Below, piece after piece: positions 1-64,000 of a stretch of DNA of 64,000 nt. Numbering within the stretch: position 1 is the stretch's first letter; each line of letters starts with the position of its first letter. The notes beneath the pieces are model-generated. The model made no database searches. It was given only the letters and a program-made list of their open reading frames with translations, and was not told the origin of the DNA. A program made the position numbers and the translations under genes. The stretch is from Levilactobacillus wangkuiensis (GTDB taxonomy: Bacteria; Bacillota; Bacilli; Lactobacillales; Lactobacillaceae), in assembly GCF_016861605.1 (NCBI RefSeq), contig NZ_BOLM01000006.1, positions 124,001 to 188,000 of the forward strand, in the 5' to 3' direction.

Positions 1-195
1 GCCAAGGTCAAAACGGTTAAAACCGGCCCAAACTGGGATCGGGTCACGTTCATCTTGTTCCTCCCGTTTCTCATGTGGGGCTTGATCAAGCTCTTCCGGC
101 AGCCCATCTACCTGGAAACCTCGCCGTACGATTGGTTTGGCGAAGATGCCGTTTGGCGGGCGTCTGACCCGACCTATCCGCGTTGGTGGTATTAA
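1..195 (+). CDS. C-terminal part of a membrane protein, function unknown
   Basis: The reading frame is open from the first base and ends with TAA at 193-195, giving the last 64 residues of a protein whose start lies outside the window. One hydrophobic segment (FILFLPFLMWGLI, residues 17-29 of the fragment) is followed by a tail rich in Trp, Tyr and Asp that ends RWWY. A hairpin terminator follows at 277-306. The fragment is too short to assign a family; a membrane-anchored or transporter-associated protein is possible. Confidence 0.6.
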   Translation, partial: AKVKTVKTGPNWDRVTFILFLPFLMWGLIKLFRQPIYLETSPYDWFGEDAVWRASDPTYPRWWY

Positions 196-276
196 TGGCA
201 AAAAACGGTTAGCCGTTTTAAGCGGAACTGGCTGCCTTTTGTCGCACGTTTCGGTCATATAAATAAGAACATCAAA

Positions 277-306
277 AATGAGTCTGGAATTTTCTCCAGG
301 CTCATT
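277..306. terminator. Bidirectional intrinsic terminator
   Basis: A stem of about 12 bp (AATGAGTCTGGA with TCCAGGCTCATT) around a short loop is flanked by A- and T-rich DNA. It separates the rightward gene ending at 195 from the leftward gene ending at 327 and can serve both. Confidence 0.7.
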
Positions 307-326
307 TAATTATTAATAATAATATA

Positions 327-839
327 TTAGTTATTAATTTTTAAATTGGCATATCGTTTAGCCAGCCGTTTGCTTTGGAAGGCGACCCCATCAGTCTTCA
401 ACTGTGCCCCGCTCTGAATCTCGAGGAGGGGCAGCCACTTTCCACCAACGCGCTGTTGGATTTGACGGAAGTACCCGCCATGACCGTCCCAGGTATTCCA
501 GCCGGTCACCCGCGTCCAACGTCCGTGCTGGTAGCGCACCGGATAGGCAATGAGCCAGGTTGGATGGGCTCGGCGTTGCGCCGCGGACATCTTTAACGGC
601 AACTTTTTTGCGTGAGTTCCGGCCTTAAAGCCGTCATCATTGAGACTGCGCGCAGATATCTGAATCCGCCGGTACCGGTGATATTCGTACCGGTACCAGG
701 TCCCGCGCAACGCCTGTGGAAACGTCCGCAGCGTCTGTTGCGGCTTGGCTGCGCGGGCGTGCTCCATTGACGTGGCGACCTCCAGCCCAACCACCACAGA
801 AAAGATAATTGCTAAGATGACTAACCACTTTGCCTTCAT
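327..839 (-). CDS. Small secreted protein, PKxLRGTW family (member A)
   Basis: A 170-residue protein with an N-terminal signal peptide (a Lys-flanked hydrophobic core at residues 5-24, probable cleavage after HARA). I chose the ATG at 839 because GGGAGG lies upstream at the right distance; an in-frame start at 881 would put the Shine-Dalgarno inside the gene. The mature N-terminus carries FPQALRGTWYRYEY, the signature shared with eleven other genes in this window, and the C-terminus SKRLAKRY resembles the ends of the members at 23346 and 34477. The rest is Tyr/Trp/Lys/Arg-rich with no Cys, which suits a secreted beta-rich fold. Function unknown. It is monocistronic and divergent from the pair beginning at 1083. 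Confidence 0.8.
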   Translation of the reverse strand: MKAKWLVILAIIFSVVVGLEVATSMEHARAAKPQQTLRTFPQALRGTWYRYEYHRYRRIQISARSLNDDGFKAGTHAKKLPLKMSAAQRRAHPTWLIAYPVRYQHGRWTRVTGWNTWDGHGGYFRQIQQRVGGKWLPLLEIQSGAQLKTDGVAFQSKRLAKRYANLKINN

Positions 840-1029
840 TTTCACTCGACCTCCCCGAATGCCTGTTGGAACTTCTAGCAAATCTATTACAGCATAGCAC
901 TAACGAAAATAACAGTGATATGTCCTATAAATTTGCTTATATTCACACTTATAGATTCGCTATATATCAGATTATAAGCTTGCTTATTTCTAGTGCAATC
1001 GACACGCCATCCACCCGTGCAACCTCCCC

Positions 1030-1057
1030 TTGAAACGTCGCCTCACACTCGTATACT
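1030..1057 (+). promoter_or_regulatory. Promoter of the 1083-2033 secreted-protein pair
   Basis: TTGAAA (1030-1035), a 16-bp spacer and TATACT (1052-1057), with the start codon 26 bp beyond. The same TATACT with a 16-bp spacer precedes two other family members (48433, 60859). Confidence 0.65.
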
Positions 1058-1082
1058 GGAGACATATGAAAGGGGATTCATT

Positions 1083-1595
1083 ATGAAAAAGATTGTTTAT
1101 TCAACTTTGGCCATCAGCGCCGTCCTCACGGGGTTAGTGGCGCTGGCGCCTAGCACCACCGCTAGTGCCAAGACGAAGCTCTACACCAATAGTAAGACCC
1201 TTCGGAACCATAAGTATAGGTATTCTTATCAGAATGCCTATACTGGCACCGGTAAATGGGGCTATAAACGTCTACATTTTTCCAAACATAGCGTCCATTT
1301 TGCCACCAAAACCAAACGTAACGGCAAATGGAAACATGCTAAAATTGCTGCAAAGTATTACTACGTTCGCCACCATAATGGTTGGTACGAATTTGGCGCC
1401 CGTGAAAGCGACGACGTTTACTTGATCAAGCCTAGTTGGCGCTACCTCAACGGCCATAAGCACTGGACTCTTGGAGAGTTTGACCCGTCCAACGATCACG
1501 GCGGTTATGGTCAAGCGCCTTACAACGTCTGGACCTACACAACCTACATGAATAATAAAGGTTGGCACTACACAATCAATCATCAGCCTAGCTAA
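1083..1595 (+). CDS. Small secreted protein, divergent PKxLRGTW-family member (B)
   Basis: A 170-residue protein. The ATG at 1083 is preceded by AAAGGGGA and opens a typical signal peptide (MKKIVYSTLAISAVLTG..., cleavage near ASA-K). The motif region reads SKTLRNHKYRYSY, keeping Leu-Arg and the aromatic positions but losing Gly-Thr-Trp, so membership rests on the similar size, signal peptide, basic/aromatic composition and its partner gene 15 bp downstream. The mature protein is rich in Lys, Tyr, His and Trp and lacks Cys. No enzymatic motif is visible. The TTGAAA-N16-TATACT promoter lies directly upstream. Function unknown. Confidence 0.75.
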   Translation: MKKIVYSTLAISAVLTGLVALAPSTTASAKTKLYTNSKTLRNHKYRYSYQNAYTGTGKWGYKRLHFSKHSVHFATKTKRNGKWKHAKIAAKYYYVRHHNGWYEFGARESDDVYLIKPSWRYLNGHKHWTLGEFDPSNDHGGYGQAPYNVWTYTTYMNNKGWHYTINHQPS

Positions 1596-1610
1596 AGGAG
1601 CCTCTTAAAA

Positions 1611-2033
1611 ATGAAACTAACCCATCTAGCTATCACCGGTCTTGCGCTCATCACCCTCGTCCCACTTGGCATCCCCACGACGGCCAACGCGAAAAGTACG
1701 ACGCTGCCTCGGACCATCCGTAGCCACACCTGGTATCGCCTAACTGACGGCAGCCAAGGCGGCTTCCACGACAAGACGACGTTCAAGGGGAACCACTTCA
1801 CCATCAAGGTCAAGGGGACTAACCTGCGCTACCACTGGCATTTCAGTGGGTTAAAGAAGCACACCGCCACCACTTACTATGGTCGCCTGCACTATGCCAA
1901 GAAACATTCTGCACTCGTCAAAATCAAGATTTTTAGCAAGTCACATTTCGATATCATTCAGAAACACACGCCTAATCTCGCCGGCAACTACACAGGCAAT
2001 GAAACTTATGGCGCCACGATTTTTAAGCGTTAA
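1611..2033 (+). CDS. Small secreted protein, PKxLRGTW family (member C)
   Basis: A 140-residue protein with a clear signal peptide (MKLTHLAITGLALITLVPLG, cleavage near ANA-K). The mature N-terminus has TLPRTIRSHTWYRLTD, the family signature with Arg for Lys and Ser-His for Gly. The ribosome binding site AAGGAGCC overlaps the stop region of the preceding gene, 15 bp away, so the two are co-transcribed. It is the shortest of the first three members. A terminator follows at 2063. Function unknown. Confidence 0.8.
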   Translation: MKLTHLAITGLALITLVPLGIPTTANAKSTTLPRTIRSHTWYRLTDGSQGGFHDKTTFKGNHFTIKVKGTNLRYHWHFSGLKKHTATTYYGRLHYAKKHSALVKIKIFSKSHFDIIQKHTPNLAGNYTGNETYGATIFKR

Positions 2034-2062
2034 TCTGTAAAACTTAAGTGCTACGCAAAGAT

Positions 2063-2098
2063 GGGCCACAACTGAAATCCAAGTTGTGACCCCTTTTA
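2063..2098 (+). terminator. Intrinsic terminator
   Basis: GGGCCACAACT pairs with AGTTGTGACCC (one mismatch), followed by a T-rich stretch; it ends the secreted-protein pair. The leftward gene ending at 2114 lies just beyond. Confidence 0.7.
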
Positions 2099-2113
2099 TT
2101 ATCCAATTAATTG

Positions 2114-3058
2114 CTACAACACCAGCAAAGACTTCGCCACCGCCTGATCCACGATCAACACGTTGGCGTGACCCCCGACCAATGCGGCGTGAATCGACTG
2201 CAGTTTGGCCTGACCGCCCGCGACTAAAATGGCGTAGCGTTTCTTGGCCAACTGCTCCAGCGAGATGGCGACCGTCCGGGCATCCAGGTCCGGCGCCGCC
2301 AATGCCCCGTCGGCCGTGATGTAGTGGGAGAGCACGTCCCCCACGGATGCGGTGCGCAACTGCGTGATCTGGTCCGCGTCGAGATACCCCGACTGAAACA
2401 GCATCGCGGTTGGCCGCGTCGTGCCGACCGTATACAGCGCGATGTCCGCGGCATTTCCCTTGGCGACGACCTGACTGATAAATTGATCCTGCATCGCCAG
2501 CTGCTTGACCTGCGCGTCACCAAAGATAATTGGCAACGGTAGGAGGCTCGCCTGCGTGTGAAAGGCCCGATTAAATTTCTGCGTAATATCGGCTGAATAG
2601 TTGGTTTCGCTGGCGTTGGTCACGCTCCCCTTGAGCTGCACCAGCTGTACATCGCGGTTGTGGCTCGGGTGTAGGTGATTGGCCACGGCCTCCATGGTCC
2701 GCCCCCAGTTAATGCCAATGGTGACACCATCCGTCACGATACGGTCCAAATAATCCGCCGTGACGGCACCGAGTTGTTCCAAGATGCCCTGTTCATCGTA
2801 GTTGGCCTGCTCGGCAATCACCACATCCTTCAGGTGATACTTTTCCTGAAGTTGCTCGCGGATGACCGCGGTATTTTCAAACGGGTCCTGAATCTTAATG
2901 GTGACGATCTGATTCTCGCGGGCTAGCTGAAGGGACTTGGACACCGTTGGCCGCGACAGGTTCATCTTCTGGGCAATCTCCTGTTGGCTGAGATCATCCT
3001 GATAGTAGTACCGGCTGACCGCGATGAGCCGTTCGATTTGTTTCTTAGACAATGCCAT
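2114..3058 (-). CDS. deoR: SorC/DeoR-type transcriptional regulator of deoxynucleoside use
   Basis: A 314-residue protein with an N-terminal helix-turn-helix (about residues 19-45, LSQQEIAQKMNLSRPTVSKS) followed by a SorC-type sugar-phosphate-binding domain; GINWGRTMEAV and VGTTRPTAML are typical of that fold. This is the architecture of Bacillus subtilis DeoR, not the Escherichia coli protein of that name. It is divergent from deoC, whose product consumes deoxyribose-5-phosphate, the known ligand of the B. subtilis protein. GGAGGCACCC upstream of the ATG supports the start. The intergenic region carries two copies of TTTACATTTGT that are probable operators. The gene symbol is inferred from fold and neighbour. 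Confidence 0.85.
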   Translation of the reverse strand: MALSKKQIERLIAVSRYYYQDDLSQQEIAQKMNLSRPTVSKSLQLARENQIVTIKIQDPFENTAVIREQLQEKYHLKDVVIAEQANYDEQGILEQLGAVTADYLDRIVTDGVTIGINWGRTMEAVANHLHPSHNRDVQLVQLKGSVTNASETNYSADITQKFNRAFHTQASLLPLPIIFGDAQVKQLAMQDQFISQVVAKGNAADIALYTVGTTRPTAMLFQSGYLDADQITQLRTASVGDVLSHYITADGALAAPDLDARTVAISLEQLAKKRYAILVAGGQAKLQSIHAALVGGHANVLIVDQAVAKSLLVL

Positions 3059-3118
3059 GTGGGTGCCTCCTGATAGTTATTTTGACCGGACTAAATACGT
3101 GTCTCTATTTTACCACAC

Positions 3119-3170
3119 TTTACATTTGTTAAAAATAGTATTTTACATTTGTAAGGAAACGTGTTAGATT
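3119..3170 (+). promoter_or_regulatory. deoC promoter with paired operator repeats
   Basis: Two direct copies of TTTACATTTGT start 23 bp apart, at 3119 and 3142. The second supplies the -35 box TTTACA (3142-3147), followed by 17 bp and the -10 TAGATT (3165-3170). A TAAAAT box for deoR on the other strand lies beside the first copy. A regulator bound to the repeats would block both promoters, as expected for DeoR control. Confidence 0.6.
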
Positions 3171-3210
3171 AAGACTGTCAATTAGACAAACACGAAAAGA
3201 GGACATTCAC

Positions 3211-3864
3211 ATGGAAAATTTAAATCGTACCATCGACCACACCTTACTGGCACCCGAAGCCACGCAAACGGACATTGATCGCATCGTTCGCGAGGCCAAG
3301 GAAAACAACTTCCGCTCCGTCATGATCAATCCCTACTGGGTCGCTTACGCCCACAAGCAATTGGCCGACACCGACGTCAATACGGACACGGTGATTGGGT
3401 TTCCTTTGGGCGCGAACACCACGGCTATCAAGGTTGCCGAAGTCTTACAGGCTGTTCAAGATGGCGTCGACGAAATTGACGTGGTCATGAACATTGGTGA
3501 ATTCAAGAGTGGCCATTTAGATGCCGTCACCGCGGACCTCAAGGCCGTTATCGACGCCGCTCACGCCCACAATAAACTGGCCAAAGTGATCATCGAAACG
3601 GCTCTGCTGAGCGACGAAGAGATCATGCAGGCGTCCGAACTGGTTGCTAACGCCGGGGCCGAATTTGTGAAGACCTCAACCGGCTTCTCGACCCGTGGCG
3701 CCAGTGTTAAGGACGTTGTCTTAATGAAGAAGGGCGTGGGCGACCGCATCAAGGTCAAGGCCTCCGGTGGTGTGCACTCTAAAGAAGAAGCCGAAGCCAT
3801 GATTGACGCCGGCGCTTCTCGTCTGGGGACCAGCTCTGGCTTAAAGGTTATCGGTAAGGCTTAA
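3211..3864 (+). CDS. deoC: Deoxyribose-phosphate aldolase
   Basis: A 217-residue protein, the usual length for DeoC. It cleaves 2-deoxy-D-ribose-5-phosphate to glyceraldehyde-3-phosphate and acetaldehyde in deoxynucleoside catabolism, in the cytosol. The Schiff-base lysine lies in FVKTSTGFS (about residues 151-159) and the second active-site lysine in KVKASGGV (about 180-187). The N-terminal IDHTLL is also typical. AGAGGA precedes the ATG. No other deo genes adjoin it; the only partner is the divergent regulator. Confidence 0.95.
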
Positions 3865-3873
3865 GCTTGCAAA

Positions 3874-3889
3874 TGTTCCACGTGAAACA
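3874..3889. promoter_or_regulatory. parS: parS-like ParB binding site 1
   Basis: TGTTCCACGTGAAACA matches the 16-bp Firmicutes parS consensus TGTTTCACGTGAAACA at 15 positions. It lies 9 bp after the deoC stop codon and is one of six such sites in the window. Confidence 0.8.
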
Positions 3890-3904
3890 GCGATAAATTT
3901 TCGC

Positions 3905-3933
3905 TTGACTCACCCGCAACCACGTGCGATACT
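3905..3933 (+). promoter_or_regulatory. Strong consensus promoter for a candidate small RNA
   Basis: TTGACT (3905-3910), exactly 17 bp, then GATACT (3928-3933). No open reading frame with a ribosome binding site follows before the terminator at 4011-4042. Confidence 0.6.
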
Positions 3934-3937
3934 ACTC

Positions 3938-4042
3938 GTGGTGCCAAACCACGGTGGGGGTACGCGATCGGTGCGCAAGCATTCCGAAGGTCGCCGCACC
4001 TCACCACAAGCAGTCTCGAGTAGAACGCGAGACTGTTTTTTT
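3938..4042 (+). ncRNA. Candidate structured small RNA, about 100 nt
   Basis: The stretch begins about 5 bp after the promoter at 3905-3933 and ends in a perfect intrinsic terminator (CAGTCTCG with CGAGACTG, then seven T). Between them GTGGTG (3938-3943) can close on CACCAC (4002-4007), and GGTGCG (3970-3975) on CGCACC (3995-4000); a competing hairpin GTGGT/ACCAC lies at the 5' end. The segment is GC-rich inside AT-rich flanks. I could not match it to SRP RNA, 6S, tmRNA, a T-box or a riboswitch I know. Promoter, structure and terminator are seen; that it is an RNA gene is inferred. Confidence 0.5.
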
Positions 4043-5102
4043 GTGCGACAAATTATTCAGAGATTGCTAACCGTAAATTAGTTGATTTTGCAACTAATCC
4101 ACCCATTTTATCGTCATTCAGTCAACAAAACTAGTTTCTCGAGTATTATTCATATGTAACAGCTTAGGTATTGGATGTTTCTTGAGCTACTGACAATCCC
4201 GTGTTTAATAACCAATGAGACAATTTAATTGTGCTGTACGATCAGGCGGTCACTTTGTGGATATTGAATTTTCAACAAAATTCCACGTTCGCCTTTGTGA
4301 ATGCAAAGGCACTGACCCACGACAACAGCAGACCTGCGTCAACAGTCTCGAATAGTCTGGGGACGGCTTGGAATAAGCAGTAACGTAACAATCATCAAAC
4401 GTTTTTAATGAAATAATCATAATAAATTTCAATTAAAACGAAATCAAGCTGAGCTAGTGAGCTAGTGCAAATATGTCATGGCCAATTGGCAACACAGTAA
4501 ACTTGAATGTCGATACCTGAGCTTTTCCCGTTCGATTAATATCAATGTTGGTGACGAGAATAAAATCGTTTAAGAAAACTGATTATGTGCATAGAAAGTT
4601 AACCTTGGGTGTGTATTCCTATGCACCTTTTTGGGGAGATTTTGCTAAACTGCGTAATGTTCCAAAAACTCCAATTCCTAAGATTAACCAATTTGAAATA
4701 GTTGATTGTATGGCTTCACCTTTAAATACAGGCCAAATTATTAATATAACAAGTCCAAGATTTAGCCAAAACGCCCACGTTTTATAAAAGTTTTTATTAA
4801 AAGTCAATTTCATTTCTTCATCTTCTTCAAGTGTTAAATCTGTAATCTACAATTTGATTATAATGTTATTTGTAATAGCGTATGTTCAATTAGCAACTTA
4901 AAAGTTAAGCCAACATGAAATCTGAAAACATTTAACTCAATTAACGCTAACGAAAAGTGAGCAAATGTGGACTGTTTTTTTTGAAATTAAATCTAAAATC
5001 AAGGCGCAAGCGCCTAGGGTCAGACATGTTCCATGAAAGGATAATGTTTGCACTTACTAAGGCAACACGTCCCAATCAACGGGCTATAAAACAGTTAAAT
5101 TC
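4043..5102. other. AT-rich gene-poor stretch
   Basis: About 1 kb of clearly lower GC than its surroundings. The only coding candidate is the small leftward frame at 4619-4813; other short frames lack ribosome binding sites and protein-like composition. Together with the broken gene at 5103-5344 it looks like decayed accessory DNA, perhaps a remnant of a prophage or island. No repeats or attachment sites were recognised. Confidence 0.4.
4619..4813 (-). CDS. Possible small membrane protein, holin-like in shape
   Basis: The 64-residue translation has two hydrophobic segments (about residues 13-28 and 40-52) joined by a short polar loop and ends in a basic tail. The shape recalls small phage holins but no diagnostic motif is present. 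Only a weak GAAGAAG lies upstream of the ATG. It sits in AT-rich, gene-poor DNA next to a pseudogene, so it may be a surviving fragment rather than a working gene. Confidence 0.35.
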   Translation of the reverse strand: MKLTFNKNFYKTWAFWLNLGLVILIIWPVFKGEAIQSTISNWLILGIGVFGTLRSLAKSPQKGA

Positions 5103-5344
5103 ATGACTCAAATTGACCGACAACGCGGCAATCAAGACCACGTGTGATAACCAAAATAACGACAACATCGCCCTATTCTCAGCGATTTTTCTAAGCTATT
5201 ACAAACACGGATGCCGATACCCTACTCGCCCGTTACAACGAACAGGATGAACGCTTCTACACCGACCACTTCACCAGCAATGAAAAATTAGTCCAAGACT
5301 TTATCGCTCACGCAAAGCGTAATGCTGAATATGATGTCAGATAG
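5103..5344 (+). pseudogene. Frameshifted remnant of a small protein gene
   Basis: Three frames join into one protein-like sequence: MTQIDRQRGNQDHV, then NIALFSAIFLSYYK, then ADTLLARYNEQDERFYTDHF and on to KRNAEYDVR before TAG at 5342. Two +1 shifts, near 5145 and 5210, break it. The last 43 codons have clear coding character. I do not recognise the family; a small immunity- or antitoxin-like helical protein is possible. Confidence 0.4.
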
Positions 5345-5415
5345 GTGATTCACTGCAGTATACTTACTATCAGTAATCAATCACTGGCTAATCCCGTTTT
5401 GAAAGAAGGTTCCCC

Positions 5416-6162
5416 ATGAAAATCATCATCGCTCCCGCCAAGAAGATGGTCGTCGATCCCGATACCTTTGGAATTGACGCACTCCCCCAGTACCTGACGC
5501 AAACGCAAGAGATTTTGGAACAGCTCCGGCAACTCGACTACCCCGCGGCCAAGGCCCTGTGGCACTGTAGCGATAAGCTGGCCCGTCCCAACTTTCAGTG
5601 GCTTCAGGAACTCGACCTAAAACGCCAGTTGACGCCCGCTCTCTTGGCCTTCTCTGGGATTCAATACCAATACATGGCCCCCGACCTTTTCACCGCACCG
5701 GCATTGGCCTACGTCCGCGACAACCTGCGCATTCTCTCTGGATTCTACGGCATTCTGCGCCCATTTGATGGCGTCGTGCCCTACCGGTTGGAAATGCAAT
5801 CGAAGCTGCAGGTCGCGGGCACCCATAACCTGTACGATTTCTGGGGCGACCGCCTGTACCGCGCGCTGGTCACCGGCCCGGGGCCCATCATCAACCTGGC
5901 CTCGCAGGAATACGCCAAGACCATCACACCCTACCTGCAGCACCCCGAGCAGCTGATCACCGTGGTCTTTGGGAGCTTGGTCAACGGCAAATTAGTGACC
6001 AAGGCCACGCTCGCTAAGATGGCCCGCGGCGAAATGGTCCGGTACCTGGCGGAACACAATGCCCAGACCGCGGCCGACGTCACCGCCTTTGACCATCCCG
6101 ACTGGGCCTTTGCGCCAGACCGGTCGACCGCAACATCCTTAGTTTTCATCTATCAAAAGTAA
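5416..6162 (+). CDS. yaaA: Peroxide stress protein YaaA family (UPF0246)
   Basis: A 248-residue protein that opens MKIIIAPAKKM, the YaaA/DUF328 signature, and has the family's SGFYGILRPFD (about residues 108-118) and LASQEYAK motifs. In Escherichia coli YaaA lowers free intracellular iron under hydrogen peroxide stress; the biochemical activity is not settled and the E. coli role is only presumed here. Length is normal. GAAAGAAGG precedes the ATG. A terminator follows immediately. Confidence 0.9.
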   Translation: MKIIIAPAKKMVVDPDTFGIDALPQYLTQTQEILEQLRQLDYPAAKALWHCSDKLARPNFQWLQELDLKRQLTPALLAFSGIQYQYMAPDLFTAPALAYVRDNLRILSGFYGILRPFDGVVPYRLEMQSKLQVAGTHNLYDFWGDRLYRALVTGPGPIINLASQEYAKTITPYLQHPEQLITVVFGSLVNGKLVTKATLAKMARGEMVRYLAEHNAQTAADVTAFDHPDWAFAPDRSTATSLVFIYQK

Positions 6163-6163
6163 A

Positions 6164-6199
6164 AAAGAGGCCGTGGACAATTTGCCCACGGCCTCTTTC
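6164..6199. terminator. Intrinsic terminator after yaaA
   Basis: AAAGAGGCCGTGG pairs with CCACGGCCTCTTT. It can also end leftward transcription from the small gene at 6218. Confidence 0.75.
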
Positions 6200-6217
6200 A
6201 TTTGCCAAAATATTGGT

Positions 6218-6376
6218 TCAACGACTCCCTACTAAGTACCCCTTAACGCTTTCACTGATGATCTGGGCCACCTGTTCCCGGGCCAGATAAATCCCGACGA
6301 TACCTAAGATGACAACGCCAACAGCTAATCCGAAGTGCCAAGCCTTTGCGTGGACCGTCATAAACTTGGAAGTCAT
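6218..6376 (-). CDS. Small single-pass membrane protein, 52 residues
   Basis: The ATG at 6376 follows GGGGGATGAGCGC, a good ribosome binding site. The product MTSKFMTVHAKAWHFG... has one transmembrane helix (LAVGVVILGIVGIYLA, about residues 17-32) and an amphipathic C-terminal stretch (REQVAQIISESVKGY). It stands alone between yaaA and the tetR-type gene. Function unknown. The ribosome binding site and membrane-helix composition argue that it is real. Confidence 0.6.
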   Translation of the reverse strand: MTSKFMTVHAKAWHFGLAVGVVILGIVGIYLAREQVAQIISESVKGYLVGSR

Positions 6377-6485
6377 GCGCTCATCCCCCTATTCGTGATT
6401 GCTGACAGTATACTGCGGCAATCACCGACTGGCTGTCAATAAAACCGCGATAGTAAAGTGGCTTCCCCAAACCTGACCATTCCGC

Positions 6486-7067
6486 CTACTTGCCGCCGGT
6501 CAACGCCAAGAACCCTTGCATCCCCTGCAGATTCAGCGTCACCATTCGCTGGCGGAACTCCGCCTTCGAGATACCCAATTGCTTGGTGATGTATAGCCGA
6601 AAGAGGGTCAGTGTGCTATCAATCAAGAAATTCACGCCTAACTTGGCATCGGTCGCACTCAGCTGATAATCCTGTTGGAAATCAGCCGCCAAGCCCGCCG
6701 CGACCCGGTGCTTGACCCGCCGTGATAGGAAACTGTAGTCGTCCGACGTCAAAATAAACGTATAAAATGTCGGCGCCTCATCAAAGTACGCACTCAGTCG
6801 ATCGAACCAAACGCCTGGGTGTTGGAAGGGATCATGGTTGGCGGGCTCCCGCAAGAGAAGTCCCAACAATTGGTCGGCAATTTCCGCGGTAAAACTATCC
6901 GCTAAATCATCAATCGAGTCAAAATGTAGGTAAAAAGTTTTGCGGTTAATATTGGCCTCCGCCGTCAGCTGTTGGACCGTAATTTCACGAAACCGATACT
7001 GCTGCGCCAGCTTTCTGAACGCCGCTCGCAGCGCTTGGTTAGTTCTCACAACTCGCCTATCCGTCAT
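6486..7067 (-). CDS. TetR/AcrR-family regulator
   Basis: A 193-residue protein with an N-terminal TetR DNA-binding domain (RFREITVQQLTAEANINRKT then FYLHFDSIDDL, residues 25-57) and a helical C-terminal ligand domain of the type seen in regulators beside YhgE/Pip genes. It is divergent from the YhgE/Pip gene that starts 159 bp away and probably represses it; TTGTGG...CCACAA arms and CACATGTG in the intergenic region are candidate operator parts. The ligand is unknown. Confidence 0.85.
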   Translation of the reverse strand: MTDRRVVRTNQALRAAFRKLAQQYRFREITVQQLTAEANINRKTFYLHFDSIDDLADSFTAEIADQLLGLLLREPANHDPFQHPGVWFDRLSAYFDEAPTFYTFILTSDDYSFLSRRVKHRVAAGLAADFQQDYQLSATDAKLGVNFLIDSTLTLFRLYITKQLGISKAEFRQRMVTLNLQGMQGFLALTGGK

Positions 7068-7225
7068 CGAATCCCTCCCGTTAGACCCCAGTTGTGGCGA
7101 AAGTGCGGCTTAATCCACAAAGTGGTCCCATCTGTTGTGGACGACTCCCGGCCGACTCGGTATCCTTTAGCCACATGTGAGGCATATCCTTGCCCACAGG
7201 ATACCACAGATTGGGGGCGTCGCCG

Positions 7226-9991
7226 ATGATTCACGCAGAATGGCGATATTTATTTAAGCACAAATTACTATTGGTGGTGTTGGTGGTCATCATGTTGATT
7301 CCGTCCATCTACGCCGTCACTTTTTTGAAATCGATGTGGGACCCGTACGGCAAACTCGCCGACCTCCCCGTGGCCGTGGTCAATCAGGACCAACCGGTCA
7401 CCTATCAGGGGAAACGCTTGACGGCCGGCCACGACCTAACTCAGAATCTGAAGACCTCCGACGCCATGAGATTTACGCCAGTGGCTAACGAAGCCACCGC
7501 GCAACACGGTCTGACCACCGGGAAGTACTACATGATTGTGACGATTCCCCACAACTTTTCCCACAACGCGACCACCTTAATGGCTAAAACGCCTCAGCAA
7601 ATGGTGCTCCACTACCAGACCAGTGCCGGCCACAATTTTACGGCTTCCAAGATGACGGCCTCAGCAGCCCAGTCCGCCGCACAGACCGTGGGCAACCAGG
7701 TCACGCGAACGTATGCCCGCACACTATTTACCGACATCCAACGTCTGGGTCACGGCCTGACCACCGCTGGCACGGGGAGCCACCAGCTCGCGACGGGGAG
7801 TCAAAAGTTGACCGCCGCCGACCGCCAGATTGCCCAGGGACTGAACACCCTCGCCGCCAGTTCCGTCAAACTAACCAACGGCGAGCACACCCTGACCAGC
7901 AAGCTTAGTCAATACGTCACGGGCGTCAAGCAGGCCCAAACCGGTAGCCAACAACTGACGACCGGCCTTGACCAACTGCTAAGCCGGTCCCATCGCCTGA
8001 TTACCGCCAGCCAGCAGCTTGCCAGTGGCGGTCAGCAACTCAGTAGCGGCGTAACCGCCTACACGGCGGGCGCGAACCACATCAATACTGCGGCAGAACA
8101 GCTTGCCAGCGGTAGTCACCGCGTTCAGGCCGGCACCAGACGATACATGAACGGCGTCACGACCGTCAATGCCGGCGCCCAAAACCTTAGCCGCCACCTA
8201 ACCACGTTGAACGGCAGCACCCAGCAACTCAGCAGCAGCGTCGACCAACTGGCGAGCGGTAGCCAGGCTCTGGGCACGAATTTTGCCAAACTGACCACGG
8301 GAAGTGCCGCGCTGACCAGTGGCCTCAAGCAGATTCAAGCCGGCCTCAGTAGCTCGCAAAGCCAGCAGACCGCGTTAAAAACCGCCGCTAGCAAATTAGC
8401 CACCAGTGCTCAGAGCACCACCGCCGTTAAAGCCGATGCGACCGCCCTCCAGACGGCACTCACCACCCTTGCCAGCGCCGATGACCACACGGCTCTGCAA
8501 CGCAAGGTGGCCGCGGCGGCCGACGCGCAGAATTTAAGCGCCACCCAGAAGGCTGCCATGGTCAAAGCCGTCAGCGACACCGGCGACAACACCGCGGTCA
8601 CCGCCGTCCAAACCGCCGCCAAACAACTCGGCAATGATCTCGACAGTCTCGGGTCCCAAGCCAGCACCCTCAGTGACCTGCAAAGTGGCTTAACCGCGGC
8701 GGCCAGCGCACAATCTAAGCTCAGCAATGGCCTCACCACTTTGACGACCAATGCCCAAACGCTGACTAGCGGTCTCCAACAGGCAAATCAAGCCCTGACG
8801 ACGCTCAATACGGGCTTGCAAGCGCTACAGGCTAGCACACCGACGCTGACCAGTAGTGTCGATCAGCTGGCCACCGGGGCCACGCAACTCGCTAGTGGGA
8901 CAGCGCAGCTCACGACTCAGGGCAGCCAACTGACTACCGGCACTCACCAGCTCGCCACCGGGAGCACCCACCTAGCGACCGGGACCCACCAGCTAACCGC
9001 CAAGAACGCTAGCCTGACCACGGGGGCCACCACCCTCGCCAATGGTCTTGCCAACCTGAACGGCCAGACACCACAACTGACCCAGGGCGTCACCCAACTT
9101 GCCGACGGGGCCACGACCCTGACAACCGGGCTCACCACCCTGGCGACCAGTGGTCCGCAACTGACCACCGCGCTACAAACCGCCACCACGGGCACGACGC
9201 AGGTCACGACCGGTGCTGGCAAATTGGCCACCGGGGCTACTCAGGCAACCAGCGGCGCAGCGACGGTTCAGGCCGGCACCACCAAGCTGGCGACCTCGCT
9301 GAATCAGGCTGGTCAGCGGGCTGCGGTACACCCGTCTCAGTTAACCTACCGTCAATTTGCCCAGCCAACCACGACCACGCACACCGATCACGATGATGCG
9401 CCGGACAACGGCACGGGCATGGCCCCTTACATGATGTCTGTTTCCCTCTTCGTAGGCGCGCTGGCGTTTAACTTGATGTTTGATATGTACACGCCCCGGA
9501 AATACCCGCGGAGTGGCTGGCGTTGGTGGCTGGGGAAGGCCTCCATCATGAGTGCCTTTGTGCTCGGCGAAGCGCTCTTCATGACCGGCCTGCTCGCAAT
9601 CATTGACGGCCTGAATCCGATTCATCCGTGGGCAACCCTGCTGATGCTCTTGATCACCGGGGCGGCCTTCATGAGTATCGTCTACTGGCTAAATCTGACC
9701 CTCGGCAAGCCCGGTGCCTTCTTCAGCATGGTGCTCCTGGTGCTGCAGCTCGGTGGGTCGGCCGGCACCTACCCGCTCCAGATGACCAACGGCTTCTTCC
9801 AGGCCATTCACCCGTACCTGCCGATGAGCTACTCGGTCGCGGGCCTACGAGAAACGCTGATGATTGGCAACTCGGCGCTTCCCAATATGTTGGTCTTACT
9901 CGTCATTGCCTTAGCCTTTTCGGCGATGGGCATTCTGTTCTATGCACGGCGACACGGACGACTCAACGAAATGGATATTTCTGAAATTTAG
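7226..9991 (+). CDS. YhgE/Pip-family membrane protein
   Basis: About 921 residues from the ATG at 7226, preceded by GGGGGCG. One N-terminal helix (LLLVVLVVIMLIPSIYAV, about residues 11-28) leads to the YhgE/Pip domain (KSMWDPYGKLADLPVAVVNQ). A very long extracytoplasmic section follows, built of Thr/Ala/Gln/Ser-rich repeats of the form QLATGxxxLxxG that should form a coiled-coil stalk. Five or six C-terminal helices (about residues 745-910) resemble an ABC-2 permease. The family includes Lactococcus Pip, needed for infection by some phages, and homologues tied to type VII export; the exact job here is unknown. Probable target of the divergent TetR regulator. Confidence 0.85.
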   Translation: MIHAEWRYLFKHKLLLVVLVVIMLIPSIYAVTFLKSMWDPYGKLADLPVAVVNQDQPVTYQGKRLTAGHDLTQNLKTSDAMRFTPVANEATAQHGLTTGKYYMIVTIPHNFSHNATTLMAKTPQQMVLHYQTSAGHNFTASKMTASAAQSAAQTVGNQVTRTYARTLFTDIQRLGHGLTTAGTGSHQLATGSQKLTAADRQIAQGLNTLAASSVKLTNGEHTLTSKLSQYVTGVKQAQTGSQQLTTGLDQLLSRSHRLITASQQLASGGQQLSSGVTAYTAGANHINTAAEQLASGSHRVQAGTRRYMNGVTTVNAGAQNLSRHLTTLNGSTQQLSSSVDQLASGSQALGTNFAKLTTGSAALTSGLKQIQAGLSSSQSQQTALKTAASKLATSAQSTTAVKADATALQTALTTLASADDHTALQRKVAAAADAQNLSATQKAAMVKAVSDTGDNTAVTAVQTAAKQLGNDLDSLGSQASTLSDLQSGLTAAASAQSKLSNGLTTLTTNAQTLTSGLQQANQALTTLNTGLQALQASTPTLTSSVDQLATGATQLASGTAQLTTQGSQLTTGTHQLATGSTHLATGTHQLTAKNASLTTGATTLANGLANLNGQTPQLTQGVTQLADGATTLTTGLTTLATSGPQLTTALQTATTGTTQVTTGAGKLATGATQATSGAATVQAGTTKLATSLNQAGQRAAVHPSQLTYRQFAQPTTTTHTDHDDAPDNGTGMAPYMMSVSLFVGALAFNLMFDMYTPRKYPRSGWRWWLGKASIMSAFVLGEALFMTGLLAIIDGLNPIHPWATLLMLLITGAAFMSIVYWLNLTLGKPGAFFSMVLLVLQLGGSAGTYPLQMTNGFFQAIHPYLPMSYSVAGLRETLMIGNSALPNMLVLLVIALAFSAMGILFYARRHGRLNEMDISEI

Positions 9992-9992
9992 C

Positions 9993-10034
9993 AAAAAGGA
10001 TCAATCGGAGTCAATTTCTCCGGTTGATCCTTTT
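9993..10034 (+). terminator. Intrinsic terminator
   Basis: AAAAAGGATCAATCGGAG pairs with CTCCGGTTGATCCTTTT directly after the YhgE/Pip stop codon. Confidence 0.75.
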
Positions 10035-10224
10035 ATTTTGACTATTTTCAACCCCACACTAACTATTCACACGTTCTAAAGAAGCCCAATTAGCCAGACT
10101 TTGACCGCCTAATTTCAGATTTTATGTCCCCGCGACAATCAAAATCTTCACAATTTGTTAATGCATAAACCGCAAAACACTGGTACAATCTTTCTATTAC
10201 GGAAAAAAGGTGGTCCCCAAAACA

Positions 10225-11025
10225 ATGTCGTCTCTGAATCAAAAATATAATCATTTACGTTCATTAAAAAATCGCTATCAACGTCAATTACTCGTGGGGG
10301 CCATTCCGCTCCTGCTACTGTTAGGCGTCCTCTTGACCCTGCCCCTCTTCGCTGACCGCACGGCGGAAGCGGAAACCCTAACGATTGCTAATACGCCAAC
10401 TGAGCGGGCAACCAGTCAACCGAAGCGGGTCGCTTATTTCCCAGCAAAGGCGACTGCGGCTGGTGAAAAGCCAACCCATAAGTTAGCCCTCACGACCGCA
10501 ACCACAGCGGCAGCCAGCACAACGCCTAAGACAGCGGAAACCACCCAACCAGCCAAGCAAACGGCTGAGTGGGGCTGGCCTTACACGGGTGGTCAACACG
10601 TCACCTCAACCTTCGGCGACCGTGACCTGGCGGACTCCCCCTGGCATGACGGCGTGGACTTCAACGCAGGGGTTGGCAGTAAAATTCGTGCCGTCCACGC
10701 TGGTGAAGTGATTTTCGTGGGTAACCCCACGAAGCGCGGCGTGACCGACGCCTATCCTTTAGGACTGGGCAAGGACGTCGTGGTCACCGAGTCCGCAAAC
10801 GGGGATCAGGTTATCTACCAAGAATTTGCGATGGATCACCCGACCCATACCGTGCACGTCGGCGATACGGTCAAGGTCGGTCAGGTCATTGCGACTCAGG
10901 CGACCGGTCATCTACACCTGGGCGTCACCAACCACAAGAGCTGGGTCAGTGCCCAAAATGACTGGCAGAATCCCCACGCACATTCGTGGAAAAACCCCTT
11001 AAAACTGATTAAAGCAGCGGCCTAA
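10225..11025 (+). CDS. Membrane-anchored M23-family metallopeptidase
   Basis: About 266 residues. The ATG at 10225 is preceded by AAAGGTGG; an upstream in-frame GTG lies inside that site. A signal anchor (about residues 24-47) leads to a Thr/Ala-rich linker, then an M23 domain (about 112-260) with zinc-ligand motifs WHDGVDF and HLHLG. Such enzymes cut peptidoglycan cross-links and act outside the membrane, in wall remodelling or division. No LysM or SH3 wall-binding domain is present. Single gene with its own terminator. Confidence 0.85.
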   Translation: MSSLNQKYNHLRSLKNRYQRQLLVGAIPLLLLLGVLLTLPLFADRTAEAETLTIANTPTERATSQPKRVAYFPAKATAAGEKPTHKLALTTATTAAASTTPKTAETTQPAKQTAEWGWPYTGGQHVTSTFGDRDLADSPWHDGVDFNAGVGSKIRAVHAGEVIFVGNPTKRGVTDAYPLGLGKDVVVTESANGDQVIYQEFAMDHPTHTVHVGDTVKVGQVIATQATGHLHLGVTNHKSWVSAQNDWQNPHAHSWKNPLKLIKAAA

Positions 11026-11033
11026 TTGGCCTA

Positions 11034-11078
11034 AAAAAGCAGTGATTTACCCGAGTTGTTGGGAAATCACTGCTTTTC
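11034..11078 (+). terminator. Intrinsic terminator
   Basis: AAAGCAGTGATTTACCC pairs with GGGAAATCACTGCTTTT after the M23 peptidase gene. Confidence 0.7.
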
Positions 11079-11095
11079 GTTTAGACTTTTTTCGC

Positions 11096-11111
11096 TGTTT
11101 CACATGAAACA
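11096..11111. promoter_or_regulatory. parS: parS-like ParB binding site 2
   Basis: TGTTTCACATGAAACA differs from the consensus at one position. It touches the stop codon of pyrE with no gap. Confidence 0.75.
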
Positions 11112-11747
11112 TTAGTCACCGGGCCAGCCCCACGGATCTTCGCGCCACTGTTGAAGTGAGGCAAACTCGGCTGGGGTCATATCACCCTCGGACCGGGCCA
11201 CGTCAATCAACGCACTGTACGTGGTCAGGGGCGTCAGGGTCAAGCCCGCCGCCTGAAAATTCACGACACTGTCGGGTAACTCATAGGAAAAGATTGCCAT
11301 AACCCCCAGGACTGTGGCGCCTGCGGCTTGAACCGACTTGGCTGCGGCCAACACACTGCCCCCAGTCGAGATTAAATCGTCGATCAAGACGACTTGGTCG
11401 GTTGGTGTTAGCTGCCCTTCGATTTGTTTGCCCCGCCCATGATCCTTGGGTTTTGACCGCACATAATTCATTGGTAAGGCCAGTCGGTCGGCCACCAGGG
11501 CCGCATGCGGGATTCCCGCCGTCGCCACGCCACCAATGACGGTCGCCGTCGGGTATTTTTCCTGAATCAACGCTGCCAGCCCATCCGCGATGGCTGCACG
11601 GACTTCCGGGTAGGCAATCGTCTGCCGGTTATCCGTGTAAATGGGGGCCTGCATCCCACTCGCCCATAGGAATGGGTCGTTGGGTGCTAGCGTCACCGCA
11701 CCGATGTGCAAGAGGTCCGCTGCAATTTTATCTGTTAAAGTCATCAT
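11112..11747 (-). CDS. pyrE: Orotate phosphoribosyltransferase
   Basis: About 211 residues. PyrE joins orotate to PRPP to form OMP, the fifth step of UMP synthesis. The PRPP-binding motif VVLIDDLISTGGSV is intact (about residues 118-131). The ATG at 11747 overlaps the pyrF stop codon as ATGA, so the two genes are translationally coupled. The pyrFE order is usual in Firmicutes, but the other pyr genes are not here. Expression should follow the PyrR-type attenuator upstream of pyrF. Confidence 0.95.
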   Translation of the reverse strand: MMTLTDKIAADLLHIGAVTLAPNDPFLWASGMQAPIYTDNRQTIAYPEVRAAIADGLAALIQEKYPTATVIGGVATAGIPHAALVADRLALPMNYVRSKPKDHGRGKQIEGQLTPTDQVVLIDDLISTGGSVLAAAKSVQAAGATVLGVMAIFSYELPDSVVNFQAAGLTLTPLTTYSALIDVARSEGDMTPAEFASLQQWREDPWGWPGD

Positions 11748-12460
11748 TTTCCTCGCTCCCATTCCGTCAAGACTTGGTGATACGCCGCGACCGGGTCCGC
11801 TGCCTGGGTAATGGACCGGCCCACGACCAGGCCATTACTGCCCAGTGCGGCCGCTCTAGCTGGCGTGACGACCCGCTTTTGATCATCGGCTGCGTCGGTG
11901 GCTAACCGGATACCCGGGTTGATGCAGAGAAAGTCCGAACTCGTGGCCGCATGAATCGCCGGGTCTTCCAGTGCCGAAGAAATCACGCCATCCGCCCCGT
12001 TTGCTTGGGCGAGTTGGGCCAGGTGTGCGACGGTTGTTGGCAGGTCGGCGGTCACCAGCTGTTCGGTCTGCATTTGGGCTTCGGTGGTCGAGGTCAGTTG
12101 GGTGATGGCTAATAACTTGGCCGGGGCCACGCCAGCAGCCTGACTCCCTTGGTCCAACCCCCGACGCGCTGCCGCTAACATTGCCGCCCCGCCGGCCGCA
12201 TGGACCGTGACCATCGCCACACCCTGTCGACCCAGTTGACGCATGGCTTGCTCAACGGTATGGGGAATATCGTAGAGTTTCAAATCAAGAAAAATCTGGC
12301 GGCCCCGTTCACGTAATGTTCGTAAAATGCTAGGACCCGCTTCATAGAACAATTCCATCCCCACCTTGACCATCACCGGTTCCGATTCTGGAAATTGATC
12401 TAAGAAGTCGGTCACTACCTGCTGATTTTCAAAATCTAGTGCCACAATGACTGGTCGCAT
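11744..12460 (-). CDS. pyrF: Orotidine 5'-phosphate decarboxylase
   Basis: A 238-residue protein that decarboxylates OMP to UMP, the last step of pyrimidine synthesis. The catalytic DLKLYDIPHT motif (Lys and Asp of the D-x-K-x-x-D set) is at about residues 61-70, and GVAMVTVHAAGG follows. The ATG is preceded by GAAAGGAA. First gene of the pyrFE unit; the attenuator hairpin ends only about 20 bp upstream. Confidence 0.95.
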   Translation of the reverse strand: MRPVIVALDFENQQVVTDFLDQFPESEPVMVKVGMELFYEAGPSILRTLRERGRQIFLDLKLYDIPHTVEQAMRQLGRQGVAMVTVHAAGGAAMLAAARRGLDQGSQAAGVAPAKLLAITQLTSTTEAQMQTEQLVTADLPTTVAHLAQLAQANGADGVISSALEDPAIHAATSSDFLCINPGIRLATDAADDQKRVVTPARAAALGSNGLVVGRSITQAADPVAAYHQVLTEWERGK

Positions 12461-12478
12461 GTCTTGTTCCTTTCTCCA

Positions 12479-12600
12479 GAAAAAAATCCGGCTAGCCCCG
12501 TGTTGGACTAGCCGGATTTAGGCCCACTGCCAGCGTTTCTGGGGGGCATACCGTTCGTCGTTTTAGTCTCACAGGGCTAAGTTAACTGTTGTTTGTAATG
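12479..12600 (-). promoter_or_regulatory. PyrR-type attenuator leader of pyrFE
   Basis: Read leftward, AGCCCTGTGAGACT (complement of 12565-12578) matches the PyrR-binding loop consensus ARUCCNGNGAGGYU at 12 of 14 positions and is flanked by TTAG/CTAA stem arms. About 50 nt later AAATCCGGCTAG and CTAGCCGGATTT (12484-12519) form a strong hairpin followed by a run of seven T, just before pyrF. In characterised systems UMP-bound PyrR stabilises the first hairpin and lets the terminator form. Mechanism inferred by analogy. Confidence 0.75.
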
Positions 12601-12731
12601 AGTTTAGCTGATAAATCACCGACCGTCAACCGCGAATTTTAGGTTAGACGGTTTACCTAAGAAAATAAATTTCCGCTTAACCATGTCCAAAATAATTTTT
12701 CTTCCTAATTATTTAGCAATCGGTAAACCCG

Positions 12732-12737
12732 TATAAT
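12732..12737 (+). promoter_or_regulatory. Probable -10 box for the MFS transporter gene
   Basis: A perfect TATAAT in AT-rich DNA, 123 bp before the start codon. Nearby inverted copies GGTTTACC (near 12652) and GGTAAACC (near 12722) are a possible operator. The -35 is not clear. The rest of 12601-12860 holds no gene. Confidence 0.4.
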
Positions 12738-12860
12738 TAATTTAATATCCGGATTAACGGTTGCTTTTTCCTGACGAGCATGCCATAATATTGCCAACGC
12801 CCGGGTAACCGGCAAAAATAACGAATGTCAGTGAACATTCATTTTGGAGGAACTGAATAT

Positions 12861-14093
12861 ATGGAAACCACGACGCAGAACCACGCGCTCAGTAAGCACC
12901 AGAAGTGGACGATTGCCTCAACCTCAGCAGGATTCGCCTTGGAAAATATGGACGTTATGTTTTTATCCTTTGCCCTATCCTCAATCATCGCTGACCTACA
13001 CATTAGCGGTGCGCAAGCCGGGTTGATCTCATCAATTACCAACCTGGGTATGCTGGCGGGTGGCGTTTTATTCGGCATTTTGGCCGACCGCTACGGCCGG
13101 GTCCGCATCTTCTCCCACACCATCTTTATCTTTGCCTTCGCAACGGCTGCCATGGCCTTTGCTAGCAACATCACCTGGATCTACATCTTCCGGTTTCTGG
13201 CCGGTGTTGGGGCCGGTGGGGAGTATGGTGTCGGCATCACGCTGATTGCTGAGAGCTTCTCTCGTGACAAGATTGGGAAGATGACCTCGGTTGCCGCCAT
13301 TGGCGGACAGATGGGCGCCATTCTCGCCGCGGTTGCCGCCGCCATGATTATTCCAACGTTGGGTTGGAAGGCCCTGTTCGTCCTCGGCCTGGTTCCCGTC
13401 GCTTTGACCTACTTCATCCGGCGTCACCTGCGGGAAAGTGATGAATTTTTGGCCGAACAACGCGCACCCAAGTCCGAACGCAAACCGGTTCAGATTCGCG
13501 CCCTGTTCAAGACGCCACAGCTGGCCTACCAAACGCTAGCGTTGATGGTCATGGTTATCGTACAGATTGCCGGCTACTTTGGTCTGATGAACTGGCTGCC
13601 GGCCATCATGCAACAAAAGCTGGGCTTAACGGTCTCCGGCTCTTCCGTCTGGATGATTGCCACTATCCTCGGCATGAGCGTTGGGATGATGACGTTCGGG
13701 TCCATTCTCGACTACTTCGGTCCCCGGCGGGCATTTGGCATCTTCCTGATTGCCTCCGCCATCGCCGTCTTCAGCATTACTCTGGCCTTTAACCAACTGA
13801 CCCTGATCCTGGCGGGGGCCATCATCGGGTTCTTCTCCAACGGGATGTTTGGAGGGTACGGCGCGGTCATTAGCCGACTCTACCCCACGGAAATTCGCTC
13901 GACGGCCAACAACGTCATCGTTAACGTCGGCCGGGCAGTCGGGGGCTTCTCCTCAGTCGTAATCGGCTTTCTGATGGATCACTACACGCTGACCGTCGTC
14001 ATGGGCTTCCTGTCCGTGCTCTACATCATCAGTTTCACGGTCATGCTAACGATTCCAAGCCTACGGAAAATGGGTAAGGTCAACGAAGGCTAA
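12861..14093 (+). CDS. MFS transporter of the metabolite:H+ symporter type
   Basis: About 410 residues with twelve predicted helices. The ATG at 12861 has GGAGG 11 bp upstream; an in-frame start 36 bp earlier would place that site inside the gene. The loop 2-3 MFS motif is GILADRYGRVRIF (about residues 71-83) and GAGGEYGVGITLIAES in helix 4-5 is typical of the aromatic-acid/alpha-ketoglutarate symporter branch. It imports or exports a small organic acid in the cytoplasmic membrane; the substrate cannot be read from sequence. No catabolic genes adjoin it. Confidence 0.85.
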   Translation: METTTQNHALSKHQKWTIASTSAGFALENMDVMFLSFALSSIIADLHISGAQAGLISSITNLGMLAGGVLFGILADRYGRVRIFSHTIFIFAFATAAMAFASNITWIYIFRFLAGVGAGGEYGVGITLIAESFSRDKIGKMTSVAAIGGQMGAILAAVAAAMIIPTLGWKALFVLGLVPVALTYFIRRHLRESDEFLAEQRAPKSERKPVQIRALFKTPQLAYQTLALMVMVIVQIAGYFGLMNWLPAIMQQKLGLTVSGSSVWMIATILGMSVGMMTFGSILDYFGPRRAFGIFLIASAIAVFSITLAFNQLTLILAGAIIGFFSNGMFGGYGAVISRLYPTEIRSTANNVIVNVGRAVGGFSSVVIGFLMDHYTLTVVMGFLSVLYIISFTVMLTIPSLRKMGKVNEG

Positions 14094-14121
14094 CCGGAAA
14101 ATTTAACGCAATAACTAAATA

Positions 14122-14159
14122 AACCAGCAACGCCGAATACTGGCCGTTGCTGGTTTTTT
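14122..14159 (+). terminator. Intrinsic terminator
   Basis: AACCAGCAACG pairs with CGTTGCTGGTT, followed by six T, after the MFS gene. Confidence 0.8.
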
Positions 14160-14172
14160 ATTTGCTTAATTT

Positions 14173-14616
14173 TCATTGCGCATCCTTCGGCAATTTTTGA
14201 GCGGCAATCGCATCAGTTAACGTTTGTGAAAAATTCAGTTTTAACTCATTCCCCAATTGGTTCGCCCATTTCGGAATCGTCAGCGTCTTCTTCACACTAA
14301 CATTACCATCCAAATAACCATCTAAATTTACCAGAACCATCGACACAAATGAAGCACTCGCATCATAGTGTAATTCATCTGGGAACGGATTATCCTGTGC
14401 CAAAGATAATGTCGAGATTGCCGAGGGCTTAGGAAGCTCACGATTATTTTCAATCTCATCCGCAATTGTCAATCCTAACCAATCTGCCGCCATTGCCATT
14501 GCATCAGCAACGCTTTTACCCTGGGTCGCTGAATTTTCAAAATCTGGAAATGTCACAAAAAATGGCTCTTTTTCAGTCTGATCATAATAAAATAATGCCG
14601 GGTAACTCACTAACAT
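14173..14616 (-). CDS. hicB: HicB-family antitoxin
   Basis: About 147 residues. The N-terminal half is the degenerate RNase-H-like HicB fold (YPALFYYDQ...FFVTFPDFENSATQGKSVADAM), and the C-terminal half (KKTLTIPKWANQLGNELKLN) is a small DNA-binding module. AAGGAGGG precedes the ATG at 14616. HicB binds and silences the HicA toxin encoded 41 bp upstream and represses the pair. It is translated second, the common hicAB order. Confidence 0.85.
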   Translation of the reverse strand: MLVSYPALFYYDQTEKEPFFVTFPDFENSATQGKSVADAMAMAADWLGLTIADEIENNRELPKPSAISTLSLAQDNPFPDELHYDASASFVSMVLVNLDGYLDGNVSVKKTLTIPKWANQLGNELKLNFSQTLTDAIAAQKLPKDAQ

Positions 14617-14657
14617 GGGCGCACCCTCCTTTATATTTTTAAACAAAAAGAACCCGT

Positions 14658-14840
14658 CTATTTAAGCCCGGCTTCTTTTTTGATACCACGCTCAGTGTAC
14701 TTATTAAGCTCACCGTGTGGAATCATTATTGGTCGCTTGCCGGGCTTGGACATCTTGATGTGTGAACCCTTACCACCAGATGTTTTAATCCAACCATGGA
14801 CCTTCAGGAACTTAACCATTTCTTTTTGCGTCATCGGCAT
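14658..14840 (-). CDS. hicA: HicA-family mRNA interferase toxin
   Basis: About 60 residues. The ATG at 14840 has GGAGG 10 bp upstream. The HicA double-stranded-RNA-binding-like fold is recognisable from KFLKVHGWIKTSGGKGSHIK and PIMIPHGELNK, including the catalytic His in GSH. HicA cleaves mRNA when free of HicB. A promoter with overlapping operator repeats lies directly upstream. Confidence 0.9.
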   Translation of the reverse strand: MPMTQKEMVKFLKVHGWIKTSGGKGSHIKMSKPGKRPIMIPHGELNKYTERGIKKEAGLK

Positions 14841-14866
14841 GTGCACGATACCTCCTGACAAGAATA

Positions 14867-14895
14867 ACTTTACACGTGTTACACGTATTTGTCAA
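14867..14895 (-). promoter_or_regulatory. hicAB promoter with operator repeats
   Basis: Read leftward: TTGACA, exactly 17 bp, TAAAGT. The spacer holds two copies of ACGTGTA/ACACGTGT-type repeats (TACACGT twice on the + strand), the expected place for autorepression by HicB. Confidence 0.65.
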
Positions 14896-15084
14896 CGATA
14901 GACATCGCTGCTACGCACATTGATACTTTTCGTGTCAAACAATTAATCCAATTAGTTTTTTTTGCTATCAGCTTTTCTGTTGCAGAACACCTTACTATCC
15001 ACCCTAGAAACGGCTACCCCACACCGCTACAGTTAAACTGTCAGACATTTCGCATTACCTACATATTTAGGAGGCAGTTTATCC

Positions 15085-15618
15085 ATGAAAAAACTTGCAC
15101 CCATCGCTTTAACGCTGGCCACCGCACTCGGGCTACTGGTAGTTGGTCAACCGGCACCAGCTCAGGCCAAAACTATTAACCTCTATGGTGTCTTTACGCC
15201 AAAGATGAAGCTCATGCACCAAGTTCCCAAGTCCGTTCGTGGCACCTGGTACGCTTACAACAAGAAGCTCAAGAAGAACGTTAAACTAACTTTTACCAAA
15301 ACAGCCGTAATTGAAACTACCAAAAATCATAAACGGCAGACCATCAAGTTAGCCAAGAAATCGTTCCAATCTGGCCGCGTCGACTTTAGAACTGTCACGC
15401 ACGGCTGGTATCGTTACCAATATTATCTTCCTAGCGCCGAAGATTTCAAATCAGGTATACTCCGGCCAGCAACGTATAAACACAAGCAGGCTTTGCTCTG
15501 GTACCCTGATGTTCTCGGCAAGCACAGTTTGGTTGTCTACACCCACGCCAAGCAGAAACACGCTATTTACCGTTCAGCCAAACCATTTACAATCGTTAAC
15601 TTCAACCCTGGCAAATAA
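15085..15618 (+). CDS. Small secreted protein, PKxLRGTW family (member D)
   Basis: A 177-residue protein with a strong signal peptide (cleavage near AQA-K) and the family motif VPKSVRGTWYAYN at about residues 47-59. The Shine-Dalgarno is GGAGG. It is a close relative of the gene at 48433: both continue with K-rich strands, a GWYRYQYYLPS / GWYYFAINLKPS block, ATYKH / VTYKHH and an identical-style ending TIVNFNPGK / TVINFYGGK. These two form a subfamily with a longer C-terminal part. Single gene with its own terminator. Function unknown. Confidence 0.8.
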   Translation: MKKLAPIALTLATALGLLVVGQPAPAQAKTINLYGVFTPKMKLMHQVPKSVRGTWYAYNKKLKKNVKLTFTKTAVIETTKNHKRQTIKLAKKSFQSGRVDFRTVTHGWYRYQYYLPSAEDFKSGILRPATYKHKQALLWYPDVLGKHSLVVYTHAKQKHAIYRSAKPFTIVNFNPGK

Positions 15619-15625
15619 GCCACTC

Positions 15626-15668
15626 AAAAATGCGTTGTCCACTTAATACGGCGGACAACGCATTTTTT
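15626..15668 (+). terminator. Intrinsic terminator
   Basis: AAAATGCGTTGTCC pairs with GGACAACGCATTTTTT directly after the secreted-protein gene. Confidence 0.75.
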
Positions 15669-15749
15669 ATGACTCGTTTCACTCTTTTCGGTATCAACTT
15701 GACCTGAATGATACCGAAAGTTCTCGATTGCTTAGCTAACCTCATTCAC

Positions 15750-16634
15750 CTAATCATGAGCCGCCAACCACCGCGTCAACCGTTCAAAATAAGCAGTCGG
15801 TTCATCAATGAAGGCCATGTGCCGGCTGTGGGCAAACAGCGACCACTCTGCATGCGGCAGGTGATCGACCATTGTCTTGGCAACTAGTGGTGTACTCAAA
15901 TCGTTGGTCCCACTAGTCACCAATGTTGGCGTGGTAATTTCCGCCAGCTTGGTCGTGTAATCATAAGCCCGCAGCGTCCCAGTTGGACAGTACTCGTTCG
16001 GTCCCCAAGCCACGTTGTAGGCCGCGGTACCGGAACACTTAGGCCGCCGCAAGAATTCAGGTGAATCGGCTGTGACGGGGCCAGCTGCATGGGCCAGCAT
16101 GTACCGGTCATTCGCTGCCAAATAGGCTGGCTGCGTATAGTCGCCACTGGCCTCAGCTTGGGCAATTGCCGCCTGGTCCGCTGAAGTCATGAAGCGAATC
16201 ATCCGGTGCTGTTCCTGTTGCCAGAGCTTGGCCGAAGAAAGTGTACTGGCTAGAATCAAGCTTTGAATCCCCACTGGCTGGTGGTCGCACAGGTAAATAA
16301 TGGCCAGCATGCCACCCCAGGATTGGCCGAGCAAGTGGACGCGTTTCAGATCCAAGTAGTCCCGCAATGCCTGCAATTCTGCCACCCAAGTTGACGCCTG
16401 CCACAGGCTGTCGTCTGCCGGCATAGAAGACTGCCCACAACCCAACTGGTCATACATCACAATTGGTCGCCCGGTCTTTGCCGCCAGCTGATCAAACGCT
16501 TCAAAATAATTGTGCGTCGACCCCGGTCCGCCGTGCAACAGTAACAAGGGCGTTGGCCCAGCCTGTAAGTCGCCGACCACGCGGTAATAGGTTTGGTACT
16601 CGCCAAACGGCATAAATCCTTCTTGAATGTCCAT
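15750..16634 (-). CDS. pip: Proline iminopeptidase-type alpha/beta hydrolase
   Basis: A 294-residue protein. LLLHGGPGSTHNYF (oxyanion HGGPG, about residues 32-45), DQLGCGQS (60-67) and the nucleophile elbow GQSWGGML (about 102-109) are those of the S33 prolyl aminopeptidase family; His near the end (FAHSRHMAF) and Asp in SGTNDLSTP complete the triad. It would remove N-terminal proline from peptides in the cytosol. The gene stands alone and leftward. Related S33 peptidases such as leucyl aminopeptidase PepL cannot be excluded. Confidence 0.85.
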   Translation of the reverse strand: MDIQEGFMPFGEYQTYYRVVGDLQAGPTPLLLLHGGPGSTHNYFEAFDQLAAKTGRPIVMYDQLGCGQSSMPADDSLWQASTWVAELQALRDYLDLKRVHLLGQSWGGMLAIIYLCDHQPVGIQSLILASTLSSAKLWQQEQHRMIRFMTSADQAAIAQAEASGDYTQPAYLAANDRYMLAHAAGPVTADSPEFLRRPKCSGTAAYNVAWGPNEYCPTGTLRAYDYTTKLAEITTPTLVTSGTNDLSTPLVAKTMVDHLPHAEWSLFAHSRHMAFIDEPTAYFERLTRWLAAHD

Positions 16635-16751
16635 CTTCGTTCGTCAATCCCTTCTGGGCCACCATTCATTCGGCGGCAAATCCTACGTATCTCGGTAACT
16701 TAGCCTAGCTTACCACAACCCTGACCACCCTGTCGCAATGCGTCTAACCTA

Positions 16752-16799
16752 AAAACGCCCCCGCTTTCAGCATGGCTTCTCGCTGAAAATGGGGGCGTT
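16752..16799 (-). terminator. Intrinsic terminator of rsgA
   Basis: Read leftward, GAACGCCCCCATTTTCAGCG pairs with CGCTGAAAGCGGGGGCGTTTTT (written + strand as AAAAACGCCCCCGC...GGGGGCGTTC). Confidence 0.75.
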
Positions 16800-16815
16800 C
16801 ATCTATTCATTTAGA

Positions 16816-16831
16816 TGTTTCACATGAAACA
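16816..16831. promoter_or_regulatory. parS: parS-like ParB binding site 3
   Basis: TGTTTCACATGAAACA, one mismatch from consensus, touching the stop codon of the rsgA-type gene with no gap. Confidence 0.75.
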
Positions 16832-17905
16832 TTACCGCCGGCGAATCTGTTGCATGTGGTCTCTGGTTTGTTTCATTTCCTTTTTGCCACCGAAGAACCG
16901 CTGAATCTTAGCATTTTCCCGTTCTCTGGCGCTCATGTCACTGTAGCTCATTTCCAGCTGGAGCTTGCGGTAACTGGCTAAACGTTCGGCGTCCAGGTCA
17001 CCCGCCGCAATGGCCGCCTGCACCGCGCATCCCGGTTCCGTTTGGTGGGTACAGTTGCGAAACTTACACTGGTCTGCCAGCGCGGTGATGTCCGCAAAGG
17101 CCTTGGTCAGGTCCCCACCCTGGACTTGAAGCTCCCGCATCCCCGGGGTGTCAATGACCACGCCGCAACTAGGCAGCCGCAACAACTCCCGCGCCGTGGT
17201 TGTGTGCCGGCCCTTGTCATCGTCCGTCCGAATTTCTCGAGTAACCAACGTCTCGTGGCCCAGCAGCCTGTTGATCAGCGTGGACTTCCCAACGCCAGAC
17301 GACCCGATAAATGACACGGTCCGATTGTCCGTCAGGTAGGCCTGCAAAGCCGCAACACCATCGCCCGTGGTGGCGGAACACGTGACCACGTCCACGCCCA
17401 GCGTCACGTCGGCCAACGCTGCCAATTTTTCAGCCACATCGGCACACAGGTCGGCCTTGGTCAGGACAACGACCGGCACGGCCCCGCTATCCCAGGCCAT
17501 CGTCAGGTAGCGTTCCAGGCGGTGCCCGTTAAAGTTGGCATTCAACGACATGCAGATGAAGATGGTGTCGACGTTGGCCGCAATCAGCTGACCCGCACCG
17601 GTTTTGCCAACAGCGGCCCGTTCCAGAACACTCTGGCGGGGCAGAACCTGCTGAATCACGGCCAATTGGTCGTCTGGGGCTACGGTCGCCAGCACCCAGT
17701 CCCCCACCGTTGGCAGATCCGCGGCGACCTTCGCTGTGTGTCGGAACTTTCCGGCTAGTTCGGCAGCGACTGGTCCGCTCACACTGATAACTTGGTAGGC
17801 TTCTCTATGCTGCTCGGTCACCCGGGCCAGGGTCAATGCTGGTTCCATCGCGGCCAGTTGCGCAACCCGTTCAGTTAAGCCGTACGCTTGTAAATCAATT
17901 TTCAA
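16832..17905 (-). CDS. rsgA: Ribosome small-subunit GTPase RsgA family
   Basis: About 357 residues from a TTG at 17905 placed by AAAGGA 10 bp upstream; longer frames run into non-coding leader. It has an N-terminal OB-fold, a circularly permuted GTPase domain with G4 TKAD before the P-loop GSSGVGKSTLINRLLG and DTPGMREL, and a C-terminal zinc module (CKFRNCTHQTEPGC). RsgA tests 30S maturation and leaves by GTP hydrolysis. At 357 residues it is nearer the YjeQ length than Bacillus CpgA (about 300), so it could be a second, specialised paralogue. The upstream leader suggests regulated expression. Confidence 0.85.
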   Translation of the reverse strand: MKIDLQAYGLTERVAQLAAMEPALTLARVTEQHREAYQVISVSGPVAAELAGKFRHTAKVAADLPTVGDWVLATVAPDDQLAVIQQVLPRQSVLERAAVGKTGAGQLIAANVDTIFICMSLNANFNGHRLERYLTMAWDSGAVPVVVLTKADLCADVAEKLAALADVTLGVDVVTCSATTGDGVAALQAYLTDNRTVSFIGSSGVGKSTLINRLLGHETLVTREIRTDDDKGRHTTTARELLRLPSCGVVIDTPGMRELQVQGGDLTKAFADITALADQCKFRNCTHQTEPGCAVQAAIAAGDLDAERLASYRKLQLEMSYSDMSARERENAKIQRFFGGKKEMKQTRDHMQQIRRR

Positions 17906-17952
17906 CTCGTTCAAATCCTTTCGTTCGTGACGGTACCCGAAAGGCTGACGAC

Positions 17953-18115
17953 AAAAAAGGCGCAGTCGTGACTGCACCCCAAAAGCTTTATGAGGGCACA
18001 GATGTCTATTTCGTCGTTCAAGCATTTGCGGGCACACTAAAGTCAGCGGTGTTGAACCACTTTCTTAGCAACCTGCGTAACGCCTATTGAACGACTGACA
18101 TCTGGCAATTCCTCC
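17953..18115 (-). promoter_or_regulatory. Leader with 5-codon ORF, mutually exclusive stems and terminator
   Basis: Read leftward: GGAGG (18115-18111), 9 nt, then ATG TCA GTC GTT CAA TAG (18101-18084). The tiny ORF lies wholly in a stem arm: CAGATGTC and GTCGTTCAA pair with GACATCTG (18006-17999) and TTGAACGAC (18021-18013). The overlapping CTGTGCCC (18001-17994) can instead pair with GGGGTGCAG (17980-17972), the 5' arm of a terminator (GGTGCAGTC/GACTGCGCC, then six T) ahead of rsgA. This is the layout of ribosome-mediated attenuation: a ribosome held on the leader would free the antiterminator. Pairings are seen; regulation is inferred. A rod-shaped stable RNA is the alternative. Confidence 0.55.
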
Positions 18116-18148
18116 GATATATTAGTTGTTGGTAGATTACCACGGAGT

Positions 18149-18286
18149 CAATTGCCCCTGAATAAATTCAGAGGCTTGTCGCTCACGTGTCCGGCGACAC
18201 AGTAGTCAAGCATGCCAGCTAGGCACTCCTACTCGTAGTGGCAACATCGTCGGGTAATTGACAGCTACCCGTTTAACTATCAGGAT
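18149..18286 (-). ncRNA. Predicted omega-RNA scaffold of TnpB copy 1
   Basis: The 138 bp between the tnpB stop and the right end are conserved with copy 2 despite carrying no ORF. In studied TnpB systems this region, plus flank just outside the right end, forms the guide RNA. The guide here would start ACTCCGTGGTAATCTACC (18148 leftward). Inferred from family knowledge. Confidence 0.6.
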
Positions 18287-19507
18287 CTACCCAATAGCTG
18301 TTATTTTTTTGATTTTTGGTCGTTTGACACCACTCAACCATTTTTGACCAAGCATTTCGATATTCATGGCGCCTAATCGGTCATCATTACACCGATACTG
18401 GCATTGGACACACCAATACTCATGCGTTTCGTGATGACGATTAGTCTTCTCAACTAGGCCACACTTGGGACATCTTTGCGAGGTGAATGCTGGATTCACT
18501 TTTACAACGATGCTCTGAATGGCCTGAGCCTTGTATGTTAAAAAAGACTCTAGCTGGAAAAAGGACCAAGAGCGATGGCTATTCCGAAGGGACTTAGGTA
18601 AGTCATCGGTGTTGAATGTTACGTTGGTTAAGTCCTCTAGGACAAAAAGTGTATGCGAACCGTATCGTGCAACGAGTGTCTTAGCTAGCTGATGATTCAC
18701 ATCAGTCATCCAGCGGTTCTCTCGTTGCGCTAGTCGCTTCAGCTTTTTCTTGGCAGACTTGGTAGCTTTACTTTGTAGTTGTCGACGGACTTCTAAGAAC
18801 TTCTTTCGCTTGCGTAAAACTTTCTGGCCGTCAAAGAACAATGTCTTGCCCAAGTGATCATAGATTGTTGCCAGAAAGCGTAAACCACGATCGATCCCGA
18901 CAATCTTCGGACAGCCCTGTTTGTCAAAGTCATCAACTTCCTTGGTGATACCAATATGGAGAAACCACTTACCACGACTGTGGACTAATTTAACGGTACC
19001 GAGTTTCCAGTCTCCGTGAAAATAGTCTTCGAAGCCTTTGTCGGTAAAGCACAACTTCGTCCGCTTACCTAGGGTAGTGATTGAGATTCGTTTCATCTCA
19101 TCTACAAAGGAATAGTTTCTTTGGCGAACTAAATCTGCCTGTGGTCGGCAAAAATGGATGGGTTTTTCCAACCAATTCAAGTCCCTGGGAACTTGAATCC
19201 ACTTGTTGTCTTCGTTCTTATAACGGCGAGGATGTTGCTTCATTTGCTCCTGAACAGTTTTGTAACGCGCTGCGACCGTTCGAAAGACAGACTGAATCAT
19301 TTGGCTGTTCAATGGTGATTCTTGTCTGAAAACTTGGTACAGCTGGTGATTGATTTTTAACCAACTTAACGGAAACTCGTGGTCAAAGATCCATTGACTG
19401 ACGATATTAGCCAATCGCTGGTACTCTCGGCTCATTGCTAAGAAATCTGCTGACTGTTCGGCGTCTGGATAGAGTCGTAATTTAACCGTTCGACCTAGTT
19501 TAACCAA
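18287..19507 (-). CDS. tnpB: RNA-guided endonuclease TnpB
   Basis: A 406-residue protein with a basic N-terminus and intact RuvC catalytic residues: Asp206 in GIDRGLRF, Glu291 in VLEDLTN and Asp376 in NDDRLGAMN. A zinc finger (Cys346, Cys349, Cys366, Cys369) lies in the C-terminal part. TnpB cuts DNA beside the element's target-adjacent motif, guided by RNA from the element's right end, which preserves the element after excision. It differs from the copy at 32173 at many positions but has the same length, so this is not a very recent duplication. Nothing suggests inactivation. Confidence 0.9.
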   Translation of the reverse strand: MVKLGRTVKLRLYPDAEQSADFLAMSREYQRLANIVSQWIFDHEFPLSWLKINHQLYQVFRQESPLNSQMIQSVFRTVAARYKTVQEQMKQHPRRYKNEDNKWIQVPRDLNWLEKPIHFCRPQADLVRQRNYSFVDEMKRISITTLGKRTKLCFTDKGFEDYFHGDWKLGTVKLVHSRGKWFLHIGITKEVDDFDKQGCPKIVGIDRGLRFLATIYDHLGKTLFFDGQKVLRKRKKFLEVRRQLQSKATKSAKKKLKRLAQRENRWMTDVNHQLAKTLVARYGSHTLFVLEDLTNVTFNTDDLPKSLRNSHRSWSFFQLESFLTYKAQAIQSIVVKVNPAFTSQRCPKCGLVEKTNRHHETHEYWCVQCQYRCNDDRLGAMNIEMLGQKWLSGVKRPKIKKITAIG

Positions 19508-19671
19508 TAGCTACCTCCCCTGAAGATTGGTCTAAGTATACCATGCTTAGCCATCCAATAGGGGAACGTGTGTTTTAGAAAGTATTAAGTTCTAGCATTC
19601 ATCCCGCGATTGAAATCGCAGGTTTCCTGCTTAGTCTTTAATGAATTCCGCGTCAATTGACCGTTAGTTGA

Positions 19672-21633
19672 CTAGCCTAACGCCTGTAGATCCGCGGCCG
19701 AGTAGGCATAATCCACGTGCGCCATCCCCGGCACCTCATCCCACGGAACGGGATAGCCGGCCCCATGCGCACAGAACACGGAGTCCGGCGTATTGGGCAG
19801 GTCGGCGACGGGCGCGTAGCCCTGGGCCGCCACGATTTCCGCTTGATTGTGACACGGCCGATAGCCATCGACCAGGCATTCCAGTTGGCCCTGACCATGC
19901 GTGTAAGCCAAGACCTCCTGCGAATACCCCTGCATTTCAGCGACGGGGGCGGTCCCGGTCAAAACGACCATGCCGTTGGCACTAGCGGTGTCGTCCGGGG
20001 TATCAAACTGCCCATGGAGCCGTTGAATATCGTTCATCGCCCGACCCACCTGGTCCTGACCAACTTCCAAGCGGAATTGGTACCAAGGCTCCAACAGTTG
20101 GCAAGCTCCTTGCTCGCGCAACATCATTAACCCCTGCCGCACGGCGCGCCACGTGGCCTCCCGGAAGTCTCCGCCAACCGAGTGGACGATGCTGGCCCGC
20201 CCCGTCACCAACGTGATTTTCACATCGGTGAGTGGCGAACCCGTCAAGACCCCCAGTTGCTTCTTGGCCCGCAGGTTGGTGAGCACCTGATGTTGCCAGT
20301 TCTTGCCCAGCACTTCCAGTGAGCAGTCGGCCGCAAACGTTAAGCCACTGCCGCGAGGCGCCGGCGTCATCAGGAGGTGGACCTCCGCGTAGTGCCGGAG
20401 CGGTTCGAAATGGCCAACGCCCTCGACCGCCTGGGTAATCGTTTCCTGATAGAGGATGCTCCCCTCGCCAAATCCAATATCCAGATTAAACCGGTCATGG
20501 AGCATCTGCTGCAAAATTTCTAGCTGAACGGCGCCCATGATCTGCACGCGAATTTCCTGGAGCTGATTGGACCAAGTCACGTGAAGCTGGGGGTCCTCAT
20601 CCTCTAGCTCCTGCAGCACGGTCAGACAGTGGTGCAGGTCGGCGCCCTGGGGATCCACGGTATAGGTCAGCACCGGCTGAATCTCCGGTGTCCGGGCCGC
20701 CACCTGTTGCCCTAACCCCTGCCCTGGATGGGTACCCGTGAGATTGGGAATCGCACAGACCTCCCCCGCAGCCACCGTGGGCTGAATCGTGAATTTACTT
20801 CCATTGTAGACACGGAGCTGATTCACCTTTTGCTCGTCTAAAATGACATCCTTGTTCGCCAGCTCACCACCGGTCACCCGAACCCAGGTCAGCCGTTCAT
20901 CCTGGTCATGGGAAATCTTGAAGACCTTGGCCCCAAATTCAGCTGGATAGGTGTTTTCCTGTGTCCAGTAAGATAATCCAGACAAAAAGTCGTCTACACC
21001 GTCTAATTTTAAAGCCGCCCCAAAGTAGCAAGGAAAGACTTTTCGCTGTTGAATCATTCGGCGAACCGTGTCGTCACTGAGGCTACCGGTCTCCAGATAA
21101 TCCGTCAGCACCGCGTCGTCTTGCATGGCGACGTCTTCGGCTGATTCATCTGGTAAGCTCGTTCCAGCGAAGGCCACACAACCCGCTGAGAAGGTCTCCT
21201 GCAACTGGCTTAAAACGCGCTCGCGGTCAGCCGTAGGGGCATCCATTTTATTTACGAAGATAAACGTCGGCACCTGGTAGTGGTCGAGCAACCGCCATAG
21301 GGTCCGTGTGTAGCCCTGAACGCCGTCAGTGGCCGAAACCACCAGGACGGCATAGTCCAGGACGCTGAGCACCTGTTCCGTTTGTGAGGCAAAGTCCACG
21401 TGCCCCGGGGTGTCCAGCAAGGTGAGGTGCAGATCGTCATGCGTCAAACTAGCCTGGTGAGAAAAGATGGTGATGCCGCGTTGTTTTTCTAAGTCGTCCG
21501 GATCCAAGAAGGCATCCCCGTTGTCAACTCGGCCCAGTTGCCGCACCGCGCCGGACTGGTACAGTAGCGCTTCCGATAGCGTGGTCTTGCCGGCATCAAC
21601 GTGGGCAACAATTCCCGCTACGATGTGTTTCAT
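19672..21633 (-). CDS. TetM-like translational GTPase (ribosomal protection family)
   Basis: A 653-residue protein of EF-G/TetM shape. The GTPase domain has AHVDAGKTT (about residues 10-18), RGITI, DTPGHVDF (about 75-82) and NKMD. Domains II-V follow and the C-terminus CAHGAGYPVPWDEV matches the TetM/OtrA type. Canonical TetM/O/S proteins are about 640 residues, but this sequence is divergent and chromosomal, so calling it a tetracycline-resistance gene would be premature. AAGGAG precedes the ATG and it follows the gene ending at 21657 by 23 bp, making an operon. Confidence 0.8.
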   Translation of the reverse strand: MKHIVAGIVAHVDAGKTTLSEALLYQSGAVRQLGRVDNGDAFLDPDDLEKQRGITIFSHQASLTHDDLHLTLLDTPGHVDFASQTEQVLSVLDYAVLVVSATDGVQGYTRTLWRLLDHYQVPTFIFVNKMDAPTADRERVLSQLQETFSAGCVAFAGTSLPDESAEDVAMQDDAVLTDYLETGSLSDDTVRRMIQQRKVFPCYFGAALKLDGVDDFLSGLSYWTQENTYPAEFGAKVFKISHDQDERLTWVRVTGGELANKDVILDEQKVNQLRVYNGSKFTIQPTVAAGEVCAIPNLTGTHPGQGLGQQVAARTPEIQPVLTYTVDPQGADLHHCLTVLQELEDEDPQLHVTWSNQLQEIRVQIMGAVQLEILQQMLHDRFNLDIGFGEGSILYQETITQAVEGVGHFEPLRHYAEVHLLMTPAPRGSGLTFAADCSLEVLGKNWQHQVLTNLRAKKQLGVLTGSPLTDVKITLVTGRASIVHSVGGDFREATWRAVRQGLMMLREQGACQLLEPWYQFRLEVGQDQVGRAMNDIQRLHGQFDTPDDTASANGMVVLTGTAPVAEMQGYSQEVLAYTHGQGQLECLVDGYRPCHNQAEIVAAQGYAPVADLPNTPDSVFCAHGAGYPVPWDEVPGMAHVDYAYSAADLQALG

Positions 21634-21656
21634 GTTGGTGTTCTCCTTTTATTAGC

Positions 21657-23201
21657 TTAACGTTTCTTGTGTTTACGCCGTTTGCGGGCTTCCTTAAACG
21701 AAAGCACGTTGCCGGTCTTTTTCTGATGTTTCGGTTGGCTCGCCGTGAGGGCCGCAATCAGTTTATCTCCTGCTTGGGGTGCCATGTAACCGGCGTCTTG
21801 CAGGACGTGAGCAATGGCGCGCATTAATTCCCGCATGCCATCTGGATCTGGCGTGGCGTCCTGAATCCATCGGCCAAACTCCTGCCAGATGGCTGGCGTC
21901 GACTGCTCCAACGTGATGAGGTGCTGACTATATAACATATCAGCAACACCGGCAACCATCGCCAGCGTATTCTCAGCTACCTGCCACTGCTGAGATAGCT
22001 GATAGTCTTGTCGACGTAACCACACTTGTAAGCCCACCACGATGCCAAAGACGTGCGCACTATCGGCATCGTCTTCCTGCCATTTTCGCCCGTCATAGGT
22101 CATAACGTGATGCTTTCGCAGGTAGTCTTGTCCTGGATCTGGCTCATACCTTTCCGCAAAGGTGTAGAGCAGATCATCGTCATCCAGCAGGAGGTTATAT
22201 TCGTCAGCCGTCAGGTCAATGCCATCTGGCAGACGCATACCACCCTCGTATTTGCTATCTACCAATCCGCCTTGCGCTTTGATCTGTTCTAGAAAGGCTC
22301 TGACTGCCGCTTCGTCCTCGATGTCGATGCCCTGAGCAACCATGGCATTAAAGATTTGTTTATCCGGGCCGAAATTACTGTCATCCTTGGCCCGCTCAAT
22401 CGTTTCCGGTGTAAGGTCCGTCAAATACCGTTGATACGTGCTGGCCTTCTTCGCGTTTAACCAGCCCTGCTCACCGGCGAATTCTAGCAAATGACCCATG
22501 GCCGGAATTGTCAGGGACAGTTCTGCCGCCGTCAAATCTAAATTAGCGACGACCTCGTCCAACACCCCGGCTAGCACTTTCTTACTCCAACTTTTCGGTG
22601 TCTTGCGGTATTTATCATACCCCTGCGTCACGACATACGTTAATAGTCTATCCAGCTGGTCTTCTGTCACGCCTGTCGCTTGATCCTGTGCCCATGCAGG
22701 ACTGGTGAGGTACGCAGTTAACCAGTCTTGCGTGTAACGCTGAATGTCGTTCGCCGTGCGCTCCTGCCATTGTGCTAGCCAAGGTTGATCCGGAATTGGA
22801 TCCTGGACTGATAGGGCATCCACATCAATCGGACTCCCATCCATCCCCGTCACCACTTCGAACTCTTTTAGAAATTGACGAATCGGTTTTACCTGCAGCT
22901 GGCTTTCCTTAGCCTTCGCCCAAAACAATAAGAACGGTTTTAACACGCTGTAGTTTAGCTTCAAAATTGTCAGGGCCAGCGGATCACTATCTTGTTGGGC
23001 CTGCTGATTCAAAACAGTTAATCCTTCCGCTACCATTTGATTATCCCATTGGCAAGCATCAACGTGATTGACCTCCTGGAGCATACTTGTAAAGGTAAAC
23101 ACAACTTGCTTCACAATTTGCTCCGGATATATCTCTAAGACCTTATATGCCGTGGCGGCCCGAAAAGTCGACCATACCGTTTCAATATCACTACTTGTCA
23201 T
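21657..23201 (-). CDS. Uncharacterised acidic protein with basic C-terminal tail
   Basis: About 514 residues from the ATG at 23201, preceded by GGGAGGGAA. No signal peptide or transmembrane helix: a mainly helical, acidic, Trp-rich cytosolic protein ending in a strongly basic tail (SFKEARKRRKHKKR) that could bind nucleic acid or ribosomes. I do not recognise a catalytic motif. It is the first gene of a two-gene operon with the TetM-like GTPase, which hints at a translation-linked role, but this is only context. Confidence 0.7.
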   Translation of the reverse strand: MTSSDIETVWSTFRAATAYKVLEIYPEQIVKQVVFTFTSMLQEVNHVDACQWDNQMVAEGLTVLNQQAQQDSDPLALTILKLNYSVLKPFLLFWAKAKESQLQVKPIRQFLKEFEVVTGMDGSPIDVDALSVQDPIPDQPWLAQWQERTANDIQRYTQDWLTAYLTSPAWAQDQATGVTEDQLDRLLTYVVTQGYDKYRKTPKSWSKKVLAGVLDEVVANLDLTAAELSLTIPAMGHLLEFAGEQGWLNAKKASTYQRYLTDLTPETIERAKDDSNFGPDKQIFNAMVAQGIDIEDEAAVRAFLEQIKAQGGLVDSKYEGGMRLPDGIDLTADEYNLLLDDDDLLYTFAERYEPDPGQDYLRKHHVMTYDGRKWQEDDADSAHVFGIVVGLQVWLRRQDYQLSQQWQVAENTLAMVAGVADMLYSQHLITLEQSTPAIWQEFGRWIQDATPDPDGMRELMRAIAHVLQDAGYMAPQAGDKLIAALTASQPKHQKKTGNVLSFKEARKRRKHKKR

Positions 23202-23302
23202 ACGATTCCCTCCCGAATGGTAAAACATCGTTACCGTTAAAAGTCATTACGCCAATCTTACCGTAACTACCGATAGAATGCACCTGCTAGGACCAATCTA
23301 AG

Positions 23303-23331
23303 AAAAAAGGACAGCCGCATCGACTGCCCTT
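23303..23331 (-). terminator. Intrinsic terminator
   Basis: Read leftward, AAGGGCAG pairs imperfectly with CTGTCCTT, followed by a T run; it ends the secreted-protein pair 23346-24353. Confidence 0.5.
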
Positions 23332-23345
23332 ACGAGGTTATTTGA

Positions 23346-23864
23346 TTAGTGTTTCGCAAACTGCCGCGCCAATTTCTTGGTGGCGTAGTATTGATAATTG
23401 ACGTATTTCTTATTCGCGGAAACTTCCTGAACGACGGTGACCTTGTGCCCCTTGATCTTCGTCGTGGTCTTCCGATAGTACCCGGCCAGTGGCAAGGTAA
23501 CGTTACGATTCCAAGGTGCTACCTTCACTAAGCCGTGATGCTTCGTCGCGTAAGCCCATTCCAGATGGCCCTTCTTCGTGCCGTTGAATGGTAATTTATG
23601 GGCATGTAGTGGGAATCCGACAAAATTTTTGGTGACGTTGGCTTGAAAATAGAATTGCTTGGCCGTGAAGCGAACGCCGTTGTAGTAGTGATAGCCATCG
23701 ATTTTCCCGGCATCCGCGTACCAGGTGCCGCGTAACTGTTTGGGAAAGGTCTTCAGGGTGGTCTTAGCTTTGGCCTGTCCAGTGGTTGCTGGCGTCAGCG
23801 CTACCCCGGCAACGCCTAGCGTTAGGGTCAGGAGGGTCGCGGTCACGAGAGTCGTCAGTTTCAT
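23346..23864 (-). CDS. Small secreted protein, PKxLRGTW family (member E)
   Basis: A 172-residue protein with a signal peptide (MKLTTLVTATLLTLTLGVAG..., cleavage near GQA-K) and the motif TFPKQLRGTWYADAG at about residues 39-53. TTGGAGGAA precedes the ATG. It pairs closely with the gene at 34477: both have LHAHKxPF, a W-x-YAxK-HG block, WNRNVTLPLAGYYR / WNKSVTLPLEGSYR, and end YYATKKLARQF / YYTTKKLAAHF. It is second in an operon with the gene at 23889 (24 bp gap). No Cys and no catalytic motif. Function unknown. Confidence 0.85.
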   Translation of the reverse strand: MKLTTLVTATLLTLTLGVAGVALTPATTGQAKAKTTLKTFPKQLRGTWYADAGKIDGYHYYNGVRFTAKQFYFQANVTKNFVGFPLHAHKLPFNGTKKGHLEWAYATKHHGLVKVAPWNRNVTLPLAGYYRKTTTKIKGHKVTVVQEVSANKKYVNYQYYATKKLARQFAKH

Positions 23865-23888
23865 GGGAATTCCTCCAATTATTAATGG

Positions 23889-24353
23889 TTATTTTTTGGT
23901 GACCTTGGTAAAGACATCTGTGCGGGCTGGATTAAACGCCGTTAGTACGAGCTGAGTCTTCCCCTTCAGCCGCCGTTGCTTGAGCCAGATACTTTGGTTG
24001 GGGAAGGCCATGTCGTTTAACCGATAATGGGCCTGCCAATGGCCACGCGTTCCCGTCAGAGTGAAGGTCCGCTGATTGATTGGCTTGGTTTGTCGCAGCT
24101 GGTACCGGGATTTATTCTTTGCGTGTAGCGCTTGGGTCTTCGTCCGACCGATCCGTTCCCGCCAGGTCGTGGCTGTGAAAATTTCTACGCCATAACTCTT
24201 GCTTTCGCGGTAGTGGGTCACCCAGGTGCCACGCAGGGCCTTGGGCACGACGGCCAGCTTGGTCGCCGCATTGGCCGTCGTTGGTTGTCCCACACTGAGC
24301 CCGGCCACCATTAGGCCCACCACGAGCAGGCCGCGTTGCCAGTTTTTTGTCAT
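23889..24353 (-). CDS. Small secreted protein, PKxLRGTW family (member F)
   Basis: A 154-residue protein with a signal peptide (cleavage near ANA-A) and VPKALRGTWVTHY at about residues 36-48. GGGAGG lies upstream of the ATG. It is first in the operon with member E but is only distantly similar to it beyond the motif: a basic, Thr/Arg-rich protein with a repeating strand pattern (TFTLTGTRGHWQAHYRL). The tandem arrangement of two unlike members suggests diversification rather than fresh duplication. Function unknown. Confidence 0.8.
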   Translation of the reverse strand: MTKNWQRGLLVVGLMVAGLSVGQPTTANAATKLAVVPKALRGTWVTHYRESKSYGVEIFTATTWRERIGRTKTQALHAKNKSRYQLRQTKPINQRTFTLTGTRGHWQAHYRLNDMAFPNQSIWLKQRRLKGKTQLVLTAFNPARTDVFTKVTKK

Positions 24354-24432
24354 TAACTTGTCCTCCCCATTTTCTGAAATAAATGTGCCCCTTAACTAAC
24401 TCCATCTAGTTGTCGGGGCCACGCTTAATTTC

Positions 24433-24461
24433 AGAATACGCTTTCAGATTTTGGCGGTCAA
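24433..24461 (-). promoter_or_regulatory. Promoter of the 23346-24353 operon
   Basis: Read leftward: TTGACC, 17 bp, TATTCT, about 80 bp before the ATG of member F. Confidence 0.55.
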
Positions 24462-24608
24462 CGCTTATCGTTCGGGAGTTTGTGGCGGATTGATTGGTCG
24501 ACATTTGGTGTCGGATGGGTGGTGTTTTATTGCGTTTTTAATTGGAGAATTATTCGCCATCCCATAAAAAATAGCCGACATCACTGTCGACCACTTCATA
24601 TTATTCAA

Positions 24609-26567
24609 TTATGATGGTACATTCGAAATTGTCCAGTCAAGAGTCGTTGAATAGCTTCCCGTGTAGATAGCCTGACTAGGCATATTCAACAACAATTTCT
24701 GACCATGATCTGCATTAAGTGAACCAACTGCAATCCCGGGGCCCGCATTCAAAATAGGCTGAGAATCTTGACCTGTTAGAGGAATCACACGATTTCCATT
24801 AGTATAGCTCAGGGTCGCATCCAATGTATGACTACCATCCGCAGTTTCAAATGCACCTTCTTGCTTCAGACTAATCGTAGTTGTACCCGACTTGACTCGC
24901 CGATCATCTGAAATAGTCAACAGGTTGCCACCGCCCTCAACGTGACCTTCAATATCCTGATTGACGTTAGCATAAGAAAGCGACCCAAACGTCACATCCC
25001 CCGCCTTTGCCGTCAGTGTATTGGCTGAGAAGTTCAAACTAAGATTTTGGCTCTGATAGGTGTCCAGCATCGTACCTGCCGTAGCGCCATCATAGCCCTC
25101 TAGTTGCACACTAGTCGTAAAGTCCATATTGGTAGTTTCCAACGATTGAAAATCAATCTTATACGTATGTGTTTTTGACGTTGTAAAGTTCGTTCGCGTA
25201 TTAACAACCAGGTAATAATCGGTTCCTCCTGATGAGTTCGTAACCTCCGTTGGAAAACCCGCTGGATTACCATAAAATTTTCTGTCACCGTCAATATAGA
25301 TTGCTGTGTTACTAATATTAGCTGGCACCTTAATCTTAAGGACACCCGACTTCATCGTAGAGTCCGCATTAGAATCCGTGATAGTTCCAGTGATTTCAAC
25401 GCTATCCCCAGCAACAATATTACTCAGGTAGCTGTCCGAATTTCCAGTGTTGTCCGTCAAATCGGTCGCCTTACTAGTGATAGATACCTTAGGCGACGTC
25501 GTATACGTCACGTTTAAATTGGCTGTGTTCGTAGTAATCACTTTTGACTGAGAACCAGAAGCAACCGTGACTTCGGCATAGTATTTCGCATTATCGTCCG
25601 CTGAGGTCGTAGCTGACGTCGTGTACGTCAAACTAGTTCCACTTGCGACTTTTGTTGCAGTACTACTGCCCGGATTCTCCCGGTACCAAACAACAGACTT
25701 AGGCGCCGTTGGAAAACTTCCTTGAACCTTGAAAGTCGCTGCCTTCCCCACATCGACAGTTTGGTCGTCTAACCCACCACCGACTTTAATATCAACGGAA
25801 CCACTCTTGGTCGTGCCATCATCATTTTTAATTGTCCCGGTGATAGTCACTGTACCAGATTTACTGTCAGTGTTCGCCGTAACCGTTCCGCTATCTTTAT
25901 CGACTGCAGCTAAGCTTGGGTTGCTACTGGTCCAAGTAATATCTCCGGTCGCATTAGATGGCGTTGGTTTGCCATGAACGGAAGTTGTTGCCGCAGTTGA
26001 TTGATAGCTATCCATATCTCCTTGGTTGCTGTAAAGATAACTATCATCTGCTGTCACGGATAACCCCGTCGCGCTGACTGGATCTCCTAAGGCCGTGACG
26101 GAAGCTACCCGCGAGTAGTAATACGTCTGAAAAATGGATGGGAAAATACCAAGGTAGTACCCAAATCGCTCCTGATAATACGTCGTTCCTGGTTTAGTTG
26201 GCGTAACTGTTAGGCTAGAGTTCGTTGCTCCACTGATTGATTTCCAATTAGCCCCCGAATCAGTCGACTGGTACCACTGATAATGGTTATAAGACAAGGG
26301 ATTGAAGAAAGTATCCAGAAATGAATACCCAACCCCAGTCGTTAACGTCTTAGACGTCCCCGCCGCCGTATACTCATCCTGTGGCTGCAGCCGAAATCCC
26401 GTACCCGTGTACCAAAACAAAAAACTACTAATATCTGGTGTTGGCGTGCCATAGCCGGTGACCGCGGCTTCCGCAACCGGCGCACGTTTCGTGCCATTGA
26501 AAAATCCGCCAGCAACGAACAATGCTGCTAACATCAGCAACACCCGTCCTAATTTCTTCTTTGTCAT
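24609..26567 (-). CDS. Large secreted surface protein with Ig-like and WxL-like domains
   Basis: A 652-residue protein. Signal peptide (residues 1-36, cleavage near AEA-A), an aromatic N-terminal domain, a bacterial Ig-like group 2 repeat (ITWTSSNPSLAAVDKDSGTV, about 208-227), a further Ig-like strand-rich region, and a C-terminal part laid out like a WxL domain (LLTISDDRR..., ending TLDWTISNVPS). True WxL domains bind peptidoglycan through two Trp-x-Leu motifs; here the first is lost and the second is W-T-I, so binding is uncertain. The tandem homologue at 27051 shares the whole architecture. Confidence 0.75.
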   Translation of the reverse strand: MTKKKLGRVLLMLAALFVAGGFFNGTKRAPVAEAAVTGYGTPTPDISSFLFWYTGTGFRLQPQDEYTAAGTSKTLTTGVGYSFLDTFFNPLSYNHYQWYQSTDSGANWKSISGATNSSLTVTPTKPGTTYYQERFGYYLGIFPSIFQTYYYSRVASVTALGDPVSATGLSVTADDSYLYSNQGDMDSYQSTAATTSVHGKPTPSNATGDITWTSSNPSLAAVDKDSGTVTANTDSKSGTVTITGTIKNDDGTTKSGSVDIKVGGGLDDQTVDVGKAATFKVQGSFPTAPKSVVWYRENPGSSTATKVASGTSLTYTTSATTSADDNAKYYAEVTVASGSQSKVITTNTANLNVTYTTSPKVSITSKATDLTDNTGNSDSYLSNIVAGDSVEITGTITDSNADSTMKSGVLKIKVPANISNTAIYIDGDRKFYGNPAGFPTEVTNSSGGTDYYLVVNTRTNFTTSKTHTYKIDFQSLETTNMDFTTSVQLEGYDGATAGTMLDTYQSQNLSLNFSANTLTAKAGDVTFGSLSYANVNQDIEGHVEGGGNLLTISDDRRVKSGTTTISLKQEGAFETADGSHTLDATLSYTNGNRVIPLTGQDSQPILNAGPGIAVGSLNADHGQKLLLNMPSQAIYTGSYSTTLDWTISNVPS

Positions 26568-26971
26568 AGCATCGTCTCCCTTTACACACGCGAAGAGTGC
26601 CCCGGCAGCTTTTCCTGAACTGGCTGCCTTGACGTTTCCGTGTACCCACTATCTCAGTCGACCCCATCGAACTGTTTCTCAACCTAAAGTTCTAAATTTA
26701 AAAAGTTCAACCAAATAGTGGTTAAAACCGTCACACTTTTCGGTTATTAATGCCTAGTCCATTACCCAATAAGTCCTGACGATCATTCGTTTGCTGACCT
26801 AGTTTTCGGCAAACATCTGATGTCTATGTGAGATTTCGTCAATCAGCCATTTCTGGTGTTACAAATTAACGACTCTGTCTGGTTTTATTATACTTTTTAT
26901 TTTTAACAAATACCATTTTAATCGTAAATTATTTTAACTATTTAAGCATAAGATGGGAGTTATTGGTTGAC
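26568..26971. other. AT-rich intergenic region upstream of the 24609 gene
   Basis: About 400 bp without a gene, becoming AT-rich toward 26900. The promoter for the leftward surface-protein gene must lie here; no convincing -35/-10 pair stood out. Confidence 0.4.
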
Positions 26972-27011
26972 AAAAAGCGGCCAACCCTACGCGTGGTGGG
27001 ATTGGCCGTTT
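26972..27011 (-). terminator. Intrinsic terminator
   Basis: Read leftward, AACGGCCAAT...CCC pairs with GGG...TTGGCCGC and runs into TTTTTG, ending the surface-protein gene at 27051. Confidence 0.7.
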
Positions 27012-27033
27012 CTGTAATCATTATGGCTAACGA

Positions 27034-27049
27034 TGTTTCACGTGAAACA
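27034..27049. promoter_or_regulatory. parS: parS site 4 (perfect match)
   Basis: TGTTTCACGTGAAACA is identical to the Firmicutes parS consensus. It lies one base beyond the stop codon of the surface-protein gene at 27051. Confidence 0.9.
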
Positions 27050-27050
27050 T

Positions 27051-29045
27051 TTACACACTAGGAACTGTTGCAAACGTCCAGTTCAGCGTCGAGGTGTAGT
27101 GGCCAGCCTGGTAAGCGGCATATAACAGCTTCAGATTCAGGTGCTCACCCTTGGTCCCAATCGACTGAACCGCAATGCCGGCCCCAGCGTTGATGACGGT
27201 TTGAGCAACGTTCGACAACGGATAGGACAGCGAGCCACTGTCGTAGAACAGGTCTGCCGCCAATGGCCGGTCCCCACTGTAAAAGGGGGTGCTCTGTTGC
27301 AGTTGGACGGCCACCTGGTCGCGCCGGCGCCGATTGTCCCTGACGTCGAGCAGGTTCCCACCGTCCACGACTTGGCCCGCCACCGTTTGACCTAGACTGG
27401 TTTTATCTAGGGTCCCAAAGGTAATCGGATGGGCCGTTGCATCGATAGCGCCATCGGTAAAGTTCAGTCTAAGGCTGGGACCGCTGTAAGTCCCCAGTGA
27501 TTGATTGTTCTTGTCACTTCCCCGCAACCGCACGCCGGTGGTGTAGAGCTGGTTAGTCGTGATGGGTGAGGTGAAGTCAATTTCGTACTCGTAACTTCCA
27601 AAAATCACCTGGCTGAAGTCAAGACCACTAACCGAAAATATCGTCTCTGCCCCGACCGTTTGTTTAGCAACTGCCTGTGGCTCACCATTGAGTTTAAACA
27701 CCACCTGGTTACTTAAGCTACTAGGCAGTTCAAACGTCAACTCGCCGCTAGCCATCGTCGAATAAAACCAATTGGCATCCACGATGGTCCCTTTGATTTG
27801 GCAGTGGTCCCCCTGCACGATGTTGGTCAAATTATGGGCAGTATCATCATTTCGAATTGGATTAACAGTCCCAGACAGTTGTTGTGCAGTGGTGGTAGCT
27901 TCTGACGACGCGGTTAAGTTCGTCATTTCACTGGTGATAGTGACCTGGGGCGTCGTGCTTGGATTGACCGTCAGTTTAGCCTGACGCGTCTTAATCGTCT
28001 GTGTCTGCGGCTTTTCCTGTTCATCTAGCATAGTAACCGTGACCTCAGCGTAATACAGGGCACCGTCGTCCTGAAGCGTGGTCTTTGGGGTCTGGTAATT
28101 CAGGCTCTGTGTGTTGGCCACAACTTTATTCTGACCATTAGCGTCAACTCGGTGCCAGGTGACCTTGTCCGGCTTCTGATCGATATTCCCTAGTACGTGG
28201 AAATCGGCGAACTGCCCCTCTGTGACTGTTTGATCTGCCAACCCACCACCAACGGTCAGTGTGACCGAATCGCTCACGTCGGCCAGCCCATCATTTTGGA
28301 CGGTCCCTGTGATAGTTACCTGGCCGTCTTTGTCTGATTTATTTGCCGTGACCTTCCCCGTTTTGGCATCCACCGTCGCGATAGTCGGATCACTACTGGT
28401 CCAGGTGATATTTCCCGTTGCGTTCGCTGGCGTTGGTTGACCGTGGACGAACGTCGAGGCCGCCGCATCCTGGTTGTTGTATAAATAATCGTTATCGATG
28501 GAAACCTTGACTGCACTAGCATCGATTGGCGCTGGTAAGGTTGTTACTGCGGCGACTCTAGAGAAATAGGTGCTCGTCACTGGCCAGATTGGCAGGACCG
28601 TATAATACTGAAATGTGGCTTGGTAATAGACGGTACCTTCTTGAGAGGGTGTCACAATTAAATCCGGCGTTGTCCCATACTTATCAGATGCTTTATTGCC
28701 ATCCTGCGCTTTGGTCCAATTTTTCCCGCCATCAACCGACTGATACCACTGAAAATGATCCTTAGCTGTCAGATTAAATATTGCCCACATCGAGTGCGCC
28801 GTATCGGTCGTCAACAGCTTGGCGTTATTGACATAGGTATAGCGGTCTTCCGGCTGTAAACTGAATCCCGTATTCAAATAAAAGCCAAATAAGCCAAACG
28901 GCGCGGCGCTAGGCGTCCCCTTTCCTGGGACGGTCGTGGTCGCTGCTTCCGCCTGCACACGTGACCGTGGACGACGTAAAACACCGATTGCCAACACCAC
29001 CAATAACGCTGCCACTAGTAACTCCTGCCATTGTTTCCTTGTCAT
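27051..29045 (-). CDS. Large secreted surface protein with Ig-like and WxL-like domains
   Basis: A 664-residue homologue of the protein at 24609 with the same order: signal peptide (to about residue 35), GxGTPSAAPFGLFGFYLNTGFSLQPED matching the neighbour's start, an Ig-like group 2 repeat (ITWTSSDPTIATVDAKTG), an Ig-like segment and a WxL-like C-terminus ending TLNWTFATVPSV. The first Trp-x-Leu motif is again absent and the second is W-T-F. Divergence is substantial, so the duplication is old. No LPxTG anchor. Probable wall-associated protein; partner unknown. Confidence 0.75.
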   Translation of the reverse strand: MTRKQWQELLVAALLVVLAIGVLRRPRSRVQAEAATTTVPGKGTPSAAPFGLFGFYLNTGFSLQPEDRYTYVNNAKLLTTDTAHSMWAIFNLTAKDHFQWYQSVDGGKNWTKAQDGNKASDKYGTTPDLIVTPSQEGTVYYQATFQYYTVLPIWPVTSTYFSRVAAVTTLPAPIDASAVKVSIDNDYLYNNQDAAASTFVHGQPTPANATGNITWTSSDPTIATVDAKTGKVTANKSDKDGQVTITGTVQNDGLADVSDSVTLTVGGGLADQTVTEGQFADFHVLGNIDQKPDKVTWHRVDANGQNKVVANTQSLNYQTPKTTLQDDGALYYAEVTVTMLDEQEKPQTQTIKTRQAKLTVNPSTTPQVTITSEMTNLTASSEATTTAQQLSGTVNPIRNDDTAHNLTNIVQGDHCQIKGTIVDANWFYSTMASGELTFELPSSLSNQVVFKLNGEPQAVAKQTVGAETIFSVSGLDFSQVIFGSYEYEIDFTSPITTNQLYTTGVRLRGSDKNNQSLGTYSGPSLRLNFTDGAIDATAHPITFGTLDKTSLGQTVAGQVVDGGNLLDVRDNRRRRDQVAVQLQQSTPFYSGDRPLAADLFYDSGSLSYPLSNVAQTVINAGAGIAVQSIGTKGEHLNLKLLYAAYQAGHYTSTLNWTFATVPSV

Positions 29046-29399
29046 CCATCGTCGCCCTTTCTCCCCAAACCAATTTTAATAAATCCATCATTTTGCTGGA
29101 TTATAGGTAAATGCTATTGACCACTTTATCCCTATTTAATGGTTAGTCACCCATTATTATTTTTGCAATAGTTACCAGTAGTCAACTTGTCTAGCCCCAT
29201 TATAGTTACCGTAATCATTAAATACCACCACTAGGTATAAATTATTTTTATTATCTACAATTAATCGTTTTACTGCACAGAAAAACGCGTACCTGGATAC
29301 GGCACGCGTGGCATTAGTTATTTTGAAGCTTGTGCGATTTACTTTGAAAGTTGGGGGTCAAGTTATTAGTAACCACTGAACCCCTGGAGTAAACTCAAG
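29046..29399. other. AT-rich intergenic region
   Basis: No gene. It contains a hairpin around 29281-29315 (ACGCGT...ACGCGT) and should hold the leftward promoter of the surface-protein gene. Nothing else could be supported. Confidence 0.4.
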
Positions 29400-29433
29400 G
29401 TATCACCTAAGCCAAAAGACTTAGGTGGCGATA
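29400..29433. repeat. Hairpin beside the large palindromic element
   Basis: GTATC...CCTAAG pairs with CTTAGG...GATAC around the loop CCAAAAGA. It borders the multibranched element at 29439-29658 and may be part of it. Confidence 0.6.
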
Positions 29434-29438
29434 CATTT

Positions 29439-29658
29439 GGCGAGTTAAACCAGTGTCAGCCGCAGGGCTGGTGAAAATGGGCTCAGCCGTGGGAGTTGCC
29501 TAAGCGGGGAACCCGCTAAGGCAACTGCTATCTTTGAGACGCGATTTCCGGCTCAAAGTAAGCCCGAAGACCGCCCCTCAGGCTTCGGGCGGGCGCCCAC
29601 AGCGCCACGGCCCATTTTTCACCAGCCCGGAGGCGAAGCAACAATCAGTTTAACCCGC
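29439..29658 (-). repeat. Multibranched palindromic element, about 220 bp
   Basis: Outer arms GGGCTGGTGAAAATGGGC (29465-29482) and GCCCATTTTTCACCAGCCC (29610-29628) are nearly perfect inverted repeats. Further out, GTTAAAC and GTTTAAC extend the closing helix to the end of the EAL gene. Inside are three hairpins: GTTGCC...GGCAAC (29495-29525), CTTTGAG...CTCAAAG (29532-29558) and GCCCGAAG...CTTCGGGC (29562-29590), so the whole can fold as a cruciform or a multi-helix RNA. It is far more GC-rich than its AT-rich neighbour. It overlaps the stop codon of the EAL gene, so that gene's mRNA would carry it. Identity unknown: a dispersed intergenic repeat or a structured RNA. Confidence 0.6.
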
Positions 29659-30345
29659 GTCAAACGTGTCACCGGGAAGCTTGAGCAGGCGCGGCTTACT
29701 GAAGTAGTATCCCTGCTTCAACCGAATGCCCAGTCGCTTACTCAGCACGCTGTCCGCGTGATCTTCAATGCCCTCCAGCACCAAGCGCAACCCATACTCT
29801 GCCGTTATGGCGCGCCAGAAATGGACCTGTTGCTGAATCTTGGGGTCGCTGAAACCTTGGTTGAAGTTTTGTAACGCAAATTTAACTTCGGACGCCAGTG
29901 GCAATAAATCTTGGATATCTGTGAAATAATTATCACCCGTACCAACGTCATCTAGCGACAGTTCCATCCCCTGATCAATGAATTTTTTCAGCTGGGGAAT
30001 CAGGTCTTGAACCGCATACTTTTGTGGTCCATCATCTTCGGTGAGTTCAACGACTAAACGCGTCGGATAAATCTGTTCCTGGCTTTTTGTGATAGCGGAC
30101 GCAATTGACGTCGTCATTAATTGCTCACGGTTGACATTTACTGAACAATACCGAACCTTAGGCGACAGAACTTTCGTGGTTGCCACGAGCAGATCTGCCA
30201 CAATCTGTGGATCGATAGCGGAAAAAGATTCCGGTAAACGCCAACCGTCAGGGGTCAATTGCTTCATCAAGAGTTCATAACCAAAAACTGTTTTCGTTTC
30301 CGTATTAATCTGTGGTTGCACAAAATACCGATAGATTGGTTCCAA
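29650..30345 (-). CDS. EAL-domain protein (cyclic-di-GMP phosphodiesterase family)
   Basis: A 231-residue stand-alone EAL domain without GGDEF or sensor. Signature positions: YELLMK at the EAL site (Glu kept, Ala-Leu changed to Leu-Leu), VNVNREQL, VELTED, SLDDVGTGDN for the DDFG loop, EVKFAL (Lys) and LEGIED. Most metal and catalytic residues are kept, so it may hydrolyse c-di-GMP or act as a binding protein. Its stop codon lies inside the palindromic element. Confidence 0.85.
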   Translation of the reverse strand: MEPIYRYFVQPQINTETKTVFGYELLMKQLTPDGWRLPESFSAIDPQIVADLLVATTKVLSPKVRYCSVNVNREQLMTTSIASAITKSQEQIYPTRLVVELTEDDGPQKYAVQDLIPQLKKFIDQGMELSLDDVGTGDNYFTDIQDLLPLASEVKFALQNFNQGFSDPKIQQQVHFWRAITAEYGLRLVLEGIEDHADSVLSKRLGIRLKQGYYFSKPRLLKLPGDTFDAG

Positions 30346-30431
30346 AAAATACTACCCCCTCATGAACAATTTGCATTGCTTTACCTTACTGAACAGTATA
30401 CTATAATGAAGTCAATTAGTAATAGAAAGAA

Positions 30432-31799
30432 ATGATTAATCTTATGAAAGTCGTCGTCATCGGCTGTACCCACGCAGGTATTGCTGCGGTCAAACAAATT
30501 TTAACTTATTATCCTGACGCTGAAATCACCGTTTATGAACGGCAAAACACGATTTCATACCTGTCCTGTGCCACGTATTTACATATTGAAGGCACCGTGG
30601 AAGCCCTTGCCGACGCGCGTTACGCCGAGCCCGCAGACTTCGTTAAGCAAGGCGTGAACATGGCCACCAACCACGATGTCATTCGCATCAACACGAAGAC
30701 CCACTGTTTGTTGGTCCAGGATTTAATTACCAAGAAAATCGAACGCGACACCTATGACAAACTCATCATGGCCACCGGCTCCGTCACGGCCATCCCCGCC
30801 ATTTCCGGCGTGGAGAATCCCAAAGTCCTGCTGTGCAAGACCTACGACGAGGCCCATGACCTGTGCACCTACGCCGCTGGTCAGCAGAGCGTCGCCATCG
30901 TTGGCGGAGGCTACGTCGGCGTTGAGCTCGCCGAAGGATACGCGACCGCTGGCTATCAAGTCCTGCTGATTCAGAAACCAGCTCATTTGCTCAACACTTA
31001 CGTCGAACCAGCTATCGCGGACAAGATTACCGAGCTCTTAACGGCCAAAGGCGTCCACGTCTTAACGAACACGGTCGTCACCTCCTTTCAGGATGCCGAA
31101 AATAATCAGCTGTTGATTGAGACCAACCATGACAGCTACCACGTCGACATGGCCGCCATTAGCGCCGGCATGATTCCCCAAACGGATCTGTTGGCTGGCC
31201 AGGTTAAAATGGCTAAGAACGGCGCAATTTTGGTCGACGACTACCTGCAGACCTCCGACCCCGATATTTTTGCGGCCGGCGATGCGGTGCTCAGTCGCGA
31301 TAATCCGTCGACCGGTGCCACGTACGCGCCACTGGTTTCCAGCGCCGTGCGGCAAGGCACCGTGGCCGGCATCAACGTCGGCGACCGGCGTTTACGGACG
31401 CTCGGCACCCAGGTCACCACGGGCATGCAAATTTTCGATGACACCATGGCTTGCACCGGGCTGACCCTGGCACAAGCGCAGGCGGCGGAACTGAACGTCG
31501 GGCACGTCGAGTATACCGGAACTTACCGGCCAGGCTTCATGCCGGACCCCCACCCCATCACGGTGGAGCTGCTGTACGATCGCAATAACCGGAAAATTCT
31601 GGGCGCACAACTCCTCTGCAAGCACGACGTTTCCCAGGCAGCCAATACAGTGTCCGCACTGATTCAAAACGGCGGGACCATCGACCAATTGGCCCTGCTG
31701 GACATGCTGTTTTCGCCTAATTTCAGCGAACCTTTTAACTACCTGAACCTGGCGGGACAAATGGCCGTGGAACAGGAGCATGGCTACTGGCGAAGCTAA
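30432..31799 (+). CDS. nox: NADH oxidase-like FAD/NAD(P) disulfide reductase family protein
   Basis: About 455 residues; the ATG at 30432 follows GAAAGAA, and a second ATG at 30444 is possible. N-terminal FAD fold VVVIGCTHAG, the redox cysteine in SYLSCATYL (position of Cys42 of Nox), the NAD-binding VAIVGGGYVGVELAEGY and the FAD motif IFAAGDAV are intact. The family includes water-forming NADH oxidases and CoA-disulfide reductases, which regenerate NAD+ and remove oxygen in the lactobacillar cytosol; the symbol is a family-level guess. Divergent from the EAL gene. Confidence 0.85.
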   Translation: MINLMKVVVIGCTHAGIAAVKQILTYYPDAEITVYERQNTISYLSCATYLHIEGTVEALADARYAEPADFVKQGVNMATNHDVIRINTKTHCLLVQDLITKKIERDTYDKLIMATGSVTAIPAISGVENPKVLLCKTYDEAHDLCTYAAGQQSVAIVGGGYVGVELAEGYATAGYQVLLIQKPAHLLNTYVEPAIADKITELLTAKGVHVLTNTVVTSFQDAENNQLLIETNHDSYHVDMAAISAGMIPQTDLLAGQVKMAKNGAILVDDYLQTSDPDIFAAGDAVLSRDNPSTGATYAPLVSSAVRQGTVAGINVGDRRLRTLGTQVTTGMQIFDDTMACTGLTLAQAQAAELNVGHVEYTGTYRPGFMPDPHPITVELLYDRNNRKILGAQLLCKHDVSQAANTVSALIQNGGTIDQLALLDMLFSPNFSEPFNYLNLAGQMAVEQEHGYWRS

Positions 31800-31842
31800 A
31801 GAACCGTCCCGGCTTCAAACGACAATTAGACTGAATCAAACT

Positions 31843-31892
31843 AAAAGGTCCGTTACTACTAGAGGCTAACTCTAGCAAGTAGCGGACCTTTT
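31843..31892 (+). terminator. Intrinsic terminator
   Basis: AAAAGGTCCGTTACT pairs with AGTAGCGGACCTTTT after the NADH oxidase-like gene. Confidence 0.8.
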
Positions 31893-31974
31893 AACATTTC
31901 AAATCAATGTCACGTTAATTATATTGCACGGCCGAATTAAGTTTACGCCGATTACAAAGATAAATGACCTTTCC

Positions 31975-32034
31975 TTAATAATACTTATGTGCCCGACCGT
32001 AGTAATGATTGATGCGATCATTGCTGTCCTTCGT
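31975..32034 (-). pseudogene. Severed 3' end of the gene interrupted by IS copy 2
   Basis: Read leftward from the IS right end, ACG AAG GAC AGC... gives TKDSNDRINHYYGRAHKYY and a TAA at 31977-31975. Joined to the last codon before the IS (TAT at 33529-33527) it continues that gene in frame. No ribosome binding site of its own. Confidence 0.7.
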
Positions 32035-32172
32035 CAATTGCCCCTGAATAAATTCAGAGGCTTGTCGCTCACGTGTCTGACGACACAGTAGTCCAACATG
32101 CCCATTAGGCACTCCTACTCGTAGTGGCAACATCATCGGGTAATTGACGGCTACCCGTTTAACTATCAGGAT
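32035..32172 (-). ncRNA. Predicted omega-RNA scaffold of TnpB copy 2
   Basis: The 138-bp non-coding right-end segment, conserved with copy 1. The guide would be the outside flank starting ACGAAGGACAGCAATGATCG (32034 leftward), which is the interrupted gene's own 3' coding sequence, so TnpB would recognise the empty allele beside TTTAT. Inferred from characterised TnpB systems. Confidence 0.6.
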
Positions 32173-33393
32173 CTACCCAACAGCTGTTAGCTTCTTAATC
32201 TTTGGTCTCTTGACACCGCTTAACCATTCTTGACCCAGCATTTCAATATTCATTGCCCCTAATCGGTCGTCGTTACAACGAAACTGGCATTGTTTACACC
32301 AATACTCATGAGTCTCGTGATGTCGATTGGCCTTCTCAACGAGTCCGCACTTAGGACAGCGTTGTGAAGTGAATGCTGAATTCACTTTCACTACGGTGCT
32401 TTGAATAGCCTGAGCTTTGTATGTTAAGAAAGATTCCAGCTGGAAAAAGGACCAGGAACGATGACTATTGCGTAGCGATTTAGGTAAGTCGTCGGTATTG
32501 AATGTCACGTTGGTTAAGTCTTCCAAAACAAAAAGCGTATGCGACCCATATGCCGCAACAAGTGTCTTAGCTAGCCAATGATTCACATCGGTCATCCAGC
32601 GGTTCTCTCGTTGAGCTAGTTGCTTCAACTTTTTCTTGGCAGATTTGGTACCCTTACTTTGTAATTGCCGACGGATCTCTAAGAACTTCTTCCGCTTAAG
32701 TAAGATCTTTTGGCCATCAAAGAATAGTGTTTTTCCTTCACTATCAAAGGCGGTTGCTAGAAAGCGAAGACCACGGTCAATACCTACAATTTGCGGGTTA
32801 TCCTTGGGATTGAAATCGCTAGTTTCCTTTGTGATACCGATATGCAAGAACCACTTACCCCGATTGTGGACCAACTTAGCGGTACCTAGTTTCCAATCCT
32901 CGGTAAAGTATTTTTCAAATCCTTTGCTGGTGAATTCCAACTTAGTCCGTTTACCTAGAGTGGTTATCGAGATTTGTTGCATGTCTTCTACGAAAGAATA
33001 ATTGCTATGGCGAACTAAGTCTGCTTGTGGTCGACGAAACTGGATGGGTTGCACTAACCAGTTCAGGTCTCTAGTAACTTGAACCCATTTATGTTCTTCG
33101 TTCTTGTAACAGTAAGGATGCTGTTTCATCTGTTCCCGAACTGTTTTGTAGCGAGCCACCACTGTCCGAAAGACAAACTGGACCATCTGACTGTTGAGCG
33201 GTGATTCTTGTCTAAACATTTTGTACAGATGGTGATTGATTTTTAACCAGCTTAACTGAAACTCATGGTCAAAAATCCATTGACTGACAATATTAGCTAA
33301 GCGTTGATATTCTTGACTCATTGCTGAAAAATCCGCTGCTTGATCAGTGTCCGGATAGAGTCTCAGTTTGATTGTCCGCCCTAATTTAACCAA
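32173..33393 (-). CDS. tnpB: RNA-guided endonuclease TnpB
   Basis: A 406-residue protein, colinear with the copy at 18287 and clearly homologous throughout. The RuvC residues are intact (GIDRGLRF, VLEDLTN, NDDRLGAMN), as is the CPKCG...CKQC zinc finger. Differences are spread over the protein, most in the region 85-200, as expected for two lineages of the element rather than local duplication. It lies inside the gene whose parts are at 33527-34255 and 31975-32034. Confidence 0.9.
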   Translation of the reverse strand: MVKLGRTIKLRLYPDTDQAADFSAMSQEYQRLANIVSQWIFDHEFQLSWLKINHHLYKMFRQESPLNSQMVQFVFRTVVARYKTVREQMKQHPYCYKNEEHKWVQVTRDLNWLVQPIQFRRPQADLVRHSNYSFVEDMQQISITTLGKRTKLEFTSKGFEKYFTEDWKLGTAKLVHNRGKWFLHIGITKETSDFNPKDNPQIVGIDRGLRFLATAFDSEGKTLFFDGQKILLKRKKFLEIRRQLQSKGTKSAKKKLKQLAQRENRWMTDVNHWLAKTLVAAYGSHTLFVLEDLTNVTFNTDDLPKSLRNSHRSWSFFQLESFLTYKAQAIQSTVVKVNSAFTSQRCPKCGLVEKANRHHETHEYWCKQCQFRCNDDRLGAMNIEMLGQEWLSGVKRPKIKKLTAVG

Positions 33394-33523
33394 TGGATAC
33401 CTCCCCTGTAGATTGGATTTAGTATACCATATTTAGCTTTTCGGGGGAACGTATGTTTCGAGAAAAATTATTAAGTTTTGGCATTCATCCCGCGATTAAA
33501 ATCGCAGGTTTTCTGCTTGGTTT

Positions 33524-34255
33524 TTAATAAAGTCCCCGATTGGCATCTAAACTTTCACCATACTTGAACTGTTTTCGCAGTGATGCGTCATCACAGTTAT
33601 TCTCCTGACAGTAACGTTCATCTGCCCGCCGAATCCGTTTGCCTAAGGCTAGGATACGATAATTGTGATACATGGCCCAGGGTTGAGAAAAAGGTAGATG
33701 AAACTTGGCCGCTATGTATAACAGTGGGAAGCCCACCATGCCAATAATCATTAGTAGCAGCAGTGGTAGTCCGGTAACTATCCAATTCATCAAGAAATTG
33801 TTATGGAAGGTCAAAATATAGCACGCCGCAAAGCTCACAACCGTCCCAATCTTAGCCACCTTGGTGCTCCGATTATTAATCGGCTTCGTTGTGGGCAAAC
33901 TCTTCACGTGGTGAGTTCGGCAGTAGGCGATTTCACCTGGATGTTGATTCAGATAGGCGTATTGTTTAAATTTATCATCTAAATCGCTCACGTGATTATT
34001 AAAGGCGTTCAAGAAGTTGTCCGTCTTTCGTTGATAGGCCGTATTTAAATTGTCCATCGCCACTTTTGTTGCGACAACCGCCTGTAAATGTTCAATTAAT
34101 TCCGGCAGCGCCATTGCCTGCAGGGTTTGCAGCTTGTCGACGGTCCAATCGTGCTGGGCCATCCGCCATTCCCGTGATTTTTTAAGTTTCTCTGCTTCAT
34201 GGTAAACCTGCTGAACGTCCGCGTTAGTCCGGACCTGTGCTTTCTCTTCGCTCAT
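33524..34255 (-). pseudogene. Membrane protein gene truncated by IS copy 2
   Basis: The ATG at 34255 follows GAAGGGAA. The 243-residue truncated product has a coiled-coil-like N-terminal cytosolic part (residues 10-90), two or three hydrophobic segments (about 131-175, SFAACYILTF and LPLLLLMIIGMVGFPLLYI) and a basic C-terminal segment. It ends ANRGLY followed by TAA, and that TAA is the first three bases of the IS. The missing 19 residues survive at 31975-32034. Losing only a short tail, it may still work. Family unknown. A 23-bp motif upstream is shared with the gene at 34477. Confidence 0.7.
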
Positions 34256-34335
34256 ATTGCTGATTCCCTTCAATCATCTTAGTTTTAACAATTCTCAATT
34301 TGTGCCAACTGATTATGCACCTATCGTACAATAAT

Positions 34336-34358
34336 GGCATGACACATCATGTCGTTTG
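34336..34358 (-). promoter_or_regulatory. Shared upstream motif, copy 1
   Basis: GGCATGACACATCATGTCG followed by TTTG (+ strand), about 80 bp before the ATG at 34255. One base differs from the copy at 35027. The core GACAT...ATGTGTC is partly palindromic, suggesting a regulator site. Confidence 0.5.
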
Positions 34359-34414
34359 CTACTAGCAAGGGGATATTTTTATATTTATGAAGCGAAAAAC
34401 GACCGATACTGCGT

Positions 34415-34466
34415 AAAAAACTAGGGATAACGTTGTCCTTGATGGAGGACGTTATTCCTAGTTTTT
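34415..34466 (-). terminator. Intrinsic terminator
   Basis: AAAAAACTAGG...AACGT pairs with ACGTTATTCCTAGTTTTT; it ends the leftward gene at 34477. Confidence 0.75.
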
Positions 34467-34476
34467 GAGTCGACCA

Positions 34477-34974
34477 TTACTTGTTAAAGTGAGCTGCTAA
34501 TTTCTTTGTGGTGTAGTACGTACTGTCAACATGGCCGCCTGAAACTTTTTGAAGCACCTTAATCTTCCGGTTCCTATAAGTCTTGGTTCTAACCCGGTAG
34601 CTACCTTCTAGTGGCAGCGTTACACTCTTATTCCACAGGCCAATGTGAACTGTGCCGTGTTGCTTTTTGGCGTAAATCCATAATGGCTTATATTTATTCT
34701 TATTATTAGGAAATGGCCGCTTGTGCGCGTGCAGGTTAAATTTAACAAAACCTGTGTCCGTGTTGTAGCGCATACGATTTGTCTTAGCCGTAATCTTCAT
34801 GGCATTACCACGCTTTCCTGCTGTCATATACCAGTTATGCCGAAAGGCCTTGGGAAAGGTCTTCAGCGTCGACTTAGCCGCTGCCTGTGTGGTGTTGCCG
34901 GGCAACGTAATGGCTCCGGCGAGGCCCAATCCGGTGGTGACGGTGACGAGGGCTAGTGCTTGGGTTAATTTCAT
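34477..34974 (-). CDS. Small secreted protein, PKxLRGTW family (member G)
   Basis: A 165-residue protein with a signal peptide (MKLTQALALVTVTTGLGLAG..., cleavage near TQA-A) and TFPKAFRHNWYMTAG, the motif with Gly-Thr replaced by His-Asn. TTGGAGGAG precedes the ATG. Closest relative is member E at 23346 (LHAHKRPF, YAKKQHG, SVTLPLEGSYR, TTKKLAAHF). It has its own terminator and an upstream 23-bp motif shared with the neighbouring interrupted membrane-protein gene, so the two may be co-regulated. Function unknown. Confidence 0.85.
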   Translation of the reverse strand: MKLTQALALVTVTTGLGLAGAITLPGNTTQAAAKSTLKTFPKAFRHNWYMTAGKRGNAMKITAKTNRMRYNTDTGFVKFNLHAHKRPFPNNKNKYKPLWIYAKKQHGTVHIGLWNKSVTLPLEGSYRVRTKTYRNRKIKVLQKVSGGHVDSTYYTTKKLAAHFNK

Positions 34975-35026
34975 TTTTCTCTCTCCTCCAATTTATGTAA
35001 TCGTTACACGATTAGCGTACACCTCT

Positions 35027-35049
35027 GGCATGACACATGATGTCGTTTG
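35027..35049 (-). promoter_or_regulatory. Shared upstream motif, copy 2
   Basis: GGCATGACACATGATGTCG followed by TTTG (+ strand), 52 bp before the ATG of member G; 22 of 23 bases match the copy at 34336, and CGTACA lies about 5 bp to its left in both. Confidence 0.5.
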
Positions 35050-35072
35050 AAAAAATTACCTGCATTTCATTC

Positions 35073-35110
35073 AAAAACGCCAGCTCCGGCACACGCCTGA
35101 AGCTGACGTC
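35073..35110 (-). terminator. Intrinsic terminator
   Basis: Read leftward, ACGTCAGCTTC pairs with GAGCTGGCGT and runs into TTTTTGA, ending the acetyltransferase gene. Confidence 0.6.
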
Positions 35111-35114
35111 ATTT

Positions 35115-35732
35115 CTATTTTTCAAATAGGTTTGGATCAATTCGGCGGTCCTTAAAGTAAAACTCGCGGTCATGCGCATTGACTGGCCGGAGCACGTGGC
35201 ACGGGTTGCCCACTGCTACCACGTTGTCCGGTAGGTCCTTGGTGACGATGCTCCCCGCCCCCACGACGACGTTATCGCCAATCGTGATGCCTGGAAGCAC
35301 AATAACCCCAGCGCCCAGCCAACAGTTGCGGCCAATGTGAATCGGCATGTTGTACTGATAGTTATGGGAACGCAGCTCGGCGTTGATGGGATGGCCGGCC
35401 GTGGCCAGCGTCACGTTGGGCCCAATCATGGTATGGTCGCCGACGTAAATGTGGGTGTCATCGACCATGGTCAGGTTGAAATTGGCGTAGACGTTGGTGC
35501 CAAAATGAACGTGATGCCCACCAAAGTTAGCGTGAAATGGCGGTTCCACGTAGCAGTTTTCCCCCAGGTCGGCAAATAACTCATGGAGAATCTGTTGCTG
35601 CTTCGCTGGCTCGCTCGGCCGGGTATGGTTGTAGTCGTAGAGCCGGTCGAGGTAGCGCTTCTGCTCCACTTCAATGGCGGGGTCGTCCGGCAAGTACAGG
35701 TCGCCGGTATGCATCTTGTCACGGTTAGTCAT
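35115..35732 (-). CDS. Sugar O-acetyltransferase, maltose/galactoside acetyltransferase type
   Basis: About 205 residues. The ATG at 35732 has AAAGGATG upstream at 9 nt; earlier in-frame ATGs overlap that site. An N-terminal Mac domain ([19 protein letters not shown]) precedes a left-handed beta helix of hexapeptide repeats ([31 protein letters not shown]). The catalytic His lies in TAGHPI. It transfers acetyl from acetyl-CoA to a sugar hydroxyl; the natural sugar is unknown. Single gene. Confidence 0.9.
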
Positions 35733-35786
35733 CAGGGTCATCCTTTCAGATTTTGATACCGTTATCATACCATATCTCCTGTTGTC

Positions 35787-35830
35787 AAAAAACGCCCGGT
35801 CACAGACGAAATCCGTGTGGTCGGGCGCTC
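35787..35830 (-). terminator. Intrinsic terminator
   Basis: AAAAAACGCCCGGTCACA pairs with TGTGGTCGGGCG; it ends the SDR gene at 35858, just beyond the parS-like site. Confidence 0.65.
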
Positions 35831-35841
35831 ATTAATTCTAG

Positions 35842-35857
35842 TGTTTCACGTGGAACA
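35842..35857. promoter_or_regulatory. parS: parS-like ParB binding site 5
   Basis: TGTTTCACGTGGAACA, one mismatch from consensus, touching the stop codon of the SDR gene with no gap. Confidence 0.75.
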
Positions 35858-36595
35858 TTAGCTATCTTGGCGGGTCGCTGCCAAATCAATCTCGCGAATG
35901 TTAACCTCTTGCGGCATGTCGTAGATGAACTTCACGGTCTGCGCCACGTATTTGGCATCCAACGTCAAACCACCCATGGTCTGCTTCCAGGCTTCATAAT
36001 CCTTTAATGCCGCGGCATCGGTCACGTGGGTCAACAGCTCCGTTTCTCCCGCTCCTGGAGCTACCAATGAGATCCGGACGTTATCGCCGGCGACCTCCTG
36101 GCGAATCGTTTCGGACAGGCCGTGGACACCGAACTTACTAGCAACGTAGGCCGCATGATTGGCAAACGCCTTGAAACCAGCGATTGAAGACATGTTGATG
36201 ATGGTCCCGTGCTGGCGGTCAATCATGCCGGGCAAGACAATTTGGGTACCGTTGAGCACACCCATCACGTTGGTGTCGAGCATCGTTTGCCATTCCTTGG
36301 GGTCCTGCCGCGTGACGTTTCCCAGCAGCATCACGCCAGCGTTGTTGATCAACAGGTCGGTTGGACCATACTGAGCTTCGGCAGTGTGAATGGCCTCGGC
36401 CAAAGCGGCCTGGTCCGTCACATCGACAGCAGCGGTCAGGACGTTGGTGAAGTCGAGTGGGAGTGCCTGAATCTTGGCTAAACGCCGGCCCAACAGCAAT
36501 AATGGGTAACCCGCCGCGTTGAATAATTTGGCATCTTCGGCCCCAAAGCCAGAACTGGCTCCGGTAATAACAACTAATGGTTTCTTTTCGGTCAT
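35858..36595 (-). CDS. Short-chain dehydrogenase/reductase
   Basis: A 245-residue classical SDR. The cofactor loop TGASSGFG (residues 11-18), NNAGV, catalytic Ser in NMSSIAG and YVASK (Tyr-x-x-x-Lys, about residues 152-156) are complete. Substrate unknown; NADP preference is plausible. GGAGGAAC precedes the ATG. It is divergent from a MerR-family regulator whose 19-bp-spacer promoter it uses, so it is probably induced by a ligand of that regulator. Confidence 0.9.
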   Translation of the reverse strand: MTEKKPLVVITGASSGFGAEDAKLFNAAGYPLLLLGRRLAKIQALPLDFTNVLTAAVDVTDQAALAEAIHTAEAQYGPTDLLINNAGVMLLGNVTRQDPKEWQTMLDTNVMGVLNGTQIVLPGMIDRQHGTIINMSSIAGFKAFANHAAYVASKFGVHGLSETIRQEVAGDNVRISLVAPGAGETELLTHVTDAAALKDYEAWKQTMGGLTLDAKYVAQTVKFIYDMPQEVNIREIDLAATRQDS

Positions 36596-36638
36596 GAAAT
36601 GTTCCTCCTAAATGTTCGCTTGTTTAATCAATGGCACA

Positions 36639-36669
36639 AGTATAGAATCTAGAGTTAACTCTAGGTCAA
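36639..36669 (-). promoter_or_regulatory. MerR-type promoter of the SDR gene
   Basis: Read leftward: TTGACC, a 19-bp spacer, TATACT. The spacer carries the palindrome CTAGAGTTAACTCTAG. An over-long spacer with a central palindrome is the hallmark of MerR-activated promoters. Confidence 0.85.
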
Positions 36670-36697
36670 GCCTAAATTTCAAAAAGAAGGTTTTTTC

Positions 36698-37174
36698 ATG
36701 ACATACTCGATTGGACAGGTCGCTGATAAGCTCGATATTAGCCCCTACACCCTGCGCTACTACGATAAGGAGGGGCTCCTGCCCTTCGTTGACCGCAACG
36801 CTGCTGGCCGGCGCCGGTTTAAAGATAACGATTTTAATTTTCTGGAGGTCATCGTCTGCCTCAAGGAAGCCGGCGTTCCCGTTAAACAGATTGGCCACTT
36901 CATTGATCTGTGCATGACCGGTGACAGCACGTTACACGACCGCTACGATTTTCTAGCGGAGCACGAAGCCCAGCTGGAAGCTAAAATGGCGCGACTCCAA
37001 CACACACTCGACTTCTTGCGTTGGAAAAAGTGGTACTACAAAACGGCACTCCAGGCTGGGACCGAGAGCATTCACTACCTCCCCGGCACCAACCACGTCG
37101 ACCCAGCCGTCCACGCTGAGTTCAATCGACTGGTGGCGAATGGGGCACGGCCGAAGGACCTGGGGGCACTGTAA
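36698..37174 (+). CDS. MerR-family regulator
   Basis: A 158-residue protein. The winged helix-turn-helix is typical (YSIGQVADKLDISPYTLRYY, then DKEGLLP), followed by a coiled-coil dimerisation helix and a short C-terminal part (GTESIHYLPGTNHVDP). No metal-binding cysteine pattern. AGAAGG precedes the ATG. It should activate the divergent SDR gene. A partial copy of its 3' half lies at 39545. Confidence 0.9.
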   Translation: MTYSIGQVADKLDISPYTLRYYDKEGLLPFVDRNAAGRRRFKDNDFNFLEVIVCLKEAGVPVKQIGHFIDLCMTGDSTLHDRYDFLAEHEAQLEAKMARLQHTLDFLRWKKWYYKTALQAGTESIHYLPGTNHVDPAVHAEFNRLVANGARPKDLGAL

Positions 37175-37216
37175 AAAACACCCGTTACCCATTTTTTCAG
37201 GGTACCGGGTGTTTTT
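37175..37216. terminator. Bidirectional terminator
   Basis: AAAAAACACCCGTTACCC pairs with GGGTACCGGGTGTTTTT between the convergent merR-type and DJ-1-type genes. Confidence 0.8.
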
Positions 37217-37898
37217 ATTTAGCTTGTAAATTCTGCACTAACAATCGACCAACGGCCTTAGCCGAGAACGGATTTTGTCCAGTGATCAGCCGGTCATCCT
37301 GTACGGCATATTCGCGGTAGGCCCGGCGTTTCAGGAAATGTGCCCCCCGCTTCTCCGCCTCAATCTGATTAAAAAATGGCACAACGCGCTGCTTGCCAGC
37401 CAGAATTTCTTCTGCCTTGGTGAAGCCCGTCACTTGATGATCAGCAATCAGATAATTACCAGCCGCTGTCTTAATGTTCAATAGGCCAGCGATTCCGTGG
37501 CAAACGGACGTGACATAGCCCCCATTGGCGTAAATACCGGCAGCTATGTCCTGCAGCGGTTGGTTGTCGGGAAAGTCCCACATCACCCCATGACCGCCGG
37601 CATAATAAATGGCTGCATAGTCCGCCAAATCAATCTGTTCCGGTGCCAGCGACGTCGTGAGTGCTTTGCGCTGAAAGTCAGGTGTGGCGTACATTTCCAT
37701 GATTTCGGCGTCGGTGTACTTCATGCTCCGCGGGTCCAACGGGACAAACCCACCACGCGGACTCACGTAGTCGACCACATAACCAGCCTGCTCCAAAATC
37801 TGAGCAAACTCGGTTGCCTCACCTAGCCACAAGCCGGTTGGATCATCCGTCTGGCCGTAGTGTAACGTATTCGTTACAACGATTAAAATTTTCTTCAT
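37215..37898 (-). CDS. DJ-1/PfpI-family protein (Hsp31-like)
   Basis: About 227 residues. The fold's nucleophile elbow is VTSVCHGIAG (Cys then His, about residues 133-142) and YYAGGHGVMWDFP is the matching loop of Hsp31-type glyoxalase/chaperone members. Such proteins deal with methylglyoxal and electrophile or protein damage. The ATG at 37898 overlaps the stop of the arsR-type gene as ATGA, so the two are translationally coupled. The divergent oxidoreductase completes an electrophile-response-like module. Confidence 0.85.
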   Translation of the reverse strand: MKKILIVVTNTLHYGQTDDPTGLWLGEATEFAQILEQAGYVVDYVSPRGGFVPLDPRSMKYTDAEIMEMYATPDFQRKALTTSLAPEQIDLADYAAIYYAGGHGVMWDFPDNQPLQDIAAGIYANGGYVTSVCHGIAGLLNIKTAAGNYLIADHQVTGFTKAEEILAGKQRVVPFFNQIEAEKRGAHFLKRRAYREYAVQDDRLITGQNPFSAKAVGRLLVQNLQAK

Positions 37899-38233
37899 AG
37901 TTGTTGATTGCATGTCATAATCTCCATCACGTGGTCCAAGAGCGTCTTCAATTGATCAATGGCAGTGGTATCGTGCGTCAGGTAGTAGAAATTTTTCGTC
38001 CCTTCACGGCGATAATCCACCAATTTTGCGTCCCGTAAAATTTTTAAATGGTGGGAAACTGCTGGCCGGGACAACCCAGTGACTCCCACTAAATCAGTAA
38101 CCTGTAGACCCGGATGAACCACTTTTTCGTCCAACAAGGCAATGATAATGGTTTGCCGCTTTTGATCACCCAATGCCACAAGAAAGTCGCTAGATTGGGT
38201 AAATTCATGCTTTAATTTTATCAAACTTGACAA
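37895..38233 (-). CDS. ArsR-family winged-helix regulator
   Basis: A 112-residue protein with an ArsR winged helix (VTDLVGVTGLSRPAVSHHLK, about residues 44-63, then REGTKNFYYL wing). The start is TTG at 38233 with AGAAGG 9 nt upstream. There is no CxC metal site; single Cys near the C-terminus (MTCNQQL) could sense oxidants, as in some ArsR/DUF24-like regulators. It probably represses itself with the DJ-1 gene and the divergent oxidoreductase through three inverted repeats in the intergenic region. Confidence 0.85.
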   Translation of the reverse strand: MSSLIKLKHEFTQSSDFLVALGDQKRQTIIIALLDEKVVHPGLQVTDLVGVTGLSRPAVSHHLKILRDAKLVDYRREGTKNFYYLTHDTTAIDQLKTLLDHVMEIMTCNQQL

Positions 38234-38250
38234 AGTGAATCGCCTTCTTT

Positions 38251-38379
38251 GGTTTACTATTTTAAACCATTAAAGCATGTATCAATCCGCTTGTCAACTG
38301 AATGTATTCACCAATTAAAAGGTTGATATTTTTAAACCAATATTCTATAATGCCTTTTATCCGTTTAAAAATATAAACC
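38251..38379. promoter_or_regulatory. Three 18-bp inverted-repeat operators
   Basis: GGTTTA-N6-TAAACC at 38251-38268, GGTTGA-N6-TAAACC at 38321-38338 and CGTTTA-N6-TAAACC at 38362-38379 share one pattern. They flank both divergent starts and are the best candidates for ArsR-type binding. Confidence 0.7.
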
Positions 38380-38397
38380 ATAAAAGAGGTTATTTTC

Positions 38398-39408
38398 ATG
38401 ACAAAAACTATGCGTGCCGCTCTAATTACCCATTACCGTCAGGCTGTGCCGGTCATTCAGCGCGTCCCCATACCCACACCAAGTGCCAACGATGTCCTGG
38501 TCCAAATCAAGGCGGCTAGCATTAATCCAATCGATTTAAAAACAATGGCCGGCGGGCTCAAATTCTTGCTACCTTATCAAATGCCACTGATTATCGGCAG
38601 CGATTTTGCCGGAACCGTGGTCGCAGTCGGTACCCATGTGACTGACTTTCAAGTCGGCGATGCTGTTTACGGCCGTCCCCGCAAGCACCGCATTGGCACC
38701 TTTGCCGAATATCTAGCTGTTGACCAGGCTGATATCGCATTGAAACCCCACAACCTCAGTTTTACCGAAGCCGCAGCGATTCCCCTGGTGGGACTGACCA
38801 GCTATCAAGCACTTCACGACCTGTTGCACCTGCGACCGGGACAGCGCGTCCTGATTCAAGCCGGCGCCGGTGGCATTGGGACGGTGGCAATCCAGTTGGC
38901 CAAAACACTAGGCGCCAAGGTCACGACCACGACTAGTCAGAAAAACACGGCGTTTGTCAAATCACTGGGGGCCGACAAAATCATTGACTACCATCATGAG
39001 GACTTCGCAACGACCTTGTCAGGTTACGACGCGGTGTTCGATACGCTGGGGGGACCCAACCTGTTGCGGGCCTTCCAAATCGTGAAACCGGGCGGCCGTG
39101 TCGTCAGTATTTCAGGCCTGCCGGATGCTAAATTTGCCCGGTCGTACGGATTGCCATGGTGGAAACGCCAGCTCATCCAGTTGGCAAGTCACCGGCTAAC
39201 CCAAACGGCTAAGCGTGCTCACGTCTCGTATCATTTTCTATTCATGAAACCCAGCCACGCCCAATTAACGATTCTCACGGACCTGATTGCGCAAGAACGC
39301 CTGCGCCCCATCATCGACCGAACCTTTCCGCTGACTGAACTGCCTGAAGCGTTAGCCTACTCACATCAGGGACATGCACGCGGCAAGATTGTGGTAACGA
39401 TGGCTTGA
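38398..39408 (+). CDS. NAD(P)-dependent zinc-less oxidoreductase (quinone oxidoreductase-like MDR)
   Basis: A 336-residue medium-chain dehydrogenase/reductase. The N-terminal GroES-like domain has INPIDLK and GSDFAGTVVAVG; the nucleotide-binding domain has VLIQAGAGGIGTVAIQLAK (about residues 155-173). Zinc ligands are missing, as in quinone/alkenal reductases. It likely reduces quinones or reactive carbonyls with NADPH. AGAGG lies upstream of the ATG; regulation is through the ArsR-type repeats just upstream. Confidence 0.9.
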   Translation: MTKTMRAALITHYRQAVPVIQRVPIPTPSANDVLVQIKAASINPIDLKTMAGGLKFLLPYQMPLIIGSDFAGTVVAVGTHVTDFQVGDAVYGRPRKHRIGTFAEYLAVDQADIALKPHNLSFTEAAAIPLVGLTSYQALHDLLHLRPGQRVLIQAGAGGIGTVAIQLAKTLGAKVTTTTSQKNTAFVKSLGADKIIDYHHEDFATTLSGYDAVFDTLGGPNLLRAFQIVKPGGRVVSISGLPDAKFARSYGLPWWKRQLIQLASHRLTQTAKRAHVSYHFLFMKPSHAQLTILTDLIAQERLRPIIDRTFPLTELPEALAYSHQGHARGKIVVTMA

Positions 39409-39544
39409 CGGGATTATCGTTGTTGTCGGCGCCAACCGCGCTACTTTTCAGGCGAGATTAGGGTCTTAATTTCACTAAAAAACAGATTGGTGTGTAGTAC
39501 GTCACACCGCCCAAAGAATAAGGCTGTCAAAGACATAGACCTCA

Positions 39545-39818
39545 CCACGATCTGTGTATGACCGGCAACAGCACGTCACACGACTGCTACAATTTTCTAG
39601 CGGAGCACGAGGCTCAGTTGGAAGCCAAAATGGCGCGGCCCCAACATCCCCTCGACTTTTTGCGCTGGAAAAAGTGGTACTACAAGATGGCGCTTCAGGC
39701 CGGTACCGAGAGCATTCACTACCTCCCCGGCACCAACCACGTCGACCCGGTCGTCCACGCTGCGTTCAATCGACTGGTGGCGAACGGGGCGCAGCCGAAG
39801 GACTTGGGGGCATTGTAA
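39545..39818 (+). pseudogene. Truncated duplicate of the MerR-family gene
   Basis: About 85 codons nearly identical to the 3' half of the gene at 36698 (FLAEHEAQLEAKMAR, LDFLRWKKWYYK, TESIHYLPGTNHVDP, RPKDLGAL equivalents). The DNA-binding half is absent and there is no ribosome binding site. Homology fades near 39545. This is a leftover of a local duplication about 2.6 kb from the intact copy. Confidence 0.8.
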
Positions 39819-39988
39819 AAAACACCGACACCGACTGAGTTCTACATGCAAAATGTGAATCCGTTGAACGCTCACCAGCAGAGGACTATACTGAAAAGGC
39901 ATTAAGAGATTACGCGGGGAAATTAACATATCTTAGCAACAATTGGCATTAGACACATATATCCAGGGAAATAGAGGGGACTAACTAA

Positions 39989-41176
39989 ATGCATAAAAAT
40001 TGGATTAAATTAACAGTCGCGGTCGCTTTACTAGCTGGCAGTTCACTAGCTTTAACGACCACTGCTGACGCAAAAGCTACTTATCAAATGACGGACACTC
40101 AGACCGTCACACCGAAACCTTATCACATTACCAACCCACAAAAGGCTTTATATTCTTGGGACAAGACCCATACCAAACGTATGGCCAATCTGGCTAGCTT
40201 GGAGTACTTGAGTTGGTTTGTCATCGAAAAAGATACAATGATACACAGTGGTAAAACCACGACTTACTTTAAAGTTGCCGATAGTTATGGCACACAATAC
40301 GGCTACGTTTACGCAAAGGGACTGACGAAAGGCTTTGATCCCAAGGATGATGAGAAGCTAGCCTACAAGCCTGAAACAAAAGTAGCAGGAACTGCAAAAA
40401 TCCAGCGCGTAAGTGAAGCCGCCTTTGCCAAAGCCACGCCTACCTTAACCAAGAACACGTACTATCGCACCACAAAACAGGTCAAGCTCACAGCTGGATT
40501 TACGCCTTACTTCGACGATATGGGGTCTATCAATAAAACTGTAACGCTTCCTAAAGGGACAGTCGTTGAAGCTCACCGGTTTTACAATCAATACAATAAT
40601 TTAGCCATTGGTACCAACTACTTAAGCCGAAATATCTTAAGCCCAGGTTACCAACAGAATTTATGGGTATCAAGCGATGGTGCGTCAACTTCAAGCGCTG
40701 CCAAAATAAACGCCTTTACTAAGACTAAACGCCCAGCCTATCTACCAAAGAACGGTAGCCATGGTGACTTTTACTTAGGTGGTGTCACGGCACTGAAGAA
40801 CAAGAATAAAGCTTTATCCAAGCAATCCGTCCAAATCACTTCGAACGGTTACGTTGAAGTTCGTAAAAACAATCCAGCTGGCAAGTCCACTGAGTATCGG
40901 GCAAAACCAACCGCTTCCGTAAAAATTCAACGGACGACAGTTAAGGGACACACGCGCTACCTCTACTTGGCTAAATCACTAAAGGGCTTTAAGACGACTA
41001 AGGTCACTTACCACGGCAAGAAGCAGTACCGGCTGTCTCTCGTTAACCAACTCAAAACGTACGCTGAGCCCAACTACAGTGAGGAGTGGGACTTAGCGCC
41101 TTCGTACTATGGCCTCATGTCACTGGGTGGTAAGACCTTCTATACCCCTTATGGCGCAACGCCTGAAGATCACTAA
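39989..41176 (+). CDS. Large secreted protein with SH3-like or beta repeats, unknown
   Basis: A 395-residue protein with signal peptide MHKNWIKLTVAVALLAG... (cleavage near ADA-K), Lys/Thr/Tyr-rich and without Cys. It contains stretches such as TYFKVADSYGTQYGYVYAKG that resemble the SLAP/SH3-like surface repeats of lactobacilli. The segment VQITSNGYVEV...SVKIQR...TRYLYLAKSL matches IHVSSDGYLEY...SVKVTK...KTYLYTKQAV in the protein at 43505, so these two are homologues. AGGGGACTAA precedes the ATG. Function unknown. Confidence 0.7.
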   Translation: MHKNWIKLTVAVALLAGSSLALTTTADAKATYQMTDTQTVTPKPYHITNPQKALYSWDKTHTKRMANLASLEYLSWFVIEKDTMIHSGKTTTYFKVADSYGTQYGYVYAKGLTKGFDPKDDEKLAYKPETKVAGTAKIQRVSEAAFAKATPTLTKNTYYRTTKQVKLTAGFTPYFDDMGSINKTVTLPKGTVVEAHRFYNQYNNLAIGTNYLSRNILSPGYQQNLWVSSDGASTSSAAKINAFTKTKRPAYLPKNGSHGDFYLGGVTALKNKNKALSKQSVQITSNGYVEVRKNNPAGKSTEYRAKPTASVKIQRTTVKGHTRYLYLAKSLKGFKTTKVTYHGKKQYRLSLVNQLKTYAEPNYSEEWDLAPSYYGLMSLGGKTFYTPYGATPEDH

Positions 41177-41185
41177 TCGTCACTA

Positions 41186-41247
41186 CTAAAAATAAGGAAG
41201 TCCGATGGTCATAATGTGTTATGACTCTTGGACTTCCTTATTTTTAT
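41186..41247. terminator. Bidirectional terminator
   Basis: AAAAATAAGGAAGTCC pairs with GGACTTCCTTATTTTT between convergent genes. Confidence 0.8.
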
Positions 41248-41717
41248 AGTTCTTGACTCAAAACAAACTGCTCGCCGTATTGACCGTATCGTCGTCGACC
41301 TGTGTCTTCATAACCGGCTTTCTCGTAGAGTTTCTGTGCCGGTAAATTTCCATGATCCACTGACAAGGTTAAGCTGGTTGCACTCGGAAAACGTTCCCGC
41401 ACAAACTGCGGTAACGCCTGTAGCATCTGACGAGCAAAGCCTTGTCCCCGGTGATTCTCTGCAATTGAAAGCGAGCGAATTAAAATCGCGGTTGTCGGAT
41501 CAGCCCCGACCTCTTGGACATCCTCATTTCTAATCAGAACGAAAAAACCAACCATTTCATCATCGGCTAAAACCATCAGTGGAAACCGGTCCGGATTATC
41601 CAATGCAATCGCCAAAGCTTGTTGTGGCGTGGCCGTGAAGGTGGCATCTGCTAGCTGGTAGTTGGCGATTCGGTCGCGGTCTTCTTGATTATTTTGATAA
41701 ACTTCTAATTTTAGCAT
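41244..41717 (-). CDS. GNAT-family N-acetyltransferase
   Basis: About 157 residues from the ATG at 41717 (GGAG 7 nt upstream). The acetyl-CoA-binding motif A is HRGQGFARQMLQAL (R/Q-x-x-G-x-G/A, about residues 92-105), followed by LSVDHGNLPAQKLYEKAGY, the usual C-terminal signature. Substrate unknown. A parS-like site lies directly upstream. Confidence 0.9.
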   Translation of the reverse strand: MLKLEVYQNNQEDRDRIANYQLADATFTATPQQALAIALDNPDRFPLMVLADDEMVGFFVLIRNEDVQEVGADPTTAILIRSLSIAENHRGQGFARQMLQALPQFVRERFPSATSLTLSVDHGNLPAQKLYEKAGYEDTGRRRYGQYGEQFVLSQEL

Positions 41718-41735
41718 GCCATTTCTCCACTCGAA

Positions 41736-41751
41736 TGTTCCACATGAAACA
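41736..41751. promoter_or_regulatory. parS: parS-like site 6 (weaker)
   Basis: TGTTCCACATGAAACA has two mismatches to consensus but keeps the dyad. Unlike the other sites it lies upstream of a gene. Confidence 0.55.
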
Positions 41752-41828
41752 TTCACTCTGTTTTAGTTATCTTGATTCTAGTGAAATTAGCACCTAAAAA
41801 CAAGTAAGCTATTCTCCTAAAGTACATC

Positions 41829-41862
41829 AAAGGCCCAATCCATCTGCGTGGATTGGGCCTTT
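41829..41862 (-). terminator. Intrinsic terminator
   Basis: AAAGGCCCAATCCA pairs with TGGATTGGGCCTTT after the secreted-protein pair 41878-42882. Confidence 0.75.
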
Positions 41863-41877
41863 ACTTGATCAAAAATG

Positions 41878-42360
41878 CTATTGCTTATAGAGATAAGTCG
41901 TGTGGTTATCAACTCGCGGATACATCTCTAACGCCTTTTTTCCATTATGACGAACTAGCTTCAAGTAGAGGATAGAGGCATATGCAAGCTTACTCTTCGT
42001 CTTGACCGCCGTTGGATAAATCTCGTATCGCTTGGTCTTGTAGCGGTAGTCAATGTCACGAATTTCTTTCTTTAGAAAGTGAATGGTCTTGGACTTCCGC
42101 TTCCCTTGAAAATCCACTTTCTGTGAATACGTATGCTTTTTGAACGAGTAGCTCCAGCGCACCTTTTTATTATTCTCGCCATTGTACTCGGTATATCCCT
42201 TAGTCCGCCACGTCCCCCACAATGGCTTAGGAATGGACTTGTACGTCTTGTAGTTCTTGGCGTTATTAGTAGCGGCGCTGGCTGGTTGAGAGACTGAAGT
42301 CACAGCTCCAACTAGTCCTAGGCTTAAGACTACTGCCAGTACTAAATGCTTGATTTTCAT
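41878..42360 (-). CDS. Small secreted protein, PKxLRGTW family (member H)
   Basis: A 160-residue protein with a signal peptide (MKIKHLVLAVVLSLGLVG, cleavage near ASA-A) and SIPKPLWGTWRTKGY at about residues 43-57 (Arg replaced by Trp). GGAGGGGAA precedes the ATG. It is a clear paralogue of the next gene upstream (member I): same signal start MKIKHLV, WRTKGYTEY / WQTKGYTKY, KTIHFLKKEI / KTIHFPKNQV, LKLVRHNGKKAL / LKPVRRNGKRAL. The segment KVRWSYSFKK is nearly the same as the peptide encoded by the first CRISPR spacer at 43085. Function unknown. Confidence 0.85.
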   Translation of the reverse strand: MKIKHLVLAVVLSLGLVGAVTSVSQPASAATNNAKNYKTYKSIPKPLWGTWRTKGYTEYNGENNKKVRWSYSFKKHTYSQKVDFQGKRKSKTIHFLKKEIRDIDYRYKTKRYEIYPTAVKTKSKLAYASILYLKLVRHNGKKALEMYPRVDNHTTYLYKQ

Positions 42361-42396
42361 GATTTCCCCTCCAATGGGTTACTTAATAGATAGAAT

Positions 42397-42882
42397 CTAC
42401 TTTCGGTAGAAATAAGTCATCTTGGTACCACCAATTGGGTAAAGGGCCAGAGCTCGTTTTCCATTACGACGGACTGGCTTTAGCGTTAAGTATGATGCGT
42501 AGGCCTTCTTGGCATCGGACATCTTCCCGCCTGGAAAAACGTCGTAAACCTTTCTTTGCTTCTCATACCACATACCACCAACTTGGTTCTTGGGGAAGTG
42601 AATGGTCTTAGACTTTACGCTACCACCTTTAAACTTCATGATTAGTGTATATGAGTTCTTATTAAATTTGTATGTAGCATTAGACTTGATTCCCTTACGA
42701 TATTTAGTGTATCCCTTGGTTTGCCAAGTACCACGCAAAGCTTTCGGCATGGTTTTATACTTTCGAAAATTCTTATTACTAGTAGTCACGGCACGCGCTG
42801 GCTGTGCAGCTGATATAGTCGTAGCCATCCCCGCAACACCAAAACATACTGCGACAGCAGCTACAAGATGTTTAATTTTCAT
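42397..42882 (-). CDS. Small secreted protein, PKxLRGTW family (member I)
   Basis: About 161 residues from the ATG at 42882 (GGAGGG 7 nt upstream). Signal peptide cleavage is likely near ARA-V; the motif TMPKALRGTWQTKGY is canonical. It lies 36 bp upstream of member H in one leftward operon and is its tandem duplicate. A TATAAT box lies about 60 bp upstream. The mature protein is very Lys-rich and has no Cys. Function unknown. Confidence 0.85.
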   Translation of the reverse strand: MKIKHLVAAVAVCFGVAGMATTISAAQPARAVTTSNKNFRKYKTMPKALRGTWQTKGYTKYRKGIKSNATYKFNKNSYTLIMKFKGGSVKSKTIHFPKNQVGGMWYEKQRKVYDVFPGGKMSDAKKAYASYLTLKPVRRNGKRALALYPIGGTKMTYFYRK

Positions 42883-43056
42883 TGTATATCCCTCCATCTA
42901 GAAATGATTGTTACTTACCAACTCACGCCATAATTATAGCACAACGTTAACTGTCGAAATGTAAAAATATTTTCGTACTCATATTCTACAAATAGAGAAA
43001 TACTTAGCTTTCTTACTTTTGAATGACACATTAATTCAAATAATTGGACTTACAAT

Positions 43057-43267
43057 TAATCGCCCCCACATCCGTGGGGAATACTAAGGTTAGATGGACT
43101 TACACCTTTAAAAAGAAGGATCACCCCCGCATCCGCGGGGAATACGGTCAAGCTGACGCATCGCATCGACCACCTCAAGGATCACCCCCGCATCCGCGGG
43201 GAATACCCTTTCCATATTTTCGTAATTTAAATTTAGATAGGATCACCCCCGCATCCGCGGGGAATAC
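43057..43267 (-). CRISPR. Orphan type I-E CRISPR mini-array 1: 4 repeats, 3 spacers
   Basis: 28-bp repeats start at 43057, 43118, 43179 and 43240, with 33-bp spacers at 43085-43117, 43146-43178 and 43207-43239. The repeat (+ strand) starts GGATCACCCCCGCATC and ends GGGGAATAC; the 43057 copy is degenerate, marking the distal end. By analogy with other I-E arrays, transcription is leftward from the leader at 43268. No cas genes occur in the window. Spacer 1 encodes KVRWTYTFKK, almost the same as part of the protein at 41878. Confidence 0.95.
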
Positions 43268-43392
43268 ACTAAGCAAACGCCGTCATACCGCACTTTAAAA
43301 ATCACCCCAACCCGGTTTTCATTTAACTTGTGTTCCAAGCATACAGCAGCCCTCCCCCAACCACAATCAATTTCTTTGCCGCTATAGCGAAA
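43268..43392 (-). promoter_or_regulatory. CRISPR leader 1
   Basis: About 125 bp after the last repeat, closely similar to leader 2 at 44552-44675 (shared blocks AAACGCCGTCA, CGGTTTTCATTTAACTT, GCATACAGCAGCCCTCCC and CAATTTCTTTGCCGCTATAG). The conserved position beside both arrays identifies it as the leader. Confidence 0.75.
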
Positions 43393-43504
43393 GCCTTAAC
43401 CACTTTAAGCCAACATCAATTTCTCAGTGTTTAACCTCAGATTTTTTTACCTCAACAGCGTATACTTAGAGTAGTTAAGGTGCCACTTTTAGGAGGAGCT
43501 ACAT

Positions 43505-44356
43505 ATGAAACTTAAGAACATTCTAGTTACTATAGGTGCAATTGGACTCGGGTTAGCCCTAACCGGTGGCGTCACAGCAGCGGCTAGTACCAGCTACGTC
43601 AACGCCAAGTCTGGGAATTTTTTGATAGCTAAGAAAAAAATTGTTCTTGCTAAAACCAAGTACAAAAAGGCCTTCACTATTCTCAAAGGCACCATCGTTC
43701 AAATCAGCGGTGTCACCACGCTTAACGGAAAACGCATCATGGACATTCAAATGAATTCGCTCAGTTACCATTTACGAAAGAGCTATGTTGGGAAAAATGA
43801 GACCTCGACGCGAAATATCGTTATGAAAAAAACTAATTTCAAAAAAGTCTCAGTTCCCCAGTATCTCCGGTACTACAGTACACAAAAATCCTATCCAGAA
43901 AACATTGGATTAAATGCGACTCAGGATGGCAGCCTCTTTGCCGGACTGAAGTATCCAGACGCTAACGACGAAAGCACGGCTAAAGCCGCTCGCATTCACG
44001 TCAGCAGTGATGGTTATCTCGAGTACTACGCTAACACTGATGTCTTTAGCGTAGGCGTCGACCCCAAACCCACGACTTCCGTCAAAGTTACCAAAGCTGC
44101 ACTCCCTTCAGGCAGTGGAAAAACCTACCTCTACACCAAGCAAGCCGTTCCTAGTGCAATTGGTAAGCGTATCAGCAAGTCTGGTAGCGCTCAGTATCTG
44201 ACAGTGATTAAGCGCCAGTATACAACTTACACGACAACTTACACCACTGAGCGTAATAAGGACGTAACCAGCAGCGTCCACGTCTCTTGCGGCTATCTGG
44301 TAAACGGCACGCATTACTACATGCCGACTGCTATTTTCTTCCCTCAATCCAACTAA
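43505..44356 (+). CDS. Secreted protein related to the 39989 product, unknown function
   Basis: A 283-residue protein with a signal peptide (MKLKNILVTIGAIGLGLALTG..., cleavage near NAK or ASA). The mature part is Lys/Thr/Tyr/Ser-rich and beta-like. Its middle and C-terminal sections align with the protein at 39989 (IHVSSDGYLEYY...TTSVKVTK...TYLYTKQA). AGGAGG precedes the ATG; TATACT at 43461-43466 is the likely -10. It sits alone between two CRISPR mini-arrays, which is unusual for a surface-protein gene. Confidence 0.7.
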   Translation: MKLKNILVTIGAIGLGLALTGGVTAAASTSYVNAKSGNFLIAKKKIVLAKTKYKKAFTILKGTIVQISGVTTLNGKRIMDIQMNSLSYHLRKSYVGKNETSTRNIVMKKTNFKKVSVPQYLRYYSTQKSYPENIGLNATQDGSLFAGLKYPDANDESTAKAARIHVSSDGYLEYYANTDVFSVGVDPKPTTSVKVTKAALPSGSGKTYLYTKQAVPSAIGKRISKSGSAQYLTVIKRQYTTYTTTYTTERNKDVTSSVHVSCGYLVNGTHYYMPTAIFFPQSN

Positions 44357-44366
44357 TCTTGTTTGT

Positions 44367-44401
44367 AAAAGGCCAGTTCTCTGTGTGAGGACTGGCCTTT
44401 T
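44367..44401 (+). terminator. Intrinsic terminator
   Basis: AAAAGGCCAGT pairs with ACTGGCCTTTT after the secreted-protein gene; its last T touches the degenerate first repeat of array 2. Confidence 0.8.
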
Positions 44402-44551
44402 GATTCACCCCCACATTCGCGGGGAATACAAAATTGAAGAGAACTTTGACCGCTACATCAAGGGATCACCCCCGCATCCGCGGGGAATACTGCCCACTTA
44501 GCACTGCTAAGGGCTTCATCTGAGGATCACCCCCGCATCCGCGGGGAATAC
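44402..44551 (-). CRISPR. Orphan type I-E CRISPR mini-array 2: 3 repeats, 2 spacers
   Basis: 28-bp repeats at 44402, 44463 and 44524 enclose 33-bp spacers at 44430-44462 and 44491-44523. Repeats 2 and 3 are identical to those of array 1; the first (44402) is degenerate (GATTCACCCCCACATT at its start), so it is the distal end. Its leader lies at 44552. No cas genes are near. Confidence 0.95.
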
Positions 44552-44675
44552 ACTAAACAAACGCCGTCACACCGCACTTTGAAAATCACCAAAACTCGGT
44601 TTTCATTTAACTTCTACCTAAGCATACAGCAGCCCTCCCACAACCACAATCAATTTCTTTGCCGCTATAGCGAAA
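44552..44675 (-). promoter_or_regulatory. CRISPR leader 2
   Basis: About 124 bp homologous to leader 1 over its whole length with scattered substitutions, implying duplication of an array-plus-leader unit. Confidence 0.75.
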
Positions 44676-44802
44676 CGTTCTTCCAGCCCGCGATTCCTCC
44701 ATTTTTGACAGCTTACCAGCAAATTTAACGGTATCCGTTCACATAACTGCTATACTAATACATGTCTTTCATAAATCCCATAACGGCATAAGGAGTTCCA
44801 GT

Positions 44803-45972
44803 ATGAATAAAATTTTACAAGAACAGTTCTTCGTCGATGACCTTTCCGACGACCAGAAGACTGTCATCACCAATATCAACGACTACATCAAACAAGGCCT
44901 GAAGGGCGACACGGCTTCCGTTGCCGTCATCGAAGGCGCGGCTGGGACCGGGAAGTCCGTCGTTTTGATGGAATTGGTCCGTCAGTACATGACCGACCGC
45001 CACTACCGGACGTCACTGGTGGTCAACCATCCCGAGCTGTACAAGGCCTACCGGGACCTGGCCGAATCCATCCCCAACATGAAGGCTAGTGAGATTCGCC
45101 GGCCAACCTCTTTGATCAACTACGCGCAAAAGAATCACAAAAAATACGATATCATCTTCGTGGATGAAGCCCATCTGCTTTACTCCAAATCAGAACCCTA
45201 CGCGCACTACCGCGGGCAAAACCAGTTAACCGACTTGATGGCTTTGGCCAAGGTCGTCGTGGTCGTTTACGATTTCGACCAAGTCTTCCAGTCCAAGATG
45301 TACTGGGACCGGCCACTGCTCGACAAGACCATTGGCAATCATCCCCACAAGCAATTTAACATGAACTTCCAATACCGGATGGTCGCCAGCGACGAACAGG
45401 TCGACTGGATGGACGATTTGACCGCTGAAAAGCCCCTGAAGCCCTTCCCCGACAACAGCGACTTCGAATTTAAAATGTTCGACACCGCGGGCGAGCTGTT
45501 TGAAAATATCAAGAAGCGCAACAAGGAAGTCGGCATGAGCCGGGTCGTTGCCACCTCTGGTTTCCCTCGAATCGACGGACGCCACAACGTGGAAATGGAT
45601 TCGTTCAGCCTGCCCTGGGACGAATGGGACCCGCAACGGACCCACTGGGCCAAGCGGGAAGGCTCCATCACCCAGGTCGGCACGATTTACACGCTGCAAG
45701 GCTTCGACCTGAACTACGTCGGCATGATCATCGGCCCCTCATTCGGTTACGACAAAGCGACCGATACCATGACCATTATCCCCGAAAAATATTCTCACAA
45801 GGAAATTTTCAAGAAGCGTAAGGATATGAAATTCTCACGCGACGAATACAAGGACTTCATCGCCAACGTCCTCAACGTGTTGATGAAGCGCGGGAAGTAC
45901 GGCCTGTACTTGACGGCCTACGATGACGACCTGCGCCAACGGTTGTTGGAATTGGGACAAGAAACCAAGTAA
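44803..45972 (+). CDS. DUF2075-family P-loop ATPase/helicase-like protein
   Basis: A 389-residue protein. The Walker A motif is IEGAAGTGKSVVLM (about residues 43-56) and Walker B is DIIFVDEAHLLYS (about 115-127), with a glutamine/arginine motif NFQYRM and a C-terminal GTIYTLQGFDLNYVG block diagnostic for DUF2075 (Schlafen group 3-like helicase domain). It is a nucleic-acid-dependent ATPase of unknown role; some relatives sit in defence islands. AAGGAG precedes the ATG. Single gene, placed between CRISPR array 2 and a house-keeping region. Confidence 0.85.
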   Translation: MNKILQEQFFVDDLSDDQKTVITNINDYIKQGLKGDTASVAVIEGAAGTGKSVVLMELVRQYMTDRHYRTSLVVNHPELYKAYRDLAESIPNMKASEIRRPTSLINYAQKNHKKYDIIFVDEAHLLYSKSEPYAHYRGQNQLTDLMALAKVVVVVYDFDQVFQSKMYWDRPLLDKTIGNHPHKQFNMNFQYRMVASDEQVDWMDDLTAEKPLKPFPDNSDFEFKMFDTAGELFENIKKRNKEVGMSRVVATSGFPRIDGRHNVEMDSFSLPWDEWDPQRTHWAKREGSITQVGTIYTLQGFDLNYVGMIIGPSFGYDKATDTMTIIPEKYSHKEIFKKRKDMKFSRDEYKDFIANVLNVLMKRGKYGLYLTAYDDDLRQRLLELGQETK

Positions 45973-45987
45973 TTTACAGTTGAACGA

Positions 45988-46025
45988 ATAGCCCCGCTGC
46001 GTTTTTTCTACGCAGTGGGGCTATT
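45988..46025 (+). terminator. Intrinsic terminator
   Basis: AATAGCCCCGCTGCGT pairs with ACGCAGTGGGGCTATT after the DUF2075 gene. Confidence 0.8.
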
Positions 46026-46054
46026 TGATTACGGATTTAATTTTAAAACCAAAC

Positions 46055-46219
46055 TCATTCATCCAAAACAACAATCACAATTTCCATCGCAATCGCAAAA
46101 ACCACGATTGCCAGCAGGACCACCCCCACCAGAATAACCAGCCACCATTGCCGGTGACGCACGCCATAGACGATAGCGAGGACTAGCAGAATCAGTACAA
46201 GCACCACGACAAACACCAT
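46055..46219 (-). CDS. Very small two-helix membrane protein, 54 residues
   Basis: The ATG at 46219 follows GGGGGAG at about 6 nt. The product MVFVVVLVLILLVLAIVYGV-RHRQ-WWLVILVGVVLLAIVVF... consists of two transmembrane helices joined by a short basic turn, ending VLDE. It is convergent with the DUF2075 gene. Such tiny proteins are often membrane stress peptides, but no function can be read here. Confidence 0.6.
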   Translation of the reverse strand: MVFVVVLVLILLVLAIVYGVRHRQWWLVILVGVVLLAIVVFAIAMEIVIVVLDE

Positions 46220-46381
46220 GGGCGACTCCCCCTTTTATTCAATCTATTATTGATTCAAATTGTACACCTATTTACCAATTATCAATCGTTAATTTTTCCA
46301 ATTTCGGTTCTCCGTCCTTGACTGTAACGTTACGGCATAGTTTAGACTGAGTTTATCTTGAACAAACAAAGGAGACCGCTC

Positions 46382-46810
46382 ATGACAAACGAAACTGATA
46401 CCTTAACCGCTAAAATTATCGACCTGGAAAAGGGAGCCCTAGACAAATGGTTCAAGGGGGATACCTCTGGTTACCTCACCCTATGGTCACAGACCAACTT
46501 TTCCTACTTCGACAGCTCTAAGCCGCACCGCGTCGACACCTATGCCGAAATCAAGCAGTTTGTCCTGGCTCACGTTGAGGGCAAGCTCTTCGCTGACTCC
46601 TACGACTTCGAGAACCCCCGGGTGCAGATCAACCGCGATATGGCCGTCTTGACCTACCAGCTGTACGCCAAGACCTCGCTGAACGACATGCGCTACAACT
46701 GCATTGAAGTCTACGAACGCGAGGGTGACGACTGGAAAGTGGTCCACTCCACTTGGTCCTTCATCCGGCCAATGGACATGAACTTTGGTCAAACGAAAAC
46801 TTTAGTCTAA
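46382..46810 (+). CDS. NTF2-like/SnoaL-type protein
   Basis: About 142 residues from the ATG at 46382 (AAAGGAG upstream). The cone-shaped NTF2 fold pattern is clear: LEKGALDKWFKGDTSGYLTLW at the N-terminus, DTYAEIKQFV, then strands VQINRDMAVLTYQLYA and GDDWKVVHSTWSF typical of DUF4440/ketosteroid isomerase-like proteins. Cytosolic; an isomerase, hydrolase or ligand-binding role is possible and unknown here. Own terminator follows. Confidence 0.75.
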   Translation: MTNETDTLTAKIIDLEKGALDKWFKGDTSGYLTLWSQTNFSYFDSSKPHRVDTYAEIKQFVLAHVEGKLFADSYDFENPRVQINRDMAVLTYQLYAKTSLNDMRYNCIEVYEREGDDWKVVHSTWSFIRPMDMNFGQTKTLV

Positions 46811-46818
46811 ACCATGAC

Positions 46819-46855
46819 AAAGGGCGTTGCAGAAAATCCTGCAACGCCCTTTTCG
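46819..46855. terminator. Bidirectional terminator
   Basis: AAAGGGCGTTGCAG pairs with CTGCAACGCCCTTTT between convergent genes. Confidence 0.8.
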
Positions 46856-46856
46856 T

Positions 46857-48176
46857 TTACCCATTCTGTTGATGCCAGGCTTTAATCTGCGCCAACCGGT
46901 CCTTGAACCGCTGCTCATGACCTTCACTCGTTGGCAAATAATATTCATGCCCTTCCAAGGAAGGCGGCATGGTCTTCATCGTCGTCAATTTATCCTTGGC
47001 GTAGTGCGCCAGCTCGTAACCCTTGCCATACCCTAAGTCTTTCATCAGCTTAGTTGGGGCGTTGCGAATCTGGAGCGGCACGGGATCATTGGCCGTCTGT
47101 TTCACGTCCTTGGCCGCCGCGAGCCGCGCCTTGTAAATGGCGTTGGACTTCGGCGCCAGCGACAGGTACGTCACCGCCTCCACTAGGTGAATGTCACACT
47201 CGGGCATCCCCAGAAACTGGCAGGCTTGGAACACATTGATGGCCACGTTAAGCGCATTGGTATCCGCCAACCCAACGTCCTCGCTGGCAAAGCGCACCAA
47301 CCGTCGCGCAATGTACAGCGGGTCTTCGCCGCCCTCCAGCATCCGCGACAGCCAGTAAATGGCCGCATCGGTATCACTGTTACGCATCGACTTGTGGAGC
47401 GCGGAAATGATGTTGTAGTGCTCTTCGCCATTTTTATCGTAGAGCACGAACTTTTTCGTGATCAATTGACTCAGGTCGGCCATGGTAACCGTCGTCGCCT
47501 GCTCGCCCTTGTCGCCGTTTAAAATGGCCATCTCCAGGACGTTCAGCGCCATCCGGGCATCCCCGTCCGCAAAATTCGCGATGGCCTGAATCTCGTCGTC
47601 GCCAATCTTGATTTTCTGTTTACCAAAACCTTCAGGGTTGTGGAGCGCATTTTCAATCAGCGTGACGATGTCAGCTTGCTTCAACGCCTTGAGCACAAAC
47701 ACCTTGCAGCGTGAGAGCAAAGCCGAGTTGATTTCAAACGACGGGTTCTCCGTGGTCGCGCCAATCAGAATGATGCTCCCGCGTTCAACGTACGGCAAAA
47801 AAGCATCCTGCTGGGCCTTGTTAAACCGGTGGATTTCGTCCACGAAGACCATGGTCTGCTGGCCAATCTCGCGGTCCAGCTCGGCCTGTTTCATAATCTT
47901 TTTAATTTTACTGATGCTACTGTCGACTGCACTGAAGCTCAGGAAACTGGACTTCGTCTTGCGGGCAATGATCTCCGCCAGGGTCGTCTTCCCCACACCC
48001 GGTGGCCCCCAGAAAATCATGGACGACACTTGGTCATTTTCAATAATTTCGCGTAAAATCTTGCCCGGTCCTAGCAAATGCTGTTGCCCAACGAACTGGT
48101 CCAAGTCCTTGGGCCGCACGCGACTCGCCAACGGCGTATTCTCTGGTCGACCGGCAAATAATGATTCTTGTTTCAT
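46857..48176 (-). CDS. rarA: Replication-associated recombination protein A
   Basis: A 439-residue AAA+ ATPase. Walker A FWGPPGVGKTTLAE (about residues 54-67), Walker B VFVDEIHRFNKAQQD (about 107-121), sensor ATTENPSF and the C-terminal clamp/tetramer domain (ARRLVRFASEDVG) are complete. RarA/MgsA acts at stalled replication forks with SSB and clamp loader relatives. In many Firmicutes it neighbours the 6S RNA gene, but I found no convincing 6S RNA next to it here. Confidence 0.95.
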   Translation of the reverse strand: MKQESLFAGRPENTPLASRVRPKDLDQFVGQQHLLGPGKILREIIENDQVSSMIFWGPPGVGKTTLAEIIARKTKSSFLSFSAVDSSISKIKKIMKQAELDREIGQQTMVFVDEIHRFNKAQQDAFLPYVERGSIILIGATTENPSFEINSALLSRCKVFVLKALKQADIVTLIENALHNPEGFGKQKIKIGDDEIQAIANFADGDARMALNVLEMAILNGDKGEQATTVTMADLSQLITKKFVLYDKNGEEHYNIISALHKSMRNSDTDAAIYWLSRMLEGGEDPLYIARRLVRFASEDVGLADTNALNVAINVFQACQFLGMPECDIHLVEAVTYLSLAPKSNAIYKARLAAAKDVKQTANDPVPLQIRNAPTKLMKDLGYGKGYELAHYAKDKLTTMKTMPPSLEGHEYYLPTSEGHEQRFKDRLAQIKAWHQQNG

Positions 48177-48379
48177 GGCACATCCACCCCACTTTCAAAC
48201 CCAATAACCGACTCACTATCTGCCATACTAAACTATGACGTTACGTGACAGTCAATGAATTGGGTGGGGGTTTAGCTAAAAAGTTACGACGAACCATATT
48301 TCTGCAGATCCTTATTTCCATTTATTCTGTCTCAAACTTTATCTCCTAGCTCAAAGCAGACTTCCCAGCAATCCGCATT

Positions 48380-48407
48380 TTAAACAAGCACTTAACTTTC
48401 GTATACT
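48380..48407 (+). promoter_or_regulatory. Promoter of the 48433 secreted-protein gene
   Basis: TTAAAC, 16 bp, TATACT; same TATACT and spacer length as upstream of 1083 and 60859. Confidence 0.55.
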
Positions 48408-48432
48408 AAAGCCACTAAGGAGGGGAATCATT

Positions 48433-48990
48433 TTGAAAAACTTACATATTAAGGTACTGCTGGTATTACTCGCCACCACCGGTCTCCTGGGGGTCACAAC
48501 GACCTCGGCCAACGCAGAAACCGTTTGGACCTTTGGCACGAAACGCAGTCTGCGCACGGCACCAAAGGCTTTGCGCGGTACCTGGTACGGGTTTGAACTT
48601 TCCCAAGATAAGCACCCCAAGAAGCTAGTCGTTAACAAGAAATCCTTCACCGTGAAGACAACTAAAGGTATTCGTACCATCAAGTATGCCAAATCAATGA
48701 TGTGGTCGCGTAAAGCGAAAAACCACCCTAACGTTGATTTGCGCAAACCGTTCAAAGGCTGGTACTACTTCGCCATCAATCTAAAACCTAGCTCAGATCT
48801 CAAAGCTTCACAATTCTACTGCGGGCAAGTTCTCCCAGTTACGTACAAGCATCACCCAGCTCTAGCCTATGTGCCCGTTGTCAGCGAAAACTCGTCTAAG
48901 GTCATGCTCCTAACCAAGAAGAAATATAACCATCCCGTTTACAAGAGCACTAAGCATATGACTGTCATCAATTTTTACGGTGGCAAATAA
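48433..48990 (+). CDS. Small secreted protein, PKxLRGTW family (member J)
   Basis: A 185-residue protein, the longest member. The start is TTG at 48433, preceded by AAGGAGGGG. The signal peptide ends near ANA-E and the motif is TAPKALRGTWYGFEL at about residues 37-51. It is the sister of member D at 15085, sharing LVVNKKSF-type strands, the GWYYFAI block, the VTYKHH segment and the TVINFYGGK ending. Rich in Lys, Tyr and Trp; one Cys (FYCGQ). Monocistronic. Function unknown. Confidence 0.8.
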   Translation: MKNLHIKVLLVLLATTGLLGVTTTSANAETVWTFGTKRSLRTAPKALRGTWYGFELSQDKHPKKLVVNKKSFTVKTTKGIRTIKYAKSMMWSRKAKNHPNVDLRKPFKGWYYFAINLKPSSDLKASQFYCGQVLPVTYKHHPALAYVPVVSENSSKVMLLTKKKYNHPVYKSTKHMTVINFYGGK

Positions 48991-49025
48991 GGTTATCTTA
49001 ATTACCAAAAATCCCAATACACCTC

Positions 49026-49053
49026 AAAAAGGCCCGGCACATGCCTGGCCTTT
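49026..49053. terminator. Terminator between convergent genes
   Basis: AAAGGCC-CGG...CCT-GGCCTTT hairpin between member J and the sortase operon. Confidence 0.7.
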
Positions 49054-49075
49054 ACTGTATCCATTTAACGATCAT

Positions 49076-49768
49076 TCAAGCCGTTGTCGCCGCTCTCACC
49101 GACTGCAGTTTCCCCTGCACCACCAGCCGCTTGGGTTCGCCGCGTTTCGCCGAGGCACAGGTCACCAGCGTCACTAATTTCTGACCGGGGACATCGTTGA
49201 TGACGCTCACCTGGTGGCGGTCGATCACCCGGACCCGAGTCACGCGGTAGTGGTAGACCTGGCGCTTATCCGTCAGATAGACGGCGTTGCCCTTGCGCAC
49301 ACCCTCGAGGGGCGAGAACAGGAGGCGCCGGGGCGTCATGTAGTGCCCGGCCAAGGCGTAATTCCCCTGGCCCATGCGTTGGTCGGCCTTAAGCGTTCCC
49401 GCGCCCCGGACCAGGACCGAGTTGCTGACGCCGATGCCGATTGGCAAATCCAGCCCCACCGCGGGAACCCGAACCTGGCCCACCGCACCATACGTGCTCC
49501 TGCCGGTCAGCTCACGCAAGCCGTAGCCACCTACCGTGAGGGGGTTCAGCTGTGCCGTCTTCGCATAGTTGAACGCGTCCGGTTGTTGGGTCGCTTTCTG
49601 GGTCGCGCGCTGGATGCTTGCGACCGTCATTTCTCGTTTCGCCACGTCACCCAGCTGCTCCACCGAGAAGGTCTGCGTCAGGGCCAACAACATCAGCCCG
49701 GCCCCAATCACAAACATCGCCAGCAACCAGAGGGCGCCCTTTTTGGCATGTCGTTTTCGTGTAGCCAT
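49076..49768 (-). CDS. srtA: Class A-like sortase
   Basis: A 230-residue membrane-anchored transpeptidase: one N-terminal helix (about residues 13-30), then the sortase barrel with GNYALAGHYM (catalytic His), TLVTC (catalytic Cys) and KRLVVQG (catalytic Arg). No lid and no C-terminal helix, unlike the class C enzyme next door. The ATG directly abuts the stop of srtC, so it is part of the pilus operon. It would link the finished pilus or other LPxTG proteins to peptidoglycan; whether it is also the cell's housekeeping sortase is unknown. Confidence 0.85.
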   Translation of the reverse strand: MATRKRHAKKGALWLLAMFVIGAGLMLLALTQTFSVEQLGDVAKREMTVASIQRATQKATQQPDAFNYAKTAQLNPLTVGGYGLRELTGRSTYGAVGQVRVPAVGLDLPIGIGVSNSVLVRGAGTLKADQRMGQGNYALAGHYMTPRRLLFSPLEGVRKGNAVYLTDKRQVYHYRVTRVRVIDRHQVSVINDVPGQKLVTLVTCASAKRGEPKRLVVQGKLQSVRAATTA

Positions 49769-50551
49769 TTAGCTTCCCTCCCTTGCTTGGCGGTAGCGGC
49801 GGTAACCCAGCCACGCGCCGCCGATGACGAGCAGCGCCGCCAGAATCAGTAGAACGATTTTGTACCAGTCCCACACCGTTTTCCCTTGCGGAATCGTCTG
49901 GGCCTCGTTCGGAATCCGCTGGCCGGTGACCAGGAGCCGATGGGTGTTGATCATGTACGGCGTGCAGGTCATCAACGTGACCTGATTCTGGTTCGCCGTC
50001 CGCAGAATCGGTTGGCGGGTGGCCGCCTTCACGGTCCGAATGGTCGCGACCTCATACGTCATCAGCCCGTAGGCATTTTTCAAATAGAACCGGTCACCGC
50101 GTTGGAGCCGGGGCAGATCTGTGAAAAGTTTCGCGCTGGTCAATCCCCGGTGCGCCGTGATCAGGCTGTGCTGATTGCGCTTGCCTTGCGGGATATCCGT
50201 GCCGTGAACCAACCCGGCATACTTCTGCAAAATGGGGTCGCTCGTGCCGGAAAACACCGGCAGTTCCACGTCAATCTTGGGAATCGCCACCAGCGCTAGG
50301 GGCGTCGTGTCAATAAAGCTGCCATTTTCATTCTTGAACGGGTCATAGGCGGTCGTCTGATTGTCCGTTGCCTGCCGCTGTAAGGCCTGTTTGAGAACTT
50401 TGCGTTGTGTCTTACTCGCCGTCCGCAACTGGCGCTTATACGCCACCAGAACCCCCTGCTGACGCCAAACGGTCACTTGGTTACGCACGGCTGGGTAGCT
50501 AATCAGGCCCAGGCCAACGCAGAATAGTAAAATCATGAGCCATTTACGCAT
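49769..50551 (-). CDS. srtC: Class C (pilus) sortase
   Basis: A 260-residue protein with helices at both ends (about 5-20 and 229-250), the class C arrangement. A lid-like Asp-Pro-Phe occurs in AYDPFKN. Catalytic residues: His in LITAHRGL, Cys in TLMTCTPYMINTHRLLV, with Arg in the same motif. It polymerises pilins through their LPxTG and YPKN-type motifs. Located downstream of two LPxTG proteins and upstream of the class A-like sortase. Confidence 0.9.
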   Translation of the reverse strand: MRKWLMILLFCVGLGLISYPAVRNQVTVWRQQGVLVAYKRQLRTASKTQRKVLKQALQRQATDNQTTAYDPFKNENGSFIDTTPLALVAIPKIDVELPVFSGTSDPILQKYAGLVHGTDIPQGKRNQHSLITAHRGLTSAKLFTDLPRLQRGDRFYLKNAYGLMTYEVATIRTVKAATRQPILRTANQNQVTLMTCTPYMINTHRLLVTGQRIPNEAQTIPQGKTVWDWYKIVLLILAALLVIGGAWLGYRRYRQAREGS

Positions 50552-50595
50552 GAGGGGGTTCCTCCCTTCTTTAATTGTCTAAGTGGTTAACTAAT

Positions 50596-52038
50596 TTATG
50601 CTGAACGCTTTTGCCGGTAGTACAGGTAGCCAGCGCCACCCATCAGGAGGGCCCCGATGAGCAGGAAGAGCCAGATGCCCATGCCACCAGTCGTTGGCAG
50701 CGCGTAGCTTTCGTTCTTAATTTTTTGGAGCTCTGTGCTCTCGCCGATTTCAAATGGCGTGGCATCCTTTAGTAGTGCGTAGCCAGCGGGCGCTTGCGTT
50801 TCGACCAGGTTGTAAATCACTTCGCCATCTCGTTGGTCGTAGGCGTAAGGGACACCGGTGAAATTGAACTTTCCATCTTCGCCGGACGTTAACTCAGTAG
50901 CATCACCTTCGTCAGTCAACCACTTTACAAAAGTTTGACCGTCGAATTTAGCCCAGAAAGTCTTGCCCGCGTTATCAATTTTGTTGACCTTAAACTTCGC
51001 ACCAGCCAAGCCATGCTTGCTGTTGGCGTCGATTTTTTGGAACTCAGCGCCACCAAGAATTAAATCGTTTTTAATACCAATTTGGTCCTTATTGATAGTG
51101 AAGTGATTTTCATTTGGGACCATCTTTACAGGGTCGATAAACCCTCTTTTATCAACTGTAAAGGTCAATGATAGGACGTCATCCTTGGTATGCGTCTGTT
51201 TATACCAGGGTTGCTTTTCGTTTGAGACCTCCGTCAGTCGATACTCCGTGCTAACATCTAATTCGCCAAAGACGATATTTCCCTTATCATCGGTTGTCAG
51301 CGGTCGTGGTTCTTTATCACTGCCTACTTCTTCTAACGTAAATTTCACGCCGCCTAATGGGACATATTCTCCACTCGTTGGATTCTCCGGGTCGAGGCCC
51401 ACCTTGTGGATTGTGGGGTCGACGTCCCGGGCAACCAGGTTCTTGGGGTACAGGTGAATCGTGCTCTTGTTATTCAGCGGTAAACTGATGAGCATGGGCG
51501 CGGAGATTGCCTTCAGATTCTTAACCGGCGCCTTCGTTTCCAAAATCAGATAGAACCCCTTATTCTGGATGTCTGAGAACGTCAGGATACCGCTATTGTC
51601 ACTTAAGGTTTCTGTCGCAATGCTCTGCAATTTATTTTTCTTCACGAAGGCTCGTTGTGCTTTGAGCACGGCTTCTGGTTCCGTCCGACTTTTGGTAATC
51701 TCGTTAACTAGTTTTTCCCGTGCTGCTTCAAAATCCACGTGACTTGTTTGGCCACTGACAATGTTTTGACCTTTAAGGTAGTCGGTCAAATCATAGATCT
51801 GATACGTCACCGGACCATACTGATCGGCATTATAGGCGCTAACGCCGGTCAGTGAATCCAGTTCATCCCCAGTGTTTTCAATTTCTTTTTCCGCTTCATT
51901 GTCCATCTTGTGCAATTTTATCGTAACTTTTTCCGGCGCTGCGGACTCGGCAGCGTGGGCGATTGTTTGTCCCCCCAGTGCCAAGCCACAAACGGCAAAG
52001 GCCGCGAGCGCCAGCTTTCGTAATTTTGTCATTTTCAT
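50596..52038 (-). CDS. Major (backbone) pilin, LPxTG-anchored
   Basis: A 480-residue protein: signal peptide (cleavage near AHA-A), a pilin motif YPKN in IHLYPKNLVARD (about residue 198) that supplies the lysine for polymerisation, Cna-B/SpaA-like domains, an E-box VYNLVETQAPAGY, and a C-terminal sorting signal LPTTG, membrane helix and basic tail. It is typical of SpaA/FimA-type backbone pilins with isopeptide bonds. GAGGAGGAT precedes the ATG, which lies 2 bp after the upstream stop. Confidence 0.9.
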   Translation of the reverse strand: MKMTKLRKLALAAFAVCGLALGGQTIAHAAESAAPEKVTIKLHKMDNEAEKEIENTGDELDSLTGVSAYNADQYGPVTYQIYDLTDYLKGQNIVSGQTSHVDFEAAREKLVNEITKSRTEPEAVLKAQRAFVKKNKLQSIATETLSDNSGILTFSDIQNKGFYLILETKAPVKNLKAISAPMLISLPLNNKSTIHLYPKNLVARDVDPTIHKVGLDPENPTSGEYVPLGGVKFTLEEVGSDKEPRPLTTDDKGNIVFGELDVSTEYRLTEVSNEKQPWYKQTHTKDDVLSLTFTVDKRGFIDPVKMVPNENHFTINKDQIGIKNDLILGGAEFQKIDANSKHGLAGAKFKVNKIDNAGKTFWAKFDGQTFVKWLTDEGDATELTSGEDGKFNFTGVPYAYDQRDGEVIYNLVETQAPAGYALLKDATPFEIGESTELQKIKNESYALPTTGGMGIWLFLLIGALLMGGAGYLYYRQKRSA

Positions 52039-52040
52039 GG

Positions 52041-54674
52041 TTATCCTCCTCTAGGGTGTGTGCGCCAAATGGCGAGCGCCGATAGGGTGAGCATGAGCCC
52101 AACAATGATGAACCAGATGATGCCTTGGCCTCCAGTGATGGGTAAGCTGTATTCTGGGTCGTTTTCGACTTGCTTGGATTCAATCGGCCCAGTTTGTTTA
52201 TCACTTGAAATCGTAAATTCAGTAGGTTCGCCAATCGTGTAACCGTCTGGCGCCTTAGTTTCAATCAACGTGTAGGTGCCCGTCTTGAGACCTGTGATCT
52301 TAAAGTTTCCGTTGTCGTCGCCCTTCAGGACGGTTGCCTCATTTTTGTCAGCAACCTCACCCGTCCGTTTACCATTAGTATCAAACTTCAGGTAGTTACC
52401 CTCTTTATCTTGAATGATAAACTCAGCTCCGGCGAGTGATTTTTTGGTGGTGCTATCAATCTTTTCGAACTGGTAAACACCCTTGAAGTAGTGCGTAACT
52501 ACTTTGTTCGTCTTCTTTTTCCATGTTAGATGTTCTTCGCCAGAATCAAATTCAATTTCAGCATCGTTTTCCAACGTCCCAACAAAGTCAGAATCAAGCT
52601 TCACCATCATTTGAATAGCAAACGAGTTACCATCAAAAATCAATTCTTCAATTTCTTCTTTAGATAACTTATAGGTGACCTTACCATCATCAATGGTAAT
52701 TTCTCCTGGCTCCGCCTCAACTGGTTTGCCATTGGTATTGAAAAGTTTAATATTTGCTTCTTCAACCGTCACGCCGGCAGGCAATTGATCCCACATCGTA
52801 ATCGCGTTAGGTTTAGCAATAGAGTCATTCGGAATATTGTAAGTTGGTTGATAAATCGTGTAGTACAGAAAGTCTCTGTCATCCTCATCTCTGTCGATTG
52901 TCACACCATCCCGGTCGTTGTTCTCTGGATCAATCTCTTTGTTCGAGTGAACAGTCTTGCGTGGCTCGGGCTGTTCCAGTGGCAACAGGAAGCCACTAGA
53001 GAAGGACTGCCACGTGAAGCCAAACTGACTTCTCAGCTTGAACAGCTGCGTTGTCCCAACCATTGGAAATGAAACCGCTCCGCGTTCATAATCAGCAGAG
53101 CCCAGGTAATCGCCCCAATCGGCGTCTTTGTAGTCATCGTGATCTTTCGGAAGCCCGATACCAACACCTTCGTACCAGCCATGGCCACGATATACAACCT
53201 TTGTATTGGGCGATAACTCTCCCTTTAACTTAGACCTGGTCCCGGCCCATTCATTCTTGTTATCGGTGCTACCATTTAATGAGCCAAACGTGAAATAATT
53301 TTTGTACTTGTTATTAACTGCCTTAGGAAATTCAAGTGCCCGACTCCAATCCGAGTTGGTAAACGTCATGTCGATATCGAAAGACTCAATACCGTTGTAG
53401 ACCAAACCAGAATAGAAGTTGTTAGAAAAGTCGATGTAGGCTTTGCTTTCTCCCGCCGCGCCTTTAATTTTTTCATGGTAAACAATATTTGAAATTGTTA
53501 CGATAACGCCCATTTGCTGATTTAGGTTTTCATCGTCAGCTTCAGTCGTGTACTTTCCAACGTTATCGTAATAAATGACAATGTTATCTTCTTTCTTTAA
53601 GGTTGGCTTACCAACCATTGCGACAGCGTAAGCTACTTCTCCTCCACCTCTTTGGAGATAAGAAGAGTGGTAACGTTTCTCAAAGAAATTGGTCTTAGCG
53701 ATGCCCATGTAACCAGCGGATTCTATGTCATCCTTATCCAATTCCTTTGTCCATTCCTCGATGCCATCACTACCTGGAAGCGTGCCACCAATAATCATCT
53801 TGTCTGACCAATCTTCCATTCTGATTTGTGCTCGGCTAATTTTGATGTCCGCACCCGCTGGTGGATTCGGCGGTGCTAGCTTTTTAGTTGCCGTACGTGC
53901 CCGAACTGCTTCATCTTCCGTTGCATCTTCTTCACTGTCAGTCGTCGCTGACTTCTGTGACTGCGCATTGCCAGTGGTTTGCTGGTTTGACCGTGTATCC
54001 TTGTTAGTCTTACTGTCCTTTGACGTTGTCGCTTTCTTTGTTGATTGTTTAACTGCTTTCTTCGTCGTTTTCTTTTCCTTCTTTGTCGTCTTCGTGTCTG
54101 ACGTTTTGTCTGAAGTCTTTTCGGTGTCGTCATTCGTGTCTGTTGCTAGTTTTGCGTCCGCTTCACCCGTTGTTTCTTTAGTTTCCTCGGTTGTCGTTTC
54201 AGCTTCTTTAGAAACAACCGCAATCTTTTCTAATTCATATTCTTGGTCTGGGTCAGCAACGTTTAATTTCAATTGTAAGCCTTTGCTGAGTGGTGCCGGC
54301 GTGACCTTCACCGGTACAACTAAATCTACCGTCTGATCCTGGCTTTGGTCATTCTTGAAAATCAATTGGCGCTTCTGAGCAACCATTGCCGTAACTTCCT
54401 GGTTTGAATCTACAGTGATTTCCCCAGTCATCAGTTTGGCATTATCCTGGTCGGCTAACGTCACCATCGTCTCCCCAGCGGGAAGCTTGACGGTCAGCGC
54501 CACTTGCAGGTCCTGTACCTGATGGCTAGTCAGCTTTTTAACAACTCGCCCCGTTTGGTCTTGGAGGGTTGCCTTTTCAATAATGTCGTTTCGATCCTGC
54601 GCTTGAATGCGTAGGTATGAGGTCAAACCTAGGACACATCCTAGCACTGCAATAATTGCTAATAGTTTTTTCAT
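52041..54674 (-). CDS. Large LPxTG surface protein, probable tip or minor pilin
   Basis: About 877 residues from the ATG at 54674 (GGGAGGATCG upstream). Short signal anchor (LLAIIAVLGCVLGLTSYL), an N-terminal strand-rich region, a very Lys/Thr/Asp-rich linker (about residues 160-260, many TTKK and SDKTSD units), a large middle domain resembling adhesive pilin tips, a SpaA-like domain with LAGAEFIIQDKEG and E-box YTLIETKAPDGY, and the sorting signal LPITG. First gene of the pilus operon; binding target unknown. Confidence 0.85.
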   Translation of the reverse strand: MKKLLAIIAVLGCVLGLTSYLRIQAQDRNDIIEKATLQDQTGRVVKKLTSHQVQDLQVALTVKLPAGETMVTLADQDNAKLMTGEITVDSNQEVTAMVAQKRQLIFKNDQSQDQTVDLVVPVKVTPAPLSKGLQLKLNVADPDQEYELEKIAVVSKEAETTTEETKETTGEADAKLATDTNDDTEKTSDKTSDTKTTKKEKKTTKKAVKQSTKKATTSKDSKTNKDTRSNQQTTGNAQSQKSATTDSEEDATEDEAVRARTATKKLAPPNPPAGADIKISRAQIRMEDWSDKMIIGGTLPGSDGIEEWTKELDKDDIESAGYMGIAKTNFFEKRYHSSYLQRGGGEVAYAVAMVGKPTLKKEDNIVIYYDNVGKYTTEADDENLNQQMGVIVTISNIVYHEKIKGAAGESKAYIDFSNNFYSGLVYNGIESFDIDMTFTNSDWSRALEFPKAVNNKYKNYFTFGSLNGSTDNKNEWAGTRSKLKGELSPNTKVVYRGHGWYEGVGIGLPKDHDDYKDADWGDYLGSADYERGAVSFPMVGTTQLFKLRSQFGFTWQSFSSGFLLPLEQPEPRKTVHSNKEIDPENNDRDGVTIDRDEDDRDFLYYTIYQPTYNIPNDSIAKPNAITMWDQLPAGVTVEEANIKLFNTNGKPVEAEPGEITIDDGKVTYKLSKEEIEELIFDGNSFAIQMMVKLDSDFVGTLENDAEIEFDSGEEHLTWKKKTNKVVTHYFKGVYQFEKIDSTTKKSLAGAEFIIQDKEGNYLKFDTNGKRTGEVADKNEATVLKGDDNGNFKITGLKTGTYTLIETKAPDGYTIGEPTEFTISSDKQTGPIESKQVENDPEYSLPITGGQGIIWFIIVGLMLTLSALAIWRTHPRGG

Positions 54675-54928
54675 GAGGCGATCCTCCCTATCCCTGTGGG
54701 TTGCGAGCTGTTTTCTTTTTTCGAGTGATTTCAGAATATCAGTGATTTGTGAATAACTTATGAACACCATATGTATTTTATTATATTATTAATACCGTCG
54801 TTGTGTTACATACTAAAACTGTTGTGACAATTTTTAAACAATTTCGCTAATTACCCCCGCCGACACTTAAAGAATGCCGTAGTTCTGACGACCGCGGGTA
54901 TCCTCTTGGTTCTATGATTGGCTAACAT

Positions 54929-54985
54929 AAAAAGACTAGGCAGGCTCGAATCGAAATTTACGATTCAAGTCTGCCTAGTCTTACT
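54929..54985 (-). terminator. Intrinsic terminator
   Basis: AAAAAGACTAGGCAGGCT pairs with AGTCTGCCTAGTCTT; it ends the BspA-type gene at 55027. The rest of 54771-55026 should hold the leftward promoter of the pilus operon, which I could not place. Confidence 0.75.
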
Positions 54986-55026
54986 GTCCTACCTATAATC
55001 GATGACTCTCAGTTCACCTGCAACGG

Positions 55027-56874
55027 TTACTTTTCAATCACCTTTGTTTTATTACTCGTTATGAAACTACCATCATTGAGAACCAAGCGCGTCGTTAAGT
55101 GATAACGAACCAGCTTTTTAACGCGCAATACCGTTCCCCGATTCAAATGCTTGACTTGCTGCTTAAGTGCTTTGTCGCGATAGGCATTCGTTCCCGAGAT
55201 TACTTTGACTTGTTTAGGACTGTGCTGGTAATACGTATGTACCGTAAATGCCTGCTTAGCCGTAATATAACCGGTCTTGCCATATCGCTTGGAGCCGGTA
55301 TTCACGTCTCGAACCAAGTAGCGCTTGACACCGTTCTTGGATTGCGCAACACCGGTAATCACAAACTGGGGCCGCAACGTTCGTTTCTGCTTAGCATAGT
55401 AGAATTGTCGCGTCTTCTTACTAAAGTTTGGCGTACTGTATAACCCCAGCTTTTTAACAGCCGTAATTGCCCGGTCCTTTTGTGCAATTACGACGGCATG
55501 ACCTTGGTCACCGGTTGATGAGCTATCATTTGTGTTTGACGACTCACCTGTTGCGTTATTTGTACCGCCATTACCGCCTGGCGTAACTGGTGTCACGGGC
55601 GCTACCTTATATGACAGCGTAACCGCTTGCGGATCGGACGTATATGTTCCCGTCAGTGATCCCTCAGTCGCACTGACATACTGATAGCCCTTGATAGCAT
55701 CTGGCTTAACCGTATAGTTATCTCCTAAAGTCCCAGGAAGTTGGCTGTCAGGTTGAATTGTTTTGCCATCCTGATCAATGTAATGTATCGTAATGGGGTT
55801 TCCTGGCGTTACTTCGGGTTCCCATTGGTACGTTTGATTTCCAGCTGGCGCGGTGCTCCCATTGTATTTGCTAATCAACTCGGCCGACGTGTACGTAGTT
55901 TTACTTGGATTATCAGGTTTTAAGTATTGATCGTTACTGTTTTCCCATTTGCCAGTGTAGCCTGCCAGATCAGGATTATTAACCGGATCCAACTCAGATA
56001 ATGCTGAACCGGTCAAGTTATCCTGCGGACTTAATGTTAGCTTACTTACTTTGGAGGCATTAGAATCCTCAAATATATTAGTTAGGGGCACACTTGGGTT
56101 CCAATCTCCAAGATTAAGACTTTTAACTTTGATATTATTAAACATGTTATAGAACCCGCTTGAACCATCTATGACTTCCCCAAATTGATTAGTTGATTCA
56201 GCCTCGGTTACGTTGCTAACATTAAATTTCGACAAATCCAAAGAAGACGGGTTGTCCGCGTCACCATAATTATCAAACATGCTACTCATATCGATCACGT
56301 GGCTTGTATCCAGATTCTCGTAGCCTTCAACAAGAGGCGTACCGCTAAACATACCATGCATGTCCGTTGCCTTACTTGTATCAAAGTTGGATACATCAAT
56401 CGTGTCCTGCCCACTAGCCAAAAACATAAAGGCAAAGTTGGTCGAATTGCTAGTATTCACATTTTTCCAATTTTTAACCTGTGGTACCTCGTCTAAAAAA
56501 TTGGCAAACATAAATGACGCATTTTTTGGTGTTGTAACTTTACCATCAAATGAGATTGTATTAAATGCATGGTTGTTTGTACCTTCTCGAACCTGAATAT
56601 CGTAAAAAGGTGTCTCATAATTACTATATGGTTTTGTAGCTTCCGGTAACTCGCCACTTTCAACATGCAAAACCCCATCTGCCGTCAAAGTCCACGGGCA
56701 GGTCCCCAACACAGAGTCTCCTGCTGTTTGCGAATCAACAACCGTTGTTGCATCAGACGCATGGGCAACGACCTCCGTTCCAATCGTAGGAAGCGCGGGC
56801 ATCGTTCCTAATACCTGAACACCCAAAAAGGCTACTCCTGCTGCTACTGCAATACCAACCACACTTCGCTTCAT
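55027..56874 (-). CDS. BspA-type surface protein with MucBP and DUF5776 domains
   Basis: A 615-residue protein: signal peptide (about residues 1-40), a BspA-type leucine-rich region (about 100-270; repeats such as TIDVSNFDTSKATDMHGMF and DMSSMF, DUF285-like), a MucBP domain (ITIHYIDQDGKTIQPD, about 365-430), a Ser/Thr/Asn/Gly linker, and a C-terminal DUF5776-like region (RGTVLRVKKLVRY, LVLNDGSFITSNK). No LPxTG; DUF5776 is thought to hold such proteins in the wall. Probably an adhesin for mucus or host/plant polymers. GGGAGGATG precedes the ATG. Confidence 0.85.
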   Translation of the reverse strand: MKRSVVGIAVAAGVAFLGVQVLGTMPALPTIGTEVVAHASDATTVVDSQTAGDSVLGTCPWTLTADGVLHVESGELPEATKPYSNYETPFYDIQVREGTNNHAFNTISFDGKVTTPKNASFMFANFLDEVPQVKNWKNVNTSNSTNFAFMFLASGQDTIDVSNFDTSKATDMHGMFSGTPLVEGYENLDTSHVIDMSSMFDNYGDADNPSSLDLSKFNVSNVTEAESTNQFGEVIDGSSGFYNMFNNIKVKSLNLGDWNPSVPLTNIFEDSNASKVSKLTLSPQDNLTGSALSELDPVNNPDLAGYTGKWENSNDQYLKPDNPSKTTYTSAELISKYNGSTAPAGNQTYQWEPEVTPGNPITIHYIDQDGKTIQPDSQLPGTLGDNYTVKPDAIKGYQYVSATEGSLTGTYTSDPQAVTLSYKVAPVTPVTPGGNGGTNNATGESSNTNDSSSTGDQGHAVVIAQKDRAITAVKKLGLYSTPNFSKKTRQFYYAKQKRTLRPQFVITGVAQSKNGVKRYLVRDVNTGSKRYGKTGYITAKQAFTVHTYYQHSPKQVKVISGTNAYRDKALKQQVKHLNRGTVLRVKKLVRYHLTTRLVLNDGSFITSNKTKVIEK

Positions 56875-56880
56875 GAACTA

Positions 56881-57088
56881 CATCCTCCCTAGGATTAGCT
56901 GAGTTCATCTGCATTTCCATTCATTATCACGATATACAAATAACTACTCAACTAAGTATTATATGAAACCGTTTTATCTAACAATCTTAGTTTAACATAC
57001 TCTGCACCCATAGAAGCACGTGTCTTACATCAAAAATGATTAGCAAAAATGCAAGTCGTGTAGGCCCTAAAAACGGCAGAAACACTAA
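56881..57088. other. Intergenic, no gene seen
   Basis: AT-rich stretch upstream of the BspA-type gene; should carry its leftward promoter. No other structure was recognised before the hairpin at 57089. Confidence 0.4.
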
Positions 57089-57131
57089 ACGGCATGATTC
57101 CGATAGAATTTCGGAATCATGCCGTTTTTTA
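57089..57131 (+). terminator. Strong hairpin with rightward T-run
   Basis: AAACGGCATGATTCCGA pairs perfectly with TCGGAATCATGCCGTTT, then four more T on the + strand. No rightward gene precedes it. It may serve the leftward gene at 57226, though its leftward T-run is poor. Confidence 0.6.
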
Positions 57132-57225
57132 AAATTCACGTGAGACTTTCAACACTTAGATAACCCATGTATTGGTAAGACTTGAGGCCCATTATCGAAG
57201 CTAGTATTTCAACCGATTAACCCTT

Positions 57226-57762
57226 CTAGTAAAACTTAGGTATCAATCCCAAATCATCTGCCCGAATCATTTGCTCACCCGCACGAGACCACAGGGCAAG
57301 TTCCTGATTCAAGCTTTGGCGATTGAACTCCAGTGCGTCCTCTGCGTCCTGCCCATCTTCAGCACGATTGGCTCCCCGACTCCAGGTACAGCTTGGCACC
57401 TGAACGCCTTGGAGCTCGTCAAATGTTAGAGCACGCTTTAGGGTAATCACGTGCTCCCAGTTTTCGCCGAAATCATACGTGTACAAAATTTCGTTCTGCT
57501 GCAAGTCCGGATAGACATAGGCTTGGCTGGCTAAGATTTGTTCGCGCCCGATAGCCATATCGTCCACATAACCAACATACTCTCGGTCTTGATGCTTTGC
57601 TTGAAAACTATACAGATGGGAATTGGTCCAGCCAAAGGCCAATTGCAACAACACGTGGAGCTGGTCATAACGAATTGTCACGGGAACAATCAGCTTCCGT
57701 GAGACTGCCGGTTTAACATCCTTTAGTTTGATTGAAATTTCTAGTGCAGCAATTTCAGACAT
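57226..57762 (-). CDS. Plasmid pRiA4b ORF-3-family protein
   Basis: A 178-residue protein recognisable from IKLKDVKPAVSRKLIVP, HVLLQLAFGWTNSHLYSF and YTYDFGENWEHVITL, the core motifs of the PRiA4_ORF3 family. These are small cytosolic proteins of unknown function, often near mobile elements or next to SEC-C proteins. A single leftward gene. AGGAGACG precedes the ATG. Confidence 0.85.
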   Translation of the reverse strand: MSEIAALEISIKLKDVKPAVSRKLIVPVTIRYDQLHVLLQLAFGWTNSHLYSFQAKHQDREYVGYVDDMAIGREQILASQAYVYPDLQQNEILYTYDFGENWEHVITLKRALTFDELQGVQVPSCTWSRGANRAEDGQDAEDALEFNRQSLNQELALWSRAGEQMIRADDLGLIPKFY

Positions 57763-57839
57763 TTAGTCACGTCTCCTAATTTTTATATCCACCTAATACC
57801 CGTTCCATAATTTTCAATATATGGCATTCTATCTAGAAG

Positions 57840-57875
57840 GTCAATTGCCTCTGGACTCATTCAGGGGCAATTGAC
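57840..57875. repeat. Palindrome resembling the TnpB-element right end
   Basis: GTCAATTGCCTCTG and CAGGGGCAATTGAC are inverted copies. Read leftward, TCAATTGCCCCTGAAT...CAGAGGC matches the right end of both IS copies except for about 5 bases in the loop. No tnpB is near. It may be a relic or a non-autonomous derivative. Confidence 0.5.
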
Positions 57876-57974
57876 TCTGGTTTGAAGTTGTTAAGCTACC
57901 TTGTCTAAAATAGTGGTTTTTCTCTTCTGGAGATGACCTTATCTGGTTAACCTGTCGTACTTGCTTTGAGCCGG

Positions 57975-58685
57975 TTACCAAGGCACAATACCATCGATAT
58001 CCGAAAACGTGCCAGAATCAGTTAACGCATCAGAAGTGGCCAATTCCACAGTCCGGGCCACCCCCACTTGTACGGTCCGATTACCGCCACCACCGCCAAA
58101 ACTGGTGTCTACCCAACCAGGATTGACGGCGTTTACCGTAACAGGCGTGCCCTCAAGTTCCGCAGCGAGTTTGATGGTAAACATATTGACCGCTGACTTA
58201 GAAGCCTGATAGCCAGATGCTTGTAGCTTGTGAATGCTGGTGCTGGCATCGCTGGCCAGCGTCAAAGACCCCACTGCACTGGAGATATTGATAATCCGGC
58301 CAGCCGGCGCGGCCTTCAAAAGTGGTAAGAAGACCTGCGTGACGTCGATCAAGCCGAAATAATTCACGTTAAAATCTTGGCGAATTGCGTCTAGCGACAG
58401 CTCTGACGGCTTAGTCTCATGATCAACGGCAATCCCCGCATTATTGATTAGAATATCTAAATTGGCGATACTCATTTTCGCAGCAACAATCGACTCATGG
58501 TCGGTCACGTCTAACTGTACCGCCTGAGCTTGGACACCAGCAGCCTCGAGCTGCGCAACAGCGGCCTGGCCACGAGCTAAATTCCTAGAACCAACATAGA
58601 TAAACTGGCCTTTCAACCCAAGTTCAAGGGCCAATTCATAGCCCATCCCGCGATCAGCACCCGTAATTAATGTCTTGATAGTCAT
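57975..58685 (-). CDS. Short-chain dehydrogenase/reductase
   Basis: About 236 residues; the second ATG (58685) has AAGGA at 10 nt and is preferred over that at 58691. Cofactor loop TGADRGMG, INNAG, catalytic Ser in NISSAVG and YQASK (Tyr-x-x-x-Lys) are intact. Resembles carbonyl-reductase-like SDRs. Divergent from a MerR-family regulator, the same arrangement as the SDR/MerR pair at 35858-37174, although the two SDRs are not close. Confidence 0.9.
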   Translation of the reverse strand: MTIKTLITGADRGMGYELALELGLKGQFIYVGSRNLARGQAAVAQLEAAGVQAQAVQLDVTDHESIVAAKMSIANLDILINNAGIAVDHETKPSELSLDAIRQDFNVNYFGLIDVTQVFLPLLKAAPAGRIINISSAVGSLTLASDASTSIHKLQASGYQASKSAVNMFTIKLAAELEGTPVTVNAVNPGWVDTSFGGGGGNRTVQVGVARTVELATSDALTDSGTFSDIDGIVPW

Positions 58686-58718
58686 ATCCATAGCTTCCTT
58701 TTCTGTTATGATGGATTT

Positions 58719-58749
58719 ACTATATCAGCCTAACGTAACGGGAGGTCAA
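58719..58749 (-). promoter_or_regulatory. MerR-type promoter of the SDR gene
   Basis: Read leftward: TTGACC, exactly 19 bp, TATAGT. The 19-bp spacer (CCGTTACGTTAGG core) is typical of MerR activation. Confidence 0.75.
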
Positions 58750-58755
58750 GTCGAA

Positions 58756-59136
58756 ATGGCAAATAATAAATTGATGCGGATCGGTGCATTTGCGAAAGCC
58801 GCTAATGTTACTATTCGAACAGTCCGGTACTATTTAGAGTGTGGCTTATTACCACCAGAAAAGCGCAACGAAAATAATCAACGAGTCTTTAATGATGAAG
58901 ACCTACACTGGATAACTAATCTGCATTATTTGCGAGAAGCTGGCATGTCGATTGTTGAATTGCAACACTACACGGCCTTGGTACGTGAAGGCGATAGCAG
59001 CTTACCGCAACGAATTGAATTGATGCGCGAACAGCGTAAGCAAGTCGTCGCTGCGATTGCTGATAAGCAGGAACAGCTAAAAGTGATTGATCATAAGCTT
59101 GAGCGGTATTTAGCTGGAGACAGTGCGGTGATGTGA
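58756..59136 (+). CDS. MerR-family regulator
   Basis: About 126 residues from the ATG at 58756 (GGGAGG upstream). Winged helix MRIGAFAKAANVTIRTVRYY then LECGLLPPEKR, followed by a long coiled-coil helix ending KLERYLAGD. No ligand domain beyond the coiled coil and no metal-site cysteines. Should activate the divergent SDR gene. Confidence 0.9.
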   Translation: MANNKLMRIGAFAKAANVTIRTVRYYLECGLLPPEKRNENNQRVFNDEDLHWITNLHYLREAGMSIVELQHYTALVREGDSSLPQRIELMREQRKQVVAAIADKQEQLKVIDHKLERYLAGDSAVM

Positions 59137-59202
59137 GCGGCATCGTTGTCAAATCCATGACCACTCCATCACTACTATTATGTTCTTATGATCCATTGCA
59201 CA

Positions 59203-59251
59203 AAAATAGGGCCAACCGACGTTGCTTAGAAAAGTCGGTTGGCCCTAAAAC
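59203..59251 (-). terminator. Intrinsic terminator
   Basis: TAGGGCCAACCGAC pairs with GTCGGTTGGCCCTA; it ends member K, and possibly the rightward MerR gene too. Confidence 0.75.
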
Positions 59252-59267
59252 TATAATTGCTGATTTA

Positions 59268-59675
59268 TTACTTGTGATACCAGCCAAGATAAGAATAGCT
59301 ACTTGACCAAGATATTTTGAACTTTAGGTGATTATTTTTCTTCACCATCTTAATGTGTGGATTAGATACTTTCGTTACACCTTGGTAGCAAGTTCCTTTA
59401 AACTTGTACGTACCTTTGCCAGCCTTCTTATATTTCAGGTTCTTCCAAACTTGAACCGGCATACTCTCTGATGCAGAAGTAATAGTCTTCTTACCCACAA
59501 TCCAGCCATTATGAGCCTTATTTCCATTGTAATTGAATGATTTACTCTTCCAATGTCCTCTCAGTACCTTCGGCGTTCCTTTATGCCAATATGCAGCACT
59601 AGCCGTTGTCGGAACTGCTCCACCCACTAGGAGTACTGTCATTACAGTGACTGCTATCTTACTAAATTTACCCAT
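59268..59675 (-). CDS. Small secreted protein, PKxLRGTW family (member K)
   Basis: About 135 residues; GGAGG stands 7 nt before the second of two adjacent ATGs. Signal peptide cleavage near ASA-A, then YWHKGTPKVLRGHWKSKSF. It shares the WHKGTPK start with member L at 60859, which lies 1.2 kb away on the other strand, and both are the shortest of the family and end in aromatic-basic tails (GWYHK, YHRR). Function unknown. Confidence 0.85.
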   Translation of the reverse strand: MGKFSKIAVTVMTVLLVGGAVPTTASAAYWHKGTPKVLRGHWKSKSFNYNGNKAHNGWIVGKKTITSASESMPVQVWKNLKYKKAGKGTYKFKGTCYQGVTKVSNPHIKMVKKNNHLKFKISWSSSYSYLGWYHK

Positions 59676-59728
59676 CATCTTACCTCCAGATTAATCAGTA
59701 TTAATACTGAATCCCAGCACTTAGACAA

Positions 59729-60031
59729 TCAGAACGGTCCAGTTTCATCTTCACGACGCCTATTTAGCATCCTAAGCGCTGAGCTTCGTTCTTCAGGAGA
59801 GTTTGTGTAATCATTGGCGTACCGTTTCAACTCTTCATTGGTCAGCTGACTCAACCGTTTAAAACGCGCATCTATTTTCTGACTCCATTCATGGTCTTGG
59901 CTAAATGCCCATCGCGTCAAAAGAATGAATCCTGCCGCGACCCCAGCTCCTATTTTACCCCAACCTAGACCAAATTTACTATGCGCAACCCAGACACCCA
60001 CAATGACAACAATCAATAAAATAAATCCCAT
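59729..60031 (-). CDS. Small membrane protein, unknown
   Basis: A 100-residue protein with two hydrophobic segments (residues 2-16 and 27-40) and a charged helical C-terminus (NEELKRYANDYTNSPEERSS). It follows the Mor-type gene by 3 bp, so they are co-transcribed. AGGAGGAAT overlaps the end of that gene. Function unknown. Confidence 0.65.
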   Translation of the reverse strand: MGFILLIVVIVGVWVAHSKFGLGWGKIGAGVAAGFILLTRWAFSQDHEWSQKIDARFKRLSQLTNEELKRYANDYTNSPEERSSALRMLNRRREDETGPF

Positions 60032-60034
60032 TAC

Positions 60035-60313
60035 TTATTCCTCCTTCGAGTTAGTGTCTTCACCCTGCTTCAAGACCTTGTAGACCCACTTTTGTGAGTA
60101 ACCATACTTATGAGCCAATGCCATTTGATTGTGACCATTAAATTCCTCTCTCACGAGCTGAGCGGCTAGTCTACGGTCGTACAGATGGATAGGAATGCTT
60201 AGTTGCGTCCCCTTATATTGGGAATGGATACGCAACATAGCCTCAGTGCCAACGACTTCACTTAAACTCCGGTAAAATTGGTGTAAGGCCTTAATTTCAA
60301 CATCTTCAACCAT
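60035..60313 (-). CDS. Mor-type transcription regulator-like protein
   Basis: About 92 residues from the ATG at 60313 (AGAGGTGG upstream). The Mor/phage activator pattern is clear: VVGTEAMLRIHSQYKGTQLSI-PIHLYD, then a helix-turn-helix REEFNGHNQMALAHKYGYSQKWVYKVL. Mor-family proteins come from phage Mu-like activators and also occur in Firmicutes mobile elements. Probably first gene of a unit with the membrane protein at 59729. Confidence 0.8.
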   Translation of the reverse strand: MVEDVEIKALHQFYRSLSEVVGTEAMLRIHSQYKGTQLSIPIHLYDRRLAAQLVREEFNGHNQMALAHKYGYSQKWVYKVLKQGEDTNSKEE

Positions 60314-60421
60314 TAACTCGCCACCTCTCAATTGAGATTTTAGTCGATTCTGACTCTTTTCGTAACGCCTTAATGTCCTTACAAAGGTACTTACACTTTC
60401 CTTGCGTTCTGCATGTATTTC

Positions 60422-60664
60422 TTACCGACGATTATCTCGAATCCAACGCTCTGAGTACTCATATAGTCTGGCTAAATCCTTATTACTAGCCCTTGATTGC
60501 TTAAGAATCGGTCGCAACTTCTTGGAGTCATACAATCGCATTGGCAAACTAAACTGTGACCCCCGCCAATAGCCATAAACCTTCAGCATATTCTTCTCAC
60601 CAATCAGATCACTTAATTCTTGATAAATTGGAAACAGAGCGTCATAAATGACATTTTCACTCAT
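60422..60664 (-). CDS. Second Mor-type regulator-like protein
   Basis: An 80-residue paralogue of the gene at 60035: LIGEKNMLKVYGYWRGSQFSL-PMRLYD, then ILKQSRASNKDLARLYEYSERWI. GGAGGATG lies upstream of the ATG. The last helix is shorter than in its neighbour, and it ends at RDNRR. A 90-bp gap separates the two. Role unknown; it might regulate the adjacent operon. Confidence 0.75.
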   Translation of the reverse strand: MSENVIYDALFPIYQELSDLIGEKNMLKVYGYWRGSQFSLPMRLYDSKKLRPILKQSRASNKDLARLYEYSERWIRDNRR

Positions 60665-60804
60665 GATTCAACATCCTCCTGTGTATACAAAATAGGCTTA
60701 GCGTCATATACACTAAGCCTTCATGGTAATAATATATATTTGAAAGCACGGATAATTCATTTTCATTGGGTCATTCATAAGGAAAAGTACGTGCGACTGC
60801 TCAC

Positions 60805-60832
60805 TTGAATAAGCTGATAGCTCTTGTATACT
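60805..60832 (+). promoter_or_regulatory. Promoter of the 60859 secreted-protein gene
   Basis: TTGAAT, 16 bp, TATACT, 26 bp before the start codon; same spacing as upstream of 1083. Confidence 0.6.
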
Positions 60833-60858
60833 AAGGCTATCAAAGAGGAGGACTATCC

Positions 60859-61263
60859 ATGAAAAAAGTTAAACTAGTTACCCTTATAGCGACTACCATT
60901 TTAGGAGTTTCAGCATTTACTCCACTAATTGAACCAATTCAAACGGCTCAAGCTTCATCATGGCATAAGGGGACACCTAAAGCTATTCGCGGAAAATGGA
61001 AAATGAAGAACGAGTCCTATGCACTCCAAAGAATTCATATTACTAAAACACACTTATACTATTATTCTGCTGGGCCCTATTACCTTAAAAATATCTCTTA
61101 CAAAAAGACTGGCAAACATAGCTACACAGTCCGTGGATACGAATATACATACCTTTACAAACAAAGCAGTGTTTATTTTAAAATAAAGAGTCACAAAATC
61201 ATTAAGTTTAATCCTGCACCCAGCGTTAGCAAAACGTGGTACAACACGTATCATCGCCGGTAA
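60859..61263 (+). CDS. Small secreted protein, PKxLRGTW family (member L)
   Basis: A 134-residue protein with a signal peptide (MKKVKLVTLIATTILGVSAF..., cleavage near AQA-S) and SWHKGTPKAIRGKWKMKNE. AGAGGAGG precedes the ATG. More AT-rich in codon use than most members. Tyr- and Lys-rich, no Cys. Sister of member K. Own promoter and terminator. Function unknown. Confidence 0.85.
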   Translation: MKKVKLVTLIATTILGVSAFTPLIEPIQTAQASSWHKGTPKAIRGKWKMKNESYALQRIHITKTHLYYYSAGPYYLKNISYKKTGKHSYTVRGYEYTYLYKQSSVYFKIKSHKIIKFNPAPSVSKTWYNTYHRR

Positions 61264-61266
61264 ATT

Positions 61267-61314
61267 AAAAAGGGGACTGTGGAAGACGATTTCATCTTCT
61301 ACGCCCCCTTTTTT
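61267..61314 (+). terminator. Intrinsic terminator
   Basis: AAAAAGGGG-AC-TGTGGAAGA pairs with TCTTCTACGCCCCCTTTTTT after member L. Confidence 0.7.
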
Positions 61315-61399
61315 AACTACTATACTAGACTCCCATTTCTTAATAGCCACATCTTATCTAACCATTCTTAACCGCATAAAGCCAGATTTTAACCAGCCA

Positions 61400-61876
61400 C
61401 TAATACCTAACTTTCTCCAAACGATACAATCGCTCTTCATCAACAACATCACGACCATCTTTGAAGTCATAACCCATATGCTGGTAGAACTCGAGTCCCG
61501 TTATTGATGCCGGTATTTCAACCCGTCTTGCTCGCTGAAAATACGTATCTTGCTCGAGCGTCTCAATAATCAGATGACCAATCCCCTGTCCTTGGTACGT
61601 TGGCAAGACAAAGATATCAAAGAGACTGAATTCTGTGGTGCTCCCCCAATATGACCCAATAGCACCAGTCCCAATAACTTTCTGTTGATCACAAAAAACA
61701 TAGAAGTGGGTTTGCTTTGCCTTATCAATAAAAAAGGTAGCAGGCATTTGGCGAATTTCATTCTCAATGTATTCTTGAGAGTAATCCTTGCTGTTTGACT
61801 CCCGGAGAGTTTTCGCCACGACACTGGCTACTGCTTCAGCATCGCTGGCTTTGAATTTTCTGACATTTATGTCCAT
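61400..61876 (-). CDS. GNAT-family N-acetyltransferase
   Basis: A 158-residue protein. Acetyl-CoA-binding motif YQGQGIGHLIIETLE (about residues 98-112) after strand LFDIFVLP, and a C-terminal TGLEFYQHMGYDF segment. Substrate unknown. AAGGTGATCC precedes the ATG. Single gene. Confidence 0.9.
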   Translation of the reverse strand: MDINVRKFKASDAEAVASVVAKTLRESNSKDYSQEYIENEIRQMPATFFIDKAKQTHFYVFCDQQKVIGTGAIGSYWGSTTEFSLFDIFVLPTYQGQGIGHLIIETLEQDTYFQRARRVEIPASITGLEFYQHMGYDFKDGRDVVDEERLYRLEKVRY

Positions 61877-62013
61877 TGGATCACCTTCAACTTTTGCTTA
61901 GCCATCTCAGCTGTGGAACAAATTTTCATGGCAAAACCAAACTAAAAAACTGCCTCGTTACATGATGTGATTTTACTCGTGAACTTCATCTATATAAGTT
62001 ACCAACTACTATT

Positions 62014-62475
62014 TTAATTTCTACCTTCTCTATCAGCCTCTACTTTTATTTCACCAAATTTACCAGCTAACACAAAGGCTGCTCCCACAAAGCTTATTGT
62101 TCCAGATATAGTATTTGACGTTCTGACTTGCTTATCGCTATACTCAACCTGCTTTTCTAAGCTATATATCGTATTGACCGCAGATTGAGAATCATCTAAA
62201 TGATGGTGCGAGCTCATATCCAACCTTAGCCTGTCAATCCGCATATCAATGTCCTTTAAATACTCCTCGACAACAAATCCGTTACTTTGAAATTCACCCA
62301 GAATATTCGTGTTAACAACAAACGTCAATGTTATTCCCAAGAACAGCAATATTTCCCCGATCATTTTTATTTTTAATATATTTAATTTATTAAAACAAAC
62401 AATACTTGAAATAATTTTCATTAGGAAAAGACTTATAACTATTATCACAGTCGCTAAAGAAAAAACGACAAACAA
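62014..62475 (-). CDS. Membrane protein with coiled-coil loop, unknown
   Basis: A 153-residue frame opening at TTG (62475) with AAGGGATGG about 10 nt upstream. Two N-terminal helices (about residues 2-19 and 41-57) and one near the C-terminus (TISGTISFVGAAFVLAG) enclose a charged, helical segment with a HHH motif. AT-rich compared with its neighbours, suggesting recent acquisition. A competing ATG frame overlaps the start, so the exact start is uncertain. Confidence 0.55.
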   Translation of the reverse strand: MFVVFSLATVIIVISLFLMKIISSIVCFNKLNILKIKMIGEILLFLGITLTFVVNTNILGEFQSNGFVVEEYLKDIDMRIDRLRLDMSSHHHLDDSQSAVNTIYSLEKQVEYSDKQVRTSNTISGTISFVGAAFVLAGKFGEIKVEADREGRN

Positions 62476-62583
62476 TTACAACCATCCCTTCCTCAAATAC
62501 CACTACACTAAGCATCAAGCAATCATTTATGATACGGGCTCCCGTAACTCCCCACTCAGCGATTAATCCCAAGAAAAAACGCA

Positions 62584-63063
62584 TCACTTATGATACGGAG
62601 ACCCCTCATTAATCATAAACGCCCGGTAAACCTGCTCCGTCAACACCAACCGCATCAACTGGTGGGGCAACGTGAACCGACCGAATGAAATCTGGGTATT
62701 GGCGCGCTTCAGGACGGCCGGTGTGAGGCCCAGTGAGCCCCCAATGACGAACGTGATGTCTGAGTGGCCGTAGGTGGTCAAGTCCTTCAGCTCCTTGGCA
62801 AACTCCTCCGATGAGCGTTCCTTGCCCAGAATGGCCAGCGCGTAGACGTATTCGCGGTCCTTGATCTTACTCAGGATGCGCTCACCCTCCGCGGCCATGA
62901 CCTGGTCCATCTCCGCCTGAGACATACTTTCTGGCGCCTTTTCATCGGGCACCTCGACAATTGAAAATTTACAGAAGCGCGACAACCGCTTCGCGTATTC
63001 CGCGATGCCCTGTTTAAAATACTTTTCCTTGAGTTTACCAACGACGACAAATTTGATGTTCAT
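62584..63063 (-). CDS. rlmH: 23S rRNA (pseudouridine(1915)-N3)-methyltransferase
   Basis: A 159-residue SPOUT methyltransferase, the standard RlmH length, from the ATG at 63063 (GGAGGCTAATT upstream). Hallmarks: [15 protein letters not shown] start, [27 protein letters not shown] (SAM-binding trefoil knot) and the C-terminal [18 protein letters not shown]-type end with SPYHK. It methylates pseudouridine 1915 of helix 69. In lactobacilli and bacilli it lies near the origin next to htrA, as here. Confidence 0.97.
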
Positions 63064-63084
63064 AATTAGCCTCCTGTACACAGG

Positions 63085-63422
63085 TTGTCCACAAAGTTAT
63101 CCACAGGTGCACAACCCGTTTTCCTAGATATTGGGGGGTTCTAGTTGGCGCCCCCCCATATTTATTTTTTGTTAAAAAGTCAATATCAAATAAGTTATCC
63201 ACCGTTTTGAGACAAAACGTCCGTTCGGGCTATCCGCTTACAAACTGCATGGTTACTGGGTTTGTCACCCCTAAAAGGGCGAACAACTTTTTCTATCCAC
63301 AGCCTTACACTCAGCCTGTGGATAACTTTTGCACCGGTTTCATTGCTGGTCTGGCCCTGTTCATAACTTTTCCACTGTTCTATTATGCCATTTATCCCCC
63401 AAGTTATCCACAGTTGTCCACA
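63085..63422. promoter_or_regulatory. DnaA-box cluster between htrA and rlmH
   Basis: Seven boxes in 340 bp: TTATCCACA at 63097-63105, 63404-63412 and, reversed, 63317-63325 (perfect); TTGTCCACA at 63085-63093 and 63414-63422; TTATCCACC at 63195-63203; CTATCCACA at 63293-63301. Two tight pairs flank the cluster. There is no gene in 63064-63604. DnaA is reported to bind near rlmH (yydA) in Bacillus subtilis, from memory. The cluster may titrate DnaA or regulate rlmH; a dnaA gene is not in the window. Confidence 0.75.
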
Positions 63423-63552
63423 GGCTTATTTTTGCCCCTGAATTACCTCCCGGCGTTCCGCCTATTTCGTTCGGGCTCCCGACCGACGGACACGTTTTCA
63501 TTTCCTCCAAGCCAGTCGGAAACTTCGGTTTTTCATTAATTTTATTATCATC

Positions 63553-63590
63553 GCAAAAAGCGACCACCAGAAAATTCCGGTGGTCGCTTT
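63553..63590. terminator. Intrinsic terminator of htrA
   Basis: AAAGCGACCACC-AGAAAATTCC-GGTGGTCGCTTT; read leftward it ends htrA and runs into TTTTTGC. Confidence 0.8.
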
Positions 63591-63604
63591 CATTTCAGAT
63601 TCAA

Positions 63605-64000
63605 TTAGCTTTCTGAGTTGGCTGACGTTGAGGAGCTCAACTGAGAAGACGTCTCGGTCAATTTGACGTTGGCCGTCTTCTTCTTGCCATTGTGGTAATA
63701 CGTCATCGAGACCGTATCGTTCAACTTGTAGGTGTAGAGGATGTCACGCAACGTGGACTGGTCAGAAATTTGGTGACCGCCCATGGCCGTGATCACGTCG
63801 TACTTAGCCAAGCCAGCCTTCTTCGCTGGTGACCCGGCGCTAGCGCTCATCACAACGACCCCGCTCTCCACACTAGATGGCAGCTTCAGGATCGACTTCT
63901 GTTGGGCGCTGGAAACGTTGGCGAGGTCCACGTAGGTAATCCCTAACGCTGGCCGCACAACTTTCCCCTTCTTGACCAATTGATTGATGATGTTGACGAC
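63605..64000 (-). CDS. htrA: Serine protease HtrA, C-terminal PDZ part (cut by window edge)
   Basis: The frame is open to base 64000, so the protease domain lies outside. The visible 131 residues hold the PDZ domain (KVVRPALGITYVD, SGVVVMSASAGSPAKKAGL, YDVITAMGGHQISDQSTL, YHNGKKKTANVKL) and a Ser/Thr-rich tail. HtrA is a membrane-anchored protease/chaperone for misfolded exported proteins. Neighbouring rlmH supports the assignment. Confidence 0.9.
   Translation of the reverse strand, partial: VVNIINQLVKKGKVVRPALGITYVDLANVSSAQQKSILKLPSSVESGVVVMSASAGSPAKKAGLAKYDVITAMGGHQISDQSTLRDILYTYKLNDTVSMTYYHNGKKKTANVKLTETSSQLSSSTSANSES

Follow-up and report, generated by a model that had tools for sequence, protein, structure and literature searches.

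The closest described counterparts of the arrangement reported here are the orphan type I-F arrays of Escherichia coli, which carry spacers against cas genes and were first called anti-CRISPR (Touchon and Rocha 2010, PMC2886076); for anti-cas spacers in E. coli see also Almendros et al. 2016, as cited in PMC5972030. In the parts of these sources covered, the E. coli arrays are short and cas-less, their spacers match the cognate missing cas genes, and presence of the spacers correlates with absence of the genes, in all of which the Levilactobacillus arrays described below resemble them. The Levilactobacillus arrays differ in being of type I-E, in holding spacers against array-flanking genes other than cas, and in the occurrence of such spacers also in one genome with Cse1 (G013) and in one whose Cse1 has an internal stop (G024). 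Spacer-capture hot spots have been reported at the CRISPR locus of E. coli (PMC12539621), and the two cases are alike in that CRISPR-locus DNA appears over-sampled as a spacer source; as far as the covered part of that source goes, the E. coli data come from a Cas1-Cas2 expression experiment, whereas the Levilactobacillus trace consists of natural old spacers under selection. Self-targeting spacers with cas loss (PMC6990116, in the part covered; e.g. Lactobacillus acidophilus NCFM) are similar in that loss or mutation of target or cas serves as an escape; in Levilactobacillus, unlike there, no exact self match was seen and the targets are local to the array. Archaeal spacers that match chromosomal genes and cas genes of relatives (PMC3285040) also resemble the present case, and the title of a supplementary table of that paper includes sequences flanking CRISPRs, but the part of it covered does not relate where a target lies to the array that carries the spacer. 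That cas-less arrays can carry spacers against cas genes is already known. The new part is the non-cas neighbours as targets: among titles and abstract openings, mostly of non-subscription literature, no report was found of founder spacers matching non-cas genes that flank their own array.

The window analysed is a stretch of 64,000 nucleotides from Levilactobacillus wangkuiensis, whose genome is G000 in the genus genome set, the other genus genomes being labelled G001 and so on. 'Secreted-type' refers to signal-peptide-like N-termini judged by eye. Positions are those of the window.

41878 to 42360, minus strand: gene of a 160-aa secreted-type protein, the family encoded by spacer 43085-43117.
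42397 to 42897, minus strand: 166-aa paralogue of the 160-aa protein, 21/33 to spacer 43085-43117.
43057 to 43267, minus strand: CRISPR array 1, type I-E-like repeats, 3 spacers.
43057 to 43084: degenerate repeat of array 1, at the trailer end.
43085 to 43117, minus strand: oldest (trailer-terminal) spacer of array 1, 33 bases, identified by homology as a fragment of a homologue of the 160-aa gene.
43118 to 43145: second repeat of array 1.
43268 to 43392, minus strand: leader of array 1, common to array 2 (blocks D2 and D3, 93% and 98% identical).
43505 to 44356, plus strand: gene of a 283-aa secreted-type protein, between arrays 1 and 2.
44402 to 44551, minus strand: CRISPR array 2, 2 spacers.
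44430 to 44462, minus strand: oldest spacer of array 2, 28/33 to a UPF0158 gene in the same locus of G015.
44552 to 44675, minus strand: leader of array 2.

The repeats of both arrays are of 28-29 bases and of I-E-type (GTATTCCCC...GGGGGTGATCC), with a period of 61 bases, and like repeats were found in arrays adjoining Cse1 genes in other genomes; the repeat GTATTCCCC...GGGGGTGATCC is one that we take to belong to the I-E type. Judged by repeat orientation and by the leaders that the two arrays share (at 43268 and 44552), the leader lies to the right of the arrays and the crRNA strand is minus. Spacer 43085-43117, the 'spacer 1' of an earlier, sequence-only reading of this DNA, is therefore leader-distal and the oldest of array 1, which corrects that reading on this point. 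The newest spacer of array 1 (43207-43239) had one weak match in phages, agreeing at 24/25 bases with an uncultured phage record (LR756500.1, E 7e-3), possibly by chance, and no match in phages was obtained for the window spacers at 43146 and 44491. Further small secreted-type proteins near the arrays are encoded at 34477-34974, 39989-41176, 48433-48990 and 59268-59678. None of seven small secreted-type proteins scanned near arrays exceeded the family cut-off in Pfam, and none of five locus proteins scanned had a match in NCBIfam.

In one frame, spacer 43085-43117 reads KVRWTYTFKK and the protein of 41878-42360 contains KVRWSYSFKK, exactly as the sequence-only reading had stated, and the DNA identity that it gave, 22/30, was reproduced (23/33 over the full spacer). 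This is the best site for the spacer in the window and has no adjoining AA; the second best (21/33) lies at the homologous place of the paralogue at 42397-42897. Among shuffled spacers, 40 of 2000 reached 23/33 in the window, and at the peptide level 8/10 residues were reached by 1 of 1000 shuffles. Taken alone, the window match is suggestive, its likeness being only moderately beyond chance and not decisive. The spacer itself apart, no site with three or fewer mismatches was present in the own genome, and the spacer has there no exact or near-exact protospacer with a PAM of the kind that defines self-targeting.

Matches to the 160-aa family, weak and partial ones included, were obtained in 16 of 35 Levilactobacillus genomes. 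Across homologues of other genomes, the spacer had its best ungapped site at the homologous codons, with identities of 21-28/33: the best site was in G027 (L014/L035, 28/33), followed by a second G027 copy, G028 and G022 (27/33), six further homologue sites (25-26/33) and the remaining ones (21-24/33). Sites of at least 25/33 numbered ten, across seven genomes. No spacer site was found at the homologous codons of homologue L019 (G001) or in the weak partial family matches L027-L033. Four of the five differences between spacer and L035 are silent, and AA, the I-E-type PAM, adjoins the site; in G027, some 16 kb separate the L035 copy from the closest array found. These results bear out the proposal that the spacer came from a homologue and not from the present 41878 gene; an exact protospacer in an unrelated gene read in another frame, named beforehand as the contrary case, was looked for and not found. 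Outside the own genome, a search with up to three mismatches through 35 genus and 397 family genomes (overlapping sets) returned only the orthologous array of G017, a sister genome, where the spacer is exact, and no copy in the other 395 family genomes. The matches at homologous codons in relatives decide the matter: spacer 43085-43117 is an old fragment of a family relative, and its descent from a relative of the secreted-type gene nearby is genuine.

The sequence-only reading had further proposed that the family is phage- or plasmid-linked, which would place the targeted secreted-type genes on mobile elements such as phages or plasmids and make the spacer one of ordinary defence. The patchy distribution of the secreted-type genes between species agrees with this. 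The collections do not: tblastn with the 160-aa protein (E up to 0.01), the only locus protein covered by this search, gave no match in 50,697 phage or 72,556 plasmid records, and viral contigs contained no match to a degenerate DNA pattern of the peptide. In genome contigs the same pattern was found at eight loci, all of Levilactobacillus, so that every named match lies within one genus; one (L169) also holds the array copy, and contigs of chromosome size (G030:C1, G032:C1, G034:C1) carry some of the homologues. With the spacer itself, only chance-level matches were obtained in phages (E about 4) and none in plasmids, and its 24-base core gave nothing above chance in viral contigs. PHROG had no match for four of the five locus proteins and a weak one for the fifth (RNA polymerase family, E 4e-4), and cas genes are matched by spacers in like manner (see below). 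No protospacer on a phage or plasmid was thus found for spacer 43085-43117; a phage or plasmid source was set aside, nothing above chance having been returned from phages, plasmids or viral contigs by spacer or 160-aa protein, and we consider a mobile location of the targets very unlikely.

For a survey of the genus, a strict array definition was applied, giving 48 arrays in 22 of 35 genomes and 563 distinct type I-E spacers. Array regions were picked from arrays among the matches listed and from Cse1 places. The search set consisted of 0.90 Mb of CRISPR, cas and secreted-locus DNA in overlapping loci, included the entire window as well as a few loci that had entered through weak protein matches, and was fetched with the match of the first spacer known and before the other matches were seen. 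Controls were 0.40 Mb of RecA neighbourhoods (20/35 genomes), 0.40 Mb in 20 hand-picked stretches, and shuffled and reversed spacers; matches elsewhere were sampled for the 563 spacers by the control DNA only. At a cut of at least 26/33 (0.78), 12/563 spacers matched the CRISPR, cas and secreted-locus DNA, compared with 1/563 in RecA neighbourhoods, 0 in the other regions, 0/563 when shuffled and 1/563 when reversed; at 80%, the numbers were 10 and 0 in all four controls. A first scan with a looser repeat pattern had given 561 spacers and 13 at the cut, and the counts reported are those of the strict scan. L082:12681 and L077:922, single-spacer pseudo-arrays with a match in a transporter-like frame (named by eye), were left out and are absent from the strict list; L066:4307 and L050:11567 lay below the cut at 25/33.

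Six of the 12 matches were to secreted-locus genes, from arrays at the secreted locus, and the other six to cas1, cse1 or cas3, from arrays at a present or former cas locus, with no cross matches between the two sets (Fisher P 0.002). Since the search set comprised two kinds of locus only, the informative part of this locality is the absence of cross matches. Trailer-terminal (oldest) spacers accounted for 10/12 matches, i.e. for 10/47 terminal spacers vs 2/516 others, and in arrays of at least three spacers for 6/36 terminal spacers vs 1/513 others; single-spacer arrays contributed two of the ten terminal matches, and three carriers of matched spacers are close relatives. By codon position the 52 mismatches were distributed 5, 6 and 41, with 38 silent, a third-position bias such as purifying selection would leave in homologous coding DNA. 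The 5'-AA PAM of type I-E was enriched and not universal: AA adjoined the best target in 7/12 cases, against a background of 0.078, and in 9/12 when any listed relative was counted, two of the five targets whose best site is without AA having it in another relative. Chance likeness of short sequences might be argued from the shuffles that reached the same DNA identity in the window and from the single 26/33 matches in the RecA and reversed controls. We give it next to no probability in view of the survey controls, the third-position mismatches, the PAM enrichment and the relatives matching at 25-28/33 in the same codons.

The secreted-locus arrays of G000, G017 and G015 hold 16 spacers, of which four besides 43085-43117 have a match in this locus of a relative. 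The one from G015 is its oldest spacer and matches the 283-aa gene (30/33 in G006, 28/33 in the window), two spacers of G017 match a 380-aa gene of G015 (31/33 and 30/33), and the oldest spacer of window array 2 (44430-44462) matches the UPF0158-family gene of G015 (28/33). At the orthologous locus of G006, the oldest spacer matches the 160-aa family (26/33). That locus (G006:C31, L054:12893-17753) contains three mini-arrays of 5, 6 and 1 spacers, separated by genes for 282-aa and 166-aa secreted-type proteins and by an IrrE/M78-peptidase gene.

On the cas side, cas3 is the match of the oldest spacer both in G013 and in G024 (31/33 each), and cse1 or cas1 that of the spacers in the orphan arrays G000:C44 (two spacers), G017:C1 and G015:C5 (26-29/33). 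All four spacers of these three arrays are directed against cas1/cse1, as in anti-cas orphan arrays; the window arrays do not follow that pattern, with 2/5 spacers matched, both to secreted-locus genes and none to cas. G000:C44, G017:C1 and G015:C5 adjoin a gene for a 667-aa transporter, presumably of the KUP type. That gene borders the I-E cas locus of G014, G002 and G009, so that the orphan arrays appear to occupy a former cas site.

Such arrays invite the explanation, modelled on the anti-cas spacers of E. coli type I-F, that the spacers derive from chromosomal DNA entering from sibling species that possess this locus or the cas operon, by naive and then primed capture, and were kept for blocking its entry. 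It would share the possible DNA source with the explanation preferred below. The 4/4 spacers against I-E cas genes in the transporter-side arrays of G000, G017 and G015, genomes without Cse1, speak for it, as do the fit with the anti-cas arrays of E. coli in the covered parts of PMC2886076 and PMC5972030 and the fact that the best matches are in siblings and not in the own DNA checked. Exclusion of siblings alone would leave the locality unexplained, the secreted-locus arrays matching their own locus only and the cas-locus arrays cas only. An orphan array moreover has no Cas proteins of its own, and non-cas targets could be blocked only alongside a foreign cas operon. On our analysis this explanation is a real possibility that we nevertheless lean against.

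In the carriers, the targets are absent or diverged in the DNA checked. Orthologues of the 380-aa gene with at least 60% identity were present in 9/35 genomes (that of G001 in two pieces), and among the matches listed G000 and G017 had only partial relatives of about 31%. The UPF0158-type gene had a match in 8/35 genomes, beside the same 160-aa family in G003 and G026, and was not found in G000 or G017 in the 35-genome search. For the 283-aa gene, close orthologues occur in this locus of G000 (100%), G017 (94%) and G006 (77%) and more distant ones in G004 (59% and 50%); G015, which carries the spacer, has no more than a paralogue of 42%, interrupted by an internal stop. The trailer flank of the single G015 array resembles that of array 1 (79% over 150 bases), and its outer leader flank is closer to that of array 2 (87%) than to that of array 1 (60%), which fits a deletion between two arrays that would have removed the targeted 283-aa gene. 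Cse1 was present in 21/35 genus genomes and found in none of G000, G017 and G015, so that no cognate Cascade or cas operon accompanies these arrays. The sole Cas1 found in G000 is of type II, beside csn2; none was found in G015, and G017 has a Cas1 match. At a contig end of G000 (G000:C3, L069:11513-13471) lie the type II-A adaptation genes cas1, cas2 and csn2, and a second CRISPR system may therefore be present. Own copies of targets were checked in 21 kb of G024, three regions of G006 and two of G013. The cas3 of G013 is 26/33 to the own spacer and has no AA, the paralogue of G006 is 21/33 to its own spacer, and the 21 kb around Cse1 in G024 showed no copy of the cas3 target. The Cse1 frame with the internal stop in G024 lies on C34 (L067/L160).

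The partial own matches that persist (23/33 in the window, 26/33 in G013 cas3), together with the local targets, could be taken to mean a regulatory use, in which partially matching crRNAs would bind and tune neighbour or cas genes, and a regulatory main function has been proposed for the E. coli I-E system (PMC6413058, in the part covered). Against this, the own sites were seen without AA and with mismatches near the PAM end, G000, G017 and G015 have no Cse1, and most targets were not found in the carriers; we regard regulation as extremely improbable.

The reading that we prefer, and hold to be probable, is that these arrays were founded by spacers from their own flanks and that the survivors have lost or diverged the target. 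Spacer 43085-43117 would have been captured by a type I-E system from array-flanking DNA, either the ancestor's own or the same locus of a sibling. It would be one instance of a tendency in the genus for founder spacers to come from the neighbourhood of the array, Cas1-Cas2 sampling a hot spot at the CRISPR locus; for the hot spot in E. coli see also reference 14 of PMC12539621, reportedly Levy et al. 2015. A spacer against the own flank would be lethal under active interference, and since such spacers are self-destructive, a lineage would persist only after deletion or divergence of the target or after loss of the cas operon. The data show homology, PAM enrichment, locality, terminal position, and absence or divergence of the targets in the carrier DNA checked; a hot spot in this genus, a self source and loss after capture are what we infer. 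Exact matches outside arrays were found for none of the 12 spacers, so that self capture falls short of proof. Against capture from the own flank stands the best match of 43085-43117, which is in another species (28/33 vs 23/33 in the own gene); for this spacer it is the family member of the carrier itself that lies beside the array. In E. coli, cas loss after capture has been argued against (PMC2886076, in the part covered), which counts against the preferred reading.

In its wider form, the reading of flank-founded arrays would mean that arrays of the genus are often born autoimmune, with a founder spacer from adjoining DNA, that the survivors deleted or diverged the neighbour or lost the cas operon, and that CRISPR in this way shapes gene content at its own address, cas and non-cas alike; we put this forward tentatively, being not quite persuaded of it. 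If true, anti-cas orphan spacers and CRISPR-locus hot spots would join in one rule, that founder spacers are often local. It would help to account for the repeated loss of the cas operon and for the gene turnover beside arrays, and it would advise caution against taking the target of a spacer as mobile DNA.
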